A stretch of DNA of 51,613 nucleotides from Limnobacter sp. CACIAM 66H1 (GTDB lineage: Bacteria; Pseudomonadota; Gammaproteobacteria; Burkholderiales; Burkholderiaceae_B), in contig NZ_LUJK01000020.1 in the NCBI RefSeq assembly GCF_001601825.1, forward strand, positions 1 to 51,613, in the 5' to 3' direction. Both the position numbers and the translations under genes were made by a program. Shown here piece after piece: positions 1-51,613 of the stretch; position 1 is the stretch's first letter; each line of letters starts with the position of its first letter. Under the pieces are notes generated by a model. The model saw nothing but the letters and a program-made list of their open reading frames with translations, had not been told where the DNA came from and searched no databases.

Positions 1-1
1 G

Positions 2-403
2 AAAAACATGGGCGGGCATGAAATGGAAACGCAGCAAGCAACAACCTTCTGGACCAGTGTGCGTGACCAGCAACATGAGTTCTTTACGCGCGAAGGCGAT
101 TTGTGGCGTTTGGCAGTGCCACCCACTACCGTGGATTTGGCCATGCACGGTCAAAGTGTCCATGAATGGGGCAGCGGTTTGCGCTGGTTCCGAGCAGACT
201 CGGGCACCACCGAGGATCAGATTCGGGCAATGGCAAAGCGCGTTGGTGGCCATGCCACCCTGTACCGCACTGCCAACTCCGCCGCACGTCAGCATGCATT
301 TCAGCAACCGGATGCGGTCATGCTCAAATTGCAGCGCCGCCTGAAAGAGCAATTCGACCCGGCTGGTGTTTTCAGCATCAACCGCCTGTCACCTATTTTG
401 TAA
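2..403 (+). CDS. glcE: Glycolate oxidase FAD-binding subunit GlcE, C-terminal part (5' end outside window)
   Basis: The reading frame is open to the left edge, so this is the last 133 or so codons of a longer gene; the first in-frame ATG at 8 is internal. The visible part matches the C-terminal cap of GlcE, the FAD-linked subunit that with GlcD and GlcF oxidises glycolate to glyoxylate. It ends with the family-typical stretch in which a Phe-Asp-Pro-x-Gly-Val-Phe segment is followed by Asn-Arg. The stop TAA (401-403) lies 9 nt before glcF, so the two are co-transcribed. GlcD is expected upstream but cannot be seen. Confidence 0.88.
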   Translation, partial: KNMGGHEMETQQATTFWTSVRDQQHEFFTREGDLWRLAVPPTTVDLAMHGQSVHEWGSGLRWFRADSGTTEDQIRAMAKRVGGHATLYRTANSAARQHAFQQPDAVMLKLQRRLKEQFDPAGVFSINRLSPIL

Positions 404-412
404 GCAGAGCCC

Positions 413-1663
413 ATGGATACCCAACTCGCCGACTGGATCAAAGACACCCCTGATGGCAAAACAGCCGACGCGATTTTGCGAAAGTGCGTGCATTGCGGTT
501 TTTGCACCGCGACTTGTCCCACCTACCAAATTTTGGGCGATGAACTGGACAGCCCGCGCGGTCGAATTTATTTGATCAAGCAAGTTCTGGAAGGCAAACA
601 GGTGACCCGCAAAACCCAGCAACACCTGGACCGCTGTCTCACCTGTCGCAACTGCGAAACCACCTGTCCATCGGGTGTGAAATACGGCCAGTTAATCGAT
701 ATTGGCCGCAAGATTGTGGACGAGCGGGTCGAGCGTCCCATGTCAGAAAAGCTGACTCGCGAGAGCCTGAAAATGCTGATGACCAACCGCCCCATGTTCA
801 ACGCGGGCATGGCCTTGGGTAAAGCTGTACGCGGCATACTTCCCGAAAGCATCAAGAAAAAAGTGCCTGCCAAGCGCGCCACCTTGCCATTCGCCAACAC
901 GGCACACACACGCAAAGTCATTTTGCTCAAGGGCTGTGTGCAGCCTGCCATGATGCCTTCGATTGATTCAGCAACTTCGGTCATTCTGGATGCGCTGGGC
1001 GTTCAAAGCATGGTGGTTCAGGAATCCGGCTGCTGTGGTGCTGTGAAATTTCACCTGAATGATCATGCAGGCGGTCTTGCGCAAATGAAAACCAATATCG
1101 ATGCATGGTATTCCTTGTTGGCAAACGGCGAAGCTGAAGCGCTTGTCATGAACGCCTCTGGCTGCGGGGTCACGGTCCGTGAATACGCGCACCACTTTGA
1201 GAACGACGCAGAATACGCCGCCAAAGCCAGGCTGGTCAGCGAGAAAACGGTGGACATTGGTGAGTACATCACTCGACAAAATGCAGACGGCCTGGCCCGC
1301 CTCAGTGTGAAAGTAAAAGCGGCCATTGAACAACAACGAATTCCAGGCAGCATCGCCTTTCATCCGCCCTGCACCTTGCAACACGGCCAACAAATCAAGG
1401 GGGTCGTCGAAAACGTCCTGACCACATTGGGCTTCAAACTGACCCCGGTTACAGATTCCCATTTGTGCTGTGGCTCGGCAGGCACTTATTCAGTGTTACA
1501 ACCCGAACTGTCCAAAGAACTGAAGAAACGCAAATTGGCCAACCTGATGGCAGGCAATCCACAGGCCATCGCATCCGCCAACATTGGTTGCTTGGGGCAT
1601 TTGGAGAGTGACGCCACTGTGGATGTTCGACATTGGGTGGAGTGGGTAGCGCAGGCTGTTTGA
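413..1663 (+). CDS. glcF: Glycolate oxidase iron-sulfur subunit GlcF
   Basis: 416 aa, full length for GlcF. Two ferredoxin-type 4Fe-4S motifs are visible: Cys25-x2-Cys28-x2-Cys31-x3-Cys35-Pro and Cys75-x2-Cys78-x2-Cys81-x3-Cys85-Pro. Two cysteine-rich CCG motifs follow (GCCGAV near residue 205 and LCCGSAG near 355), as in the heterodisulfide-reductase/GlcF family. It should pass electrons from GlcD/GlcE to the quinone pool at the membrane. The ATG lies 9 nt after the glcE stop. The glc unit appears to end here, because a hairpin follows at 1687-1721. Confidence 0.95.
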   Translation: MDTQLADWIKDTPDGKTADAILRKCVHCGFCTATCPTYQILGDELDSPRGRIYLIKQVLEGKQVTRKTQQHLDRCLTCRNCETTCPSGVKYGQLIDIGRKIVDERVERPMSEKLTRESLKMLMTNRPMFNAGMALGKAVRGILPESIKKKVPAKRATLPFANTAHTRKVILLKGCVQPAMMPSIDSATSVILDALGVQSMVVQESGCCGAVKFHLNDHAGGLAQMKTNIDAWYSLLANGEAEALVMNASGCGVTVREYAHHFENDAEYAAKARLVSEKTVDIGEYITRQNADGLARLSVKVKAAIEQQRIPGSIAFHPPCTLQHGQQIKGVVENVLTTLGFKLTPVTDSHLCCGSAGTYSVLQPELSKELKKRKLANLMAGNPQAIASANIGCLGHLESDATVDVRHWVEWVAQAV

Positions 1664-1686
1664 TGAAAAATTGCGCAACACGGAAC

Positions 1687-1721
1687 TGAAAGGACCGCAC
1701 ATTTACTAAGTGGTCCTTTCA
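1687..1721 (+). terminator. Hairpin downstream of glcF
   Basis: A perfect 10-bp inverted repeat (TGAAAGGACC at 1687-1696, GGTCCTTTCA at 1712-1721) with a 15-nt loop begins 23 nt after the glcF stop. Only a weak T-rich tract follows, so it may be an inefficient terminator or a 3'-end stabilising hairpin. It separates glcF from the unknown gene at 1742. Confidence 0.5.
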
Positions 1722-1741
1722 ATTCCTAAGTATTTGTAGCC

Positions 1742-2194
1742 ATGACCATCACAGACAATAGCCGCACCACCGCACCACGCCCAGTCAGCTCATTGACCAG
1801 GGCACTCAGTCAAGTCAGTCTGGAGGAGCAGGCAAGACCCGCCAAAAAAGCAGCACTGTCCATCGCAAGTGAAACACTAAAGGCTCAACAAACCCGACAA
1901 ATCGTGTCTTACTGCAACGCGATTGACCGGGAAATTCCATTGATTCAAGTGAACACCCGGCGAGCCTTGTCCACCTACTTGGTGAACAATCAAATTCACG
2001 ACACCGGTCTGCTCAACCAGAGACAAAAAAACCTGTGCGCTTGGACCTTGCTGGAACACGCAGCCCGAGGCGATAGTGACTTCAAGAAGATTTACCCGGC
2101 ACTGGTTGGTAGTTACGTCGGTGCCGCAGAAAAGCCGCGTTTCGAGGCATTGGCCCGATCGATGAACCTGAACCCTGCAAATTTTATCGCTTGA
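1742..2194 (+). CDS. Hypothetical protein, 150 aa, effector-like N-terminus
   Basis: I do not recognise this protein. The first 35 or so residues are rich in Thr, Ser, Pro and Arg and look disordered. The rest is predicted mostly helical and soluble, with no signal peptide or membrane segment. It stands alone between the glc unit and the convergent M48 gene. Its layout (polar disordered N-terminus, small helical body) resembles the unknown proteins at 10202-10681 and 17923-18516, which may be lineage-specific secreted proteins; that link is inference from style only. An upstream Shine-Dalgarno sequence is not obvious. Confidence 0.6.
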   Translation: MTITDNSRTTAPRPVSSLTRALSQVSLEEQARPAKKAALSIASETLKAQQTRQIVSYCNAIDREIPLIQVNTRRALSTYLVNNQIHDTGLLNQRQKNLCAWTLLEHAARGDSDFKKIYPALVGSYVGAAEKPRFEALARSMNLNPANFIA

Positions 2195-2210
2195 GTGATC
2201 AGGCACATTT

Positions 2211-2804
2211 CTACTTCCTGCAGATGACCTCCCGGCGGCTGTAGTAGCCAGGGTGGGAGGGAACCACTGGCATCATCATGTCTGCGCCGTCGATGCTTCT
2301 GAGCACATCTTCGGTGCAGGCAATAACGCCCAAACTGGCCAGCCATTTGGTGGCGGCCTCATCAGCATCCAATTCAAACTGGCGATTCATCGCATGCAGT
2401 TTTTCCATGGTCGTCGGGTTGCGTTCAATCGCATCAAAGGCCATATCGGGGGTAGGCATGCCCGCCAGTTCCATCGCCTTTAAGCCCAGCTTTTTCTGAT
2501 GCTCCAAGTGCACGTGAGCGTACTCGTGCGCGATCACGAACAACACGCCGTCAGGTGTCAGACGGTTTAAAAAGTCGGGATCCATGGTTAGCAAGGCACC
2601 CTCGATCCGATCAGACACGTAGGCTCTGCTCCATGTTTTCGTCAACTCAACCTCAAGCTTCATATTGGGCACGGTTTTGCCCAACTGCACAATTGCATGA
2701 TCGATGTCGGTGCGGCTTGCTGCCTGTGCACTCGGATATGAAAACAAAGGCCCCAGACAAAGAATCCAAAGACACCCCAAGGCTTTGACGCGTGCACTCC
2801 GCAT
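2211..2804 (-). CDS. Secreted M48-family zinc metalloprotease
   Basis: 197 aa from the chosen start. The zinc site is clear: His93-Glu94-x2-His97 within AHEYAHVHLEHQ, and a downstream Glu in FELDADEAA that fits the third ligand of M48 peptidases. Residues 1-28 form a signal peptide ending SAQA, so the protein acts in the periplasm as a small BepA/LoiP-like quality-control protease. The frame runs open back to 2966, but the ATG at 2804 has a good GGAG upstream and starts exactly at the signal peptide, so the longer start is rejected. It lies 67 nt downstream of nasS and converges on the unknown gene at 1742. Confidence 0.82.
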   Translation of the reverse strand: MRSARVKALGCLWILCLGPLFSYPSAQAASRTDIDHAIVQLGKTVPNMKLEVELTKTWSRAYVSDRIEGALLTMDPDFLNRLTPDGVLFVIAHEYAHVHLEHQKKLGLKAMELAGMPTPDMAFDAIERNPTTMEKLHAMNRQFELDADEAATKWLASLGVIACTEDVLRSIDGADMMMPVVPSHPGYYSRREVICRK

Positions 2805-2871
2805 ACTCCACTCCAACTTCGAGCTAACTGACTGCCTAAGTTTAATCACAGCGCCATTGCCATGCAATCCA

Positions 2872-3858
2872 CTAAAAACCAAATGGCTTAAGGCCGCTTG
2901 AAAACTGCGCTGCATCCAACGGAGTGGAATTGACCAAGGCGTGCGTTTCGACCACCAGAGATTCAAACATGGGGCGTTGATCTTGGGTCAACTCAGTGCC
3001 ATCAAACTGAATAAAGGGATCAGTTCCCCCCTTGATTGTGGCCAACAATGCCATTTCAAGCACAGAGCCAGGCAAATTCACGTGATCCGAAGTGGAGAGC
3101 CAAGCAGCAGCTTTTCTACGGTTATCAGCCCCTCCCTCCAGCCAGACGCACGCCTGCCGAAGCGCTCTGCACAATCCGCTCAAGGCTTGTGGATTCTGGT
3201 TAGCCCATGAGCGGGTACATCCCAGAACCTTTTCAGGCGCTTTGGGCCACAAACTGTTCGAAGTGGCCACAATCGAGCCCAAGCCCTCATTCACCGCCAA
3301 GGAGTTGTAGGGTTCACCCACACAAAAAGCATCAATCGAACCCGCTTGAAGCGAGGCCACCATTCGAACAGGAGGAACCACTTCAAAACGTACATCCTGA
3401 TCCGGATCCACATCATTCAAACGCAACCAGCGGCGAAGCTGCAAAGTGTGCATCGAAAACGGGAACACAGTGCCAAACACCATGGCTCGCTCTTCCCGGG
3501 ATTTTGCGGTCCTTAATTTTGAACCTAGTGTTTCACCCTCAATGAGCCCAGAGATCAAAGTTGCCAAAGACTTGCTGACGGTTATCGCATTCCCGCTTCG
3601 ATTCAACACGAGTGGTGCCACCACTTCCTTTCTGGGAGAACCACCCAGCCCCAATTGCAAGGCAATCGCCATGGGCGAAAGCATATGTGCTGCATCAATT
3701 TCACCATAGGCCAGTTTGTCGCGAAGCGTCGCCCAAGAAGCCTGCTTGACCAGCTCGACAGTCAAACTCTCCGCCTCGAAGAAACCCATTTTCTGGGCAA
3801 CCACAAACGGCGCAGAATCAGTCAGCGCAATCACGCCGATGCGAATTTCCTGTTGCAT
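2872..3858 (-). CDS. nasS: Nitrate-sensing protein NasS (CmpA/NrtA-like)
   Basis: 328 aa with the fold of NrtA/CmpA nitrate/bicarbonate-binding proteins (early segment ALTDSAPFVVAQKMGFF, later a GEPYNSLA segment), but with no signal peptide and no ABC permease nearby. This matches cytoplasmic NasS, which holds the antiterminator NasT inactive until nitrate or nitrite binds. Its ATG shares one base with the nasT stop (TAATG at 3856-3860), implying translational coupling and stoichiometric production. Nitrate-assimilation structural genes are not in the window, so the pair must act on targets elsewhere. Confidence 0.85.
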   Translation of the reverse strand: MQQEIRIGVIALTDSAPFVVAQKMGFFEAESLTVELVKQASWATLRDKLAYGEIDAAHMLSPMAIALQLGLGGSPRKEVVAPLVLNRSGNAITVSKSLATLISGLIEGETLGSKLRTAKSREERAMVFGTVFPFSMHTLQLRRWLRLNDVDPDQDVRFEVVPPVRMVASLQAGSIDAFCVGEPYNSLAVNEGLGSIVATSNSLWPKAPEKVLGCTRSWANQNPQALSGLCRALRQACVWLEGGADNRRKAAAWLSTSDHVNLPGSVLEMALLATIKGGTDPFIQFDGTELTQDQRPMFESLVVETHALVNSTPLDAAQFSSGLKPFGF

Positions 3859-4481
3859 TACACGCCACCTCCACCCAACATTTCAAACACCTCAATGACG
3901 TTGCGTGCCGTATCCACAAGACGTTGATTGCGCTCCATGGCCAGCTTGCGCATGGCGTGGTAGGCCTCGTCTTCATTAAAATTGCGGTGCTTCATCAACA
4001 GGCCTTTGGCTTTGTCGATCAACTTGCGGTCTGCAAGCTGATCACGGGTTTTCTGCAACTCGTTTTTTAGTGCCTGAAATTCGCGAAAACGGGCAACGGC
4101 CACCTGCACGATTGGACGTACTCGATCCGGGTTCATGCCATCGGCCACGTAGGCACTCACGCCGGCCTTGATGGCACTGGCAATCGTGTCCTCGTTGTCT
4201 TCATCTGAAAACATAATGACGGGTTTCGGATTGCTGCGTGACAACACCGCCATGTTCTCAAGGCAATCGCGATCGGGTGAGTCGATGTCCACAATCACGA
4301 TGTCAGGCTGGGATACCGCCACATGTTCAACCAAACGATCGGCGGAACTGAGACGGGACACCAGCACATAACCTGCATCAAGCAAGGCACGTTCCAGTAT
4401 GGCGGCCCGCCCTGGTTCCTCGTCGACCAAGAGTACTTTCAGTGGAGGTGTGGTGGCTTTGCCAGTTTTACTATTGACCAT
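3858..4481 (-). CDS. nasT: ANTAR-domain response regulator / antiterminator NasT
   Basis: 207 aa. Residues 14-130 form a receiver-like domain with the phosphoacceptor-position Asp65 in IVIVDID. Residues about 140-200 form an ANTAR RNA-binding domain, with the conserved AKGLLMKHRNFNEDEAY helix pair. NasT-type ANTAR proteins bind two-hairpin leaders and prevent termination in nitrate-assimilation transcripts. It is one base ahead of nasS and 20 nt downstream of pdxH on the same strand, so pdxH-nasT-nasS may be one transcript. Confidence 0.88.
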   Translation of the reverse strand: MVNSKTGKATTPPLKVLLVDEEPGRAAILERALLDAGYVLVSRLSSADRLVEHVAVSQPDIVIVDIDSPDRDCLENMAVLSRSNPKPVIMFSDEDNEDTIASAIKAGVSAYVADGMNPDRVRPIVQVAVARFREFQALKNELQKTRDQLADRKLIDKAKGLLMKHRNFNEDEAYHAMRKLAMERNQRLVDTARNVIEVFEMLGGGGV

Positions 4482-4501
4482 GAACGGGTTTACTCATTCC
4501 T

Positions 4502-5137
4502 TTAGGGGGCAAGACGGGACATTGCCCATGAATCACCGCGCAAGGTATAGGCGAGGCGATCATGGAGTCGCGACGGCCGCCCCTGCCAAAACTCAAAAAA
4601 ATCGGGTACCAGACGATAACCGCCCCAAAATGGGGGCCGTGTTTGCGGATCACCCTGCTGTTCTTCCTGAGCCTGTCGCACTCTGGCTTCAAGCACCGCC
4701 CGGGAATCGATTACCTGGCTTTGTGGCGAAGCCCAGGCGCCCAGGCGGCTACCGGCTGGTCGCGACAGGTAATACGCATCAGACTCTTCGGGACTGCACT
4801 TCTCTACCCGCCCCTCAATTCGAACCTGACGCTCCAGTTCTGTCCAGTGAAACAGAATCGCAGCGTGCGGATTCTGTGCCAGCTCCTGACCCTTGCGACT
4901 TTCATAATTGGTAAAAAACGTAATGCCACGCGCATCCAGCCCCTTGATCAACACGATACGGGCCGAGGGTCGCCCTTGATCGTTTACCGTAGCCAGTGTC
5001 ATGGCGTTGGGTTCAGGCAAATCTGCACTCAAAGCCTGATCAAACCAAAGTTTGAAGAAGTCGAATGGATTGGCCAAGGCGTCAGCTTCATCCAGCGTGG
5101 CTTGGGTGTAGTCTTTTCGAAGATCCGCGATCGACAT
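4502..5137 (-). CDS. pdxH: Pyridoxamine 5'-phosphate oxidase
   Basis: 211 aa, the normal size. PdxH oxidises pyridoxamine or pyridoxine 5'-phosphate to pyridoxal phosphate using FMN. Family motifs are visible: [33 protein letters not shown], a mid-protein [15 protein letters not shown], and a C-terminal RLHDRLAY segment. The frame is open back to 5278, but the extra 47 residues do not belong to the family. The ATG at 5137 has an AAGGAG Shine-Dalgarno, so I start there. It is divergent from xerD. Confidence 0.94.
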
Positions 5138-5204
5138 AAAACAAAACTCCTTGATGCTGCTAAAGGTATGATGACCTTTATTTTCACATGCTGCCAGCAC
5201 CACA

Positions 5205-6104
5205 ATGAAGAGCAATGCCGATCTGATCGACGAATTCTGCACCACTTTGTGGCTTGAGGAGGGATTGGCCAAAGCCACACTGCAGGCTTACCGCAGCGAC
5301 TTGCAACAACTGGGAAACTGGCTGGAAGAACAATTCTCTGAAAGCCTTTTGCAGGTCAGCAATGAACACATCCGCAACCATGTACACGACCTGCTGGAAT
5401 TAAAGCCCAGTAGCCTGAACAGAAAACTAAGCAGCTACAAACGTTTTTATTTGTGGCTGAACACCACCAAGCAACGCGAGGACAACCCCTGCGCACAACT
5501 GCAAAGTGCCAAGCGTGGCTTGCGCATTCCCAAAACCCTGAGCGAGAAACAAGTACTGGACCTGCTGGCTGCACCCGACTTGAGCAACGCCGCTGGGCAG
5601 CGCGACAAGGCCATGCTTGAATTCATGTACGCCAGCGGCCTGCGGGTCAGTGAACTGGTGAATATGCCTTTGCGCGCAGTGGACCTGAATGTTGGTGCCG
5701 TCAAAGTGCTGGGCAAAGGCAACAAAGAACGCTTGGTCCCCATGGGCGAACCTGCAAGGCTGGCGATTCAGCTGTATTTGCAGCAGGCCCGCGGTGAGTT
5801 GTTGAAGGGGAAAACCAGCGACTTTTTATTCGTAACCCACTTTGGCACTCCAATGACCCGCCAAGGCTTCTGGAAAAACATCAAGCGCCTGGCCTTGATT
5901 GCTGGGATCAACACCACAGTCAGCCCCCATGTATTGCGGCATGCGTTTGCCACGCATTTGATCAACCATGGCGCCGACCTGCGCGTGGTGCAATTGCTCC
6001 TGGGGCACGCCGACATCGGCACCACCCAGATTTACACCCATGTGGCCAAAGAACACCTGCACACCCTGCTCAATCAAAGCCACCCACGATCAAAAAGTCG
6101 CTAA
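5205..6104 (+). CDS. xerD: Tyrosine site-specific recombinase XerD
   Basis: 299 aa, full-length Xer recombinase that resolves chromosome dimers at dif with its XerC partner. The N-terminal SAM-like core-binding domain spans residues 1-90 and the catalytic domain 108-290. The active-site set is complete: Arg147, Lys171, His242, Arg245, His268 and nucleophile Tyr277 ([26 protein letters not shown]). No mobile-element features flank it, so it reads as the housekeeping enzyme. Assignment as XerD rather than XerC rests on overall similarity and is less certain than the family. Confidence 0.88.
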
Positions 6105-6139
6105 AATCGACGCCAAAGCCCAACAACAAGGAGACACCT

Positions 6140-6751
6140 TTGCTTAATTTCGCCGCTGGCCTGCTGATCGCCTATTTGATTGGTTCAATTTCATTCGCAG
6201 TGGTTGTTTCCAAATTCGTGGGTCTGGCCGATCCACGCACCTACGGCTCAAAAAACCCTGGTGCCACCAATGTGCTGCGAAGCGGCAACAAGAAAGCAGC
6301 CGTGCTCACGCTGTTGGGCGATGCCCTGAAAGGCACACTCGCCGTGGCACTGGCCTTCCATTTTCAAGACCAGCTAGGTTACAGCCGCACCGACATTGCC
6401 TGGATTGGACTGGCGGCCTTTATTGGTCACCTGTACCCAGTATTCTTCAAATTTGAAGGCGGCAAAGGTGTGGCTACCGCGCTGGGCGTACTGCTTGGCT
6501 TGAACTGGATACTGGGCCTGGCCACCGCGATTACCTGGATAGTGATTGCCTACTTCTTCAGATATTCCTCTCTGGCCGCGCTCATCGCAGCGCTGTTTGC
6601 CGTGTTTTACAACGTACTGCTTTTTGGTATCAACGGACAGGCTGCCGCCATCACAATCATGTCCGCCTTGCTCATCTATCGACACAAGCAAAACATTGCT
6701 AATTTGATCGCGGGCAAAGAAAGTAAAATTGGCGATAAAAAAACTTCATGA
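6140..6751 (+). CDS. plsY: Acyl-phosphate:glycerol-3-phosphate acyltransferase PlsY
   Basis: 203 aa integral membrane protein with several hydrophobic helices. It transfers an acyl group from acyl-phosphate to glycerol-3-phosphate, the first step of phospholipid synthesis. The conserved loops are present: GSKNPGATNVLR (about residue 34) and GHLYPVFFKFEGGKGVATALG (about 94). Translation starts at TTG 6140, placed 6 nt after an AAGGAG (6128-6133); no ATG fits. It follows xerD by 35 nt. Confidence 0.93.
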   Translation: MLNFAAGLLIAYLIGSISFAVVVSKFVGLADPRTYGSKNPGATNVLRSGNKKAAVLTLLGDALKGTLAVALAFHFQDQLGYSRTDIAWIGLAAFIGHLYPVFFKFEGGKGVATALGVLLGLNWILGLATAITWIVIAYFFRYSSLAALIAALFAVFYNVLLFGINGQAAAITIMSALLIYRHKQNIANLIAGKESKIGDKKTS

Positions 6752-6782
6752 TTCCAGTTGACTTGGATACAAGCTCAATCAA

Positions 6783-9700
6783 TCAATTGTGCTTCGAGTA
6801 AAAGCGATAGTGTCCAGAGTGCACCGATGCTCCTGAATGTTTAAGCAGTACGGTGTCTCTGCTGGCCTGTTTGGAATCCAGGTCTTTGACTCGGTCCCTG
6901 TCGCTCACAAAATCAACCTTCGAACCCAGTGACTCAAAGAACGCGGTAATGATTTGTCGGTCACCTTGAACCTCGGCCATACCCGAGAGTTCTTTCAGGT
7001 TTTGTGCCAAGGCGTTGGCTTCGGTTGTGCCCTCATTTTTGATTGGACGGGAGGCGCCGACAATCTCCAGAACCTGATCTGTTAGCCGAGGAATGGCAAG
7101 TTGCAGCGTCATTTTTTGCAAGTTGGTTTCAACTTGCGCGTCGCCAACTCGATACCCCAGGTTTTTTGCTTCATCCAGTGCTTGATAAATATCCTTCACC
7201 TCATCAACATTTTTAGGCCAATACGGCTCATAGCCATCCGCCAGCATTCCGGCCTTTTTGGCGTCTGGCTGAATTTTAGTGGCCCAATCAGCTTTCACCT
7301 TTTCCAGCGCATCGAACACGCGCCGTGATACATCTTGAATATCCGAATAAGCAATTGCGCTGGCGTTCGCTGCACGCAACCAGCAGCGATTCCCCTGGCC
7401 AGATACCTCTTGAATTTTGCGCCCACTCGCTGACAGCAGCTTGTCGATGATGGCGATTTCAGACATAGGCTTGATCGGGCTGCTTGTTTTAGCTGAACTT
7501 GTGGAACGATTGACCTTGATCGGCTGATCATTGGCAGCCCCGATCAATAGTTTGGAGGGCGACTGATCGATTGAGGAGGACCACTCAATCACCTTCGGCA
7601 AGGGCTTTCCGTTGCCACAAGACTTCCAAAGCTTTTGCACAAAACTTTCCACCTCAACCAAGGTCCTCTTGAGTTGTGGGCTAACTTGTCCTTGCAATTT
7701 GACAGTCAGGCTTTTTCCATCCAGATAGTCAGTCAAAGCCTGCGCATTACTTGCATCTTTTGAACCCAACAGCGGCTTTAACTGCCTTTTCAATTCAAAG
7801 ACTATTGCGATGTTCTCTTTTTTTCCAAACTGCTGGCGCAAACGCTCCTTCTGATTAATGGTGGAGAAATAACTCTGAATCGATGCAAAACTCTCGCGAA
7901 TTGCCTTGCCCCCAGCCAGGTTCACGAAATTACCCACGTTCACCGAAATGCGTCGCAAGACACCTCCGCGACGATTCGCTGCAATTTCTTTAGAAATTTC
8001 CCTTGCTGCGGTCACCGACTGTTCTGCGCCGAGGGTATCTCTTTCTGCAACCCACAAGGCGGCCTTTTTATGAAAATTACTCAACTCCTGCTTGAACGAT
8101 TCCAGACCTTCAACGCCAAGCTTGCCATTCTTCTGCTGCCCGGCCAGCTCCACCTTGTTTTCAAAGTTTTTCAGCGTCTTCATGAATTGTGTGACCTCGA
8201 GGTGATGGGTGGTCAACAAGTCATTGGGCATGGCCGCCAGAATCAGCGAGGCCGCCTCCACAGCATGTTGGTCAGTAATCACGGCATGGGTGATATCAAC
8301 CGGTTTTCCAGCTTTAAATACCTCCGCCTGCAAAGTTCCCGACAAACTGCCTAGTACCTTCAACCGGGCTCCCACATGCTCCTGAGATTTTCGCGAATAG
8401 CTGGACTCCACCTTGTAAGCCAGCGACGGTGCACTCAATGCCAGGCTTTTTGAATTGAAACCGGCTGCGCTCACATTTGCAGCCGCAAGTTGATGAATGA
8501 ATATCCTGCCGTTTTTATCCAACCCTTGTGGTGAATCACAATTTGCCGTGCCCAGAAACGTCAACACTTTTTCCGAGCGCTCACTGCCCGGGGTTTTCAG
8601 TGCACCCCCCAACTCCGCAAGAAAAGGCAGCTTGTCCCCGCGCACTGTTGAATGCGTGGACTTACCCTGATTGTCAAAATTATTGAACCAGGACCCAAAC
8701 TCGGACAAACAAACTTTCAACGCAGCTGATCGCGACGATGCGCCAGCACGTCCGTATTCCAATGCCTTATTCAAGCTGAAACCATCCTGGACTGACGGTG
8801 ATTCAACACCATTGGCCAACATCGGCAAACTGCAAGGCAGCGCCTTGGCTTCAGAAGCAGGCACTGCAGCGAACCTACCGGATAAGCCGTTGAGGGCTTT
8901 CAAATCTGTTTCTGCAGCACACACAGTGCGCAAAAACGTTTCGATTTTTTTCTTCTGGTCTTCAACACCTTTGATATTCTTTTCGCACGCATCGAATTGA
9001 TTCATCAACTCAAATACTTTCGTACTGTCCCGCCCTTCACCTGTTTGCTCTAACTGTTTTTGAAGTCCAGACTTTTTCTCTTGCTCCTGAGCCTCAAGCT
9101 CATCAAGCTTTTTTGCAAGGGCATTCAGCTCGACCTGATTCAACTCAACCCTGTTCTTGTTGAGCTGCACAACATTCCGAATGGAAGATTCAAGTTTGGA
9201 CTGAATCATTTTGTAACCTTGAGCAGCCTTCTCATGCATGATTTGCTGGGACTTGCTTGCTCGATACCATTTCTGCACAACCTTCGCTGCTGCATTTTGG
9301 GAAACGTCGGCTGGTTCAGCCAATGCTGATGAAGACCCGCCAGCCGAGTGCAAAGCCTCGATGACTGAACGCTGAACGCCAATCGTGTGGCCTTGCTGCC
9401 TGTTACTCAAGTCTGCTTTCCGGATAAGGTCTATGACCGACTTCTTTTCATTTGAAGTGACATGAGCCAGTTCCTTGACCCTACGCTCAACATCAGTGAG
9501 CGTTTGTTCAAACGAACCCATATCTGACAGCTTGGCAATTCTCTCACTCGCCTCGTCCTTGGCTTTTTGGAGTAACTCAGCAGCCTTGTCCGATTCGAGC
9601 TGCTTTTGATACTGCGCGAGTTTCGCAGGCACACCGTCCCTGACAGCAGCCTGCTGCAAAGCATTCAATGCGGCAGCTTGATCGGGTGCAGCGCTGAAAA

Positions 9701-10205
9701 AACTACCAAGCCACCGCAACCATGAACTTGCCGGCTTGGTACTTGTTTCTGGTTTCGCCAACGGCACAGGGTTGGTGAGTGTGGAGGCGGCTGATGAAGG
9801 TTTGGCTGTGGAGATGGATGAGGCGACAGTTGTTGTATCAGGCGAAGAAGTTGAACTCACCGGGACTGGGTCGGTTCTCTTGAGCATATCGACAATCATG
9901 GACTTGAGTTCTTCTGCTTTTTGTCCACCACCTGACTCTACTTTCTTGACCAAATCATCAATCAAGGAATTGAGTGCCTCACTGATTTCTTCAGTGCCAT
10001 TTATCTTGTAACACGCTTTCATCATGTCAATAACATGGGGTTGTTCAAGGGGTGTTTTGCCAAAGTTGGCATTCAACTGAGTGGCAGCCAAACCAGGGGT
10101 GACTACCGCTTGAACACCTGAACCTGACTTGCCTGTTGCAGCGCTGGACGATCCTGTGCGCTGACTGATGGCACTGGGTACTGCGGTGGTGGTTGAAGTG
10201 GTCAT
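6783..10205 (-). CDS. Large effector-like protein (1140 aa) with C-terminal cysteine-protease-like domain
   Basis: I do not recognise this protein as a known family. Residues 1-160 are Ser/Thr/Ala/Pro-rich and look disordered, with no Sec signal. Residues about 160-430 are helical and charged with a coiled-coil stretch (340-425); within it, residues 305-316 (AAAKVVQKWYRA) resemble a calmodulin-binding IQ motif. The last 205 residues contain a Cys box (GQGNRCWLRAANA, Cys941) and, at the extreme C-terminus, a His box (HSGASVHSGHYRFYS, His1132). Those boxes have the order and look of the Cys and His boxes of CA-clan proteases such as USP or OTU deubiquitinases and papain. Taken together this suggests a secreted protein acting on a eukaryotic host or another cell; that role is inference. 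Its start overlaps the upstream 159-aa gene by ATGA, so the two are translationally coupled. Confidence 0.7.
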   Translation of the reverse strand: MTTSTTTAVPSAISQRTGSSSAATGKSGSGVQAVVTPGLAATQLNANFGKTPLEQPHVIDMMKACYKINGTEEISEALNSLIDDLVKKVESGGGQKAEELKSMIVDMLKRTDPVPVSSTSSPDTTTVASSISTAKPSSAASTLTNPVPLAKPETSTKPASSWLRWLGSFFSAAPDQAAALNALQQAAVRDGVPAKLAQYQKQLESDKAAELLQKAKDEASERIAKLSDMGSFEQTLTDVERRVKELAHVTSNEKKSVIDLIRKADLSNRQQGHTIGVQRSVIEALHSAGGSSSALAEPADVSQNAAAKVVQKWYRASKSQQIMHEKAAQGYKMIQSKLESSIRNVVQLNKNRVELNQVELNALAKKLDELEAQEQEKKSGLQKQLEQTGEGRDSTKVFELMNQFDACEKNIKGVEDQKKKIETFLRTVCAAETDLKALNGLSGRFAAVPASEAKALPCSLPMLANGVESPSVQDGFSLNKALEYGRAGASSRSAALKVCLSEFGSWFNNFDNQGKSTHSTVRGDKLPFLAELGGALKTPGSERSEKVLTFLGTANCDSPQGLDKNGRIFIHQLAAANVSAAGFNSKSLALSAPSLAYKVESSYSRKSQEHVGARLKVLGSLSGTLQAEVFKAGKPVDITHAVITDQHAVEAASLILAAMPNDLLTTHHLEVTQFMKTLKNFENKVELAGQQKNGKLGVEGLESFKQELSNFHKKAALWVAERDTLGAEQSVTAAREISKEIAANRRGGVLRRISVNVGNFVNLAGGKAIRESFASIQSYFSTINQKERLRQQFGKKENIAIVFELKRQLKPLLGSKDASNAQALTDYLDGKSLTVKLQGQVSPQLKRTLVEVESFVQKLWKSCGNGKPLPKVIEWSSSIDQSPSKLLIGAANDQPIKVNRSTSSAKTSSPIKPMSEIAIIDKLLSASGRKIQEVSGQGNRCWLRAANASAIAYSDIQDVSRRVFDALEKVKADWATKIQPDAKKAGMLADGYEPYWPKNVDEVKDIYQALDEAKNLGYRVGDAQVETNLQKMTLQLAIPRLTDQVLEIVGASRPIKNEGTTEANALAQNLKELSGMAEVQGDRQIITAFFESLGSKVDFVSDRDRVKDLDSKQASRDTVLLKHSGASVHSGHYRFYSKHN

Positions 10206-10681
10206 GGCGAGGTACTCCGGATGGTCGGTTCTGATTGGTTGGATGAATGGGTACTGAGACTGTGTAGTTTTCTGAGATCCTCAGCATTGGTCACAATGTT
10301 GAGTTGCAGAACCGCAAGCCTGGTTTTGATAAACGCGAGGGGATCGGGGAGCTCATCGCTTGGTGGAATTTTCAGTTCGCTCAAGGTGTGCTCGAGCAAT
10401 TTGAAGTTACCCAGTAAATCAGCTTGCAAATCGGCAGCCAGGTTTTGACCGCAAACAGAGTGCGCGAGCTCATCTGCGTTGCTCAGCGCTTGTTTCCAGT
10501 GAGCGGAAGGATTGTCAGCAAGACTGGCGCTGAATTTCTTCCACAAGGCGAAAGCAGCCTTGGACACGCCATCCGTATTCGCAGAAGCTTCGCTCTGGAA
10601 TGATTTAGCGGCATTTGAAGCAACAATACTTTGAGGCGTCGGGGGGGGTGAATTCCCCACCCCGGAGGGACTGACCGACAT
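10202..10681 (-). CDS. Hypothetical protein (159 aa) coupled to the effector-like gene
   Basis: No family recognised. The first 40 residues are Ser/Pro/Asn-rich and disordered; residues 45-145 look helical. The C-terminus is again Ser/Thr-rich. There is no signal peptide or membrane span. Its TGA overlaps the ATG of the 1140-aa gene (ATGA, 10202-10205), so its product is probably made in proportion to that protein. It could be a cognate chaperone, a co-effector or an immunity factor; the sequence does not decide between these. An AGGGGA precedes the ATG. A short inverted repeat (GGGGA/TCCCC at 10715-10729) lies 34 nt upstream of the start. Confidence 0.6.
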   Translation of the reverse strand: MSVSPSGVGNSPPPTPQSIVASNAAKSFQSEASANTDGVSKAAFALWKKFSASLADNPSAHWKQALSNADELAHSVCGQNLAADLQADLLGNFKLLEHTLSELKIPPSDELPDPLAFIKTRLAVLQLNIVTNAEDLRKLHSLSTHSSNQSEPTIRSTSP

Positions 10682-10714
10682 TTATTCCCCTTGCTTGAAA
10701 ATCAGCAAAACGAC

Positions 10715-10729
10715 GGGGAATACATCCCC
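10715..10729. repeat. Short inverted repeat upstream of the effector-like operon
   Basis: GGGGA-ATACA-TCCCC lies between the uvrA stop and the 159-aa gene start, which are on the same strand. A second weak repeat (AAGGAAC at 10738-10744, GTTCCTT at 10760-10766) sits beside it. They could be an operator or structured leader for the 159/1140-aa pair. Neither is followed by a T-run on the minus strand, so a terminator is less likely. Confidence 0.25.
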
Positions 10730-10782
10730 TTTCGATTAAGGAACAAGTGCGGCCAGAAAGTTCCTTGGGTCAATGATTGCGA

Positions 10783-13700
10783 TTAGCCTCTACTGCTGTA
10801 AAACTGTGCCAACGCGGCTGCAGTGTGACCCGCCTTCTTGCCTTTGGCTTTCGCAATTTCCTGTGGGCTACCCTGTGCCACCAACTGCCCACCGCCAATG
10901 CCAGCCTCGGGACCCATGTCGATCACCCAATCGGCTTGGGCAATCAAGTCAAGGTCGTGTTCAATCACCACCACCGTGTGGCCCGCATCCACCAGCCTGT
11001 GCAGTACGGCAATCAGCTTTTCCACATCGTTCATGTGCAGGCCAACCGTGGGTTCGTCCAGCACATACAAGGTCGGGGGGCTCATTTGTACACCCGCCTT
11101 GTTTTCGCGTACTTTCACCAGCTCGGTCACCAGCTTGATCCGCTGCGCCTCGCCACCGCTCAGCGTGGGGCTGGGCTGGCCAATAGTCAGGTACCCCAAA
11201 CCAACGTCGTTCAGCAGTTGCAGGGCTTGCGCGATCGCCGGATGCGCTTCAAAAAACGGCGCTGCCTCTGAACAACTCATGTTCAAAATTTCCGCAGCGG
11301 TTTTGTCGCGCCAGGTGACTTGCAAGGTTTCCGGGTTGAATCGTTTGCCGCGACAGGCTTCACACACCACTTTCACGTCAGGCAGGAAGTTCATCTCTAT
11401 GGTTTGCATGCCTTGGCCGTCGCACACCGGGCAACGGCCGGGCCCCGCATTGAAACTGAAACGGTTGGCTGCAAAGCCTCGCATCCGGGCTTCGATGGTG
11501 TCAGCCAGCACATTGCGAATTCGGTTCCAAAAGCCAATGTAAGTGGCCGGGCAACTGCGCGGTGTTTTGCCAATCGGAGTTTGGTCCACCTCCAGTACAC
11601 GGGCTACTTGATCAGCACCTTCAATCGCATCGCAGGCAAACCAGTTGTGTATGGGTTTGCCTTTCTTGTTTTGGTTCAGCACATACTGGCGCATATTGGC
11701 CAATAAAATATCGCGCGCCAAAGTCGATTTTCCGCTACCTGACACACCAGTAATGGCGACCAAACGTCCCAGCGGAATGTCCACATTTAAACTTTTGATG
11801 TTGTGCAGTTTTGCCCCTTTAATGCTCAATCGGGGGGTGAGTTTTTCCACCGGGCGCTTGGGCTGTAGCAAATGCGGAATCGGATTTTTCAAATAGCGGC
11901 CTGTCAGCGAGTTTTTGTCCGCTGTAACCTCGGCCACCGTGCCTTGAGAAATAATTTCGCCTCCCAGCTTGCCTGCACCAGGACCGATGTCGACCAACCG
12001 GTCAGCACGTTTCATGGTGTCAATATCGTGCTCGACCACCAACAGCGTATTGCCCTTGGCCCGAAGTTCTTCAAGCGCATCCAGCAGGCGGTGGTTGTCA
12101 CGAGTGTGTAGGCCAATGGTGGGTTCGTCCAGCACGTAACACACACCGCGCAGGTTGGTGCCCAGCTGGCTGGCCAAGCGAATGCGCTGTGCTTCACCAC
12201 CACTCAGAGTAGGCGCGCTGCGGTTCAGGTGCAGGTAATCAAGACCCACCTGTTTCAAAAACTTCAATCGCCCGGCCATTTCGATGCGAATGTCTTTGGC
12301 AATCGCTGTTTCGCGTTCGTCCAGTTCGAGCTGGTCCACCCACTGCAAAGCATCGCTGACGGTTTGATCAGCCAGTTCGGCGATATTGCTGTTCTTGAAC
12401 TTCACAGCCAGCGCAGTGGGGTTTAGGCGTTGACCATTGCAGGAGCCACACACCATGCTTTCTCGCAAATAGCTTCCTTCGTCATTTTCAGCATTTTCGT
12501 CTGCGCTTTTGTCTTGCTCAGAAAGCCACTTGCCTTCTTCACCTGTGGTTTCAGCATCAAACCCCTCTACCTCCTCACCCACGCCAAAGCAACTGGTACA
12601 CCATCCATGTTTGCTGTTGTAACTGAACAAGCGCGGGTCGAGCTCGGGAAAGCTGCGTGCGCAACTCGGGCATGCCCGCTTGGTGGAGTAAAACCGAATG
12701 GTGGGCGCTTCACCCTTTTTACCAGGTGCCTCAACCATGACTGTGCCTTTACCAAACTCAAGCGTTTGGACCAGCACCTCGCGCAATTCTTTTTCTGTTT
12801 TGGCCTGCACAAGCAGGGTTTTCACAGGCACCTCGATGTGGTGTTCCTGATAGCGGGCCAACTTCGGCCAGGGGTTGGTGGGCACGTACTCCCCATCCAC
12901 GCGCAGGCGTTCATAACCGCGGTCCACGGCCCATTTTGCAATTTCGTTGTAAATGCCTTTGCGGCCCTGCACCAGTGGTGCCAGCAAAGTGATTTCCTGC
13001 CCTTTGTAATGCTGCATGATTTGCGCCAGCATGCTGTCCATGCTTTGCGGAGCAATGGGCACCTCGCACGTGGGGCAATGCTGAATGCCCAACTTCACAA
13101 ACATGAGGCGCAGGAAGTGGTACACCTCGGTCACCGTGGCGACTGTACTTTTCCGGCCACCCCGACTGGTGCGCTGCTCGATCGCCACGGTGGGGGGAAT
13201 ACCAAAAATGGCATCCACATCAGGCTTGGCTGCAGGTTGCACAAACTGTCGAGCGTAGGCATTCAGGCTTTCAAGGTAACGGCGCTGGCCTTCGCTGAAC
13301 AAAATATCAAACGCAAGGGTGGATTTTCCGCTGCCGGAAGGCCCGGTAATGACAGTCATCTTTTCCCGTGGAATGGTCAGGCTGACATTTTTCAGGTTGT
13401 GCTCACGCGCATGCAAAATTTCAATGCCGTCAGTCAGGCCGCGCTTGTTGTGTTTGGTCTCCAGTCCGTACAGGGCCGCCGCCTCGGCCACCAGGTGATC
13501 ACTGCCTTTGTTTAAATCGGCAGCATGCAGCAGATTGGTTTGCGCAAGGTATTGTTTGATCGCAACGCCCGTGTGGCTCGCTTTGTTTTTTGCAAGCTGT
13601 TCGGGCGTGCCCTGGGCCACCAGTTCACCCCCGTATTCGCCCGCCTCGGGTCCAAGGTCGATAAGCCAATCTGCCGCGCAGATCACATCCAGATTGTGTT

Positions 13701-16419
13701 CAACAATCAACACACTGTGCCCTGCTTCCTGCAACAAACGCAGCGAACGCATCAACTTGGCCACATCGTCAAAGTGCAAACCAGTGGTCGGCTCGTCAAA
13801 CACAAACAGGTCACCTCGCTTGGCCACTTTTTGACCGCTGGCGGTGAGTTTCAGGTTAGCCAGAAAACCCGCCAACTTGAGTCGTTGTGCTTCGCCACCG
13901 CTGAGCGTGGGTACAGGCTGCCCCAAACGCAAATAATTCAGCCCAACCTGTGCCAGCGGTTGCAGTGTTTTTAGTAGCGCAGAGTCTTTTTCAAACAAAT
14001 CAAGCGCCTGGTCTACGGTCAGTTCAAGTACCTGCGCCATGTTCAACACTTGGCCTTTTCGTTCAAGCGTGACTTCCAGTGCCTCTGGCCGGTAACGTGT
14101 GCCATTGCATTCGCCGCAGCGCAAATAAACATCACTCAAGAACTGCATTTCAACATGTTCAAAACCATTGCCACCACAAATGGGGCAGCGGCCATCGCCA
14201 CTGTTGAAACTGAAGAAGCCGGGTTTGTAATCCCGCTCTACAGCAATTTTTGTTTTGGAGAACAGTTTGCGCAGTTCATCAAACGCGCCGACATAGCTGG
14301 CGGGGTTGCTTCGCGTTGTTTTGCCGATTGGGCTTTGGTCAACAAATGCCAATTCGGAAATGAGTTCAACACCCTCCACGGAATCGAACTCACCGGGGGC
14401 CTCTGTGGGCTCACCTTTTATTTTCTTGATCGCGGGCACCAGTACATCTTGTACCAAGGTGCTTTTGCCTGAACCTGAAACACCTGTGAGTACCACCAAT
14501 CTGTTGAGCGGCAGTTTGAGATCGATGTTTTTCAAGTTGTTGGCGCGCACACCGGTCAAGGTAATGTGCTCTGTGGAATCGCCCAACGGCTCGATGTATT
14601 CCACCACCTTCAGTTCACCCTTCAAGTAGCGGGCAGTCAGCGAGTTTGCCTGAGCGATTTTGGCGGGCGCGCCATCAAATACAATATTGCCCCCGGCTTC
14701 ACCCGGGCCCGGGCCAATGTCTATGAGCCTGTCAGCCTGGTTCATCAATTGCGGGTCGTGCTCCACCACCACCAAGGTATTTCCTGCCTCTTTCAAACGC
14801 TGCATGGCCTGCGCCACGCGCGCAATATCGCGGGGATGCAAGCCGACGGAGGGTTCGTCCAATACAAACAAGGTATTCACCAGCGAACTACCCAATGCCG
14901 TGGTCAGATTGATTCGCTGTACTTCACCACCACTGAGGGTTCTGCTTTGCCTGTCCAGCGTCAAATAACCCAAACCCACTTGAATGAGGAAGCCCAGGCG
15001 GGTACGAATTTCCTGAAGCACCAGGTCACTGGCTTCATCGAGTGCACCGGGCAGTTGCAGGTTTTTGAACAGCTGCGCCACCTTCAACAGCGGCATTTGC
15101 ATGATTTCATGAATGCTGTGCTTGCCCGAATCGCTGGGCAACTTCCAGAGCAGGGAATCGGGCTTCAGACGCGCGCCGTTGCAGTCACCACACGGGGTGT
15201 AACTGCGATATTTGGACAACATCACGCGCACGTGCATTTTGTAGGTACGGCTTTCGAGCCATTCAAAAAAACGGGCTACACCATAGAACAAGTGACCGTC
15301 CCAATTCCCATCAAAATTGGCATCGCCCTCAATCACCCACAGCTTGTGTTCTTCGGGCAAATGTTTGTAAGCGATGTCGGTGGCGATACCGCGTTTTTTG
15401 GCAAATTTCACCAAGTCTTTCTGGCAGCTTTTAAAACTTTCCGTGGTCCAGGGCTTCACCGCGCCCTCCTCCAGCGATTTGTTTTCGTCGGGAACCACCA
15501 ATCCGTAATCAATACCGATGACACGTCCAAAGCCGCGGCAGGTGTCACACGCACCCAAGGGTGAATTGAAGCTGAAGTGGCTGGGCAAAGGGCTTGAATA
15601 ATCCAGATCACAAGTGGCGCAATGCAGGCCCTCGGAAAAACGCCAAGGCTGTTGCTCGTCATCGCCCTCGTCAGGCAATGCAAACACATTCACCTTGCCC
15701 TTGCCCCTGTGCAAGGCGCTGGCCACAGCGTCACTAAAGCGGCTTTCCTCAACACCCGCGACGCGGAAACGGTCTTGCACCACATCCAGCAATTTCTCCA
15801 CGATGCTGCGGCCTTTTTTAATCGGCGTTTCGCGGTGAATACGGGTGTAGCCTTGCGCGCTCAGGAAGTCTTCAATTTCCTGAGTCGTAAATTTTGCGGG
15901 TACACGCACCGGGAATGTAATCACCAAACGCGGGTCGTTCTGTGCGGCGGCCTTGTCCAGTATCGATTGTTTGATGGTGGCTACGGTGTCTTCACGTACC
16001 CACTGGCCACACTGTCGGCAATGCAAATGAGCCGCGCGGGCGTAAATCAACTTCAGGTGATCGTTGATTTCGGTCATGGTGCCCACGGTGCTGCGGGAGG
16101 TGCGCACAGGGTTGGCTTGGTCAATTGCGATGGCAGGCAAGACGCCTTCGATGCTATCTACATCGGGTTTGTCCATGCGGTCGAGAAACTGGCGCGCATA
16201 AGGCGAAAAGGTTTCGACATAGCGACGCTGACCCTCTGCATACAGGGTATCGAACACCAATGAGCTTTTACCACTGCCCGACACACCCGTGAACACGGTA
16301 ATTTCACCGGTCCTGATGTCAATGTCGACGTTTTTGAGATTGTGCTGCCGCGCCCCCTTGATACGAATCACATTGCCAAGGTACTGGGAATTCTCGGTTT
16401 TTTTCGCTTTGGTGGTCAT
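10783..16419 (-). CDS. uvrA: Double-length excinuclease UvrA (tandem fusion, four ABC ATPase modules)
   Basis: 1878 aa, twice the usual 940 or so. Residues 1-960 are one full UvrA-like unit and about 995-1878 a second. Walker A motifs occur at 45-52, 646-653, 1026-1033 and near 1560; ABC signatures (LSGGEVQR or LSGGEAQR) occur at 495-502, 839-846, near 1440 and near 1770. Each half keeps zinc-binding Cys pairs, including the FSFN-x-G-x2-RCP-x2-C insertion. A canonical UvrA works as a homodimer that finds DNA lesions and loads UvrB; this protein would be a covalent pseudo-dimer. Chlamydial UvrA has the same doubled size. Whether it replaces or supplements a standard UvrA cannot be told here. 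Confidence 0.92.
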   Translation of the reverse strand: MTTKAKKTENSQYLGNVIRIKGARQHNLKNVDIDIRTGEITVFTGVSGSGKSSLVFDTLYAEGQRRYVETFSPYARQFLDRMDKPDVDSIEGVLPAIAIDQANPVRTSRSTVGTMTEINDHLKLIYARAAHLHCRQCGQWVREDTVATIKQSILDKAAAQNDPRLVITFPVRVPAKFTTQEIEDFLSAQGYTRIHRETPIKKGRSIVEKLLDVVQDRFRVAGVEESRFSDAVASALHRGKGKVNVFALPDEGDDEQQPWRFSEGLHCATCDLDYSSPLPSHFSFNSPLGACDTCRGFGRVIGIDYGLVVPDENKSLEEGAVKPWTTESFKSCQKDLVKFAKKRGIATDIAYKHLPEEHKLWVIEGDANFDGNWDGHLFYGVARFFEWLESRTYKMHVRVMLSKYRSYTPCGDCNGARLKPDSLLWKLPSDSGKHSIHEIMQMPLLKVAQLFKNLQLPGALDEASDLVLQEIRTRLGFLIQVGLGYLTLDRQSRTLSGGEVQRINLTTALGSSLVNTLFVLDEPSVGLHPRDIARVAQAMQRLKEAGNTLVVVEHDPQLMNQADRLIDIGPGPGEAGGNIVFDGAPAKIAQANSLTARYLKGELKVVEYIEPLGDSTEHITLTGVRANNLKNIDLKLPLNRLVVLTGVSGSGKSTLVQDVLVPAIKKIKGEPTEAPGEFDSVEGVELISELAFVDQSPIGKTTRSNPASYVGAFDELRKLFSKTKIAVERDYKPGFFSFNSGDGRCPICGGNGFEHVEMQFLSDVYLRCGECNGTRYRPEALEVTLERKGQVLNMAQVLELTVDQALDLFEKDSALLKTLQPLAQVGLNYLRLGQPVPTLSGGEAQRLKLAGFLANLKLTASGQKVAKRGDLFVFDEPTTGLHFDDVAKLMRSLRLLQEAGHSVLIVEHNLDVICAADWLIDLGPEAGEYGGELVAQGTPEQLAKNKASHTGVAIKQYLAQTNLLHAADLNKGSDHLVAEAAALYGLETKHNKRGLTDGIEILHAREHNLKNVSLTIPREKMTVITGPSGSGKSTLAFDILFSEGQRRYLESLNAYARQFVQPAAKPDVDAIFGIPPTVAIEQRTSRGGRKSTVATVTEVYHFLRLMFVKLGIQHCPTCEVPIAPQSMDSMLAQIMQHYKGQEITLLAPLVQGRKGIYNEIAKWAVDRGYERLRVDGEYVPTNPWPKLARYQEHHIEVPVKTLLVQAKTEKELREVLVQTLEFGKGTVMVEAPGKKGEAPTIRFYSTKRACPSCARSFPELDPRLFSYNSKHGWCTSCFGVGEEVEGFDAETTGEEGKWLSEQDKSADENAENDEGSYLRESMVCGSCNGQRLNPTALAVKFKNSNIAELADQTVSDALQWVDQLELDERETAIAKDIRIEMAGRLKFLKQVGLDYLHLNRSAPTLSGGEAQRIRLASQLGTNLRGVCYVLDEPTIGLHTRDNHRLLDALEELRAKGNTLLVVEHDIDTMKRADRLVDIGPGAGKLGGEIISQGTVAEVTADKNSLTGRYLKNPIPHLLQPKRPVEKLTPRLSIKGAKLHNIKSLNVDIPLGRLVAITGVSGSGKSTLARDILLANMRQYVLNQNKKGKPIHNWFACDAIEGADQVARVLEVDQTPIGKTPRSCPATYIGFWNRIRNVLADTIEARMRGFAANRFSFNAGPGRCPVCDGQGMQTIEMNFLPDVKVVCEACRGKRFNPETLQVTWRDKTAAEILNMSCSEAAPFFEAHPAIAQALQLLNDVGLGYLTIGQPSPTLSGGEAQRIKLVTELVKVRENKAGVQMSPPTLYVLDEPTVGLHMNDVEKLIAVLHRLVDAGHTVVVIEHDLDLIAQADWVIDMGPEAGIGGGQLVAQGSPQEIAKAKGKKAGHTAAALAQFYSSRG

Positions 16420-16440
16420 GGGGCGCCTGGGGTAAAACGG

Positions 16441-16472
16441 TTGCTACAGGCGGTTAATTGTACCTGTAGCAA
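16441..16472 (-). terminator. Intrinsic terminator downstream of aroG
   Basis: A perfect 10-bp inverted repeat (TTGCTACAGG at 16441-16450, CCTGTAGCAA at 16463-16472) lies between the aroG stop and the uvrA start, both on the minus strand. Read on the minus strand the stem is followed by CCGTTTTA, so it likely ends the aroG transcript and isolates it from uvrA. Confidence 0.6.
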
Positions 16473-16501
16473 TCGCTTTTACCTGGCTTGGAGCGCTTTA
16501 C

Positions 16502-17566
16502 TTAAGCAACCTGTGCAAGCCTGCGTTTGCGAACACCTTGTGCCAAGGTTTCCAGCACTTGCAGGCTGTCGTCCCAGCCCACGCAACCATCGGTGATGCT
16601 TTGGCCGTAAGTCAAAGGCTTGCCGGGTTCAAGGTCCTGGCGACCTTCCACCAAGTGGCTTTCAACCATGACACCCATGATGCGCGCATCGCCGGCGGCC
16701 AGTTGTTCAGCGATGTTCTCGCACACCCCAACCTGGTTCTTGGGAACCTTGCTGCTGTTGCCATGACTTGCATCAATCATGATTCGGGCGGCCAGGCCTG
16801 CTTTGCCAATGTCGGCCGCCGCGGCCTCCACTGACGCTGCGTCATAGTTCGGGCCTTTCCCGCCACGCAGAATAATGTGGCAGTCCTCGTTGCCCGAGGT
16901 GCTGACAATCGCGCTGCGACCCTCCTTGGTTACGCTCAGGAAGTGATGTGGGTGTTGCGCTGCCTTGATGGCATCCACTGCAATTTTTACGTTGCCGTCT
17001 GTGCCATTCTTGAAACCGACCGGACAGCTTAGACCTGATGACAACTCACGATGAATCTGGCTTTCAGTGGTGCGGGCACCAATCGCACCCCAACTGACCA
17101 AATCAGCGATGTACTGTGGGGTGATCATGTCGAGGAACTCAGTTCCCGCTGGCAAACCCAGGCTGTTGATATTCAAAAGCACTTCACGCGCCATGCGCAG
17201 GCCTTTGTTGATTTCAAAGCTGCCATCCAGATTGGGGTCGTTAATCAACCCCTTCCAGCCCACAGTGGTGCGCGGCTTCTCAAAATAGACACGCATCACA
17301 ATTTCCAGGTCTTCTGCGTATTTTTCGCGATACACCTTCAGCTTGTTGGCGTATTCCATCGCTGCCTTCACATCATGGATGGAACAGGGCCCCATTACGA
17401 CGATCAAGCGATCGTCACCACCATGCAGAATTTTGTGGAGGGCCGCACGGCAACCTGCCACTGTTTCGGCAATTGCGGGGGTAATGGGCACGTCTGCGAT
17501 CAAGGCCGCAGGGGTGATCAGTTCTTTAATTTCTTTGATTCTCAAGTCGTCTGTTACCGTGTTCAT
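16502..17566 (-). CDS. aroG: 3-deoxy-7-phosphoheptulonate synthase (DAHP synthase, class I AroG/AroF type)
   Basis: 354 aa, the standard size. It condenses phosphoenolpyruvate and erythrose 4-phosphate, the entry step of the shikimate pathway. Family motifs are visible: VVMGPCSIHD, KPRTTVGWKGLINDPNLDGS, GARTTESQIHRELSSGLSCP, KNGTDGN, IDASHGNSSK and a C-terminal ITDGCVGWDDS. The ATG follows an AGGAG. Upstream on the same strand lie a Phe-rich leader peptide (17677-17763) and a perfect terminator hairpin (17620-17652). Expression is therefore probably attenuated in response to charged tRNA-Phe, which favours a Phe-sensitive AroG identity over the Tyr- or Trp-sensitive paralogues. Confidence 0.94.
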   Translation of the reverse strand: MNTVTDDLRIKEIKELITPAALIADVPITPAIAETVAGCRAALHKILHGGDDRLIVVMGPCSIHDVKAAMEYANKLKVYREKYAEDLEIVMRVYFEKPRTTVGWKGLINDPNLDGSFEINKGLRMAREVLLNINSLGLPAGTEFLDMITPQYIADLVSWGAIGARTTESQIHRELSSGLSCPVGFKNGTDGNVKIAVDAIKAAQHPHHFLSVTKEGRSAIVSTSGNEDCHIILRGGKGPNYDAASVEAAAADIGKAGLAARIMIDASHGNSSKVPKNQVGVCENIAEQLAAGDARIMGVMVESHLVEGRQDLEPGKPLTYGQSITDGCVGWDDSLQVLETLAQGVRKRRLAQVA

Positions 17567-17610
17567 GCCAATTCTCCTGAATGCTGGCGCGCTTTTTGTT
17601 CAAAGTGTCG

Positions 17611-17652
17611 GTTCAAAAAAAAACCGCCAGGAAGTTCAGGCCTGGCGGTTTT
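17611..17652 (-). terminator. Attenuator terminator in the aroG leader
   Basis: On the minus strand this is a perfect hairpin: CCGCCAGG, a 9-nt loop, CCTGGCGG, followed immediately by nine Ts (17623-17615). It lies 25 nt after the leader peptide stop and about 50 nt before the aroG ATG. An intrinsic terminator ahead of the coding region, rather than after it, is the hallmark of attenuation. The complementary A-run also allows it to work in the other direction. Confidence 0.85.
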
Positions 17653-17715
17653 GGGATCTGTTTGAACTATGTGTTTTTACGCACAACCCTCTTCCGCCGC
17701 TTGCCCAAACCAGGC
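17640..17715 (-). promoter_or_regulatory. Predicted antiterminator pairing in the aroG leader
   Basis: Leader codons 17-20 (GCCTGGTTTGGG, complement of 17704-17715) can pair with CCCAAA (17650-17655) and CCAGGC (17640-17645), giving two 6-bp helices with a 4-nt bulge on one side. This pairing uses the first arm of the terminator hairpin, so the two structures exclude each other. A ribosome held at the earlier Phe codons would leave codons 17-20 free to form it; a ribosome reaching the stop would cover them and let the terminator form. Confidence 0.6.
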
Positions 17716-17763
17716 AAAGAAGCCAAAAAAAGCATAAAAAGAGTGCGCGAAATTCGTGTTCAT
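17677..17763 (-). CDS. Phe-rich leader peptide of aroG (28 aa)
   Basis: A 28-codon ORF with Phe at positions 5, 9, 12, 13, 15, 16 and 19, plus Tyr10 and Trp18: seven of 28 residues are Phe, clustered before codon 20. It ends with TAA (17677-17679), 25 nt before the attenuator hairpin. The layout matches known amino-acid leader peptides such as those of pheA and pheST in enterobacteria. The Shine-Dalgarno is weak (TAAAAG directly before the ATG), which is a caution. It is far below normal gene-calling length and will usually be missed. Confidence 0.78.
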   Translation of the reverse strand: MNTNFAHSFYAFFGFFAWFGQAAEEGCA

Positions 17764-17922
17764 CTTTTAAATGTAATCAATTCATGGCCGCTGTGCAAGC
17801 GCGCTAAGCCAAATTCTAACAAGTCGCCGATGGCTGTGGTTGGCATCCCACTGAAAAACAAGGAACTTTGACAGCTTTGGGTCCACTCAGGCGTTCAATT
17901 TCAATACTCCAACCAATGAATC
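17764..17922. other. Divergent promoter region between the aroG leader and the 197-aa gene
   Basis: This stretch, with the leader above, makes up the 356-nt gap between aroG and the next gene. On the minus strand TAGAAT, about 50 nt upstream of the leader ATG, is a fair -10 candidate for the leader transcript, though no good -35 stands at the right distance. On the plus strand there is an exact TTGACA at 17868-17873, but no convincing -10 at 16-18 nt spacing. I see no other gene here. Confidence 0.35.
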
Positions 17923-18516
17923 ATGAGCATGAACGGAATCAACCCAATTCAAGTGAACCCAGTGAATATTGCCCAAGCACCTCCCCAAGCCCAACAGCGA
18001 CCCACGGTGGACGCAGTAAGAACCCTCGCCGTGCAAATCAGGAGGCAAACCGCAGAGTTGATCCCGCTTGCCAACAATTTCTACACAGCATGGATGGTGT
18101 TACCACAAGCGCAGGCCCTCTCCTCTTCCGCATTACAACAACTCAAAAACACCTTTTTGGAAGCCGATGAGGGACATGCAGACTTTCTTCGTAAACTGGA
18201 GAACTGTACTGATGAAGTGCGGCACAATGCCAGAGAGGTCACTCGTTTGGCCATTTCATTGCACAACAACAGCTTCGAGGCACTCGAAATCGCCAGTCAT
18301 TTACTCGAGCGGGGCCCCGGCAACTTGCTGGTGACCACGCCATTGGGGCCTTGGTCTTTGTCAAAGCAGGCCATTGACACCAGCTTGCTTTACCACATCA
18401 CGGGTGATGCTGAGGTGCTGCAAGGCCAACAACCCCAAGACCGAGCCAATCTGGCTGCCTTGCATGCAGAATGGGCGCAAGACGACGCAATCGACCCCTA
18501 TGCGCTTCAACGCTAG
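17923..18516 (+). CDS. Hypothetical protein, 197 aa
   Basis: Not recognised. Residues 1-30 are rich in Asn, Pro and Gln and look disordered; the remainder is amphipathic helical, with no signal peptide or membrane span. Its stop is one base from the tldD stop on the other strand, a tight convergent arrangement. The polar N-terminus followed by a helical body resembles the unknown proteins at 1742 and 10202, and together they may belong to a lineage-specific set of secreted or scaffold proteins. That grouping is inference from composition, not homology. Confidence 0.6.
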   Translation: MSMNGINPIQVNPVNIAQAPPQAQQRPTVDAVRTLAVQIRRQTAELIPLANNFYTAWMVLPQAQALSSSALQQLKNTFLEADEGHADFLRKLENCTDEVRHNAREVTRLAISLHNNSFEALEIASHLLERGPGNLLVTTPLGPWSLSKQAIDTSLLYHITGDAEVLQGQQPQDRANLAALHAEWAQDDAIDPYALQR

Positions 18517-18517
18517 T

Positions 18518-19988
18518 TTACTGAGTACCGCCCATGACCAGCCCATCAATGCGCAGGGTGGGCTGACCCACACCCACAGGTACGCTTTGACCTTCCTTAC
18601 CGCAAGTGCCCACGCCATCATCAAGCGCCATGTCATTGCCAACCATTGAAATTTTGGTAAGCGACTCTGGGCCGTTGCCGATCAAGGTTGCACCCTTGAG
18701 TGGGTAGGTGATTTTGCCGTTTTCAATTTTGTAGGCCAGCGAAGCTGAAAACACAAACTTGCCACTGGTGATGTCCACCTGACCACCGCCAAAATTCACG
18801 GCATACACGCCATCTTTTACGCTGGCGATAATTTCCTCGGGCGTTTTGTCGCCGTTCAACATGTAAGTGTTGGTCATGCGGGGCATGGGCAAATGCGCAA
18901 AGCTCTCGCGTCGACCATTGCCAGTCACCGGCATTTTCATCAGGCGCGCATTCGTAATGTCTTGAATATAGCCTTTCAAAATACCGTCTTCAATCAGGGG
19001 GGTGCATTCGGTTTTGTTGCCTTCATCGTCAATATTCAGGGAACCCCGGCGGCTGGCCAAAGTACCATCATCAACAATCGTGACCCCCTTGGCGGCCACT
19101 CGCTGGCCAATCATGCCGGAAAAAGCACTGCTGCCTTTTCGGTTGAAGTCGCCTTCCAGACCGTGGCCAATCGCCTCATGCAGCAAAATACCAGGCCAAC
19201 CTGAGCCGAGCACCACGGTTTGAGAACCAGCGGGGGCAGGACGAGCCTCCAGATTGATCAAGGCCTGGTCCACTGCGGTGTGAGCATGGTGCATCAGGAA
19301 TGCATCGTTGAAATGACCAAAATCATAACGACCGCCCGCCCCCCGACGAACCTGTCTCGCGACGGCCTTTTTGTTCTACCACTACGCTGACATTGATTCG
19401 AACCAAAGGACGTACATCCGCGGCGAGTACACCATCACTGCGAGCCACCAATACCACATCATAGGCGCCCACAATATTGGCCATCACTTGCTTCACGCGC
19501 TTGTCGCGCTTGCGTGCAAATTGTTCAAGACGCTTGAGCAGATCTACTTTTTCTGTCGATGTCAGCGTGGGAATCGGGTTCAGGGGGCTGTAGAGTGCCC
19601 GGCTTTCAGCGCCAGCAAAGCCCTTGCCCGTTTTCAGATTGCGATTGGCGGTTTTGCCCAAGCTTGCAATTTCACGCACCGACTTCGCCGCTGCCAAGAT
19701 GGGTTTGAAGGCAATGTCGTCGGAATAGGCAAAAGCTGTTTTATCACCGCTGACAGCGCGCACGCCTACGCCCTGTTCAATGTTGTAGCTGCCCGATTTA
19801 ACAATCCCTTCGTCCAGCGACCAACCTTCAATGCAACCGTACTGAAAATACAGATCGGCGAAATCCACCTTGTGCGAGAAAATTTCACCGAAAGCCTTCT
19901 GGATGTGGCCTTCATCAATACCGTAGGGGGTCCACAACAGGCTTTGGGCAATGGCGAGATTGGAAATGGCGGGGTCTACTACTTTCAT
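18518..19988 (-). pseudogene. tldD: Metalloprotease TldD, split by a one-base frameshift
   Basis: Two ORFs in different frames together cover TldD. The N-terminal part (start ATG 19988, MKVVDPAISN) runs to the conserved Ser-Ser-Gly-Gly-Gly motif and stops at about 19324; the C-terminal part, in the +1 frame, continues with Arg-Tyr-Asp-Phe-Gly-His and ends at 18518. The C-terminal part holds the metal-binding HEAIGH (HExxxH). In the plus strand run CCGCCCGCCCCCCG (about 19331-19344), removing one base would restore an uninterrupted 490-aa TldD. TldD works with TldE/PmbA in peptide maturation and antitoxin degradation. A real mutation, a sequencing error in the G/C run and a programmed shift are all possible; error or recent mutation is most likely because both halves are otherwise intact. 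Confidence 0.85.
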
Positions 19989-19998
19989 GTTGAATCCT

Positions 19999-20805
19999 TT
20001 AAAGCACGCGGTGCGTAAGCGCGGGCAGGCTGTTTCGCACATCAACTATCTTAGCAGGGTCAAGCTGACCCAGCACTACCCCCTCCCCCTCTTGCAGCAC
20101 ATTCTCGACCTCGCCCCACGGGTTCACCAACATGGAATGACCCCAGGTGCGGCGCCCATTCTCATGTACACCGCCTTGTCCGCAGGCCAGCACATAACAC
20201 TGGTTTTCAATTGCACGAGCCCGCATTAGCACCTCCCAGTGGGCTCGACCCGTGGTGTAGGTAAATGCAGCGGGCATCACGATTAAATCAACAGGCCCCA
20301 TGGCGCGGTAAAGTTCGGGAAAACGAAGGTCGTAGCACACGGACAAGCCTATTTTGAAGCCCTCCACATCGGCGACCACTGGCGTGGCCCCGGGCAGCAG
20401 TACACGCGCTTCATCGTAGCTTTCCTGCCCCTTGGTAAAACAGAACAGGTGAATTTTGTCGTACCGGGCCGTACATTCGCCCTGCGGATTGAAGACCAGC
20501 GTGGTGTTGAAAACGCGACCCTCTACGTCGCTGGCAATTGGAAGGGTTCCCGCCACAATGTGGACGTTGCGCACCACGGCCTGATCGGCGAGGAATTGCT
20601 GGATTGGCCCTTGGCCGTATGCTTCGGCGATCGCCAACTTGTCGGTGTCTTTGTGGCCCATCAAGCAAAAGTATTCTGGCAACAGCACCAATTGCGCGCC
20701 CTGTTTGGCAGCCTGACCGATCAGGCGCTGCGCAATGTCCAGGTTCCGTTCAAGGTCAGGTGTTGCAATCATTTGCAAACTTGCGACGGTCATGGAGTGG
20801 CTCAT
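19999..20805 (-). CDS. Nitrilase-superfamily amidase (Nit1/omega-amidase-like)
   Basis: 268 aa from ATG 20805. The carbon-nitrogen hydrolase triad is complete: Glu44 (LLPEY), Lys117 (YDKIHLF) and Cys157 (GLSVCYDLRFPELYR). The motif context matches Nit1-type deaminated-glutathione amidases, which repair a side product of transaminases. Substrate assignment is inference. The frame is open to 20871, but that would overlap yhdP deeply; the ATG at 20805 has AAGGA upstream and sits one base after the yhdP stop. It is followed 10 nt later by tldD, giving an order yhdP-nit-tldD common in betaproteobacteria. Confidence 0.88.
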   Translation of the reverse strand: MSHSMTVASLQMIATPDLERNLDIAQRLIGQAAKQGAQLVLLPEYFCLMGHKDTDKLAIAEAYGQGPIQQFLADQAVVRNVHIVAGTLPIASDVEGRVFNTTLVFNPQGECTARYDKIHLFCFTKGQESYDEARVLLPGATPVVADVEGFKIGLSVCYDLRFPELYRAMGPVDLIVMPAAFTYTTGRAHWEVLMRARAIENQCYVLACGQGGVHENGRRTWGHSMLVNPWGEVENVLQEGEGVVLGQLDPAKIVDVRNSLPALTHRVL

Positions 20806-20806
20806 G

Positions 20807-23800
20807 CTAATTCCTTGTGTTGGGGTCGTTGGTGGGCGGGGTGACTGCATCGCCCTTGCGCACACGCTCAATAACCGGGGCCACCCAGGGGCCGCTTACT
20901 TTGTATTGAAAAGAGAATATTTTTGACAGTGGGTCTTTCAGCACGAAATCGGCAATCAATGATGCAATACCCACCGCCGGGTTGGCCGCAATCACAGAGT
21001 AGATCAGTGAACCGCCCGCAGGGTTCAGGTCAGGCAACACAACCACATTCAGGTTTTGGGTTTCGCTTTCCAGGTCCAGTTTTCCATCCATCAACACAGT
21101 GGCACTGGGTCCGGTCATCTTGAAATTCTGGGTACTGGCGATGCCCTCTTTCAAAGCCACATCGGCTTCCATGGTGTCGTAGGCAAAGCCTTCCGAGAAC
21201 ACGTCTTTGAAGTCGAGCGTGAACCGACGCGGAATACTTTGCAAGGAAAGTACTCCCAGCAATTTGGCCACACCAGGATCTGCCTTCAAAAACTGACCTT
21301 TGGTACTCTGGAGTTTGAATTGCCCACTCAAACTGCCGTAATCAATATTCGTGGGTGCATCGTTCCAGCGCAAACGTCCAACCAGCGTGCCTTCGCCACC
21401 CTGAAAAACGCCAGCCATGCCAAGTCGCGTTAACAGGCCGCCAGCATTCTTGACTGTTTGATCCACCTCAATATCGGTTCTTTGATTCTTCAGGTTTGCC
21501 CCGTACTGCCAAACCCCCTTGGCCCGGGTAATTGATTCAGGGTTCTCGATACGAAGCTCTTCGAGCTTCCATTCTTTCGGGCGCTGACTCAGCGCCGCGC
21601 GCGCCTGCTCTTCCCGAGTTTGATTGACCGCGATGAGCTTCAGATTGCCCAACACCAAATCATTCAAAGTGAAATTGTCCACCTGCACGTCCAGTGCCGG
21701 AATACTGGAGGCAGGTTCCTCCACCAAATCGCGTAGATCACTGTCGAGCGTTTTGGGAATGACCAGCGTTTTAAATCGGGCCAGCACAGCGCCATCGGGT
21801 CTCTGTTTGTCAGAAACCCAGGACAGATAACCATCGACGCCTTTGGCTTTCACATCGAACTGCCATCTTTTTTCCACGGTGCGGGCAGCCACCGACACGC
21901 CTTCAAAGGATTTGCTGCCCACATTCAGGCGTTCGGTACGAATACCTACCTTTAACTTGATGTCGGTGCCTGCGGAGGGGTCACCCATCAACTCGCCCAT
22001 CAAGCCCGTGTTGCCAGGGGCTGAGGTAATGTCATTAAAAATGGTACGCCAAGTGTCCAAATCAATGGCGGGCACCCGAATGTCGCCTTGTATTCCCGCT
22101 GTGGGGGCCGCCAGGGGCGCACCGATGGCGAACTGCATGGAATCAATACCCGCTTGCCCCGCCTGCTCCAGCACAATGGCACGAAGTTGTGCCAGCGGTT
22201 TCGCATCGGGACCCAAATCCACTTGCAAACGCTCACCCTGGGCTGTAGCGCTTTGATTCAGTTTGAAGGGCAATCGGGCATCTGCTTTTTTGGCGAAGGG
22301 GGCTGGTAACTTGACTTCCAAACCCTGCAATTGGCTGTTCACATCGACGACTACGCCATTCTCGCGCGTAGCCACAAGTACCGAATACGGCGTGCTACCA
22401 GCGAGGTAAGGCTCACTCAAGGGGTTCAAATACTGGGCCAAACCCTTGGCTCGCGCAGTGCCATTGGCCCTGATTTCCATGCGCCCATTGGCATCTGTGG
22501 TGCCTTTCACCACCACAGGCCCCCCCAGGGCCTGGCCAAGCAACTGATCGATGAAAAGACCTTTGTTGGAGAATTGGATAACGCCGTCTACATTGCTGAC
22601 CACCGGCATGCCACGCACCACGCGGATGGAATTGCCTTTCAATTTCAGATCGCCTTTGACCTGTGTTTTTTCAGGATCGGCAATCGGAATGTTCAGACGC
22701 AAATCGAGGTTGGCATTGCCTTCCACCTGGGCATTGATCAAGGCCTCGTTCAATATTTCACGCACTGGGCTTTGATTCACAAAAGCCACCATCTTGCCCA
22801 ACTCGCCCTGGCCTTCGCCTTTGATTTCCAACAAAGGTTCCCATGCATCCAGATTGTCAATACTGGCTTGAACGCCTTTCAAAACAACGCCTGAGGTTTC
22901 GGCTTGGTCTGCTTCAATCAACATGCGTTTGCCAACAAACGAGGCTTTACCGTTCACTTTTTGAATACCTGGCCATCCTGGTGCATAGGTCAGTTCACCG
23001 TTTTCAAACGGCACATCGATCCTGAACACGCCCGGGTGCTTTGGGCCCGCAAAGGGGAAGTCGCTCAAGCGCCCCGACAGTTCAAACTGACCATTTTTTG
23101 CAGTGCCTGCTTTCAAGTTCTCGGTCAACCACTCGCGGGCACTGGCACCTACCACCAGTGGCAGGTAATTGGCCACGCGCGCGATATTGGCCATCGGCAG
23201 AGAGCCCTTGATGTCGATGACATCCGATTCATCCCGACGAAACTGGTAGCTGCCCGCGACCTCGGCCTGCAGGTCTGCATTGCTGACTTTGAGTTGTTCC
23301 ACTGAAAATTCGGCAGGCTGATTGGCAGTAAACACATCCTTCCAGCCGCCGCGGCCCTCAATTGAATCAAAAGCCAGGGTTTCTGCTGAGAATATTTCTG
23401 GCAGTGAAATTTCAGAATCATTGCCTGCCAAGGTCCATTCGCCGATAGAGTCGCTACCCTTGAATGTACCGCTGAGATTTTTGAAACCGGTGATTCGTCC
23501 GTTGGATTTGGGTGACGGATCGCGATACAACACAGTGAGCTTGCTGAAATCAACATCGGATTTGAACGAGACTGATTTCTCAAAGGGCTTGTTACCAGAA
23601 GTCCGCCAATCCAGCGCCACACGGTTGATTCGCCCGGCCACTTCGAAAGACTTCAAGGCTTCAAGCCGCTGAAGCTGCCCCAAATGTGGTCCCAATTCCA
23701 GCACCACTGCCTGCGCTTGGGCGGCATCCAGCTGTTGGATCTGAACGCCCCAATCCACCCCATCTGCACCTGCCAGTTTTTTCAGCGACAAATCCGTCGG

Positions 23801-24853
23801 GCCAAACTGTTTTTGCCCGGCAATCTGGCCTTTCAGTTGACGGACCGAAATCGCATTGGGTTCAAACAGGGCATGCTCACCCTGCACTTCAATCAAAGCG
23901 CTGGTATTGGTCATGTCAAAGGGGATTGCCTCGACCTCGGGATTGGAGAAGCGCAATTTACCGATTCGGGCATCCAGCAAGGAACGCTGCACCAAACCGT
24001 CTTCAAAATCGACCCATAACTTTCCCTGCGGCTGGGTAAGATCCACATCCAGACCGAAAGTTTTGAACACTGACTCAAGCGGTTCGCTTTGATCCACCAA
24101 GGCACACAGGTAAAAACTACCTTTCCATTTGGTCACATCGCCCAACTGACGCTCCAGCAAAGGCGTTTTGAAGTTCAAACGAAGATTCACAGGCGTCTGG
24201 GCCAGCACAGGCAATTTGAAAGTCAGGCCGGCCTCGTGACGGCTCAGACCATTTTCCAGCAACAGTTCAGCCTCGATGGCTTGAGCGCCGGGGAATTGCC
24301 CCATGGCATCCTGCCAGTTCAATACGCCGTTCTTCAGCAACACGCGCTGCTGGGCGAGCAACCAGTCCAGCCCGGGGTTGCCCTGGCTGCCGTCGTCGAT
24401 CAAGGGTATGCCTGCCACCTCAATGACACCCTGTGAATTGCGCACCACACTGAGCGCTGGCGATTGCACTTCCAGGTTTTTCAGGCGCGGATTGAAGGCG
24501 AGAATGCTGGGCAAAGACCAGGTGAGGTGAACTTGGTCCGCAGTGAAGCCAGGCTCACCGTTGGCTTGCGGCAAGCGAATATTTTGCACCACGAGCAAGG
24601 GACCAAAACCACGCCAACTGGCTTGAATTTGGCCAATTTCAAGTGCAGTGCCTGTCTGGGTTTGCAAGTACCGCTGAATTTCAGGACGGTAACGGTCGAT
24701 TTCAGGCAAGACCAACCACTTGATGGCCAACAAAGCCATACACAGGGGGGTATAGACCGCAATCAGCACCCAAAACAGCACCGCCCCTGCACGCCGAAGC
24801 GCGGGGTTGCCCTTGACTTGTTGCACCAGTGCCTGGTTTGTTCCTTCCTGCAA
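20807..24853 (-). CDS. yhdP: YhdP family protein (AsmA-like, DUF3971)
   Basis: 1348 aa, the normal size of YhdP. One N-terminal membrane helix (about residues 21-47) is followed by a very long periplasmic region of beta-rich repeats and a C-terminal AsmA-like segment. In E. coli, YhdP with TamB and YdbH carries phospholipids from the inner to the outer membrane as a bridge-like protein. It is divergent from glnE across 75 nt and is the first gene of the yhdP-nit-tldD unit. Confidence 0.9.
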   Translation of the reverse strand: MQEGTNQALVQQVKGNPALRRAGAVLFWVLIAVYTPLCMALLAIKWLVLPEIDRYRPEIQRYLQTQTGTALEIGQIQASWRGFGPLLVVQNIRLPQANGEPGFTADQVHLTWSLPSILAFNPRLKNLEVQSPALSVVRNSQGVIEVAGIPLIDDGSQGNPGLDWLLAQQRVLLKNGVLNWQDAMGQFPGAQAIEAELLLENGLSRHEAGLTFKLPVLAQTPVNLRLNFKTPLLERQLGDVTKWKGSFYLCALVDQSEPLESVFKTFGLDVDLTQPQGKLWVDFEDGLVQRSLLDARIGKLRFSNPEVEAIPFDMTNTSALIEVQGEHALFEPNAISVRQLKGQIAGQKQFGPTDLSLKKLAGADGVDWGVQIQQLDAAQAQAVVLELGPHLGQLQRLEALKSFEVAGRINRVALDWRTSGNKPFEKSVSFKSDVDFSKLTVLYRDPSPKSNGRITGFKNLSGTFKGSDSIGEWTLAGNDSEISLPEIFSAETLAFDSIEGRGGWKDVFTANQPAEFSVEQLKVSNADLQAEVAGSYQFRRDESDVIDIKGSLPMANIARVANYLPLVVGASAREWLTENLKAGTAKNGQFELSGRLSDFPFAGPKHPGVFRIDVPFENGELTYAPGWPGIQKVNGKASFVGKRMLIEADQAETSGVVLKGVQASIDNLDAWEPLLEIKGEGQGELGKMVAFVNQSPVREILNEALINAQVEGNANLDLRLNIPIADPEKTQVKGDLKLKGNSIRVVRGMPVVSNVDGVIQFSNKGLFIDQLLGQALGGPVVVKGTTDANGRMEIRANGTARAKGLAQYLNPLSEPYLAGSTPYSVLVATRENGVVVDVNSQLQGLEVKLPAPFAKKADARLPFKLNQSATAQGERLQVDLGPDAKPLAQLRAIVLEQAGQAGIDSMQFAIGAPLAAPTAGIQGDIRVPAIDLDTWRTIFNDITSAPGNTGLMGELMGDPSAGTDIKLKVGIRTERLNVGSKSFEGVSVAARTVEKRWQFDVKAKGVDGYLSWVSDKQRPDGAVLARFKTLVIPKTLDSDLRDLVEEPASSIPALDVQVDNFTLNDLVLGNLKLIAVNQTREEQARAALSQRPKEWKLEELRIENPESITRAKGVWQYGANLKNQRTDIEVDQTVKNAGGLLTRLGMAGVFQGGEGTLVGRLRWNDAPTNIDYGSLSGQFKLQSTKGQFLKADPGVAKLLGVLSLQSIPRRFTLDFKDVFSEGFAYDTMEADVALKEGIASTQNFKMTGPSATVLMDGKLDLESETQNLNVVVLPDLNPAGGSLIYSVIAANPAVGIASLIADFVLKDPLSKIFSFQYKVSGPWVAPVIERVRKGDAVTPPTNDPNTRN

Positions 24854-24928
24854 GAAATACCGCCCGAATAATCGTCAACACCTGTAGTACGCTATTGTAG
24901 AACCAAGCTTCCCTTTATAACGACACGC

Positions 24929-27643
24929 ATGAACGACCCACTGGATTTCTATCATCAGGTTTGGCCCACGCACTCCGAGTATGCCAAACGCTGGCTTCAC
25001 CGTTTCCCACAATGGGACAGCACCGAGCATGATGAAGACCACCTGTTGAATTGCATTGAAACCTGGCTTCAGAAAGCACGGGAGTTGACCGAAGAAAAAG
25101 CCCTGATGGCCGAACTTCGACTGGTTAGGCAGCGCAGCATGATTGAAATCATGCGTCGCGACCTGCAAGGCAAGGCCGATTTGTTTGAAGTGACAGAGGC
25201 CTTGTCCTTTCTGGCCGATGCCGCCGTACAAATTGCGTTGAAGTTCAGCCACAAAATGCAGGCTGAGCGGTTTGGTGAACCGGCCGACGGCGATTGCATG
25301 ATGGTCGTGGGGATGGGCAAACTGGGTGGCCTTGAGTTGAATGCTTCCAGTGATATCGACCTGATTTTTTTGTACAACCAGGATGGAGAGACACTGGGGG
25401 GCCCAACCGGCAAAACCCAGTCTCACGCCGAATTTTTTACACAGGTTGGCAAACGGGTCATCAAGATTATTTCCGAAGTAACCGACGAAGGCTTCGTATT
25501 CCGGGTTGACATGCGGCTGCGTCCCAACGGCGATTCGGGCCCGCTGGTGGTGAGCCTGGACATGCTGGAAGAATACTTTGTGGTGCAGGGCCGCGAATGG
25601 GAGCGCTACGCCTGGATCAAGGCCCGCGTGGTGAATTGGGCAGTGGACCCATCACAAGATTCGGCTTTTCAACAGAGTCTGGACAACCTGAACAATATTG
25701 TCCGCCCCTTTGTATTCCGCAAATACCTGGACTTCGGGTCCATTCGCGCCTTGCGAGCACTGCATGTGCAAATTCGCAACGAGGTGAACAAGCGGGAAAG
25801 CCAACACCCTGGTTCTGTGCACGTCAAACTGGGGCGCGGTGGCATTCGTGAAATTGAATTCACGGCACAGGCTTTCCAGCTGATTCGTGGGGGGCGTGAA
25901 CCGAAACTGCAATTGCGACGCACAGTCGATGTGTTGGAAGTGTGCGTTGAATTGGGACTGATCACCAAAGACGATCACGACAAAATGGTGGCGGCGTATC
26001 GCTTTTTGCGCAACCTTGAACACCGGCTGCAATATGTAGACGATGCCCAAACTCACCGCCTTCCTGCCAGCCCGACCGAGGTTCTGCGCATTGCGCGATC
26101 CATGGGATTCCAGGACCCAGGCAACTTCATGAAGGCCTTGAACCGCCACATGGACTACGTGGCCAGCCACTTTGATGTGGTATTTGGCGACAAACAGGAA
26201 GACGAAGAAACGCCCAGTCTTGAACTGCCATGGGCAGACACCTTAACCCAGGGATTCACCCACCCACAAGCGGCACAAGACCGTTATCAGCACCTGATCG
26301 AATCGAGCCGGTACCAGGCCTTGCCAACCGCACACCGGGAACGGGTTGACCGCTTGATGCCCACGTTGCTCGCGGCAGCGGGGGCGTCTTCAGCGCCTGA
26401 CTCTTGCTGGCGTTACTGCTGCGACCTTATTGAAACCGTGTCGCGGCGCGGAGCCTACCTCAGCTTGCTGGATGAATACCCCATTGCCAGGATGCGGGTC
26501 AGCCGAATGCTTGCGGCCAGCCCTTGGGCCGCCAACTTTTTAATCAAACACCCGCTGTTGCTTGATGAATTACTGGACAGCCGAACTTTGCTGACACCGC
26601 CCGACTTCAAGCAATGGAAGCAGCAACTTCGAGACTTGCTGGACCAGGCCAAGCTGCCTGACGGGCAACCCGACCTTGAACGACAAATGGACCTGATTCG
26701 GGAGCAGCACCATGCGCAACTGTTCAGGGTACTGACCCAAGACCTCGAGAATCTGCTTACAGTTGAACATGTGTCCGACCTGCTGTCGGAACTCGCAGAT
26801 TGCACGCTTGAAATCATTCTGGAACGTGCATGGGAGCAACTGCCAAAACGGCACCGCGCACAACCACGATTTGCGGTGGTCGCTTATGGCAAACACGGCG
26901 GCAAAGAGTTGGGCTACTCCTCCGACCTGGACCTGATCTTTCTGTTTGAGGATGAGGATGAGCGCGCGCCCGATTTGTATGCCCAGCTGGCCAAGCGCAT
27001 GAACCGCTGGCTGACTACACAAACCGCGGCGGGTACCTTGTTCGAAACTGACTTTCGCTTGCGCCCCAACGGCGAGGCAGGCTTGCTGGTGAGCAGTGTG
27101 GAATCGTTTGAAGATTATCAACGCCGCGAAGGCGGTGTGGGCGCCTGGTTTTGGGAACACCAGGCACTGACCCGTGCCCGTTTCTGCGTGGGTGATGTTG
27201 AGATTGGTAAAAAATTCGAAACGCTTCGCGAAGAAATTTTGCAACTGCCCCGCGACTGGAATGACGTCAAAAAAGAAGTGATTACCATGCGCCAGAAAAT
27301 GCTGGATGGACACCCCAACCACACCGAGCTGTTTGATGTAAAACACGATTTGGGAGGCATGGTCGATGTAGAGTTTATGGTACAGGCCTTGGTGCTGGGC
27401 TACGCCAACAAACACCCGGAACTGACCAAGAACAAAGGCAATATCGCCCTATTGAAGAAAGCAGGGGAACTGGGACTGGTGCCGGCTGAGCTTGCCAATT
27501 ATGTGGCAGATGCCTACCGACAACTGCGGGCCAAGCAACACGCCTTGCGGCTGGCAGGACATGACAAATCACGCACCAGCGACCCCGCGTTGATGGTGAT
27601 GCGAAAGCCCATTCGGAAGCTGTGGGAAACCCTGTTGGGCTAA
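24929..27643 (+). CDS. glnE: Bifunctional glutamine synthetase adenylyltransferase/adenylyl-removing enzyme
   Basis: 904 aa. Two nucleotidyltransferase domains are visible, each with the family signature: GMGKLGGLELNASSDIDLIF (about residue 128, adenylyl-removing side) and YGKHGGKELGYSSDLDLIF (about residue 650, adenylylating side). GlnE sets glutamine synthetase activity according to PII and glutamine. The protein is slightly shorter at the N-terminus than E. coli GlnE. It converges on mtgA, with 22 nt between them. No nitrogen-regulated promoter is obvious in the 75-nt gap with yhdP. Confidence 0.95.
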   Translation: MNDPLDFYHQVWPTHSEYAKRWLHRFPQWDSTEHDEDHLLNCIETWLQKARELTEEKALMAELRLVRQRSMIEIMRRDLQGKADLFEVTEALSFLADAAVQIALKFSHKMQAERFGEPADGDCMMVVGMGKLGGLELNASSDIDLIFLYNQDGETLGGPTGKTQSHAEFFTQVGKRVIKIISEVTDEGFVFRVDMRLRPNGDSGPLVVSLDMLEEYFVVQGREWERYAWIKARVVNWAVDPSQDSAFQQSLDNLNNIVRPFVFRKYLDFGSIRALRALHVQIRNEVNKRESQHPGSVHVKLGRGGIREIEFTAQAFQLIRGGREPKLQLRRTVDVLEVCVELGLITKDDHDKMVAAYRFLRNLEHRLQYVDDAQTHRLPASPTEVLRIARSMGFQDPGNFMKALNRHMDYVASHFDVVFGDKQEDEETPSLELPWADTLTQGFTHPQAAQDRYQHLIESSRYQALPTAHRERVDRLMPTLLAAAGASSAPDSCWRYCCDLIETVSRRGAYLSLLDEYPIARMRVSRMLAASPWAANFLIKHPLLLDELLDSRTLLTPPDFKQWKQQLRDLLDQAKLPDGQPDLERQMDLIREQHHAQLFRVLTQDLENLLTVEHVSDLLSELADCTLEIILERAWEQLPKRHRAQPRFAVVAYGKHGGKELGYSSDLDLIFLFEDEDERAPDLYAQLAKRMNRWLTTQTAAGTLFETDFRLRPNGEAGLLVSSVESFEDYQRREGGVGAWFWEHQALTRARFCVGDVEIGKKFETLREEILQLPRDWNDVKKEVITMRQKMLDGHPNHTELFDVKHDLGGMVDVEFMVQALVLGYANKHPELTKNKGNIALLKKAGELGLVPAELANYVADAYRQLRAKQHALRLAGHDKSRTSDPALMVMRKPIRKLWETLLG

Positions 27644-27665
27644 AGTGTTTGCCAACAAAATGCGC

Positions 27666-28415
27666 TCACTTCGGCACAGTCACTTGGTACATGCGCTTTT
27701 GAAGGGTACCTGTTTTTCGAGCGAGGAAAGGTGAGTTTCTGCGTTTGTCAAAATAGCGTGGCGCTGGCAACATGCCCGCCATGCGTGCGGCCTGATAGCT
27801 ACTCAGTTGTGCAGCGCTGACACCAAAGTGATGTTTCGCGCCCGCCTGCGCCCCATACACACCATTGCCCCACTCCACCACATTCAGGTACACCTCCAGA
27901 ATACGGCGTTTGTCCCAAAGCGCTTCAATCATCAAGGCAATGACCAATTCCTGAGCTTTGCGAATGTAGCTTCGCTTGCTGGTCAAAAACAGGTTCTTGG
28001 CCAATTGCTGGGTAATGGTGGAACCGCCGTGTGTCACCCTGCCCCGTCTCTCATTGCGCTTGATGGCCAGTTGGATCGCCTCCATTTCCACGCCTTTGTG
28101 GGTCATGAAACCACTGTCCTCAGCTGCAATCACGGCACGCTTTAAATTCAGGGAAATTTTGTCGTAAGGCACCCATTCATGCTTGAGTTGAAAACCGGGT
28201 TCGGTCTTGCGAATTTCAGCCAAACGGGTTTGCATGAAACTGGTGCTACTGGGGTTCACATGCGTCCACACCGCAATTTGCGCCAGATACCACAGCTGCA
28301 ACAACACGACGGCACAGAATCCCCAAAAGAAAATTCGCCACAACCACACCAATGGATTCAGACTGAATTTACGCTTGCTGCCACCGGGAGAGGATTTTCT
28401 GCGCGCCATTTTCAT
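27666..28415 (-). CDS. mtgA: Monofunctional peptidoglycan transglycosylase
   Basis: 249 aa with an N-terminal membrane anchor (about residues 24-45) and a glycosyltransferase-51 domain. The catalytic Glu lies in AAEDSGFMTHKG, followed by GGSTITQQLAKNLFL and RKAQELVIALMIE. It polymerises lipid II into glycan strands. Its ATG overlaps the aroE TGA (ATGA, 28412-28415). It is the last gene of the unit that begins with mpl. Confidence 0.95.
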   Translation of the reverse strand: MKMARRKSSPGGSKRKFSLNPLVWLWRIFFWGFCAVVLLQLWYLAQIAVWTHVNPSSTSFMQTRLAEIRKTEPGFQLKHEWVPYDKISLNLKRAVIAAEDSGFMTHKGVEMEAIQLAIKRNERRGRVTHGGSTITQQLAKNLFLTSKRSYIRKAQELVIALMIEALWDKRRILEVYLNVVEWGNGVYGAQAGAKHHFGVSAAQLSSYQAARMAGMLPAPRYFDKRRNSPFLARKTGTLQKRMYQVTVPK

Positions 28416-29308
28416 TGTTGTTTTGCTTTGGCAAGCAGGGCTTGCCGAACTTTGGTTAAAGTTTCAAGTGCATTGGGCGACTGCCCGGTCCACACCTCGA
28501 AGGCCAATTGGGCTTGAAACACCAACATACCCAAGCCGTCGCTGCACGGCAAACCCAGTGCGCTGATTGAGCGAATGAACGCTGTGGGTTCAGCGGCGTA
28601 CATCATGTCGTACACCAGCACGGCACGCGCATACCAATCAGGGTGAAGTGCGGGCACATCCCCTTTCAGACTGCTTGAGGAGGCATTGACAATCACGACA
28701 GGCGCACCGGGCAAATCAAAATGTGCTGGAGGAGTATCCAGCCCGCCACCCGCCGCCGGAAGGTCGATGGCCTCCGCACGCTGCGCCAACTGACGCGCTT
28801 TGTCCGCAGTTCGGTTCAGCACAGTGAGGTGCTGAACGCCTGCTTGCTGAAAAGCTGCAACGCACCCACTGGCTGCGCCACCAGCGCCAATCATCAATAC
28901 CTGGCATTGCTCCAGGTGCAAACCCAGAGTATTTAACTGTCGGTTCAAATCGCGGCACAAGCCACCGCCATCTGTGTTGTCCCCATGCACAGTGCCATCT
29001 GCATTGAACTTCAAGGTATTGACGGCCTGCGCAAATTCGGCAGACGGGGTTAGCGAATTGGGTGGGTTGCCAGTCAATGCGAAGGCATCCAGCTTAAAGG
29101 GCACGGTCACATTCGCCCCTTTGACGCCAGCTGCATGCAAGGCAGCCACTGTTTGCGAAAAACCATCCACAGGTGCCAACAAACGTTCATATTGCAAGGT
29201 CAGGCCGAGCTGTGCTGCAAAGTCGGAATGAATGAAAGGCGACATGCTGTGTGAGATCGGATTGCCAATCACGACGTAGCGATTTGCCTGACGAATTGAT
29301 GCATTCAA
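28412..29308 (-). CDS. aroE: Shikimate dehydrogenase (NADP+)
   Basis: 298 aa. The shikimate-binding SHSMSP near residue 20, the GDNTDGGG segment and the dinucleotide-binding MIGAGGAASG near 141 are all present. AroE reduces 3-dehydroshikimate to shikimate. It overlaps mtgA by four bases and follows the TonB-like gene by 18 nt. A second shikimate-pathway gene, aroG, lies in this window but in a separate transcript. Confidence 0.95.
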   Translation of the reverse strand: MNASIRQANRYVVIGNPISHSMSPFIHSDFAAQLGLTLQYERLLAPVDGFSQTVAALHAAGVKGANVTVPFKLDAFALTGNPPNSLTPSAEFAQAVNTLKFNADGTVHGDNTDGGGLCRDLNRQLNTLGLHLEQCQVLMIGAGGAASGCVAAFQQAGVQHLTVLNRTADKARQLAQRAEAIDLPAAGGGLDTPPAHFDLPGAPVVIVNASSSSLKGDVPALHPDWYARAVLVYDMMYAAEPTAFIRSISALGLPCSDGLGMLVFQAQLAFEVWTGQSPNALETLTKVRQALLAKAKQQ

Positions 29309-29326
29309 CGATAAATCTCCATGCCC

Positions 29327-30160
29327 TTAGTACTCGGTGCTGATCGTGTCGCGGCTGAACACCCAAGTGCGGGTAATCGCCAAAATATCGGCTTTTTGTC
29401 GCATCTCCGAAGGAAAAGGCGGAAAGGGTGTCGACATTCTTAAAATTCGCAACGCGGCCCGGTCCAACACAGCCGATCCAGATGACCGGTCTATCTCCAC
29501 ATCTTCCAGCGTGCCGTCCGCGCGCACATAGGCCGTCAACCTCAACTTGCCGTAAATGCGGCCCTTCAGTTCATCGGGATAATTGGCATTACCCACCTGT
29601 TCTACTTTGGCGCGCCAAGCTTCCTCGTAAATGGCAAAGGCATAGGGCGAGGTGCGTGGCGAGAAAAAATGCTTGCGAGGACGCTCGTTGTAGCTTTTGA
29701 TGTTGTCGGCAATTTGCGCCTGCAACCGTTTGATTTCGAGTGCCCGTTGGCTTTTCGGATCATTGCCGGAACGGGTATCCAACACTTCATTTTGCGGCGT
29801 GGTGCGCAATTCCGCACCTGCCAGATTACGTTGCAAAGCCTCGAGCTCTTTGAGTCGCTCCTGGCTGGCAATGAGTTCTCGCTGGTTGACATTGTCATCG
29901 GCTTGCCCAGGCAAGGTGGTGGCTCGGCCCTTGTCGGCTTGCCCGCCACCATCCAGCGCAACCTGCGCAAGCACCTTGGCATCATTGGGTGTTTTCTGCG
30001 ACTGCGCATTCACCAGAATCACTTCAAGCGGACGACTGAAGGCGGTATCCACTTTCGGTTTTGAGAAATGCACCAGCAACAACAAGGCGTGAAGAAACAA
30101 CGACAACACCAGTGCCTTCTTCAGGTTGATCTCAACAAGTGGTGCGTGCAGCGAATTCAA
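29327..30160 (-). CDS. TonB-family energy transducer
   Basis: 277 aa. One N-terminal membrane helix (about residues 14-32), a polar linker with a Gln/Glu/Leu-rich coiled-coil stretch (about 95-160), and a C-terminal TonB domain (LRLTAYVRADGTLEDVEIDRSSG, then RILRMSTPFPPFP). It would link the proton gradient to outer-membrane transport. No ExbB/ExbD genes are next to it. The start is TTG at 30160, overlapping the rnb stop as TTGA. The place between a ribonuclease and aroE is conserved in several Burkholderiales, as far as I recall. Confidence 0.85.
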   Translation of the reverse strand: MNSLHAPLVEINLKKALVLSLFLHALLLLVHFSKPKVDTAFSRPLEVILVNAQSQKTPNDAKVLAQVALDGGGQADKGRATTLPGQADDNVNQRELIASQERLKELEALQRNLAGAELRTTPQNEVLDTRSGNDPKSQRALEIKRLQAQIADNIKSYNERPRKHFFSPRTSPYAFAIYEEAWRAKVEQVGNANYPDELKGRIYGKLRLTAYVRADGTLEDVEIDRSSGSAVLDRAALRILRMSTPFPPFPSEMRQKADILAITRTWVFSRDTISTEY

Positions 30161-32175
30161 GCCGCAGCACCTCCCACTGCATCGTCAGAGGAGCTCAGCC
30201 CTTCCGACTCACCCGCTTCAATCACAGCCACTGGCGCCTCCGGAAGTTCAATGTCCTCCTCCTCATCATCATCGAGCAAACGTGTAGGCGTTCCCCTCTT
30301 CAAGGCAATCAGTTTGCAGGACACAGTCAAGGTGAGCTCATCGACTTGATCCAGCTCCACCTCCACCTGAACGCCACGGCCCGGCGAAGTCACACCGACG
30401 AGGCGAACAAACAGGGGAATGTCGTCCAGGCGCACCAGTTCGTCTTTCACCACCACACCGTCAAACTGCTTGCGGCCCTTTTGCTGAATCCAGCGCAGGC
30501 ACCAGTAACGCTCCATGCTTTGCTGGAATTCGGCATACGCTTTGTAGGTGACATCAAAACTATTCACCGCGGAAAGCAATTCCGCATCGGTTGCGGTGTA
30601 CACCGGTGGCTCCTGGCGAAGCAATGAAATCAATTGCTGCTGGTTCACCAAATCAACATAGCGGCGCAATGGCGACGTGCTCCATGCATATTGCGGCACG
30701 CCCAAACCCACGTGCGGGGCGGCATGGGTCGACATTCGCACACGGCCCATGGGGGGCTGTACACGGTAAATGCCAGTGACCTTGCATTCGTCCAGCATGC
30801 CACCCCATTCACGGTTCACGTAAATCATCCACTCGGCCACCAGCAAATCCAGCGGTGCATCGCGGCGGCGTGGCTGAATTTCAACGGTACCGTCGTCGCT
30901 CACATAGAAATTGAAATCGATGCGCGTGTGTTTCTCGGGCTGACCGCGGGCAATCTCCCGCTCCATTCGCAACACGCACGAACTTTTCCACAGCATTTTC
31001 AATGCAGGAAAAAACTCGCCCACCACTTCAAGTTCATTTAAATTGGGGTCTTCCAGCACCTCTTTGGACAACGCCGCATCCAGGTGATTGTGGCGCAGGT
31101 TTGCGGCCATGGGCACCTGCTCAATGGTGCTGTAGGGCTCACTGATCAGTTCACCCGTGTCGACGCTGACTTCAACGTAAATACTCACCGATGGCACAGT
31201 GCGCCCTTCAGCCAAGGTGGCCAGCTCAACTACCTGATCGGGCAACATGGTGATCTTGTCACCAGGCGCATACACCGTGGACAGGCGCTCTCGGGCCACG
31301 CGATCGTATGGACTGCCGCGCGGAATCAGAAGTGCAGGCGCCGCAATGTGCACGCCAATTCGCGCGCGTTTTTCATCCAGCCACACGACGCTGAATGCAT
31401 CATCAATCTCCGTGGTTGAAATGTCATCAATTGAAAAAGCGCGCACATTGGCCAGGGGCAACTCTGCCAACTCGGCGGGCACTTCAGGCGCAGGCAAATC
31501 AATTTCCGGCCCCTTTGGAAAATACACCGCTGCGAAACGCGCGCGCATCATTTCATGCACAGATTTAAACGCACCACATTCAATCAACAACACATCGGGT
31601 GACCGGCCCGCTTCCGTGCAGGCCAACATCAAGGCTTTGTATTCGGCACTGTTTTTATCCGGCCGCACCAGCAGTGTGGCGGCCTGTTTCGCAAAACCGT
31701 CAGGCAGCTCTCGACGCACCAAGGCATCGGCCCAAGCTTGTTGCTGCTCAGCTGCCAAGCGCTTTTTCTCCAGACCCGCCAATGCGGCCTGCAAAATCTC
31801 AGGTGGGGCCGCACGGTACATGCCCTTGCCTTTGCGATGGAAATGAATAGGCGCAGCATGCAAAGCCGCAAGAGTCGCCGCCTGCTGCACCACGGTGGGC
31901 TTTTCACCGAAATATTCCTGGGCCATTGCGGTGAAATCAAACTCGCCTTCAGGCGAACATTCCCACAAAAACTCGGTGTCCACTTCTTTGGCCAAGGCTT
32001 CCACCTGCGTGTGGAATTCGGCACATTCCAGCGCATCAAACTTCAACATCACACTGTTGGATTTCACCTTGGTGCGTTTGCCATGCAAGGTTTCCACCTG
32101 ATAGGCGTTACCCTGCTCTTGAAGCACTCGGCCCACTTTGAAGGCTCCGGCCTCTTCGTAATACAAATTCATCAA
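30157..32175 (-). CDS. RNB-domain ribonuclease (RNase II/R family)
   Basis: 672 aa. The RNB catalytic centre with its acidic cluster is visible in FSIDDISTTEIDDAFSV near residue 240, followed by IGVHIAAPALLIPRGSPYDR. A C-terminal part continues to YAWSTSPLRRYVDLVNQ and an S1-like tail. The N-terminal region lacks the classic paired cold-shock domains of E. coli RNase II and belongs to the betaproteobacterial variant. It degrades RNA 3' to 5'. The start is 5 nt after the ubiC stop; Met2 at 32172 is an alternative. Confidence 0.88.
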   Translation of the reverse strand: MMNLYYEEAGAFKVGRVLQEQGNAYQVETLHGKRTKVKSNSVMLKFDALECAEFHTQVEALAKEVDTEFLWECSPEGEFDFTAMAQEYFGEKPTVVQQAATLAALHAAPIHFHRKGKGMYRAAPPEILQAALAGLEKKRLAAEQQQAWADALVRRELPDGFAKQAATLLVRPDKNSAEYKALMLACTEAGRSPDVLLIECGAFKSVHEMMRARFAAVYFPKGPEIDLPAPEVPAELAELPLANVRAFSIDDISTTEIDDAFSVVWLDEKRARIGVHIAAPALLIPRGSPYDRVARERLSTVYAPGDKITMLPDQVVELATLAEGRTVPSVSIYVEVSVDTGELISEPYSTIEQVPMAANLRHNHLDAALSKEVLEDPNLNELEVVGEFFPALKMLWKSSCVLRMEREIARGQPEKHTRIDFNFYVSDDGTVEIQPRRRDAPLDLLVAEWMIYVNREWGGMLDECKVTGIYRVQPPMGRVRMSTHAAPHVGLGVPQYAWSTSPLRRYVDLVNQQQLISLLRQEPPVYTATDAELLSAVNSFDVTYKAYAEFQQSMERYWCLRWIQQKGRKQFDGVVVKDELVRLDDIPLFVRLVGVTSPGRGVQVEVELDQVDELTLTVSCKLIALKRGTPTRLLDDDEEEDIELPEAPVAVIEAGESEGLSSSDDAVGGAAA

Positions 32176-32180
32176 CTGTC

Positions 32181-32744
32181 CTAAAGGTAATATTCAAGTT
32201 GGGGCAGGAAGACTTCCATCACCCACAACGGTGTTCTGTTGGGCTTGCGCGTAAAGCGCGCGCAACGGGCATACCAAACGCGACCGCTGCCCAGCCGGTT
32301 CATGTCGGCTTTCATCTCTGGGGGCAACAAACGCTGCACCCAGGGCTGCTGCAATGGCAAACGCGCGAAATAAAGCTTGCCCCGTTTTACCTGCGGGTCG
32401 GAAAACAACACCGTGCCCAATGAGCGGGTGCCCAAGCCCCGCCAAAAATGCCAATCATTCACCGGGCCGTCCATTTCAACCAGAGTTTGGGCCAGCACCA
32501 CAGGCACATTGTTCACATGCAAACGCACCAGTCGCTGCCGCATCATTTGCCCTGACATACCCAGTCCCCTCACCCTCGGCGCATGTTTGATCAACACGTT
32601 GCCTAGTGCAACAGGCTCTACTTTAAACCCCTTGTCCAAGCGCACCAAACGCTGGGTGAGCGAGCCGGGGGTACTTACCCAGTTTCGGGCCCACACAGGC
32701 CAGCTTGGCGGGCAATGCCCGCTCCATACAACACCAACGCTCAT
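32181..32744 (-). CDS. ubiC: Chorismate--pyruvate lyase
   Basis: 187 aa. UbiC splits chorismate to 4-hydroxybenzoate, the first committed step of ubiquinone synthesis. Recognisable features are SLTQRLVRL early, a central HFWRGLGTRSLGTVLFSDP (with the conserved Arg and Leu-Gly) and the C-terminal PLWVMEVFLPQL. The ATG overlaps the stop of the upstream yqiA-like gene (ATGA, 32741-32744). Confidence 0.88.
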   Translation of the reverse strand: MSVGVVWSGHCPPSWPVWARNWVSTPGSLTQRLVRLDKGFKVEPVALGNVLIKHAPRVRGLGMSGQMMRQRLVRLHVNNVPVVLAQTLVEMDGPVNDWHFWRGLGTRSLGTVLFSDPQVKRGKLYFARLPLQQPWVQRLLPPEMKADMNRLGSGRVWYARCARFTRKPNRTPLWVMEVFLPQLEYYL

Positions 32745-33385
32745 GGCAAACCCACGGCCAGTTTCACGAAGGGCAATATGTCATCGAAATCGCTCAAGGC
32801 ATGGTCAGAACCCAACAAATGCAGTTGATGCGCACCGCGATAACGCGCGAGCATGGTGTCACAGTTCAGTACTTCATCGTCCCGGGCTGCCACCAAAAAA
32901 TAGCGCGATGGGTCAGTCAGGCTGGTTTGTTCCATGGCCTTCAAATCACCAAGATAAGCGGGAACAAATTCAATTTCTTCGTCGGAAAAATAAACTTTCT
33001 TTTTGCCGATTTGATCCTGCAGATCATCATATGGCCTGATGGCGGGGTTCAGCAGCACCACCGTGGACTGCACATGCTGTTCGCCCAGCACCGTGGCGTA
33101 ATACCCTCCGAGTGAACTACCAATGAAGGTTAACGACAGATCGGGCTGGCTTTGCAAACGCGCATCCAGGTGCTGCTCGATCATCGCCATCGCCCGCGCG
33201 GGCGAGGCTGGCAAATCAGGCACCCACAAGTGGCTGCTTAAACCAGCCTGGTCAAAACAATCGATCATTTTCTGGGCCTTTACAGATCGAGACGATGAGC
33301 GAAAGCCATGCAGATAAACCACCAGGTCGGCCACGACCGCGGTGCGCGCAAACCCGCCGGGGCTGCTGAGGGTAAAGGGCGTCAA
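32741..33385 (-). CDS. YqiA/YcfP-family alpha/beta-fold esterase
   Basis: 214 aa. A YLHGFRSS oxyanion segment near residue 25, the nucleophile elbow GSSLGGYYA near 92 and a late GSDHALSDF with the likely catalytic His fit the UPF0227/YqiA group of small esterases that act on short acyl esters. It starts at TTG 33385, whose TTG overlaps the mpl TGA as TTGA, and its own stop overlaps ubiC. Its cellular substrate is not known. Confidence 0.8.
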   Translation of the reverse strand: MTPFTLSSPGGFARTAVVADLVVYLHGFRSSSRSVKAQKMIDCFDQAGLSSHLWVPDLPASPARAMAMIEQHLDARLQSQPDLSLTFIGSSLGGYYATVLGEQHVQSTVVLLNPAIRPYDDLQDQIGKKKVYFSDEEIEFVPAYLGDLKAMEQTSLTDPSRYFLVAARDDEVLNCDTMLARYRGAHQLHLLGSDHALSDFDDILPFVKLAVGLP

Positions 33386-34773
33386 ACCCGCACCCGTGTG
33401 GCCAAGGCATCGACCAACTTTTGATGGACACCACCAAATGAGCCATTGCTCATGGCCACCACCCAGTCACCCGGCTGCGCCAGAGAAACGACGTGGTCAA
33501 TTACTTCGTTCAAATCATCGCTGGTAAACAGCCGGTCGCCCAAGCTGCCCAGAGTATCGCGCACATTCCATTGAATACCTGCGGTGTAGCACACGACGGA
33601 CTGCGCTTCATCAAAAGAGGCTGGCAAGGCTTGTGCAAGAGTTCCCATTTTCATGGTGTTGGAACGGGGCTCAAACAGCGCGATTAACTTTCCGGTCGAC
33701 TTGCCTGCCTCGCCGGCAATTTCAGTCATTCGGGCTTTTGCACCCTCCAGAGTGGTGGCAATCGCTGTGGGGTGATGCGCAAAATCGTCATACACCTTCA
33801 CGCCAGCGGCCTCGCCACGCAATTCCATGCGACGCTTTACGCCAGGGAATTCGCTCAAGGCCTTGCAGGCATCCGTTAACTTCACGCCCACCGCATGCGC
33901 AGCGGCAATCACAGCCAAGGCATTGTTTACATTGTGCAAACCGGACCAATTCCATTCCACCCGGCCTTTCACTTCACCGTGTTTCAACACTTCAAATCGT
34001 GAGGCACCCAACACGCGGGCTTGCCAAGGAGCTTCATCGCCATTGGCGGAAAAACGCTCGACTGGGGTCCAGCAACCCCGTTTCAGCACGCGCTCCAGTG
34101 ATTCGGTATTGGCAGGACAAACCACCCGCCCTTCCGACGGCACGGTGCGCACCAAGTGGTGAAACTGGGTTTCAATTGCCGCAAGGTCGGGGAAAATATC
34201 GGCGTGGTCAAACTCCAGGTTGTTCAACACAGCCACCACGGGGCGGTAATGCACAAACTTGGAACGCTTGTCGAAGAACGCAGTGTCGTATTCGTCGGCT
34301 TCAATCACAAAGCAGTCACCCTGCCCCAAGGTGGCCGACACACCAAAACCACCGGGTACACCACCAATCAGAAAGCCTGGATTCAAACCCGCCTGCTGCA
34401 ACACCCAGGCCAACATGGAACTGGTGCTGGTTTTGCCATGCGTCCCCGCCACTGCCAACACCTTGCGACCCCGCAAAATATGCTCACCTACCCACTGCGG
34501 CCCGCTGGTATATGGCAAACCTTGGTTCAAAATTGCCTCCATCAGCGGATTGCCGCGGGAGACCACATTGCCGATCACCCACAAGTCAGGCTTGATGTTC
34601 AGTTGCTCCACACCAAAGCCCTCGGTCAGCTCTATACCAGCTTGGGTTAGCTGGGTGCTCATGGGTGGGTAAACATTGGCATCACAACCGGTCACGGTGT
34701 GGCCCAGAGACTTGGCCAACTGGGCAACACCGCCCATGAAGGTGCCACAAATCCCGAGAATGTGGATGTGCAT
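33382..34773 (-). CDS. mpl: UDP-N-acetylmuramate:L-Ala-gamma-D-Glu-meso-DAP ligase
   Basis: 463 aa. Mpl recycles the murein tripeptide by joining it to UDP-MurNAc. The Mur-ligase motifs are clear: HIHILGICGTFMGG at the N-terminus, the P-loop AGTHGKTSTSSML near 110, EADEYDTAFFDKRSKF near 175 and YDDFAHHPTAI near 330. Absence of any other mur gene here and the start sequence favour Mpl over MurC. It begins the seven-gene minus-strand unit ending at mtgA, and is divergent from the gene at 34836. Confidence 0.93.
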   Translation of the reverse strand: MHIHILGICGTFMGGVAQLAKSLGHTVTGCDANVYPPMSTQLTQAGIELTEGFGVEQLNIKPDLWVIGNVVSRGNPLMEAILNQGLPYTSGPQWVGEHILRGRKVLAVAGTHGKTSTSSMLAWVLQQAGLNPGFLIGGVPGGFGVSATLGQGDCFVIEADEYDTAFFDKRSKFVHYRPVVAVLNNLEFDHADIFPDLAAIETQFHHLVRTVPSEGRVVCPANTESLERVLKRGCWTPVERFSANGDEAPWQARVLGASRFEVLKHGEVKGRVEWNWSGLHNVNNALAVIAAAHAVGVKLTDACKALSEFPGVKRRMELRGEAAGVKVYDDFAHHPTAIATTLEGAKARMTEIAGEAGKSTGKLIALFEPRSNTMKMGTLAQALPASFDEAQSVVCYTAGIQWNVRDTLGSLGDRLFTSDDLNEVIDHVVSLAQPGDWVVAMSNGSFGGVHQKLVDALATRVRV

Positions 34774-34835
34774 TCTTTCTTCCTTTCAGAACAAGCCCAT
34801 ATTGTAGTGCCTGTGAATTTGGATACACTGCCGGT

Positions 34836-35438
34836 ATGGAAGAATTCTTCGCCCCGCAAGACGAACTTCGCATAGAAATTGCGATGACCGCCGCCCGATT
34901 GATCGCCGAGGAAGGCCTAGACTATGCCACCGCACGCAACCAAGCCGTGAAAGCCGTGCTCGGGAAACAGCGCGTGCCTCGGGAACGGCTCCCTTCAGAT
35001 CAAGACATTCAAGACGAAGTACGCGCGTATCAGGCGCTGTTCCAAGCCGATAGCCAGCCCGGAGAATTGAACGAATTGCGCGAAGTTGCACTCCAATTCA
35101 TGCAAGGAATTCAGCAATTCGAGCCCATTGTGTATGGCGCAGCCGTGAATGGCACGGGCAGCGCACATTCAGATGTTCACCTCATTGCCTTCGCCGATGA
35201 CGAAAAAGAAGTGGATTACTGGTTACTGAACCAAAACATCAATTTCGACGCCTGTGAAGACGCCTTGCTGGCCGGCAAATCATTTCCCGCTGTGGCCTTT
35301 CGCTGGAAACAGCGCTGGTTTCAGCTGGGCGTGGCCAGCCCAGTACAACGCCGTGGCTTGCTTAACCGGCAGGCACCCGATGGAACCCTTTTTCAAACTG
35401 ACATAGCGGGCCTGATACGCCTGATTGAAGCACCATGA
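34836..35438 (+). CDS. Conserved hypothetical protein (possible nucleotidyltransferase-like fold)
   Basis: 200 aa, no firm family. The N-terminal 70 residues are helical and resemble a small helical domain found in a group of conserved betaproteobacterial proteins that lie next to mpl. The C-terminal part (GAAVNGTGSAHSDVHLIAF, about residue 100) is reminiscent of degenerate nucleotidyltransferases. It is cytoplasmic, with no signal or membrane segment. Its stop overlaps the ATG of the thioredoxin-like gene (ATGA, 35435-35438). Confidence 0.8.
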   Translation: MEEFFAPQDELRIEIAMTAARLIAEEGLDYATARNQAVKAVLGKQRVPRERLPSDQDIQDEVRAYQALFQADSQPGELNELREVALQFMQGIQQFEPIVYGAAVNGTGSAHSDVHLIAFADDEKEVDYWLLNQNINFDACEDALLAGKSFPAVAFRWKQRWFQLGVASPVQRRGLLNRQAPDGTLFQTDIAGLIRLIEAP

Positions 35439-35932
35439 AAAACAAATTGATCCCGATTATCACTGCCGTTCTCGCTTTGGCCATTGGCCTTTATTTCGGC
35501 TTGAAACCGAAAAGTGGGCCAGATTACCCACTTAGTGGCTACACCTTTGACACCCCCCAAGGTGGATCGCTCGACTTGGGCGCATTGAAAGGCAAGGTGG
35601 TGGTGCTCAACTTTTGGGCCACTTGGTGCCCCCCCTGTGTAGAGGAAATGCCTGAGCTGGACGAGCTTTACCCTCAATTGCAGGCCCAAAATGTCGAACT
35701 AATCGGCATCGCAATTGATTCACCTTCTAACGTCGACCAATTTCTACAGAAAACACCAGTAAATTACCCTATCGTGCTTGCTGGCATGACTGGCACTGAA
35801 CTTGGAAAAGTGCTGGGTAACCAGCAAGGCGGATTACCGTTTACCGTCATTTTGGACGAAAATGGTAATGAATTACTGAAAGAAGCCGGCAGAATACAGA
35901 TGAGTACTATCACTAACGCACTGCAACGTTAA
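35435..35932 (+). CDS. TlpA-like membrane-anchored thiol-disulfide reductase
   Basis: 165 aa. An uncleaved N-terminal anchor (residues 5-22) precedes a thioredoxin-fold domain. The redox motif is Cys65-Pro-Pro-Cys68 in FWATWCPPCVEEMPEL, and the cis-Pro lies in GGLPFTVI. It should act in the periplasm as a reductant, for example in cytochrome c maturation. It is translationally coupled to the preceding gene. Confidence 0.9.
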   Translation: MKNKLIPIITAVLALAIGLYFGLKPKSGPDYPLSGYTFDTPQGGSLDLGALKGKVVVLNFWATWCPPCVEEMPELDELYPQLQAQNVELIGIAIDSPSNVDQFLQKTPVNYPIVLAGMTGTELGKVLGNQQGGLPFTVILDENGNELLKEAGRIQMSTITNALQR

Positions 35933-36111
35933 AATCGGGTATGCTCACGCAACGCCTGACTTGGGCGAACCGCGAAGCAAGGTTCACCAACGCCCTCCAA
36001 GGTGGAAAATAATTGATTTTCAGTGCACACTAAGCGAAGTTAGGCTCAAATCACCTCGCACTTGGTTGTGTACTGCCATACAAAACCAACCTCCCTAGAT
36101 GGAGCAAGCAA
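35933..36111. other. Gap upstream of accB with possible leader structure
   Basis: This 179-nt stretch carries no gene. Part of it (GGGCGAACC, then GGTTC and CGCCC downstream) can form an imperfect stem. I see no convincing -35/-10 pair. The accB start is preceded by a purine-rich GATGGAG. The accB leader is a known site of control in E. coli, so the stem is worth noting. Confidence 0.3.
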
Positions 36112-36576
36112 ATGGACCTCAGAAAGCTTAAAACATTGATCGACCTGGTCGCCGAATCTGACATTTCCGAACTGGAAGTGACTGAGGGTGAAGGCAAGGT
36201 ACGAATCGTCAAAAGCCAGCCCCAATACACCATGGCCATGCCGCAGCAAATGGTGCAGCAAGCCCCGGTAGCTGCCCCAGCGGTGGCTGCAACCGCAGCG
36301 CCTGCAGCCGCCGCCGAAGCACCTACTGCTCCAGCCGAAGCTGGCCACAAGGTTACCTCTCCCATGGTGGGCACCTTCTACCGCGCGCCCAGCCCTGGTG
36401 CCTCCAATTTCGTTGAAATTGGCAGCACTGTCAAAGAAGGCCAAACCATCTGCATTATTGAAGCCATGAAATTGCTCAACGAAATTGAGTGCGACAAATC
36501 TGGCGTGGTGAAGGCCATTTTGGTCGAAAACGGTCAACCTGTGGAGTTTGGTCAAGCTCTGTTCGTCATTGAATAA
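36112..36576 (+). CDS. accB: Biotin carboxyl carrier protein of acetyl-CoA carboxylase
   Basis: 154 aa. The N-terminal part is followed by an Ala/Pro-rich linker (residues 48-78) and a biotinyl domain with the modified Lys120 in [10 protein letters not shown]. It carries CO2 between AccC and the carboxyltransferase in fatty-acid synthesis. accC follows after 15 nt. Confidence 0.96.
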
Positions 36577-36591
36577 AGCGGGAGCTGCACC

Positions 36592-37941
36592 ATGTTTGGA
36601 AAAATATTAATCGCCAACCGCGGCGAAATAGCCCTGCGCATTCTGCGCGCCTGTAAGGAAATGGGCATCAAAACCGTGGCGGTGTACTCCACCGCAGACG
36701 TCGACGCCAAGTATGTGAAACTGGCCGATGAATCGGTGTGCATCGGCCCACCGAGCTCCAAAGACAGTTACCTGAACATTCCAGCCATTATCAGCGCCGC
36801 CGAAGTTACTGATTCTGAGGCCATTCACCCCGGCTACGGCTTTCTTTCCGAGAACGCCAACTTTGCCGACCGTGTTGAAAAGAGCGGCTTTGTGTTCATC
36901 GGTCCGCGCGCTGAGTCTATCTTGCTGATGGGCGACAAAGTGTCAGCCAAGCGAGCCATGATTGCAGCTGGCGTGCCCTGCGTACCGGGCTCTGAGGGAG
37001 AATTGCCCGACGATCCACGTGAAATCGTGAAAATTGCACGCCAAGTGGGTTACCCGGTCATCATCAAAGCCGCTGGCGGCGGCGGCGGTCGGGGCATGCG
37101 AGTAGTACACACCGAAGCCGCACTTTTGAATGCTGTAACCATGACCAAAACCGAGGCCGGGTCTGCATTCAACAATCCCGCGGTTTACATGGAAAAGTTC
37201 CTTGAGAATCCTCGCCACATTGAAATTCAGGTATTGGCAGACGAACACAAAAACGCAGTATGGCTGGGTGAGCGCGATTGCTCCATGCAGCGCCGTCACC
37301 AAAAGGTGATTGAAGAAGCGCCGGCACCGAACATTCCACGTCGGCTGATAGAGCGCATCGGTGAACGCTGCGCGGAAGCTTGCCGCAAAATTGGGTATCG
37401 CGGTGCGGGCACATTCGAGTTCCTGTACGAAAACGGCGAGTTCTACTTCATCGAAATGAACACCCGTGTGCAGGTTGAACACCCTGTTACAGAGATGATC
37501 ACCGGCGTGGACATTGTGCAGGAACAGATTCGTATTGCTGCCGGGCAAAAGCTGCGTTTCCGCCAACGTGACATTGAATTCCGCGGCCACGCCATTGAGT
37601 GCCGAATCAACGCGGAAGATCCATTCAAGTTTGTGCCCTCACCCGGCCCAATCAAAAACTGGCATGCACCGGGTGGCCCTGGAGTGCGCGTGGATTCCCA
37701 TGTGTACAGCGGTTACAACGTGCCTCCTCACTACGATTCCATGATCGCCAAAGTGATCACCTACGGCGAGGATCGCAAGCAGGCCATGGCCCGCATGCGC
37801 CAGGCGCTTGCCGAACTGGTGGTCGACGGCATCAAAACCAACACAGCCTTGCACCGTGAATTGATGGAAGACGCCCGCTTCGTTGAGGGTGGCACCAGCA
37901 TTCACTACCTTGAGCACAAACTGGAAGCACGTTTCAAGTAA
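36592..37941 (+). CDS. accC: Biotin carboxylase subunit of acetyl-CoA carboxylase
   Basis: 449 aa, standard length. ATP-grasp features are visible: [13 protein letters not shown] near 163, the [17 protein letters not shown] stretch near 230, [26 protein letters not shown] near 275. It carboxylates biotin on AccB using ATP and bicarbonate. Its TAA is directly followed by the prmA ATG, with no gap. Confidence 0.97.
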
Positions 37942-38856
37942 ATGAACCCACAGGCCACTCCACTGATACAAGCCAAACTGACCCTGCCTTTTGAGCAAGC
38001 CGATGAAGTCTCAGACCTGCTCATGGAGTTGGGGGCCCTGGCGGTCAGCCTGGAAGATGCCAATGCCGACAGCGAAGACGAACAACCCTTGTTCGGCGAG
38101 CCCGGCATGGAACCAGAATCAGCGGCGTGGAATTTGAACCATGTGGTGGCCCTGTTTCGCAACAAGGCCGAAGGTGAGCAAATTTTCGGTGAAGTTCCAG
38201 CTGAATTGCTGGGCGACGCTCAGGTTGATTACACGGAAGTGCCCCAAGAGGACTGGGTTCGCCTGACCCAGTCCCAATTCGATCCCATTCCCATTTCAGC
38301 TCGCTTGTGGATTGTGCCCTCCTGGCACGAGCCCCAAGACATCGACGATCGAATCAATCTGGTGCTCGATCCTGGCTTGGCTTTTGGCACAGGTTCACAC
38401 CCCACGACCGCCCTTTGCCTTCGCTGGCTCAGCGAGTTTCCGCTCAAGGGGCAAAGTGTTCTGGATTACGGCTGCGGTTCGGGTATTTTGGGGATTGCTG
38501 CACTTAAATTGGGCGCCTCTGAGGCCATTGGCGTGGACATCGACCCACAGGCGGTCGACAGCACCGCTTACAATGCCCTCAACAACGGGGTAGAAATGCC
38601 CTGCGGTTTGCCCGATTTCCCGCTCGCCAAACGTCAGTTTCCGGTAGTGGTCGCCAACATTTTGTCAAACCCGCTGAAAGTTTTGGCGCCGTCATTGTGC
38701 AACCATGTTGAAGCGGGCGGGCAATTGGTGCTGTCTGGGGTATTGGCGCGTCAGGCCGAAGAAGTGATTGCCCACTACCGTCAATGGATCAATTTGGCAG
38801 TGTGGGCCGAGCGTGACGGTTGGGTTTGCCTGCATGGCCAAAAAGCAACTGACTGA
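37942..38856 (+). CDS. prmA: Ribosomal protein L11 methyltransferase
   Basis: 304 aa. PrmA trimethylates ribosomal protein L11. The N-terminal substrate-binding part is followed by a linker and a SAM-binding domain with GLAFGTGSHPTTALCL and VLDYGCGSGILGIAALKLGA, then VVANILSNPL. It directly abuts accC, an order (accB-accC-prmA) usual in this group of bacteria. Confidence 0.95.
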   Translation: MNPQATPLIQAKLTLPFEQADEVSDLLMELGALAVSLEDANADSEDEQPLFGEPGMEPESAAWNLNHVVALFRNKAEGEQIFGEVPAELLGDAQVDYTEVPQEDWVRLTQSQFDPIPISARLWIVPSWHEPQDIDDRINLVLDPGLAFGTGSHPTTALCLRWLSEFPLKGQSVLDYGCGSGILGIAALKLGASEAIGVDIDPQAVDSTAYNALNNGVEMPCGLPDFPLAKRQFPVVVANILSNPLKVLAPSLCNHVEAGGQLVLSGVLARQAEEVIAHYRQWINLAVWAERDGWVCLHGQKATD

Positions 38857-38881
38857 TTCAGCAAACTAGCAGGCAACCAAA

Positions 38882-38899
38882 TGGCCAACGAATTGGCCA
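38882..38899. repeat. Small hairpin between prmA and the zinc-ribbon gene
   Basis: TGGCCAA-CGAA-TTGGCCA is a perfect 7-bp stem with a tetraloop, 26 nt after the prmA stop. No T-run follows, so it is at most a weak terminator or an RNA-stabilising hairpin. Confidence 0.3.
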
Positions 38900-38941
38900 G
38901 ATTACAGCCCAGCGCTTGACGGGCAAGGTTAAACTAGCACC

Positions 38942-39754
38942 ATGAGCCTTGCCACCCGCTGCCCGAACTGCAACACCCTATTCAAAGTCACCTCTGGCCA
39001 ACTGCAAATGCATGAAGGCAAGGTGCGCTGCGGCCATTGTCAAACCGTGTTCTCCGGCATTGAACACCTTACTTCGGCCGACACTGAGGCCTGGCAAAAG
39101 CTCGACTTAAGCCCGAGACAAACAGACAGCAACTATATCAGCGACCACAACTTGACCGGTGGCGACGGCACGGGCTCCGAAGCACTGTTCGCTGACTCTG
39201 CGCCCAACAAGCCGCTGCTGAATTTCAATGTAGGCAGCCCGAGTTTGAAAGTGGCCTGTGTTGCGCTGCTGCTGACGCTTGGCCTTCAGGCACTGTGGTG
39301 GCAGCGCGTCAGCCTGCTGCAACAAACCCCCGAGATCGCCAAATACATCAACAGCGCCGGCCCCACCCTTCAGGGACTATTTGCAAGCTCGGCCACTCAG
39401 GCCCTGCGTGTTGAGGGCAGTGGCCTTCAAGCCCTGGACGAGCACAACTTGCGAGTGGACCTAACCTTGCACAATCAGCTTGTGCTGCCAGCCCGTTGGC
39501 CTTACCTGAAAGTTGAACTGCTCGACCCACAAGGATTGGTACTGGCCAGCAAGTCCTTGAGCCCCAGCGATTACCAACTGCGGGATGAAAATGCAGCCAG
39601 TCAAGCCCCCTTGATCCCCGGCAAAAAAACCGTGGAAGTACTGGCATACTTGAACCTGAGTACTTTGAACACGCAACTCCCCGAAAGCGCGGCAACCGGC
39701 TTTCGACTCGAATTATTTGACCAAGGCCCAAGCGAACAAAAATCGCCAAGCTAA
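38942..39754 (+). CDS. Zinc-ribbon and DUF3426 membrane protein
   Basis: 270 aa. The N-terminal MJ0042-type zinc ribbon has Cys7-x2-Cys10 and Cys30-x2-Cys33. One membrane helix follows (about residues 100-118), then a C-terminal DUF3426 domain in the periplasm. The family is common in betaproteobacteria next to prmA, with unknown function. It is followed by a PfkB kinase 25 nt later. Confidence 0.9.
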   Translation: MSLATRCPNCNTLFKVTSGQLQMHEGKVRCGHCQTVFSGIEHLTSADTEAWQKLDLSPRQTDSNYISDHNLTGGDGTGSEALFADSAPNKPLLNFNVGSPSLKVACVALLLTLGLQALWWQRVSLLQQTPEIAKYINSAGPTLQGLFASSATQALRVEGSGLQALDEHNLRVDLTLHNQLVLPARWPYLKVELLDPQGLVLASKSLSPSDYQLRDENAASQAPLIPGKKTVEVLAYLNLSTLNTQLPESAATGFRLELFDQGPSEQKSPS

Positions 39755-39779
39755 TTTTTTAATACTGGACCTTTTCACC

Positions 39780-40736
39780 ATGAATTCCCCAACCAACACC
39801 AAACGCGTTCTAATTTGCGGCTCTATTGCATTTGACACCATCATGGTGTTTGAAGGGCGCTTCAAAGATCAAATTCTGCCCGACCAAGTACACATCCTGA
39901 ACGTGGCATTTCTGGTTCCAACCCTTCGCAAAGACTGGGGTGGCTGTGCAGGCAACATTGCCTACAGCCTGAACATGCTGGGCGGCAAACCTGTACCCAT
40001 GGCCACGATTGGACATGATGCCGGTGGATACTTTCAGCGCCTGCAAACATTGGGCATCGAAACCAATTGCCTGAAACAGATTTCCGAAGAATTTACTGCA
40101 CAGGCCTTTATTACCACCGATCTGGACGACAACCAGATCACTGCATTTCACCCTGGTGCAATGAGCCATTCTCATTTGAACAAGGTGAGCGATGCGGGGG
40201 AACTGGTATTGGGTATCATCGCGCCAGATGGCCGCGACGGCATGATGCAACACGCCGAGCAATTTGCAGCTGCGGGCATTCCGTTTGTATTTGATCCGGG
40301 CCAGGGCCTGCCCATGTTCGGCAAACCCGAACTTGACCGGTTTTTGGAACTTGCCACCTACGCTGCTGTCAATGATTATGAGGCCAAGATGTTGTGTGAC
40401 CGAACTGGGCTCACGCTGGAGCAGATCGCTCAGAAGCTGGAAGCACTCGTGGTGACTCGTGGTGCGGAAGGCAGCTGGGTGTTTACACAGGGTCAACGGC
40501 ACGACATACCGTGCGTTAAAGCAGAACGCATCGCCGACCCCACAGGTTGCGGTGATGCTTACCGCGGCGGCCTGCTCTACGGTCTTACGGAAGGCATGGG
40601 TATCGTAAAAGCGGCCAAGCTGGCGAGTTTGATGGGCTCTTTGAAGATTGCAGTGAAAGGCCCTCAAACCTACCAATACAGTCGGGAAGAAATTGCGTCC
40701 AGGTTCACTGCCGCTTTTGGCGAACAACCCTGGTAA
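39780..40736 (+). CDS. PfkB-family carbohydrate/nucleoside kinase
   Basis: 318 aa from ATG 39780. PfkB signatures are visible: GGCAGNIAYSLNMLGG near 40 and the C-terminal catalytic DPTGCGDAYRGGLLYGL near 246, with the Asp base. Betaproteobacterial members of this type are usually annotated as adenosine kinase-like; the substrate cannot be read from sequence. The frame is open to 39717, but that would overlap the DUF3426 gene and adds no conserved residues. Confidence 0.9.
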   Translation: MNSPTNTKRVLICGSIAFDTIMVFEGRFKDQILPDQVHILNVAFLVPTLRKDWGGCAGNIAYSLNMLGGKPVPMATIGHDAGGYFQRLQTLGIETNCLKQISEEFTAQAFITTDLDDNQITAFHPGAMSHSHLNKVSDAGELVLGIIAPDGRDGMMQHAEQFAAAGIPFVFDPGQGLPMFGKPELDRFLELATYAAVNDYEAKMLCDRTGLTLEQIAQKLEALVVTRGAEGSWVFTQGQRHDIPCVKAERIADPTGCGDAYRGGLLYGLTEGMGIVKAAKLASLMGSLKIAVKGPQTYQYSREEIASRFTAAFGEQPW

Positions 40737-40755
40737 TTTGAAAGGAAATCAAATC

Positions 40756-41235
40756 ATGGCCAAGTCAATTCAATTCAGTTTTAGAAGCACCGGCGCAGTG
40801 GCCCTGATTGCGCTTTCTGCGCTTGCAGGTTGTGCTACGCAAAGCAGCTCGGGACAAGTGTACCGAGAAGGCGAAACCCGTCGTGCACAAATTATTGAGC
40901 AAGGCACAGTTGAAAGCGTGCGCACAGTGACCATTCAAGGCGACACCAACGGCGTGGGCACTGCGGCCGGCGGTATTGTCGGTGGTATCGCGGGCAGTAA
41001 TGTCGGTGGTGGCAGTGGTCGTGCCGTAGGTGCGGTTTTGGGTGCAGTGGCAGGCGGTATCGCTGGTCAAGCCATTGAGCGCAACGCGTCAACTCGCCAG
41101 GGGCTTGAAATCACCGTTCGCATGGACAACGGCACCTTGCGTGCTTATGTTCAAGATGCGGCGGGTGAAGACTTCCGCCCAGGCGACCGCGTACGAATCG
41201 TCAGTGGCGGCGGCACTTCTCGCGTGACACGCTGA
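40756..41235 (+). CDS. Glycine-zipper outer-membrane lipoprotein (SlyB/Pcp-like)
   Basis: 159 aa from ATG 40756, 14 nt after an AAAGGAAA. A lipoprotein signal ends in LAGC (Cys26). Residues about 75-110 form a glycine zipper (alternating Gly in GGIVGGIAGSNVGGGSG and GAVAGGIAG), a membrane-associating motif of the SlyB/17-kDa surface antigen family. It likely sits in the outer membrane and helps keep envelope integrity. A strong terminator follows. Confidence 0.88.
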   Translation: MAKSIQFSFRSTGAVALIALSALAGCATQSSSGQVYREGETRRAQIIEQGTVESVRTVTIQGDTNGVGTAAGGIVGGIAGSNVGGGSGRAVGAVLGAVAGGIAGQAIERNASTRQGLEITVRMDNGTLRAYVQDAAGEDFRPGDRVRIVSGGGTSRVTR

Positions 41236-41260
41236 GTTGCAACCAGCGCAAAGCACCATG

Positions 41261-41292
41261 AAAAAGAGCACCGTTGGAGGTGCTCTTTTTTT
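41261..41292 (+). terminator. Strong intrinsic terminator
   Basis: A perfect stem (AAAAAGAGCACC at 41261-41272, GGTGCTCTTTTT at 41279-41290) with a 6-nt loop ends in a run of Ts. It closes the slyB-like gene and, read in reverse through the A-run, can also close yggT on the other strand. Confidence 0.92.
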
Positions 41293-41316
41293 ATTTCAAC
41301 TCAATTAATCAATCAA

Positions 41317-41886
41317 TCAAAAACCCGGCATCAGGCTTTGCAGCACCATCATCACGATCTGCAAAATCAGGAAAAATACCAAGGGCGATAAATCTACATT
41401 GCCAATGGTGGGCAACACCCTGCGCAGCGGCTCCAGAAAAGGACGCGACAATTCATTCAAAATGGATGCGATTGGCGAGAACGGATTCACCCAGCTCAAG
41501 ATCACCTGAATCAGTACGATGCCCATCAGCAGGTAAGCCACATTGCGCAGCACCCAGAAAATGGCAATCGGGATGGTCAACGTAATCAGCGAACCAAAAC
41601 CCGGGCCTCCGCTGGAAAGCCCAACCGTCAGCAGAACCAACACGATGTGCAACGCGAACGACACAACAAAAGCGCCGAATATGGACGCCCAGTCAATGCC
41701 ACCATAGCCCGGCACACCCTTGCGCAGGGGCTTCACGAGCCAGTCTGTCATGGAAAAAATAAAAGGTGACAGGGGGTTGCTGGGGTGTATACGCACCCAC
41801 TGCATCAACGCACGCAGCAACAGGCAAAAAGTCAGCAGGCTGGCGGCTGTTTCCAGCAGTAGGCGCAAAATATCAATTAGAAGCAT
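41317..41886 (-). CDS. YggT family membrane protein
   Basis: 189 aa with two YGGT repeats, each with a hydrophobic hairpin (residues about 5-95 and 100-185), including the repeated W-x-N/H-P-x-S/N-P segments (VRIHPSNPLSPFIF and LSWVNPFSPIASIL). The family is linked to osmotic tolerance and cell division, but the molecular role is unknown. It follows the basic protein gene by 18 nt. Confidence 0.92.
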   Translation of the reverse strand: MLLIDILRLLLETAASLLTFCLLLRALMQWVRIHPSNPLSPFIFSMTDWLVKPLRKGVPGYGGIDWASIFGAFVVSFALHIVLVLLTVGLSSGGPGFGSLITLTIPIAIFWVLRNVAYLLMGIVLIQVILSWVNPFSPIASILNELSRPFLEPLRRVLPTIGNVDLSPLVFFLILQIVMMVLQSLMPGF

Positions 41887-41904
41887 GGTGAAGCGTTCAG
41901 CAAG

Positions 41905-42231
41905 TTAAGGTCGTGAGCCAGTTGGAAATGGCCAGGTAGTTGTGGCGCCCTTTAACTTCCGGGGCTTGGCGGCTCCCGACCTGCGACGGCGCGCCGGCTT
42001 GCTCGGGGTGAGCAAAGCCAAAGGCGTAACCTCTGAAGGAGAAAGCGCCGTTTTGGAAGGTTTGCGGGTTGTAGCCACTGGGCGCGCGGCTTTGCTTTCA
42101 GCGGGCTGCTCTTCCACCGACTTGACCACGGGCTTGGCGGTCGGCTTGCTGGGCGACCTGGAAGATGACTGTGCAGCGACCTTGGCGGCTGTTTTGCTGG
42201 TTTCCTCGGTTGCTCGCTTGGTTGCAGGCAT
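41905..42231 (-). CDS. Basic low-complexity protein (Lys/Ala/Pro/Ser-rich)
   Basis: 108 aa, strongly basic, made largely of Lys, Arg, Ala, Pro, Ser and Thr with no hydrophobic core, so probably disordered. The composition recalls bacterial histone-H1-like and AlgP/PhaF-type tails that bind nucleic acid, but a specific family cannot be claimed. An AAGGAG precedes the ATG, which supports a real gene. It lies upstream of yggT in the same direction. Confidence 0.65.
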   Translation of the reverse strand: MPATKRATEETSKTAAKVAAQSSSRSPSKPTAKPVVKSVEEQPAESKAARPVATTRKPSKTALSPSEVTPLALLTPSKPARRRRSGAAKPRKLKGATTTWPFPTGSRP

Positions 42232-42330
42232 TCAGGAACTCCTTTCAATTCTTCAAAGACAGCCGTACAGTTTAACGATATGACCTTGAATATTCAAGAA
42301 ATATGACTCTGATCCACTGAGGAAAAGCCC

Positions 42331-42519
42331 ATGAGCCAAGTGCAAGAACAACCACACAGCGTGAAAGCAGGCGAACGCTATCGTCACTACAAAGGCGGCC
42401 TGTATGAAATCATCTGCCAGGCCATTCAAGAAAGCGACCTGAGCCCGGTGGTGGTGTACCGCCCTCTGAGCGGCGACACCCACACAGCCTGGACACGCCC
42501 CATGAGTGTATTTTTTTGA
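42331..42519 (+). CDS. DUF1653 domain protein
   Basis: 62 aa, full length for this small family. The diagnostic residues are GERYRHYKGGLYEIICQA followed by VVYRPLSGDTHTAWTRPMSVFF. Function is unknown; the family is widespread as a stand-alone protein. It begins 99 nt from the divergent basic protein gene. Confidence 0.88.
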   Translation: MSQVQEQPHSVKAGERYRHYKGGLYEIICQAIQESDLSPVVVYRPLSGDTHTAWTRPMSVFF

Positions 42520-42582
42520 AATGGTACATGTGGGTGAGCGCATGACCCAGCGCTTCACCCTAGTTGATGGCGACAATTAAAT

Positions 42583-44088
42583 TCAGGCAACCGCCTTCAA
42601 CTTCGGCTTGGCCCTGCCCCCCGCCTTTGCAGGTTCAAACACCAAACCGGGTTCATCCACTGGGTCTTCCAGCAAGGTTTTGGTGTCATGGTAGTAGTCT
42701 TGCCGGTTGTGCCAAGGGTGAGTTTCCCCCTGGCGCGGCAACTGGTCAGCCACACGCTGCAGGTAACCCGAATTCAAGCCACCCAACACGGTGAATCCTT
42801 CCACAGGTTTCACATCGGCAGTTTTGGCCACCGCCACGGCGTGGCCATTTTTGTCCATGTAGTTCAGCAATCGGCACACAAAACCGCTCACCAAATCTGA
42901 TTTCAAAGTCCATGAAGCATGCGTGTAGCCTAGAACTACTGCGGCGTTCGGCAGGTCTTGAAGCATGGCGCTTTTGTAGAACATTTTTTCACTCAGGTTG
43001 ACCGCCTTGTCATCCAGTGAAATCTTCATGCCGCCTACCATTTGTACGTTCAAACCGGTGGCAGTCACGATAATGTCGGCCTCAAGAACCTCACCCGAGT
43101 TCAACTCGATGCCATTGGCTACAAACTGCTTGATGGTGTCTGTGGCCACACTGGCTTTACCACTTCTCAGGGCTTTGAAAAAATCACCATCGGGCACCAG
43201 ACACAGACGCTGATCCCATGGCATGTAGTTGGGTGTGAAGTGCTTGATGTCCACATTCGAACCCTTCAACTGCCTGCGCATCATGGCAATCAAAAACCGC
43301 CGCACCACTTCCGGCTTGCTTTTGCTGGCCTTGAACATGAAGTGCGCCAAACCAATGGTACGCGTGCGGTTCAGCTTGTAGGCCAATTTGGAAGGCAGGG
43401 TTTTCTGAAGCACTTTGGTGAGTGCATCCACGGAGGGCAATGAAAAAATATAAGACGGCGAACGCTGCAACATGGTGATGTGCTCGACCTTGTCAGCCAT
43501 GCTGGGGATGAGCGTAACTGCAGTTGCACCGCTGCCAATCACCACCACTTTTTTGCCGGTGTAGTCCAGGTTTTCTGGCCAATGCTGTGGATGAACAATC
43601 AAGCCTTTGAAGTTTTTCTCACCCGGAAAATCGGGGCGGTAGCCTTGATCGTAATTGTAGTAACCCGCACAGGCCATCATGAATTTGGCGCGGTATTGTT
43701 CGGGTTCGCCAGTCGCTTCATTCACCGCATTGATCACCCAACGCTGAGCCTCGCTGTCCCAATTGGCATCGCTTACCTTTCGCTGAAAGCGAATATGGTC
43801 AAATACCTTGTTTTCGGTGGCTGCCTCGTGCACATAGCTGCGAATGTCACTGCCCTGAGAAAAGAAATGTGCATTTTTCCAGGGCTTGAACTTGAAGCCG
43901 AAACTGAACATGTCGGAATCGGATCGGATACCGGGGTAACGGAACAGATCCCAAGTGCCACCAATGGTGGTGCGGCGCTCGAGGATGGTGAACTTTCGGT
44001 TGGGGCATTCCTTTTTCAAATGGCATGCAGCACTAATGCCTGACAAACCTGCGCCAATGATCAAAATGTCTTCGTCGAATATCGCCAT
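42583..44088 (-). CDS. EthA-type Baeyer-Villiger monooxygenase
   Basis: 501 aa. An N-terminal FAD site (GAGLSGISAACHL), then GGTWDLFRYPGIRSDSDM as in EthA-group flavin monooxygenases, the Baeyer-Villiger fingerprint Phe-Lys-Gly-x3-His-x3-Trp-Pro, and an NADPH site (VVIGSGATAVTL). It would insert oxygen next to a ketone or oxidise thioethers and thioamides. It is divergent from an HSL-family esterase across 179 nt; a monooxygenase that makes esters beside an esterase that opens them suggests a joint degradation route. CGGAGA precedes the ATG. Confidence 0.93.
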   Translation of the reverse strand: MAIFDEDILIIGAGLSGISAACHLKKECPNRKFTILERRTTIGGTWDLFRYPGIRSDSDMFSFGFKFKPWKNAHFFSQGSDIRSYVHEAATENKVFDHIRFQRKVSDANWDSEAQRWVINAVNEATGEPEQYRAKFMMACAGYYNYDQGYRPDFPGEKNFKGLIVHPQHWPENLDYTGKKVVVIGSGATAVTLIPSMADKVEHITMLQRSPSYIFSLPSVDALTKVLQKTLPSKLAYKLNRTRTIGLAHFMFKASKSKPEVVRRFLIAMMRRQLKGSNVDIKHFTPNYMPWDQRLCLVPDGDFFKALRSGKASVATDTIKQFVANGIELNSGEVLEADIIVTATGLNVQMVGGMKISLDDKAVNLSEKMFYKSAMLQDLPNAAVVLGYTHASWTLKSDLVSGFVCRLLNYMDKNGHAVAVAKTADVKPVEGFTVLGGLNSGYLQRVADQLPRQGETHPWHNRQDYYHDTKTLLEDPVDEPGLVFEPAKAGGRAKPKLKAVA

Positions 44089-44217
44089 GGTGTCTCCGTG
44101 TGGTTTTTCTCTTTTTTTATTGTGCCGATTTTTTCAGACCTGAAAACAGCGTTTGCGAATACCCTCCAGATTTGTCCGAATTTATCAAGTGCATTGAAAA
44201 CTCAGGGTAAACTGGCC

Positions 44218-44237
44218 AGCACTGGCAGTGCTATAAA
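44218..44237 (+). promoter_or_regulatory. Extended -10 promoter with overlapping palindrome ahead of the esterase
   Basis: TGC-TATAAA (44229-44237) is a good extended -10 element 30 nt before the esterase start; the -35 is poor. A perfect inverted repeat AGCACT-GGC-AGTGCT (44218-44232) overlaps the -10, and a second palindrome (GCCAG-CA-CTGGC) is nested within it, which fits a repressor operator. No regulator is adjacent. Confidence 0.4.
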
Positions 44238-44267
44238 TACCCCATCCCACTTTCCAAGAGGAACACC

Positions 44268-45167
44268 ATGCCGTCCATTCAAGCCAAAGTGATGAACAAA
44301 ATTGCGAGCATCGCCCTGAAAAGCTACCGGGGCAACGGTGCCGGTTTTGTGCGCAGGTTCCGCATGGTGACAGCCGCATCCAACCTTCTGGCGCCAGTTC
44401 CCAAAGGCTTGAAACACATCAAAGGCGCTTTGGGCGGCGTACCTGGCGAGTGGCTGATTCCCGTCAATCCCAAGGGTGCTCTGCTTTACATTCACGGCGG
44501 AGGATTTGTGGCGGGTCACCCACCGATGTACCGCCCTTTTTGCGGGGCCTTGGCCAATGCGCTTGGATTTCGAGTGTTCATGCCTGATTATCGCCTTGCG
44601 CCAGAAAACCCGTTTCCAGCGCCATTAGATGACTGCATTGCTGCCTTTGAAGCGCTGGTGGCCGACACACCCACTGGCGAGCCAATTTTCGTGGCAGGCG
44701 ATTCCGCTGGCGGCAATTTGGGATTGGCAGTACTGCAACATGCATTGAAGAAAAAGTTACCCGCGCACGGCGGTCTGCTGATTTCGCCAGCCACCGACAT
44801 GCGCCGCCTGTCACCTTCGATTGAAGGCAATGACAAAACCGACAGCATGTTGTCCTCCCACATGATTGAACATGCCGCCAACTTGTACATGTGCGGCCAT
44901 GACCCCGCCGATGAACGCGCATCGCCATTGCTGGGCAAGCTGAAAGGCCTGCCACCACTGATGGTGACTGCCAGTGAAGACGAATGTTTGCTGGACGATT
45001 CTGTATTACTACGCGATGCGGTAGAAAAAGTGGGTGGGCAAATCACTTTGCTCACCCGCCCCGGCATGCCGCATATTTGGCCGACGATGAACATTGCCTT
45101 GCCGGAAGCCAAAGAAGACTTAACCAAGATCATTCGCTTTTTCTCGCCGCTGGTGAAGGGCATCTAA
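44268..45167 (+). CDS. HSL-family alpha/beta hydrolase (esterase)
   Basis: 299 aa. The oxyanion motif HGGGFVAGHP near 76 and nucleophile elbow GDSAGGNLG near 146 define the hormone-sensitive-lipase family; the late RPGMPHIWP holds the probable catalytic His. It should hydrolyse short- to medium-chain esters. AGAGGA precedes the ATG. The MBL-fold lipoprotein gene follows after 53 nt. Confidence 0.92.
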   Translation: MPSIQAKVMNKIASIALKSYRGNGAGFVRRFRMVTAASNLLAPVPKGLKHIKGALGGVPGEWLIPVNPKGALLYIHGGGFVAGHPPMYRPFCGALANALGFRVFMPDYRLAPENPFPAPLDDCIAAFEALVADTPTGEPIFVAGDSAGGNLGLAVLQHALKKKLPAHGGLLISPATDMRRLSPSIEGNDKTDSMLSSHMIEHAANLYMCGHDPADERASPLLGKLKGLPPLMVTASEDECLLDDSVLLRDAVEKVGGQITLLTRPGMPHIWPTMNIALPEAKEDLTKIIRFFSPLVKGI

Positions 45168-45220
45168 AACCGCATTGGTGGCAGTACAAGGTGTTGGAGA
45201 CACATTCAACACCAACAACA

Positions 45221-46444
45221 ATGACTTTTTTCATGTCCCGCACAGGCCTTGCAGCCTGTGCCCTCCTTTGCGCACCAATCCTGTCCGCTTGTTTGGGAGG
45301 CGATTCCGCCACAGGCAGCGCCAGCACGGCAAGAACCAGTCCCAACGAAACACGGCCCAATGTGTTTGAGCCCGCCAACTTCACACCCCTGCCCGCAGCG
45401 GGCACTGCGAGTGCCGAACTTCAAGCCACGCGTGAACGCATTTTGGGCCCCAATGCCATGGACCCTGAACAAGTGAAGTTCTGGTGGGTGGGTGTGTCCA
45501 GCTTCATTGTGAGCATGAAGGGTCATTTGTTCTTGATGGACGCTTGGGAAATTGTGGGCGTGCATGCCAACTACGTACCGATTGGCCGCGAGGAACTGGC
45601 CGCCATTCAACCCGAGGCAATCTTCATTGGCCACGGCCACTTTGACCACGCTGCGGATGCCGGCTATGTGGCCGGCTTGAGCAACGCCCTGCTGGTTGCA
45701 GGCAGCAATGTGTGCGACATCGCCCGCGAACGCGCCGCCAGTGAGGGCATACCCAACAGCTTTCCGTGCTTGAACCTGGGCGACCAAACCAACCCGGGTG
45801 CTGGAAGCACCCGCGCCATTCAAATTTGGGAAGATGTCGAGCCCGTGCATGTTGTACAGCATACTCACTCTGCCGCTGAACCCACCGACCTGCTCAGCGG
45901 TGGTATGCCGCTTGTGTACATTCCCGACGTGCTGACCTACCCCACTTACCTGAACACCAGCCTGGCCGAGGCACTTCGGTTTGTGGGCACGCTGCGTGAC
46001 GATGGTGGTGTGGGCCAACCCGCAGGTGGCACCTGGGCCTATCACTTCCGCGCAGGCGACTTTGCCTGGTTTTGGCACAACTCCACCGGAGTGATGAAAG
46101 CAGGCAATGCAGAAAGCGAAGCCGTGGCCAACGCCTTGGTCAAATTGCCCGAATGCGTGGATGTGCAACTGAATGCAATTGTGGGTTTTGGTTTGGTGAC
46201 CAGTGCCTACCGCGACGCCCTGGCGTATGTGGCACTGACCAAACCCAAAGTGGCCTTGCCCAACCACCACGACGCCTGGACACCCGGTATTGGGGGTGGG
46301 GCCTCGGCTTATGAAAACAGTTGGCTGGAGGCTGTCAGCAAGCTGCCCAACCCACCCGAAGTAGATTACCTGCGCGACCCGGTGGACTATATGAAACCGC
46401 GCAGCTACAACATCAATGACCCACGCTGGGCGGGTGGCTGCTGA
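45221..46444 (+). CDS. Metallo-beta-lactamase-fold lipoprotein
   Basis: 407 aa from ATG 45221. A lipoprotein signal ends in LSAC (Cys24). The metal-binding motif is GHGHFDHAAD (H-x-H-x-D-H) near 142, with further His in a later HNHH-like PNHHDAW. It belongs to the MBL-fold hydrolases and is held at the membrane outside the cytoplasm; the substrate is unknown. The frame is open back into the esterase gene, but the signal peptide fixes the start. The next ATG at 45233 is an alternative. No strong Shine-Dalgarno is seen for either. Confidence 0.82.
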   Translation: MTFFMSRTGLAACALLCAPILSACLGGDSATGSASTARTSPNETRPNVFEPANFTPLPAAGTASAELQATRERILGPNAMDPEQVKFWWVGVSSFIVSMKGHLFLMDAWEIVGVHANYVPIGREELAAIQPEAIFIGHGHFDHAADAGYVAGLSNALLVAGSNVCDIARERAASEGIPNSFPCLNLGDQTNPGAGSTRAIQIWEDVEPVHVVQHTHSAAEPTDLLSGGMPLVYIPDVLTYPTYLNTSLAEALRFVGTLRDDGGVGQPAGGTWAYHFRAGDFAWFWHNSTGVMKAGNAESEAVANALVKLPECVDVQLNAIVGFGLVTSAYRDALAYVALTKPKVALPNHHDAWTPGIGGGASAYENSWLEAVSKLPNPPEVDYLRDPVDYMKPRSYNINDPRWAGGC

Positions 46445-46453
46445 CCCACCACA

Positions 46454-47269
46454 TCACATGCCAGGCACGCCCCGGCGAATGACTTCCGAAAAGTTTTCAC
46501 CGGCCTGCATGGCCCTGGCACGGGGCACTATGTAGCCTTTTTCCTGAAGCTCGGAATAAGCAAAACCCTCAACCAAACCGCCCTGCGCATGCGCGTACTC
46601 CGCGAAGTACCCACTAAGCAGCAAGCGGTAATCCAAGGGCAAATCAGGCACAATTCGTTTGGCGATATCAAACACCACGGTGGTGCAATTGCTGGTCAGC
46701 GTGTTGTAAAACTCGGGGGTTTTTTCCAGTTTGCTCGCCTGCTCCACATAAGCCAAAAACAAGGTTTGCAATTGTTCAGGCGGAATGGACAGCCTGAAAA
46801 TATAAACGTCTTCACCGCGTGCATTGCTGCGGGTTTTAATAATGTCCGCTTCATCTGCCGCCACCAAAATTGCCTCGTACTGCCTGAAAAACCCCTTCCA
46901 TGCAGAAAACTTTTCCCCTTGCTCTTTTCGGATTTCGAGTGAAAAAGTAAGGTACTGGCCATCGGCAAAACCGAATGAAACAAGCGTGTGTGCAATTTTT
47001 GGCCCCATCCAGTACGACAGGATGAGGTCGGCGGTTTGCAACTGGCTTAAATCGTATTCACGTGTTTCCCAACGTGGGGTGTAATCGGTTTCTGTGCGCC
47101 ACTCAAAGTTGCGCACATTTTTCAATACCACTTGATTACCCTTCACATCGGCATGCAGCATGTGGGCCACATCGTCAGCCCATTGCCGGTTGTGGCTGGG
47201 TTTTTGAAGAAACCACCATGTTGCGAATGCACCCAAGGCAATCAGCAAAAACAACAGCAGCGTACGCAT
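46454..47269 (-). CDS. DUF4105 (Lnb N-terminal periplasmic domain) protein
   Basis: 271 aa. An N-terminal signal anchor (residues 1-20) is followed by the DUF4105 domain, with the diagnostic TLTSNCTTVVFD (Cys in an N-C-T motif) and FSLEIRKEQGE. Members act outside the cytoplasm; function is not settled, although the Asn-Cys-Thr motif suggests a papain-like fold. Its ATG shares one base with the stop of the XRE regulator (TGATG), so the two are co-translated. Confidence 0.85.
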   Translation of the reverse strand: MRTLLLFLLIALGAFATWWFLQKPSHNRQWADDVAHMLHADVKGNQVVLKNVRNFEWRTETDYTPRWETREYDLSQLQTADLILSYWMGPKIAHTLVSFGFADGQYLTFSLEIRKEQGEKFSAWKGFFRQYEAILVAADEADIIKTRSNARGEDVYIFRLSIPPEQLQTLFLAYVEQASKLEKTPEFYNTLTSNCTTVVFDIAKRIVPDLPLDYRLLLSGYFAEYAHAQGGLVEGFAYSELQEKGYIVPRARAMQAGENFSEVIRRGVPGM

Positions 47270-48042
47270 CAGGCAAAGGCCTTTCGAGTGGCCTCGTCAG
47301 CAGGGAACAAATGTTCAATTCTTAACGATGCCGCAGTGATGTCCAAAGGCGCCCCGAAACTGGTGAAAGTTGACACAAACCGAAGCTCACCCACCGTACT
47401 TTTAAACCGGGTTACCAAGGTGGGGTTGTTGAAGTTCTGTGGCTGTTTGGTATCGAACATTGATTGCGGAATTTGCTTCAACATGGCCTGTAAGGCGGGC
47501 ACGTGCAAAGCCTCACGCTGAGCCCTTTTCAGCACATCACCCAGCACCTCGGCCGGGTTCTCCAGGCGCGAGGCCAAGCCACCGGGTGCAGTCAGCGCCA
47601 GCAACACATTCGGTGTGGCTTGTAATGCGGCCAAGTCAAATTCCAGCAATTGCAACAAGCGCACAAAGCTGGGATTGAATTTCAGCAAATTCCATTCACT
47701 GTCCAACACCATGGCCGGGGCTGCATGCTGCGCAGTCAACATCAAATCAATCACTTCATTGATGGTGCCCATTTCACGGTGATCAATCGGCCGGCTGCCA
47801 AACAAGGGCGCAAATCCCGCAGCCACCAGCGCTTCATTGCGCTCATTCAGCGGCGCATCCAGACCCTCCAGCAGTGCCAACAGCATGTCTTTGCTGGCGC
47901 TGGCTTTGCCTGTTTCAATGCAACTTAAATGGCGCTGGGAAACGCCAACGCGCAAGGCCAAATCAAGTTGGCTGACCTTTTGTCGAGTGCGTAAATCGCG
48001 CAGGCGAATTCCGGCGGTATGGGTGGGGGCTTGTGTATGCAT
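47269..48042 (-). CDS. XRE-family regulator with MmyB-type ligand-binding domain
   Basis: 257 aa from ATG 48042. A helix-turn-helix at residues 10-65 (LRTRQKVSQLDLALRVGVSQRHLSCIETGK) is followed by a MmyB-like PAS-type domain (about 95-250, with LDSEWNLLKFNPSF). Members regulate adjacent or divergent genes in response to an unknown, perhaps fatty, ligand. The frame is open to 48381, but that would overlap the divergent membrane gene. The likely targets are itself, the coupled DUF4105 gene and the divergent gene at 48166. Confidence 0.9.
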   Translation of the reverse strand: MHTQAPTHTAGIRLRDLRTRQKVSQLDLALRVGVSQRHLSCIETGKASASKDMLLALLEGLDAPLNERNEALVAAGFAPLFGSRPIDHREMGTINEVIDLMLTAQHAAPAMVLDSEWNLLKFNPSFVRLLQLLEFDLAALQATPNVLLALTAPGGLASRLENPAEVLGDVLKRAQREALHVPALQAMLKQIPQSMFDTKQPQNFNNPTLVTRFKSTVGELRFVSTFTSFGAPLDITAASLRIEHLFPADEATRKAFA

Positions 48043-48165
48043 GTGCTCATACTGCCACGGAAAATTTCTGAAATCTATGACCTCGCAGGTTATTGCTGCA
48101 ATGACCCTGACCTCATCAAACTGGTGTTGAACTAATTCACTTTCAACCACGCGAGGAGACCTGCC

Positions 48166-48621
48166 ATGCAAGCCAACACTGTACAAAACACACCAGCAAG
48201 CACTCCAACCCTTTGGATCAACTGGCTCACCTACACCGCCGAATTTACGGTGCTGTTTGGCCTGTTCATGGTGCTTGCACCGGGCTGGACCCAGCAGGCA
48301 TTTGGATTGTTGATATTCCAGAACACCGAACAGTTTGCAGCGTTCGACCCACAAGCCACTGCTTATATTGAACTGGCCCATGCGGTGATGGGCTCAGTGC
48401 TGGTGGGTTGGGGTGCGCTGATCTTCATGCTGGTGCGCAAACTGAACATTGAGGACGCCAAACAGACCTGCAACATGATCACGATTTCCGTATTGCTTTG
48501 GTATGTACCCGACACCGCATTTTCGCTGTACAGCGGCTTCTGGCAAAACGCGGTTCTGAATTCCGGGTTTGCTGTGTTGTATGCGGTGCCCTTGCTGGCT
48601 TTGCGCAAGTATTACAGGTAA
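48166..48621 (+). CDS. Small four-helix membrane protein
   Basis: 151 aa with four hydrophobic helices (about 25-43, 65-90, 102-120, 127-145) and no recognised family. GAGGAG precedes the ATG. It is divergent from the MmyB-type regulator across 123 nt, which makes it a probable regulatory target. It ends 88 nt before the PAAR gene. Confidence 0.72.
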   Translation: MQANTVQNTPASTPTLWINWLTYTAEFTVLFGLFMVLAPGWTQQAFGLLIFQNTEQFAAFDPQATAYIELAHAVMGSVLVGWGALIFMLVRKLNIEDAKQTCNMITISVLLWYVPDTAFSLYSGFWQNAVLNSGFAVLYAVPLLALRKYYR

Positions 48622-48709
48622 GGCATTTTCATCCACAAGCCATGAAATTCAAGGGAACCACCGCCACGGATTAATTACTCAAGGAGCTACACCACTTACT
48701 TTTGATCGC

Positions 48710-48994
48710 ATGTCCTCAAGGCCTCTTATACAAGGTCGCGCACAAATCCTGATCGGCGACACCACCAGCCACGGTGGTGTGGTCATCTCGGGCAGCCCCA
48801 CCACATCGGTTGAAGGCCGACCCATCGCCAGGGTCGGCGACATGGTCACCTGCCCTTTGTGCAAACCCCATGTCTTCCCGATTGTCGAGGGACTCAGCAC
48901 ATTCACCGACAATTACATGGCGGTGGCCCTGCACGGTCACAAAATTGCGTGTGGTGCCACCTTGATAGCCAACAGCAGCAATCGCGAAGAATAA
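48710..48994 (+). CDS. PAAR-domain protein (T6SS spike tip), orphan
   Basis: 94 aa. The PAAR signature is clear: GDTTSHGGVVISGSPTTSVEGRPIARVGDMVTCPLC, then HGHKIACGATLIANS, with His and Cys in metal-binding positions. PAAR proteins cap the VgrG spike of type VI secretion systems. No T6SS gene is near and no effector is fused. The ATG lacks a close Shine-Dalgarno (an AAGGAG lies 24 nt upstream), so the start is a little uncertain. Confidence 0.88.
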   Translation: MSSRPLIQGRAQILIGDTTSHGGVVISGSPTTSVEGRPIARVGDMVTCPLCKPHVFPIVEGLSTFTDNYMAVALHGHKIACGATLIANSSNREE

Positions 48995-49065
48995 GTGCAC
49001 TTTGGCAGGTAAAAGCATAAAATACGGCCTTGATCCGAAAAACAGATCCACAAGGTACACCCGCC

Positions 49066-50688
49066 ATGATCCGCTTGTCCGAGCTGAAGCTTCCACTCGA
49101 CCATCCTGAAGACGCCCTGCCCGCATTAATTTGCAGCACCCTGAAAATTTCAGCCAACCAGCTCAAAAGCTTCAGCATTTACAAGCGCAGCTACGACGCG
49201 CGCAAACAAAAACTGCTGTTGGTGTACATCGTGGATGTGGAACTGGACAGCGCTCAGCTTGAAGCGCAGCTATTGGCAAAATTCAGTACCAACTCGCACA
49301 TTCGGCCTGCGCCCGACATGGTCTACCAGTTGCCAGTGAAACTGAAGGAAGCCCCAGCCATTCGCCCGGTGGTAATTGGCTTTGGCCCCTGCGGTATTTT
49401 TGCAGCGATGATGCTGGCGCAAATGGGCTTCAAACCCATTGTGATTGAGCGTGGCAAACAGGTACGCGAACGCACCAAAGACACCTGGGGCCTGTGGCGC
49501 AAACGTGTGTTGCACACCGAATCGAACGTGCAGTTTGGCGAAGGCGGCGCCGGCACATTTTCAGACGGCAAACTGTACAGCCAAATCAAAGACCCGCGCT
49601 TTCTGGGCCGAAAAGTGATGACCGAGTTTGTCAAGGCTGGCGCACCCGAGGAAATTTTGCTCGTCAGCAAACCCCACATTGGCACCTTCCGCCTGGTGAA
49701 AGTGGTAGAAAACATGCGCGAGCAGATCATCGCCATGGGTGGTGAAATTCGCTTCCAACAACGCGTCTGCGACTTTCACATTGAAGACGGCCACATTCGC
49801 GGCCTGACCATTGAGAACCTGAAAGACGGTGGCACTTACGAACTGCGCGCAGACCATGTGGTGCTGGCGCTGGGCCACAGTTCCCGCGACACCTTTGCCA
49901 AGCTACACGAGCGCGGCGTGTACATGGAAGCCAAGCCATTTTCAGTGGGCTTTCGCATAGAACACCCGCAAGGGCTGATCGACCGGGCCCGCCTGGGGCA
50001 ACACGCCGGCCACCCCCTGCTGGGCGCAGCCGACTACAAGCTGGTGCACCATGCTGCCAATGGCCGATCGGTGTACAGCTTTTGCATGTGCCCCGGCGGC
50101 ACCGTGGTGGCCGCCACGTCAGAAGAACATCGCGTGGTCACCAACGGCATGAGCCAATATTCCCGCAACGAACGCAACGCCAACGCGGGTATTGTGGTGG
50201 GCATTAGCCCGGCCGACTATCCCGGTGGCCCACTGGCAGGCATCGCCTTTCAACGCAAGCTTGAATCCAATGCCTTTGTGATGGGCGGCAGCAACTACGA
50301 GGCACCCGGGCAATTGGTGGGCGACTTCATTGCGGGTAAGGCATCGACTGAACTGGGCAGCGTAGAACCATCGTATAAACCCGGCGTGAAAATGACTGAC
50401 CTGGCCGACGCATTGCCAGAGTACGCAATCACGGCCATGCGTGAAGCCTTGCCGGCATTCGGAAAAAAAATCAAAGGTTTCGACATGCACGACGCGGTGC
50501 TGACCGGCGTTGAAACCAGAACATCGTCGCCACTGCGAATTACGCGTGGCGACGACTTCCAAAGCCTGAATGTCAAAGGCCTTTACCCTGCCGGTGAAGG
50601 TGCCAGCTACGCGGGTGGTATTTTGTCGGCGGGTGTCGATGGCATTGAAGTGGCTGAAGCAGTGGCGAGGAATTTGGTGGGGGGTTAA
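49066..50688 (+). CDS. COG2509-type FAD-dependent oxidoreductase
   Basis: 540 aa from ATG 49066. An N-terminal domain of about 90 residues typical of this group is followed by an FAD-binding site (VVIGFGPCGIFAAMMLAQMG near 104), EGGAGTFSDGKLYS near 155, and a C-terminal GEGASYAGGILSAGVDG near 510. The reaction is not established; members are called uncharacterised FAD dehydrogenases. It is conserved across bacteria. Confidence 0.92.
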   Translation: MIRLSELKLPLDHPEDALPALICSTLKISANQLKSFSIYKRSYDARKQKLLLVYIVDVELDSAQLEAQLLAKFSTNSHIRPAPDMVYQLPVKLKEAPAIRPVVIGFGPCGIFAAMMLAQMGFKPIVIERGKQVRERTKDTWGLWRKRVLHTESNVQFGEGGAGTFSDGKLYSQIKDPRFLGRKVMTEFVKAGAPEEILLVSKPHIGTFRLVKVVENMREQIIAMGGEIRFQQRVCDFHIEDGHIRGLTIENLKDGGTYELRADHVVLALGHSSRDTFAKLHERGVYMEAKPFSVGFRIEHPQGLIDRARLGQHAGHPLLGAADYKLVHHAANGRSVYSFCMCPGGTVVAATSEEHRVVTNGMSQYSRNERNANAGIVVGISPADYPGGPLAGIAFQRKLESNAFVMGGSNYEAPGQLVGDFIAGKASTELGSVEPSYKPGVKMTDLADALPEYAITAMREALPAFGKKIKGFDMHDAVLTGVETRTSSPLRITRGDDFQSLNVKGLYPAGEGASYAGGILSAGVDGIEVAEAVARNLVGG

Positions 50689-50708
50689 CTGCTTCAGCCT
50701 TGTTAGTC

Positions 50709-51053
50709 TTAATCGTGGCTTTGAGGCAGGTCTGGATGCCTCGGTACGCACGGTTCCTTAGCAATGCTGATACCGATGCAACAGGCTACACAGCAGGCAG
50801 CACTCACAGAGGCAGTAAGAGTCGAGGCCAAAGAAGCTCCTAATTTGGCACTGACAATCGGAGAGGCTATCAATATGCCCAAGGTTCCGGCAGTACCAGT
50901 GATTTTCCCCATTAGCGCAGAGTTTCTTCTGCATGGCGACGCCTCAAACTCTCGACGCTCGATATGGTACTCAGCCATGTTACGCGCATGAATTAGATCA
51001 GAGTCGCTCATGGTTTGGACAGCAGGGGGACTGATTGCAAATGATGAATTCAT
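50709..51053 (-). CDS. Hypothetical protein with Ala/Gly/Cys-rich hydrophobic segment
   Basis: 114 aa from ATG 51053, preceded by AGAGG; an alternative ATG at 51098 adds 15 residues. The N-terminal 30 residues are polar, with a region of charged helix after them. Residues about 50-98 are hydrophobic, rich in Gly/Ala/Ser, and end in a cluster of four cysteines (AACCVACCIG), so one or two membrane hairpins are likely. No family recognised. Confidence 0.55.
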   Translation of the reverse strand: MNSSFAISPPAVQTMSDSDLIHARNMAEYHIERREFEASPCRRNSALMGKITGTAGTLGILIASPIVSAKLGASLASTLTASVSAACCVACCIGISIAKEPCVPRHPDLPQSHD

Positions 51054-51098
51054 ATAAACCTCTGTTGTGAGTAGGGACTGCTGAGTAGTCGCGTGCAT

Positions 51099-51346
51099 GA
51101 AGTGGTTCCATTCCTGTTCAGAACACCTCCACCCATTTGTAGCCCCAAATTACACCTCATCAAATAATTCATTCAACGAAGGTTTCCTGATACATTCGAA
51201 GAGATGATCGTACACACCGGCTGCAGATCGAACTTCCTCGACGACGAGTCATACGATCAAATTCAAGAAGTCTTTCACCGACAAGAAAACACGCACAAAC
51301 TTTCAGGTACCGGTGAATGGTTTTCAAACACATGGAGGCCGTACCC
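51099..51346. other. Gap with a possible 49-aa ORF
   Basis: This stretch lies between the small hydrophobic gene and the S24 gene. It contains one short ORF on the plus strand, 51204-51353 (49 aa, start ATG 51204, with an acidic DDESYDQIQEVFH segment), which overlaps the S24 gene start by 7 nt (TGA at 51351-51353). The ORF has no properly spaced Shine-Dalgarno; I do not call it a gene with confidence. Nothing else is seen. Confidence 0.25.
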
Positions 51347-51613
51347 ATGTTGAACAAATATGAGGGGTTGAACCTGCCGATCGTGCAAGCCTGTCAGAAT
51401 GCCGCCAACAGCGTACCGGTTATCGATTTGAAGTTAGCCGCCGAGCAGTTTGGCAACTACCAACAGGCTGACACGTTTGACCATGTAGTACTGCCCGCAC
51501 ACCTGCACGCGAGCGAAGGCTATTTTTTAGCCCGCGTTGAAGGTGATTCAATGAACAAACGCATACCACCGGGTGCATGGTGCCTCTTTCACTTCAACCC
51601 GCAAGGCACACAG
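51347..51613 (+). CDS. S24 (LexA-like) peptidase-domain protein, 5' part
   Basis: The frame from ATG 51347 stays open for 89 codons to the right edge. The Shine-Dalgarno GGAGG (51334-51338) gives an 8-nt spacing. The segment VEGDSMNKRIPPGAW matches the active-site Ser region (GDSM) of LexA/UmuD-type S24 peptidases. There is no helix-turn-helix before it, so it is not a LexA or CI repressor of the usual layout. Such S24 domains without HTH also occur in proteins of defence and restriction clusters, but the rest lies outside the window. Confidence 0.75.
   Translation, partial: MLNKYEGLNLPIVQACQNAANSVPVIDLKLAAEQFGNYQQADTFDHVVLPAHLHASEGYFLARVEGDSMNKRIPPGAWCLFHFNPQGTQ

Follow-up and report, generated by a model that had tools for sequence, protein, structure and literature searches.

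An aromatic-rich leader peptide and a predicted transcription attenuator precede the DAHP synthase gene aroG in Limnobacter and other Burkholderiales

How do Limnobacter and its relatives control entry into aromatic synthesis? Escherichia coli has three DAHP synthase isozymes and two repressors. In the portion of PMC5343134 on which we draw, TyrR and TrpR are described as conserved in gammaproteobacteria and absent from other classes of Proteobacteria, and the literature that we searched gave no account of how the bacteria considered here exert this control. We followed up a sequence-only reading of a 51,613-nucleotide stretch of Limnobacter sp. CACIAM 66H1 (contig NZ_LUJK01000020.1; the whole stretch is termed the window), which had placed a Phe attenuator ahead of aroG. 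Codon content, RNA architecture, and conservation support a predicted ribosome-mediated attenuator at this place.

The elements of the locus follow one another on the minus strand in the order predicted promoter, leader ORF, hairpin with T run, Shine-Dalgarno sequence, and aroG, with tldD farther upstream on the same strand. The aroG gene (16502-17566) encodes the class I DAHP synthase AroG. Its product scored 585.9 bits against NCBIfam NF006723 (cut-off 568) and also matched Pfam DAHP_synth_1, and the gene is preceded by the Shine-Dalgarno sequence AGGAG at 17574-17578. The nearest named loci were those of Limnobacter species, with AroG identities of 89 to 98%. Searching the whole genome with PF00793 returned two matches, aroG and a gene for 3-deoxy-8-phosphooctulonate synthase located between the genes for CTP synthase and enolase, and the latter was rejected as a second DAHP synthase. 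PF01474 returned zero matches in this genome. aroG is the sole DAHP synthase gene found in the genome, and the proposal that control is exerted at the entry point of the pathway holds in this respect.

The leader, MNTNFAHSFYAFFGFFAWFGQAAEEGCA, runs from ATG to TAA at 17677-17763 on the minus strand. As had been claimed, translation gave 28 codons with seven Phe between positions 5 and 19 (positions 5, 9, 12, 13, 15, 16, and 19); Tyr is at position 10 and Trp at position 18. The putative control codons are codons 9 to 19 (F Y A F F G F F A W F; 17707-17739), at which the aromatic class is conserved in Limnobacter and in the Burkholderia/Cupriavidus and Achromobacter/Bordetella groups. Such a composition is rare in this DNA. 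Among the 438 ATG ORFs of 12 to 40 amino acids in the window, only the leader has seven aromatic residues within 10 amino acids (one other has six), and only the leader has seven Phe within 15. As controls we used first-order Markov resamples of the window, which are not exact shuffles. In 40 such copies, with about 637 ORFs of this size each, no ORF had seven aromatic residues in 10, and ORFs with at least six occurred about 0.05 times per copy. A short ORF rich in end-product codons upstream of a biosynthetic gene, which is a general feature of attenuators, is present at this locus. There is also a second aromatic ORF in the window, MKFFYRQFYFLCPRSN (6749-6699, minus strand), with six aromatic residues in 10. 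It lies antisense inside a 203-amino-acid plus-strand ORF, and the only listed ORF of at least 100 amino acids downstream of it on its own strand is a TTG-start ORF of 105 amino acids in the same antisense stretch.

Between the leader and aroG, AAAACCGCCAGG (region 3; 17641-17652) and CCTGGCGGTTTT (region 4; 17620-17631) enclose a 9-nucleotide loop and form a hairpin with 12 of 12 bases paired and a folding energy of −18.4 kcal/mol. It is followed by nine T (17615-17623) that overlap the A-T end of the stem, so the perfect hairpin with nine Ts described by the sequence-only reading was borne out. A standard promoter and terminator scan of the window detected neither element; the hairpin was missed because the scan rule takes loops of 3 to 8 only. 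To follow the stem across the family we aligned 44 representatives, all selected as carriers of both leader and terminator and with a difflib similarity below 0.93. In this alignment, 96.9% of the cells were paired (the MAFFT alignment places row L085 wrongly at the terminator), and with the partner offset by one to three columns, pairing fell to 35 to 63%. Changes on both sides occurred at four pairs and in nine cells, and none of 500 shuffles reached either level. The further pair types were less telling, as 25 of 500 shuffles attained their level. As examples of compensatory change, G-C replaces A-T in Achromobacter/Bordetella and two Cupriavidus rows, and Duganella and Rugamonas show a swap of AG to TC. 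Compensatory hairpin changes in relatives, which the sequence-only reading had proposed to look for, thus occur in the terminator across the family. Sequence and covariation point to an intrinsic terminator between the leader ORF and the structural gene.

We then compared the region upstream of aroG within the genus, where a conserved Phe-rich ORF had also been predicted. aroG was present in 16 Limnobacter genomes, including that of the window. Of the 15 congeners, one (L002) has a contig that ends 47 nucleotides before aroG, which left 14 that could be tested. Twelve of these (L003-L013 and L015) carry a leader and a terminator before aroG, as the prediction required. The two without a leader, L014 and L016, are divergent, incomplete assemblies (65% and 85% complete) whose AroG proteins are 80 to 83% identical. 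The aroG leader is identical in L003 and L007. Within the genus, Phe and Tyr replace each other at codons 13 and 19, and two species have Trp in place of Gly20.

Beyond the genus, a similarity search yielded 518 related stretches, of which the best 80 were kept. This set is biased towards similarity, and its four Limnobacter members overlap the congener set. The other genera were Noviherbaspirillum, Herbaspirillum, Undibacterium, Massilia, Duganella, Collimonas, Burkholderia, Paraburkholderia, Caballeronia, Cupriavidus, Ralstonia, Achromobacter, and Bordetella. The element was found before aroG in 74 of these best 80 of 518 loci, mostly from Burkholderiales. The terminator rule detected a hairpin in 72 of the 80, each preceded by an aromatic-rich ORF (in another frame in L056); for L074 and L097, a script located the leader, and the hairpin was recognized on visual inspection. 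The six loci of the best 80 that lack the element are L039, L053, L069, L091, L093, and L094. By eye, the stretch before aroG in four loci that have no attenuator (L016, L039, L093, and L094) resembles the end of a tldD gene.

A survey of the order was meant to give a less biased count. We searched 120 genomes, of which 94 matched, and the listed places with at least 59% identity numbered 91 in 81 genomes. A place was counted as a carrier if an ORF with at least six aromatic residues in 10 amino acids was followed by a terminator. By this rule, 24 of the 91 listed aroG places, in 24 of the 81 genomes, carry the element. The remaining 67 had no leader at the threshold used; four of them (L141, L155, L205, and L208) have a hairpin and a leader with four or five aromatic residues, and the other 63 are without the element by these rules. 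The same rule found no carrier in 91 reverse complements or in 455 Markov versions. In a group of DAHP synthase paralogues with 47 to 54% identity, none of the 19 places examined (of 30 listed) had the element. Ten genomes had two aroG places, and in six of these the leader was on one copy; in none was it on both.

From aroG-linked sequences we built R1, a covariance model that spans the entire element, and searched 200 genomes of the order with it. R1 matched in 65 at an E value of at most 0.001, and 52 of these matches extended over the full length. We fetched 30 of the 52, including that of the window: all 30 stand directly before aroG, and leaders could be read in 29. Most partial matches resemble plain terminators. 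The R1 matches show an association with aroG and should not be taken as a full census. Of 184 genomes sampled across the class, four had an R1 match at an E value of at most 1e-5, two within the order and two outside it. The latter two belong to one family in another order (G224 and G360; loci L169 and L170), and in them a leader and a terminator precede aroG. The leaders read MNAARASFYFWYYFPKPLAEEGLRSP and, from a GTG start, VNTPCARFYRWYYFPKPPAEEGVRAF. Their presence in another order could reflect old inheritance or a transfer of aroG together with its leader. The tails of the two leaders, KPLAEEG and KPPAEEG, resemble the Achromobacter/Bordetella tail. In the genome of the window itself, R1 found one full-length element. 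A regulon of such elements was considered and rejected, as the next-best match (E value 3.2e-5, partial) is a terminator between convergent genes for a beta-N-acetylhexosaminidase and a peptidylprolyl isomerase-like protein; R1 gave 20 weaker matches besides.

An attenuator also needs an alternative pairing that engages the terminator arm, and here our folds departed from the sequence-only reading. In the ribosome-free RNA from codon 17 onward, before the last arm is made, the pairing drawn in that reading reached −19.8 kcal/mol versus −26.4 kcal/mol for another structure, and it was rejected as the main antiterminator. The more stable structure consists of three helices. An outer arm pairs GUUUGGGC (17703-17710; part of the minimum-energy fold) with GCCUGAAC (17634-17641; mostly terminator loop). 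The core pairs GGCGG, which is region 2 and spans codons 22 to 24 (17694-17698), with CCGCC (17644-17648), which are the core bases of the first terminator arm. An inner arm is predicted from the fold to pair GGG (17687-17689) with CCC (17653-17655). The GGCGG:CCGCC core is family-wide, and the region 2 copy matches the terminator arm throughout the family. The outer arm extends the structure in Limnobacter, with perfect pairing in L009 and, judged by eye, weaker pairing in L008, L011, and L012. As the core is nearly invariant, it carries little covariation. In the predicted pre-terminator fold, the region 3 core was paired upstream in 44 of 44 representatives versus 104 of 220 shuffles (47%). 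The specific pairing of the region 2 and region 3 cores was scored in 37 of the 44, and the misses are rows in which the script had placed region 2 a few bases off (four Limnobacter rows, L065, L085, and L088); the window was redone by hand. These data predict an alternative pairing that uses the terminator arm and starts just past the control codons.

Folding the whole RNA gave a different balance. With all of it present, the terminator won in 39 of the 44 representatives and the antiterminator in five. For the window we modeled six stall codons: the terminator won at codons 9, 12, 15, 16, and 19, and antitermination was favored at equilibrium only for codon 13. The terminator is stable once its second arm exists; therefore, the switch must act during transcription, by kinetic antitermination. 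With a ribosome placed at the stop codon, only the terminator remained in the window fold (−19.0 kcal/mol). The untranslated leader ORF folded on itself at −28.5 kcal/mol and hid region 2.

The start of the leader transcript was assessed with approximate promoter weights, scored without a null model. The best-scoring promoter within 70 nucleotides of the leader ATG has a predicted −35 element, TTGCAC (17793-17798, minus strand), and, 17 nucleotides past it, a predicted −10 element, TACATT (17770-17775), that ends 6 nucleotides before the ATG. All six Limnobacter sequences scored, representing five distinct promoters, had their best promoter at this same distance. The distance was 8 nucleotides in L046 and L049 (Bordetella and Achromobacter), 7 in L034, 6 in L083, and 22 to 45 in most others, and several Cupriavidus and Ralstonia rows had no convincing promoter in reach (scores of 7.5 to −0.3). 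A stricter consensus scan of the window found no promoter at the leader. A Shine-Dalgarno-like word preceded the leader ORF in only 2 of 45 sequences versus 42 of 45 for aroG; for L062, with 1 nucleotide upstream of the leader, the test is void. Because the predicted −10 element ends 6 nucleotides before the leader ATG, leaderless mRNA may apply in Limnobacter, and the leader is plausibly translated from such an RNA. A comparable case is the trpL attenuator of Sinorhizobium meliloti, whose transcript has the leader ATG at its very start and is leaderless according to the part of PMC7298713 consulted. That system has a trpL leader and trpE(G) as its target, while the start in Limnobacter is a prediction.

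One group gives indirect support for translation of the leader, through synonymous change at its control codons. Its members, the 11 distinct leaders of Burkholderia/Cupriavidus, vary in four of six aromatic codons, and they do so at the third base only (TAT/TAC and TTT/TTC). In Achromobacter/Bordetella and in Limnobacter, changes at aromatic codons are either synonymous or exchange Phe and Tyr, and over all codons tested the third base is not clearly favored. In Oxalobacteraceae, the codons preceding a Phe-Tyr-Phe core change freely. Overall, a third-base excess was clear in one of the four groups tested, and in the other three the variable sites were spread over the codon positions. In L048, L054, L078, and L079, the frame is shifted after the aromatic cluster and the region 2 bases around GGCGG are retained. 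This suggests that codons are what matters in the upstream half of the leader and RNA bases in the downstream half.

Judged from sequence and modeled folds together, a classic ribosome-mediated transcription attenuator is very probable at this place, one that would respond to aromatic aminoacyl-tRNAs and so set aroG transcription. RNA polymerase would start at the leader ATG or within 1 to 2 bases of it, and a ribosome would follow, translating the 28-codon peptide. When charged tRNA-Phe (or tRNA-Tyr, possibly tRNA-Trp) is scarce, the ribosome would stall in codons 9 to 16. GGCGG and the outer arm could then engage the first terminator arm while the second has yet to be made, and aroG would be transcribed. 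When aromatic amino acids are plentiful, the ribosome would reach the stop codon and cover region 2; the hairpin at 17652-17620 could then form, and transcription would end near 17615. If the leader is left untranslated, the self-folded RNA would hide region 2, and termination would be favored again. We infer that the charging of tRNA, through the position of the ribosome, sets transcription in response to the amino acids.

Which of these amino acids are sensed bears on the name of the element. In 72 distinct leaders, Phe occurs in all 72, Tyr in 69, and Trp in 35. The leaders had been selected by their Phe, Tyr, and Trp content, by which Tyr and Trp are somewhat favored, and the 28 extra leaders omit L170 and other carriers. 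It is possible, though we lean away from it, that tRNA-Phe alone matters, with Tyr and Trp codons as tolerated substitutions. Phe outnumbers every other residue by a wide margin over the 72 leaders (20.5%, versus 9.0% for Tyr and 2.5% for Trp), and AroR, the Phe-Tyr-Phe leader of Corynebacterium glutamicum, answers Phe and not Tyr in the account excerpted from PMC11802643. Against a sensor of Phe alone stand the near-universal Tyr, even granting the selection by total aromatic content, the alternating Phe-Tyr kept in the Burkholderia/Cupriavidus and Achromobacter/Bordetella groups, and the placement of 34 of the 41 Trp residues inside the Phe/Tyr cluster. The claim of a Phe attenuator was right in that Phe dominates, but the label looks too narrow for a leader that is aromatic rather than Phe-only. 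The preferred reading, attenuation on aromatic codons, could also operate through the antiterminator as first drawn, of 17715-17704 with 17655-17640, which we consider improbable. That pairing exists as drawn, in two 6-bp helices with a 4-nucleotide bulge that use the first hairpin arm, and has −13.7 kcal/mol by itself. Among single helices, GCCTGGT with GCCAGGC, which makes up half of this pairing, ranks first in the window and in most Limnobacter rows; in L011, a related pairing ranks first. Apart from its lower stability, the drawn antiterminator is not family-wide: in L012, in L013, and in every non-Limnobacter locus, the top-ranked single helix is no part of it. Its 5' arm corresponds to codons 17 to 20, which a ribosome at Phe16 should cover.

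Two further explanations would assign the hairpin or its products another role. The hairpin might be a plain terminator, an insulator against upstream transcription, with the Phe-rich ORF a by-product of T-rich DNA. tldD does lie upstream on the same strand, and poly-T easily yields Phe codons. We nevertheless regard this as highly unlikely, given that none of the 455 Markov versions produced such an ORF with a terminator, that third-base changes preserve Phe and Tyr in the Burkholderia/Cupriavidus group, that the region 2 copy fits the terminator arm across the family, and that a promoter is predicted directly upstream of the ORF. Scarcely more probable is a main role in trans for the terminated RNA or the peptide, like that of rnTrpL/peTrpL in S. 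meliloti, with attenuation as a secondary effect. The S. meliloti system likewise starts at its leader ATG, as the cited portion of PMC7298713 has it. However, the peptide outside the aromatic cluster differs widely among genera, and several relatives have a shifted frame past the cluster.

Among known systems, the pheL-pheA and pheST attenuators of E. coli and its relatives share a Phe-rich leader, an antiterminator, and a terminator with the element described here. Unlike them, this element has another target gene, mixes in Tyr and Trp codons, and has a Shine-Dalgarno sequence before few of its leader ORFs. The corresponding Rfam family, Phe_leader (RF01859), was the best-scoring Rfam match in the region with the full model, at 28 bits, and did not reach the curated threshold of 55 bits. 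It scored 30 bits in one of 14 carrier regions; the other 13 gave no match at E values up to 1, and 14 non-carrier regions gave zero matches. At curated thresholds, Rfam had zero matches in the window and in ten relatives. The element of the window is placed before aroG, a gene of the shared pathway.

DAHP synthase genes under attenuation have been described elsewhere. In C. glutamicum, a Phe-Tyr-Phe leader peptide (aroR) precedes the DAHP synthase gene aroF, and transcription rises when Phe is limiting (PMC11802643, PMC4046766, as excerpted). The element before aroG resembles this system in having a Phe/Tyr leader before a DAHP synthase gene. It differs in phylum, and in the excerpts on C. 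glutamicum only Phe-Tyr-Phe is reported as control codons, for one of two DAHP synthases. By its description in the passages of PMC8632094 available, the Acholeplasma uORFC-13-1 motif before aroF likewise combines a predicted Phe-containing upstream ORF with a terminator before a DAHP synthase gene. In those passages it is reported only from Acholeplasma and environmental sequences, with at least one Phe codon in its consensus, unlike the Limnobacter element; they also cite a hypothesis of attenuation for E. coli aroF. The novelty implied by the sequence-only reading is lessened by DAHP synthase attenuation that in these partial sources is known in Corynebacterium and predicted in Acholeplasma (PMC11802643, PMC4046766, PMC8632094). 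What stands is the predicted Burkholderiales aroG element as a widespread new case, well supported by sequence comparison. Our literature search, which covered part of the likely sources, found no report of such an element in Burkholderiales.

A recurrent aroG attenuator offers a concrete, testable answer on the control of aromatic-pathway entry for many Burkholderiales. The mixed Phe/Tyr/Trp code is a natural test of whether one leader gates on several amino acids, and the missing Shine-Dalgarno sequence a test of attenuation on leaderless RNA. Tentatively, and with more doubt than conviction, we propose that one leader with intermixed Phe, Tyr, and often Trp codons, translated without a Shine-Dalgarno sequence (in Limnobacter, from the 5' end), may register the charging of all three aromatic tRNAs simultaneously, and that a single DAHP synthase gene may thereby do the work of E. 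coli's three isozymes and two repressors. On this proposal the element would be old in Burkholderiales, would stay with aroG, and would be common to another order of the class.

Several minor observations concern the surroundings of aroG. In the window, tldD (18518-20045, minus strand) is split over two ORFs that cover positions 9-206 and 226-480 of the NF008006 profile, and a hexosaminidase gene of the same genome (L105) is also split. These splits are either frame breaks or assembly errors. Between tldD and aroG, on the opposite strand, lies a 197-amino-acid ORF (17923-18516, plus strand) with zero Pfam matches, and a 1,140-amino-acid ORF at 6783-10205 (minus strand) also had zero Pfam matches. 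The uvrA gene that adjoins aroG (10783-16419, minus strand) encodes 1,878 amino acids, about double the usual UvrA length of about 940, with three ABC and two UvrA-interaction stretches by Pfam, which suggests two UvrA units in one chain.
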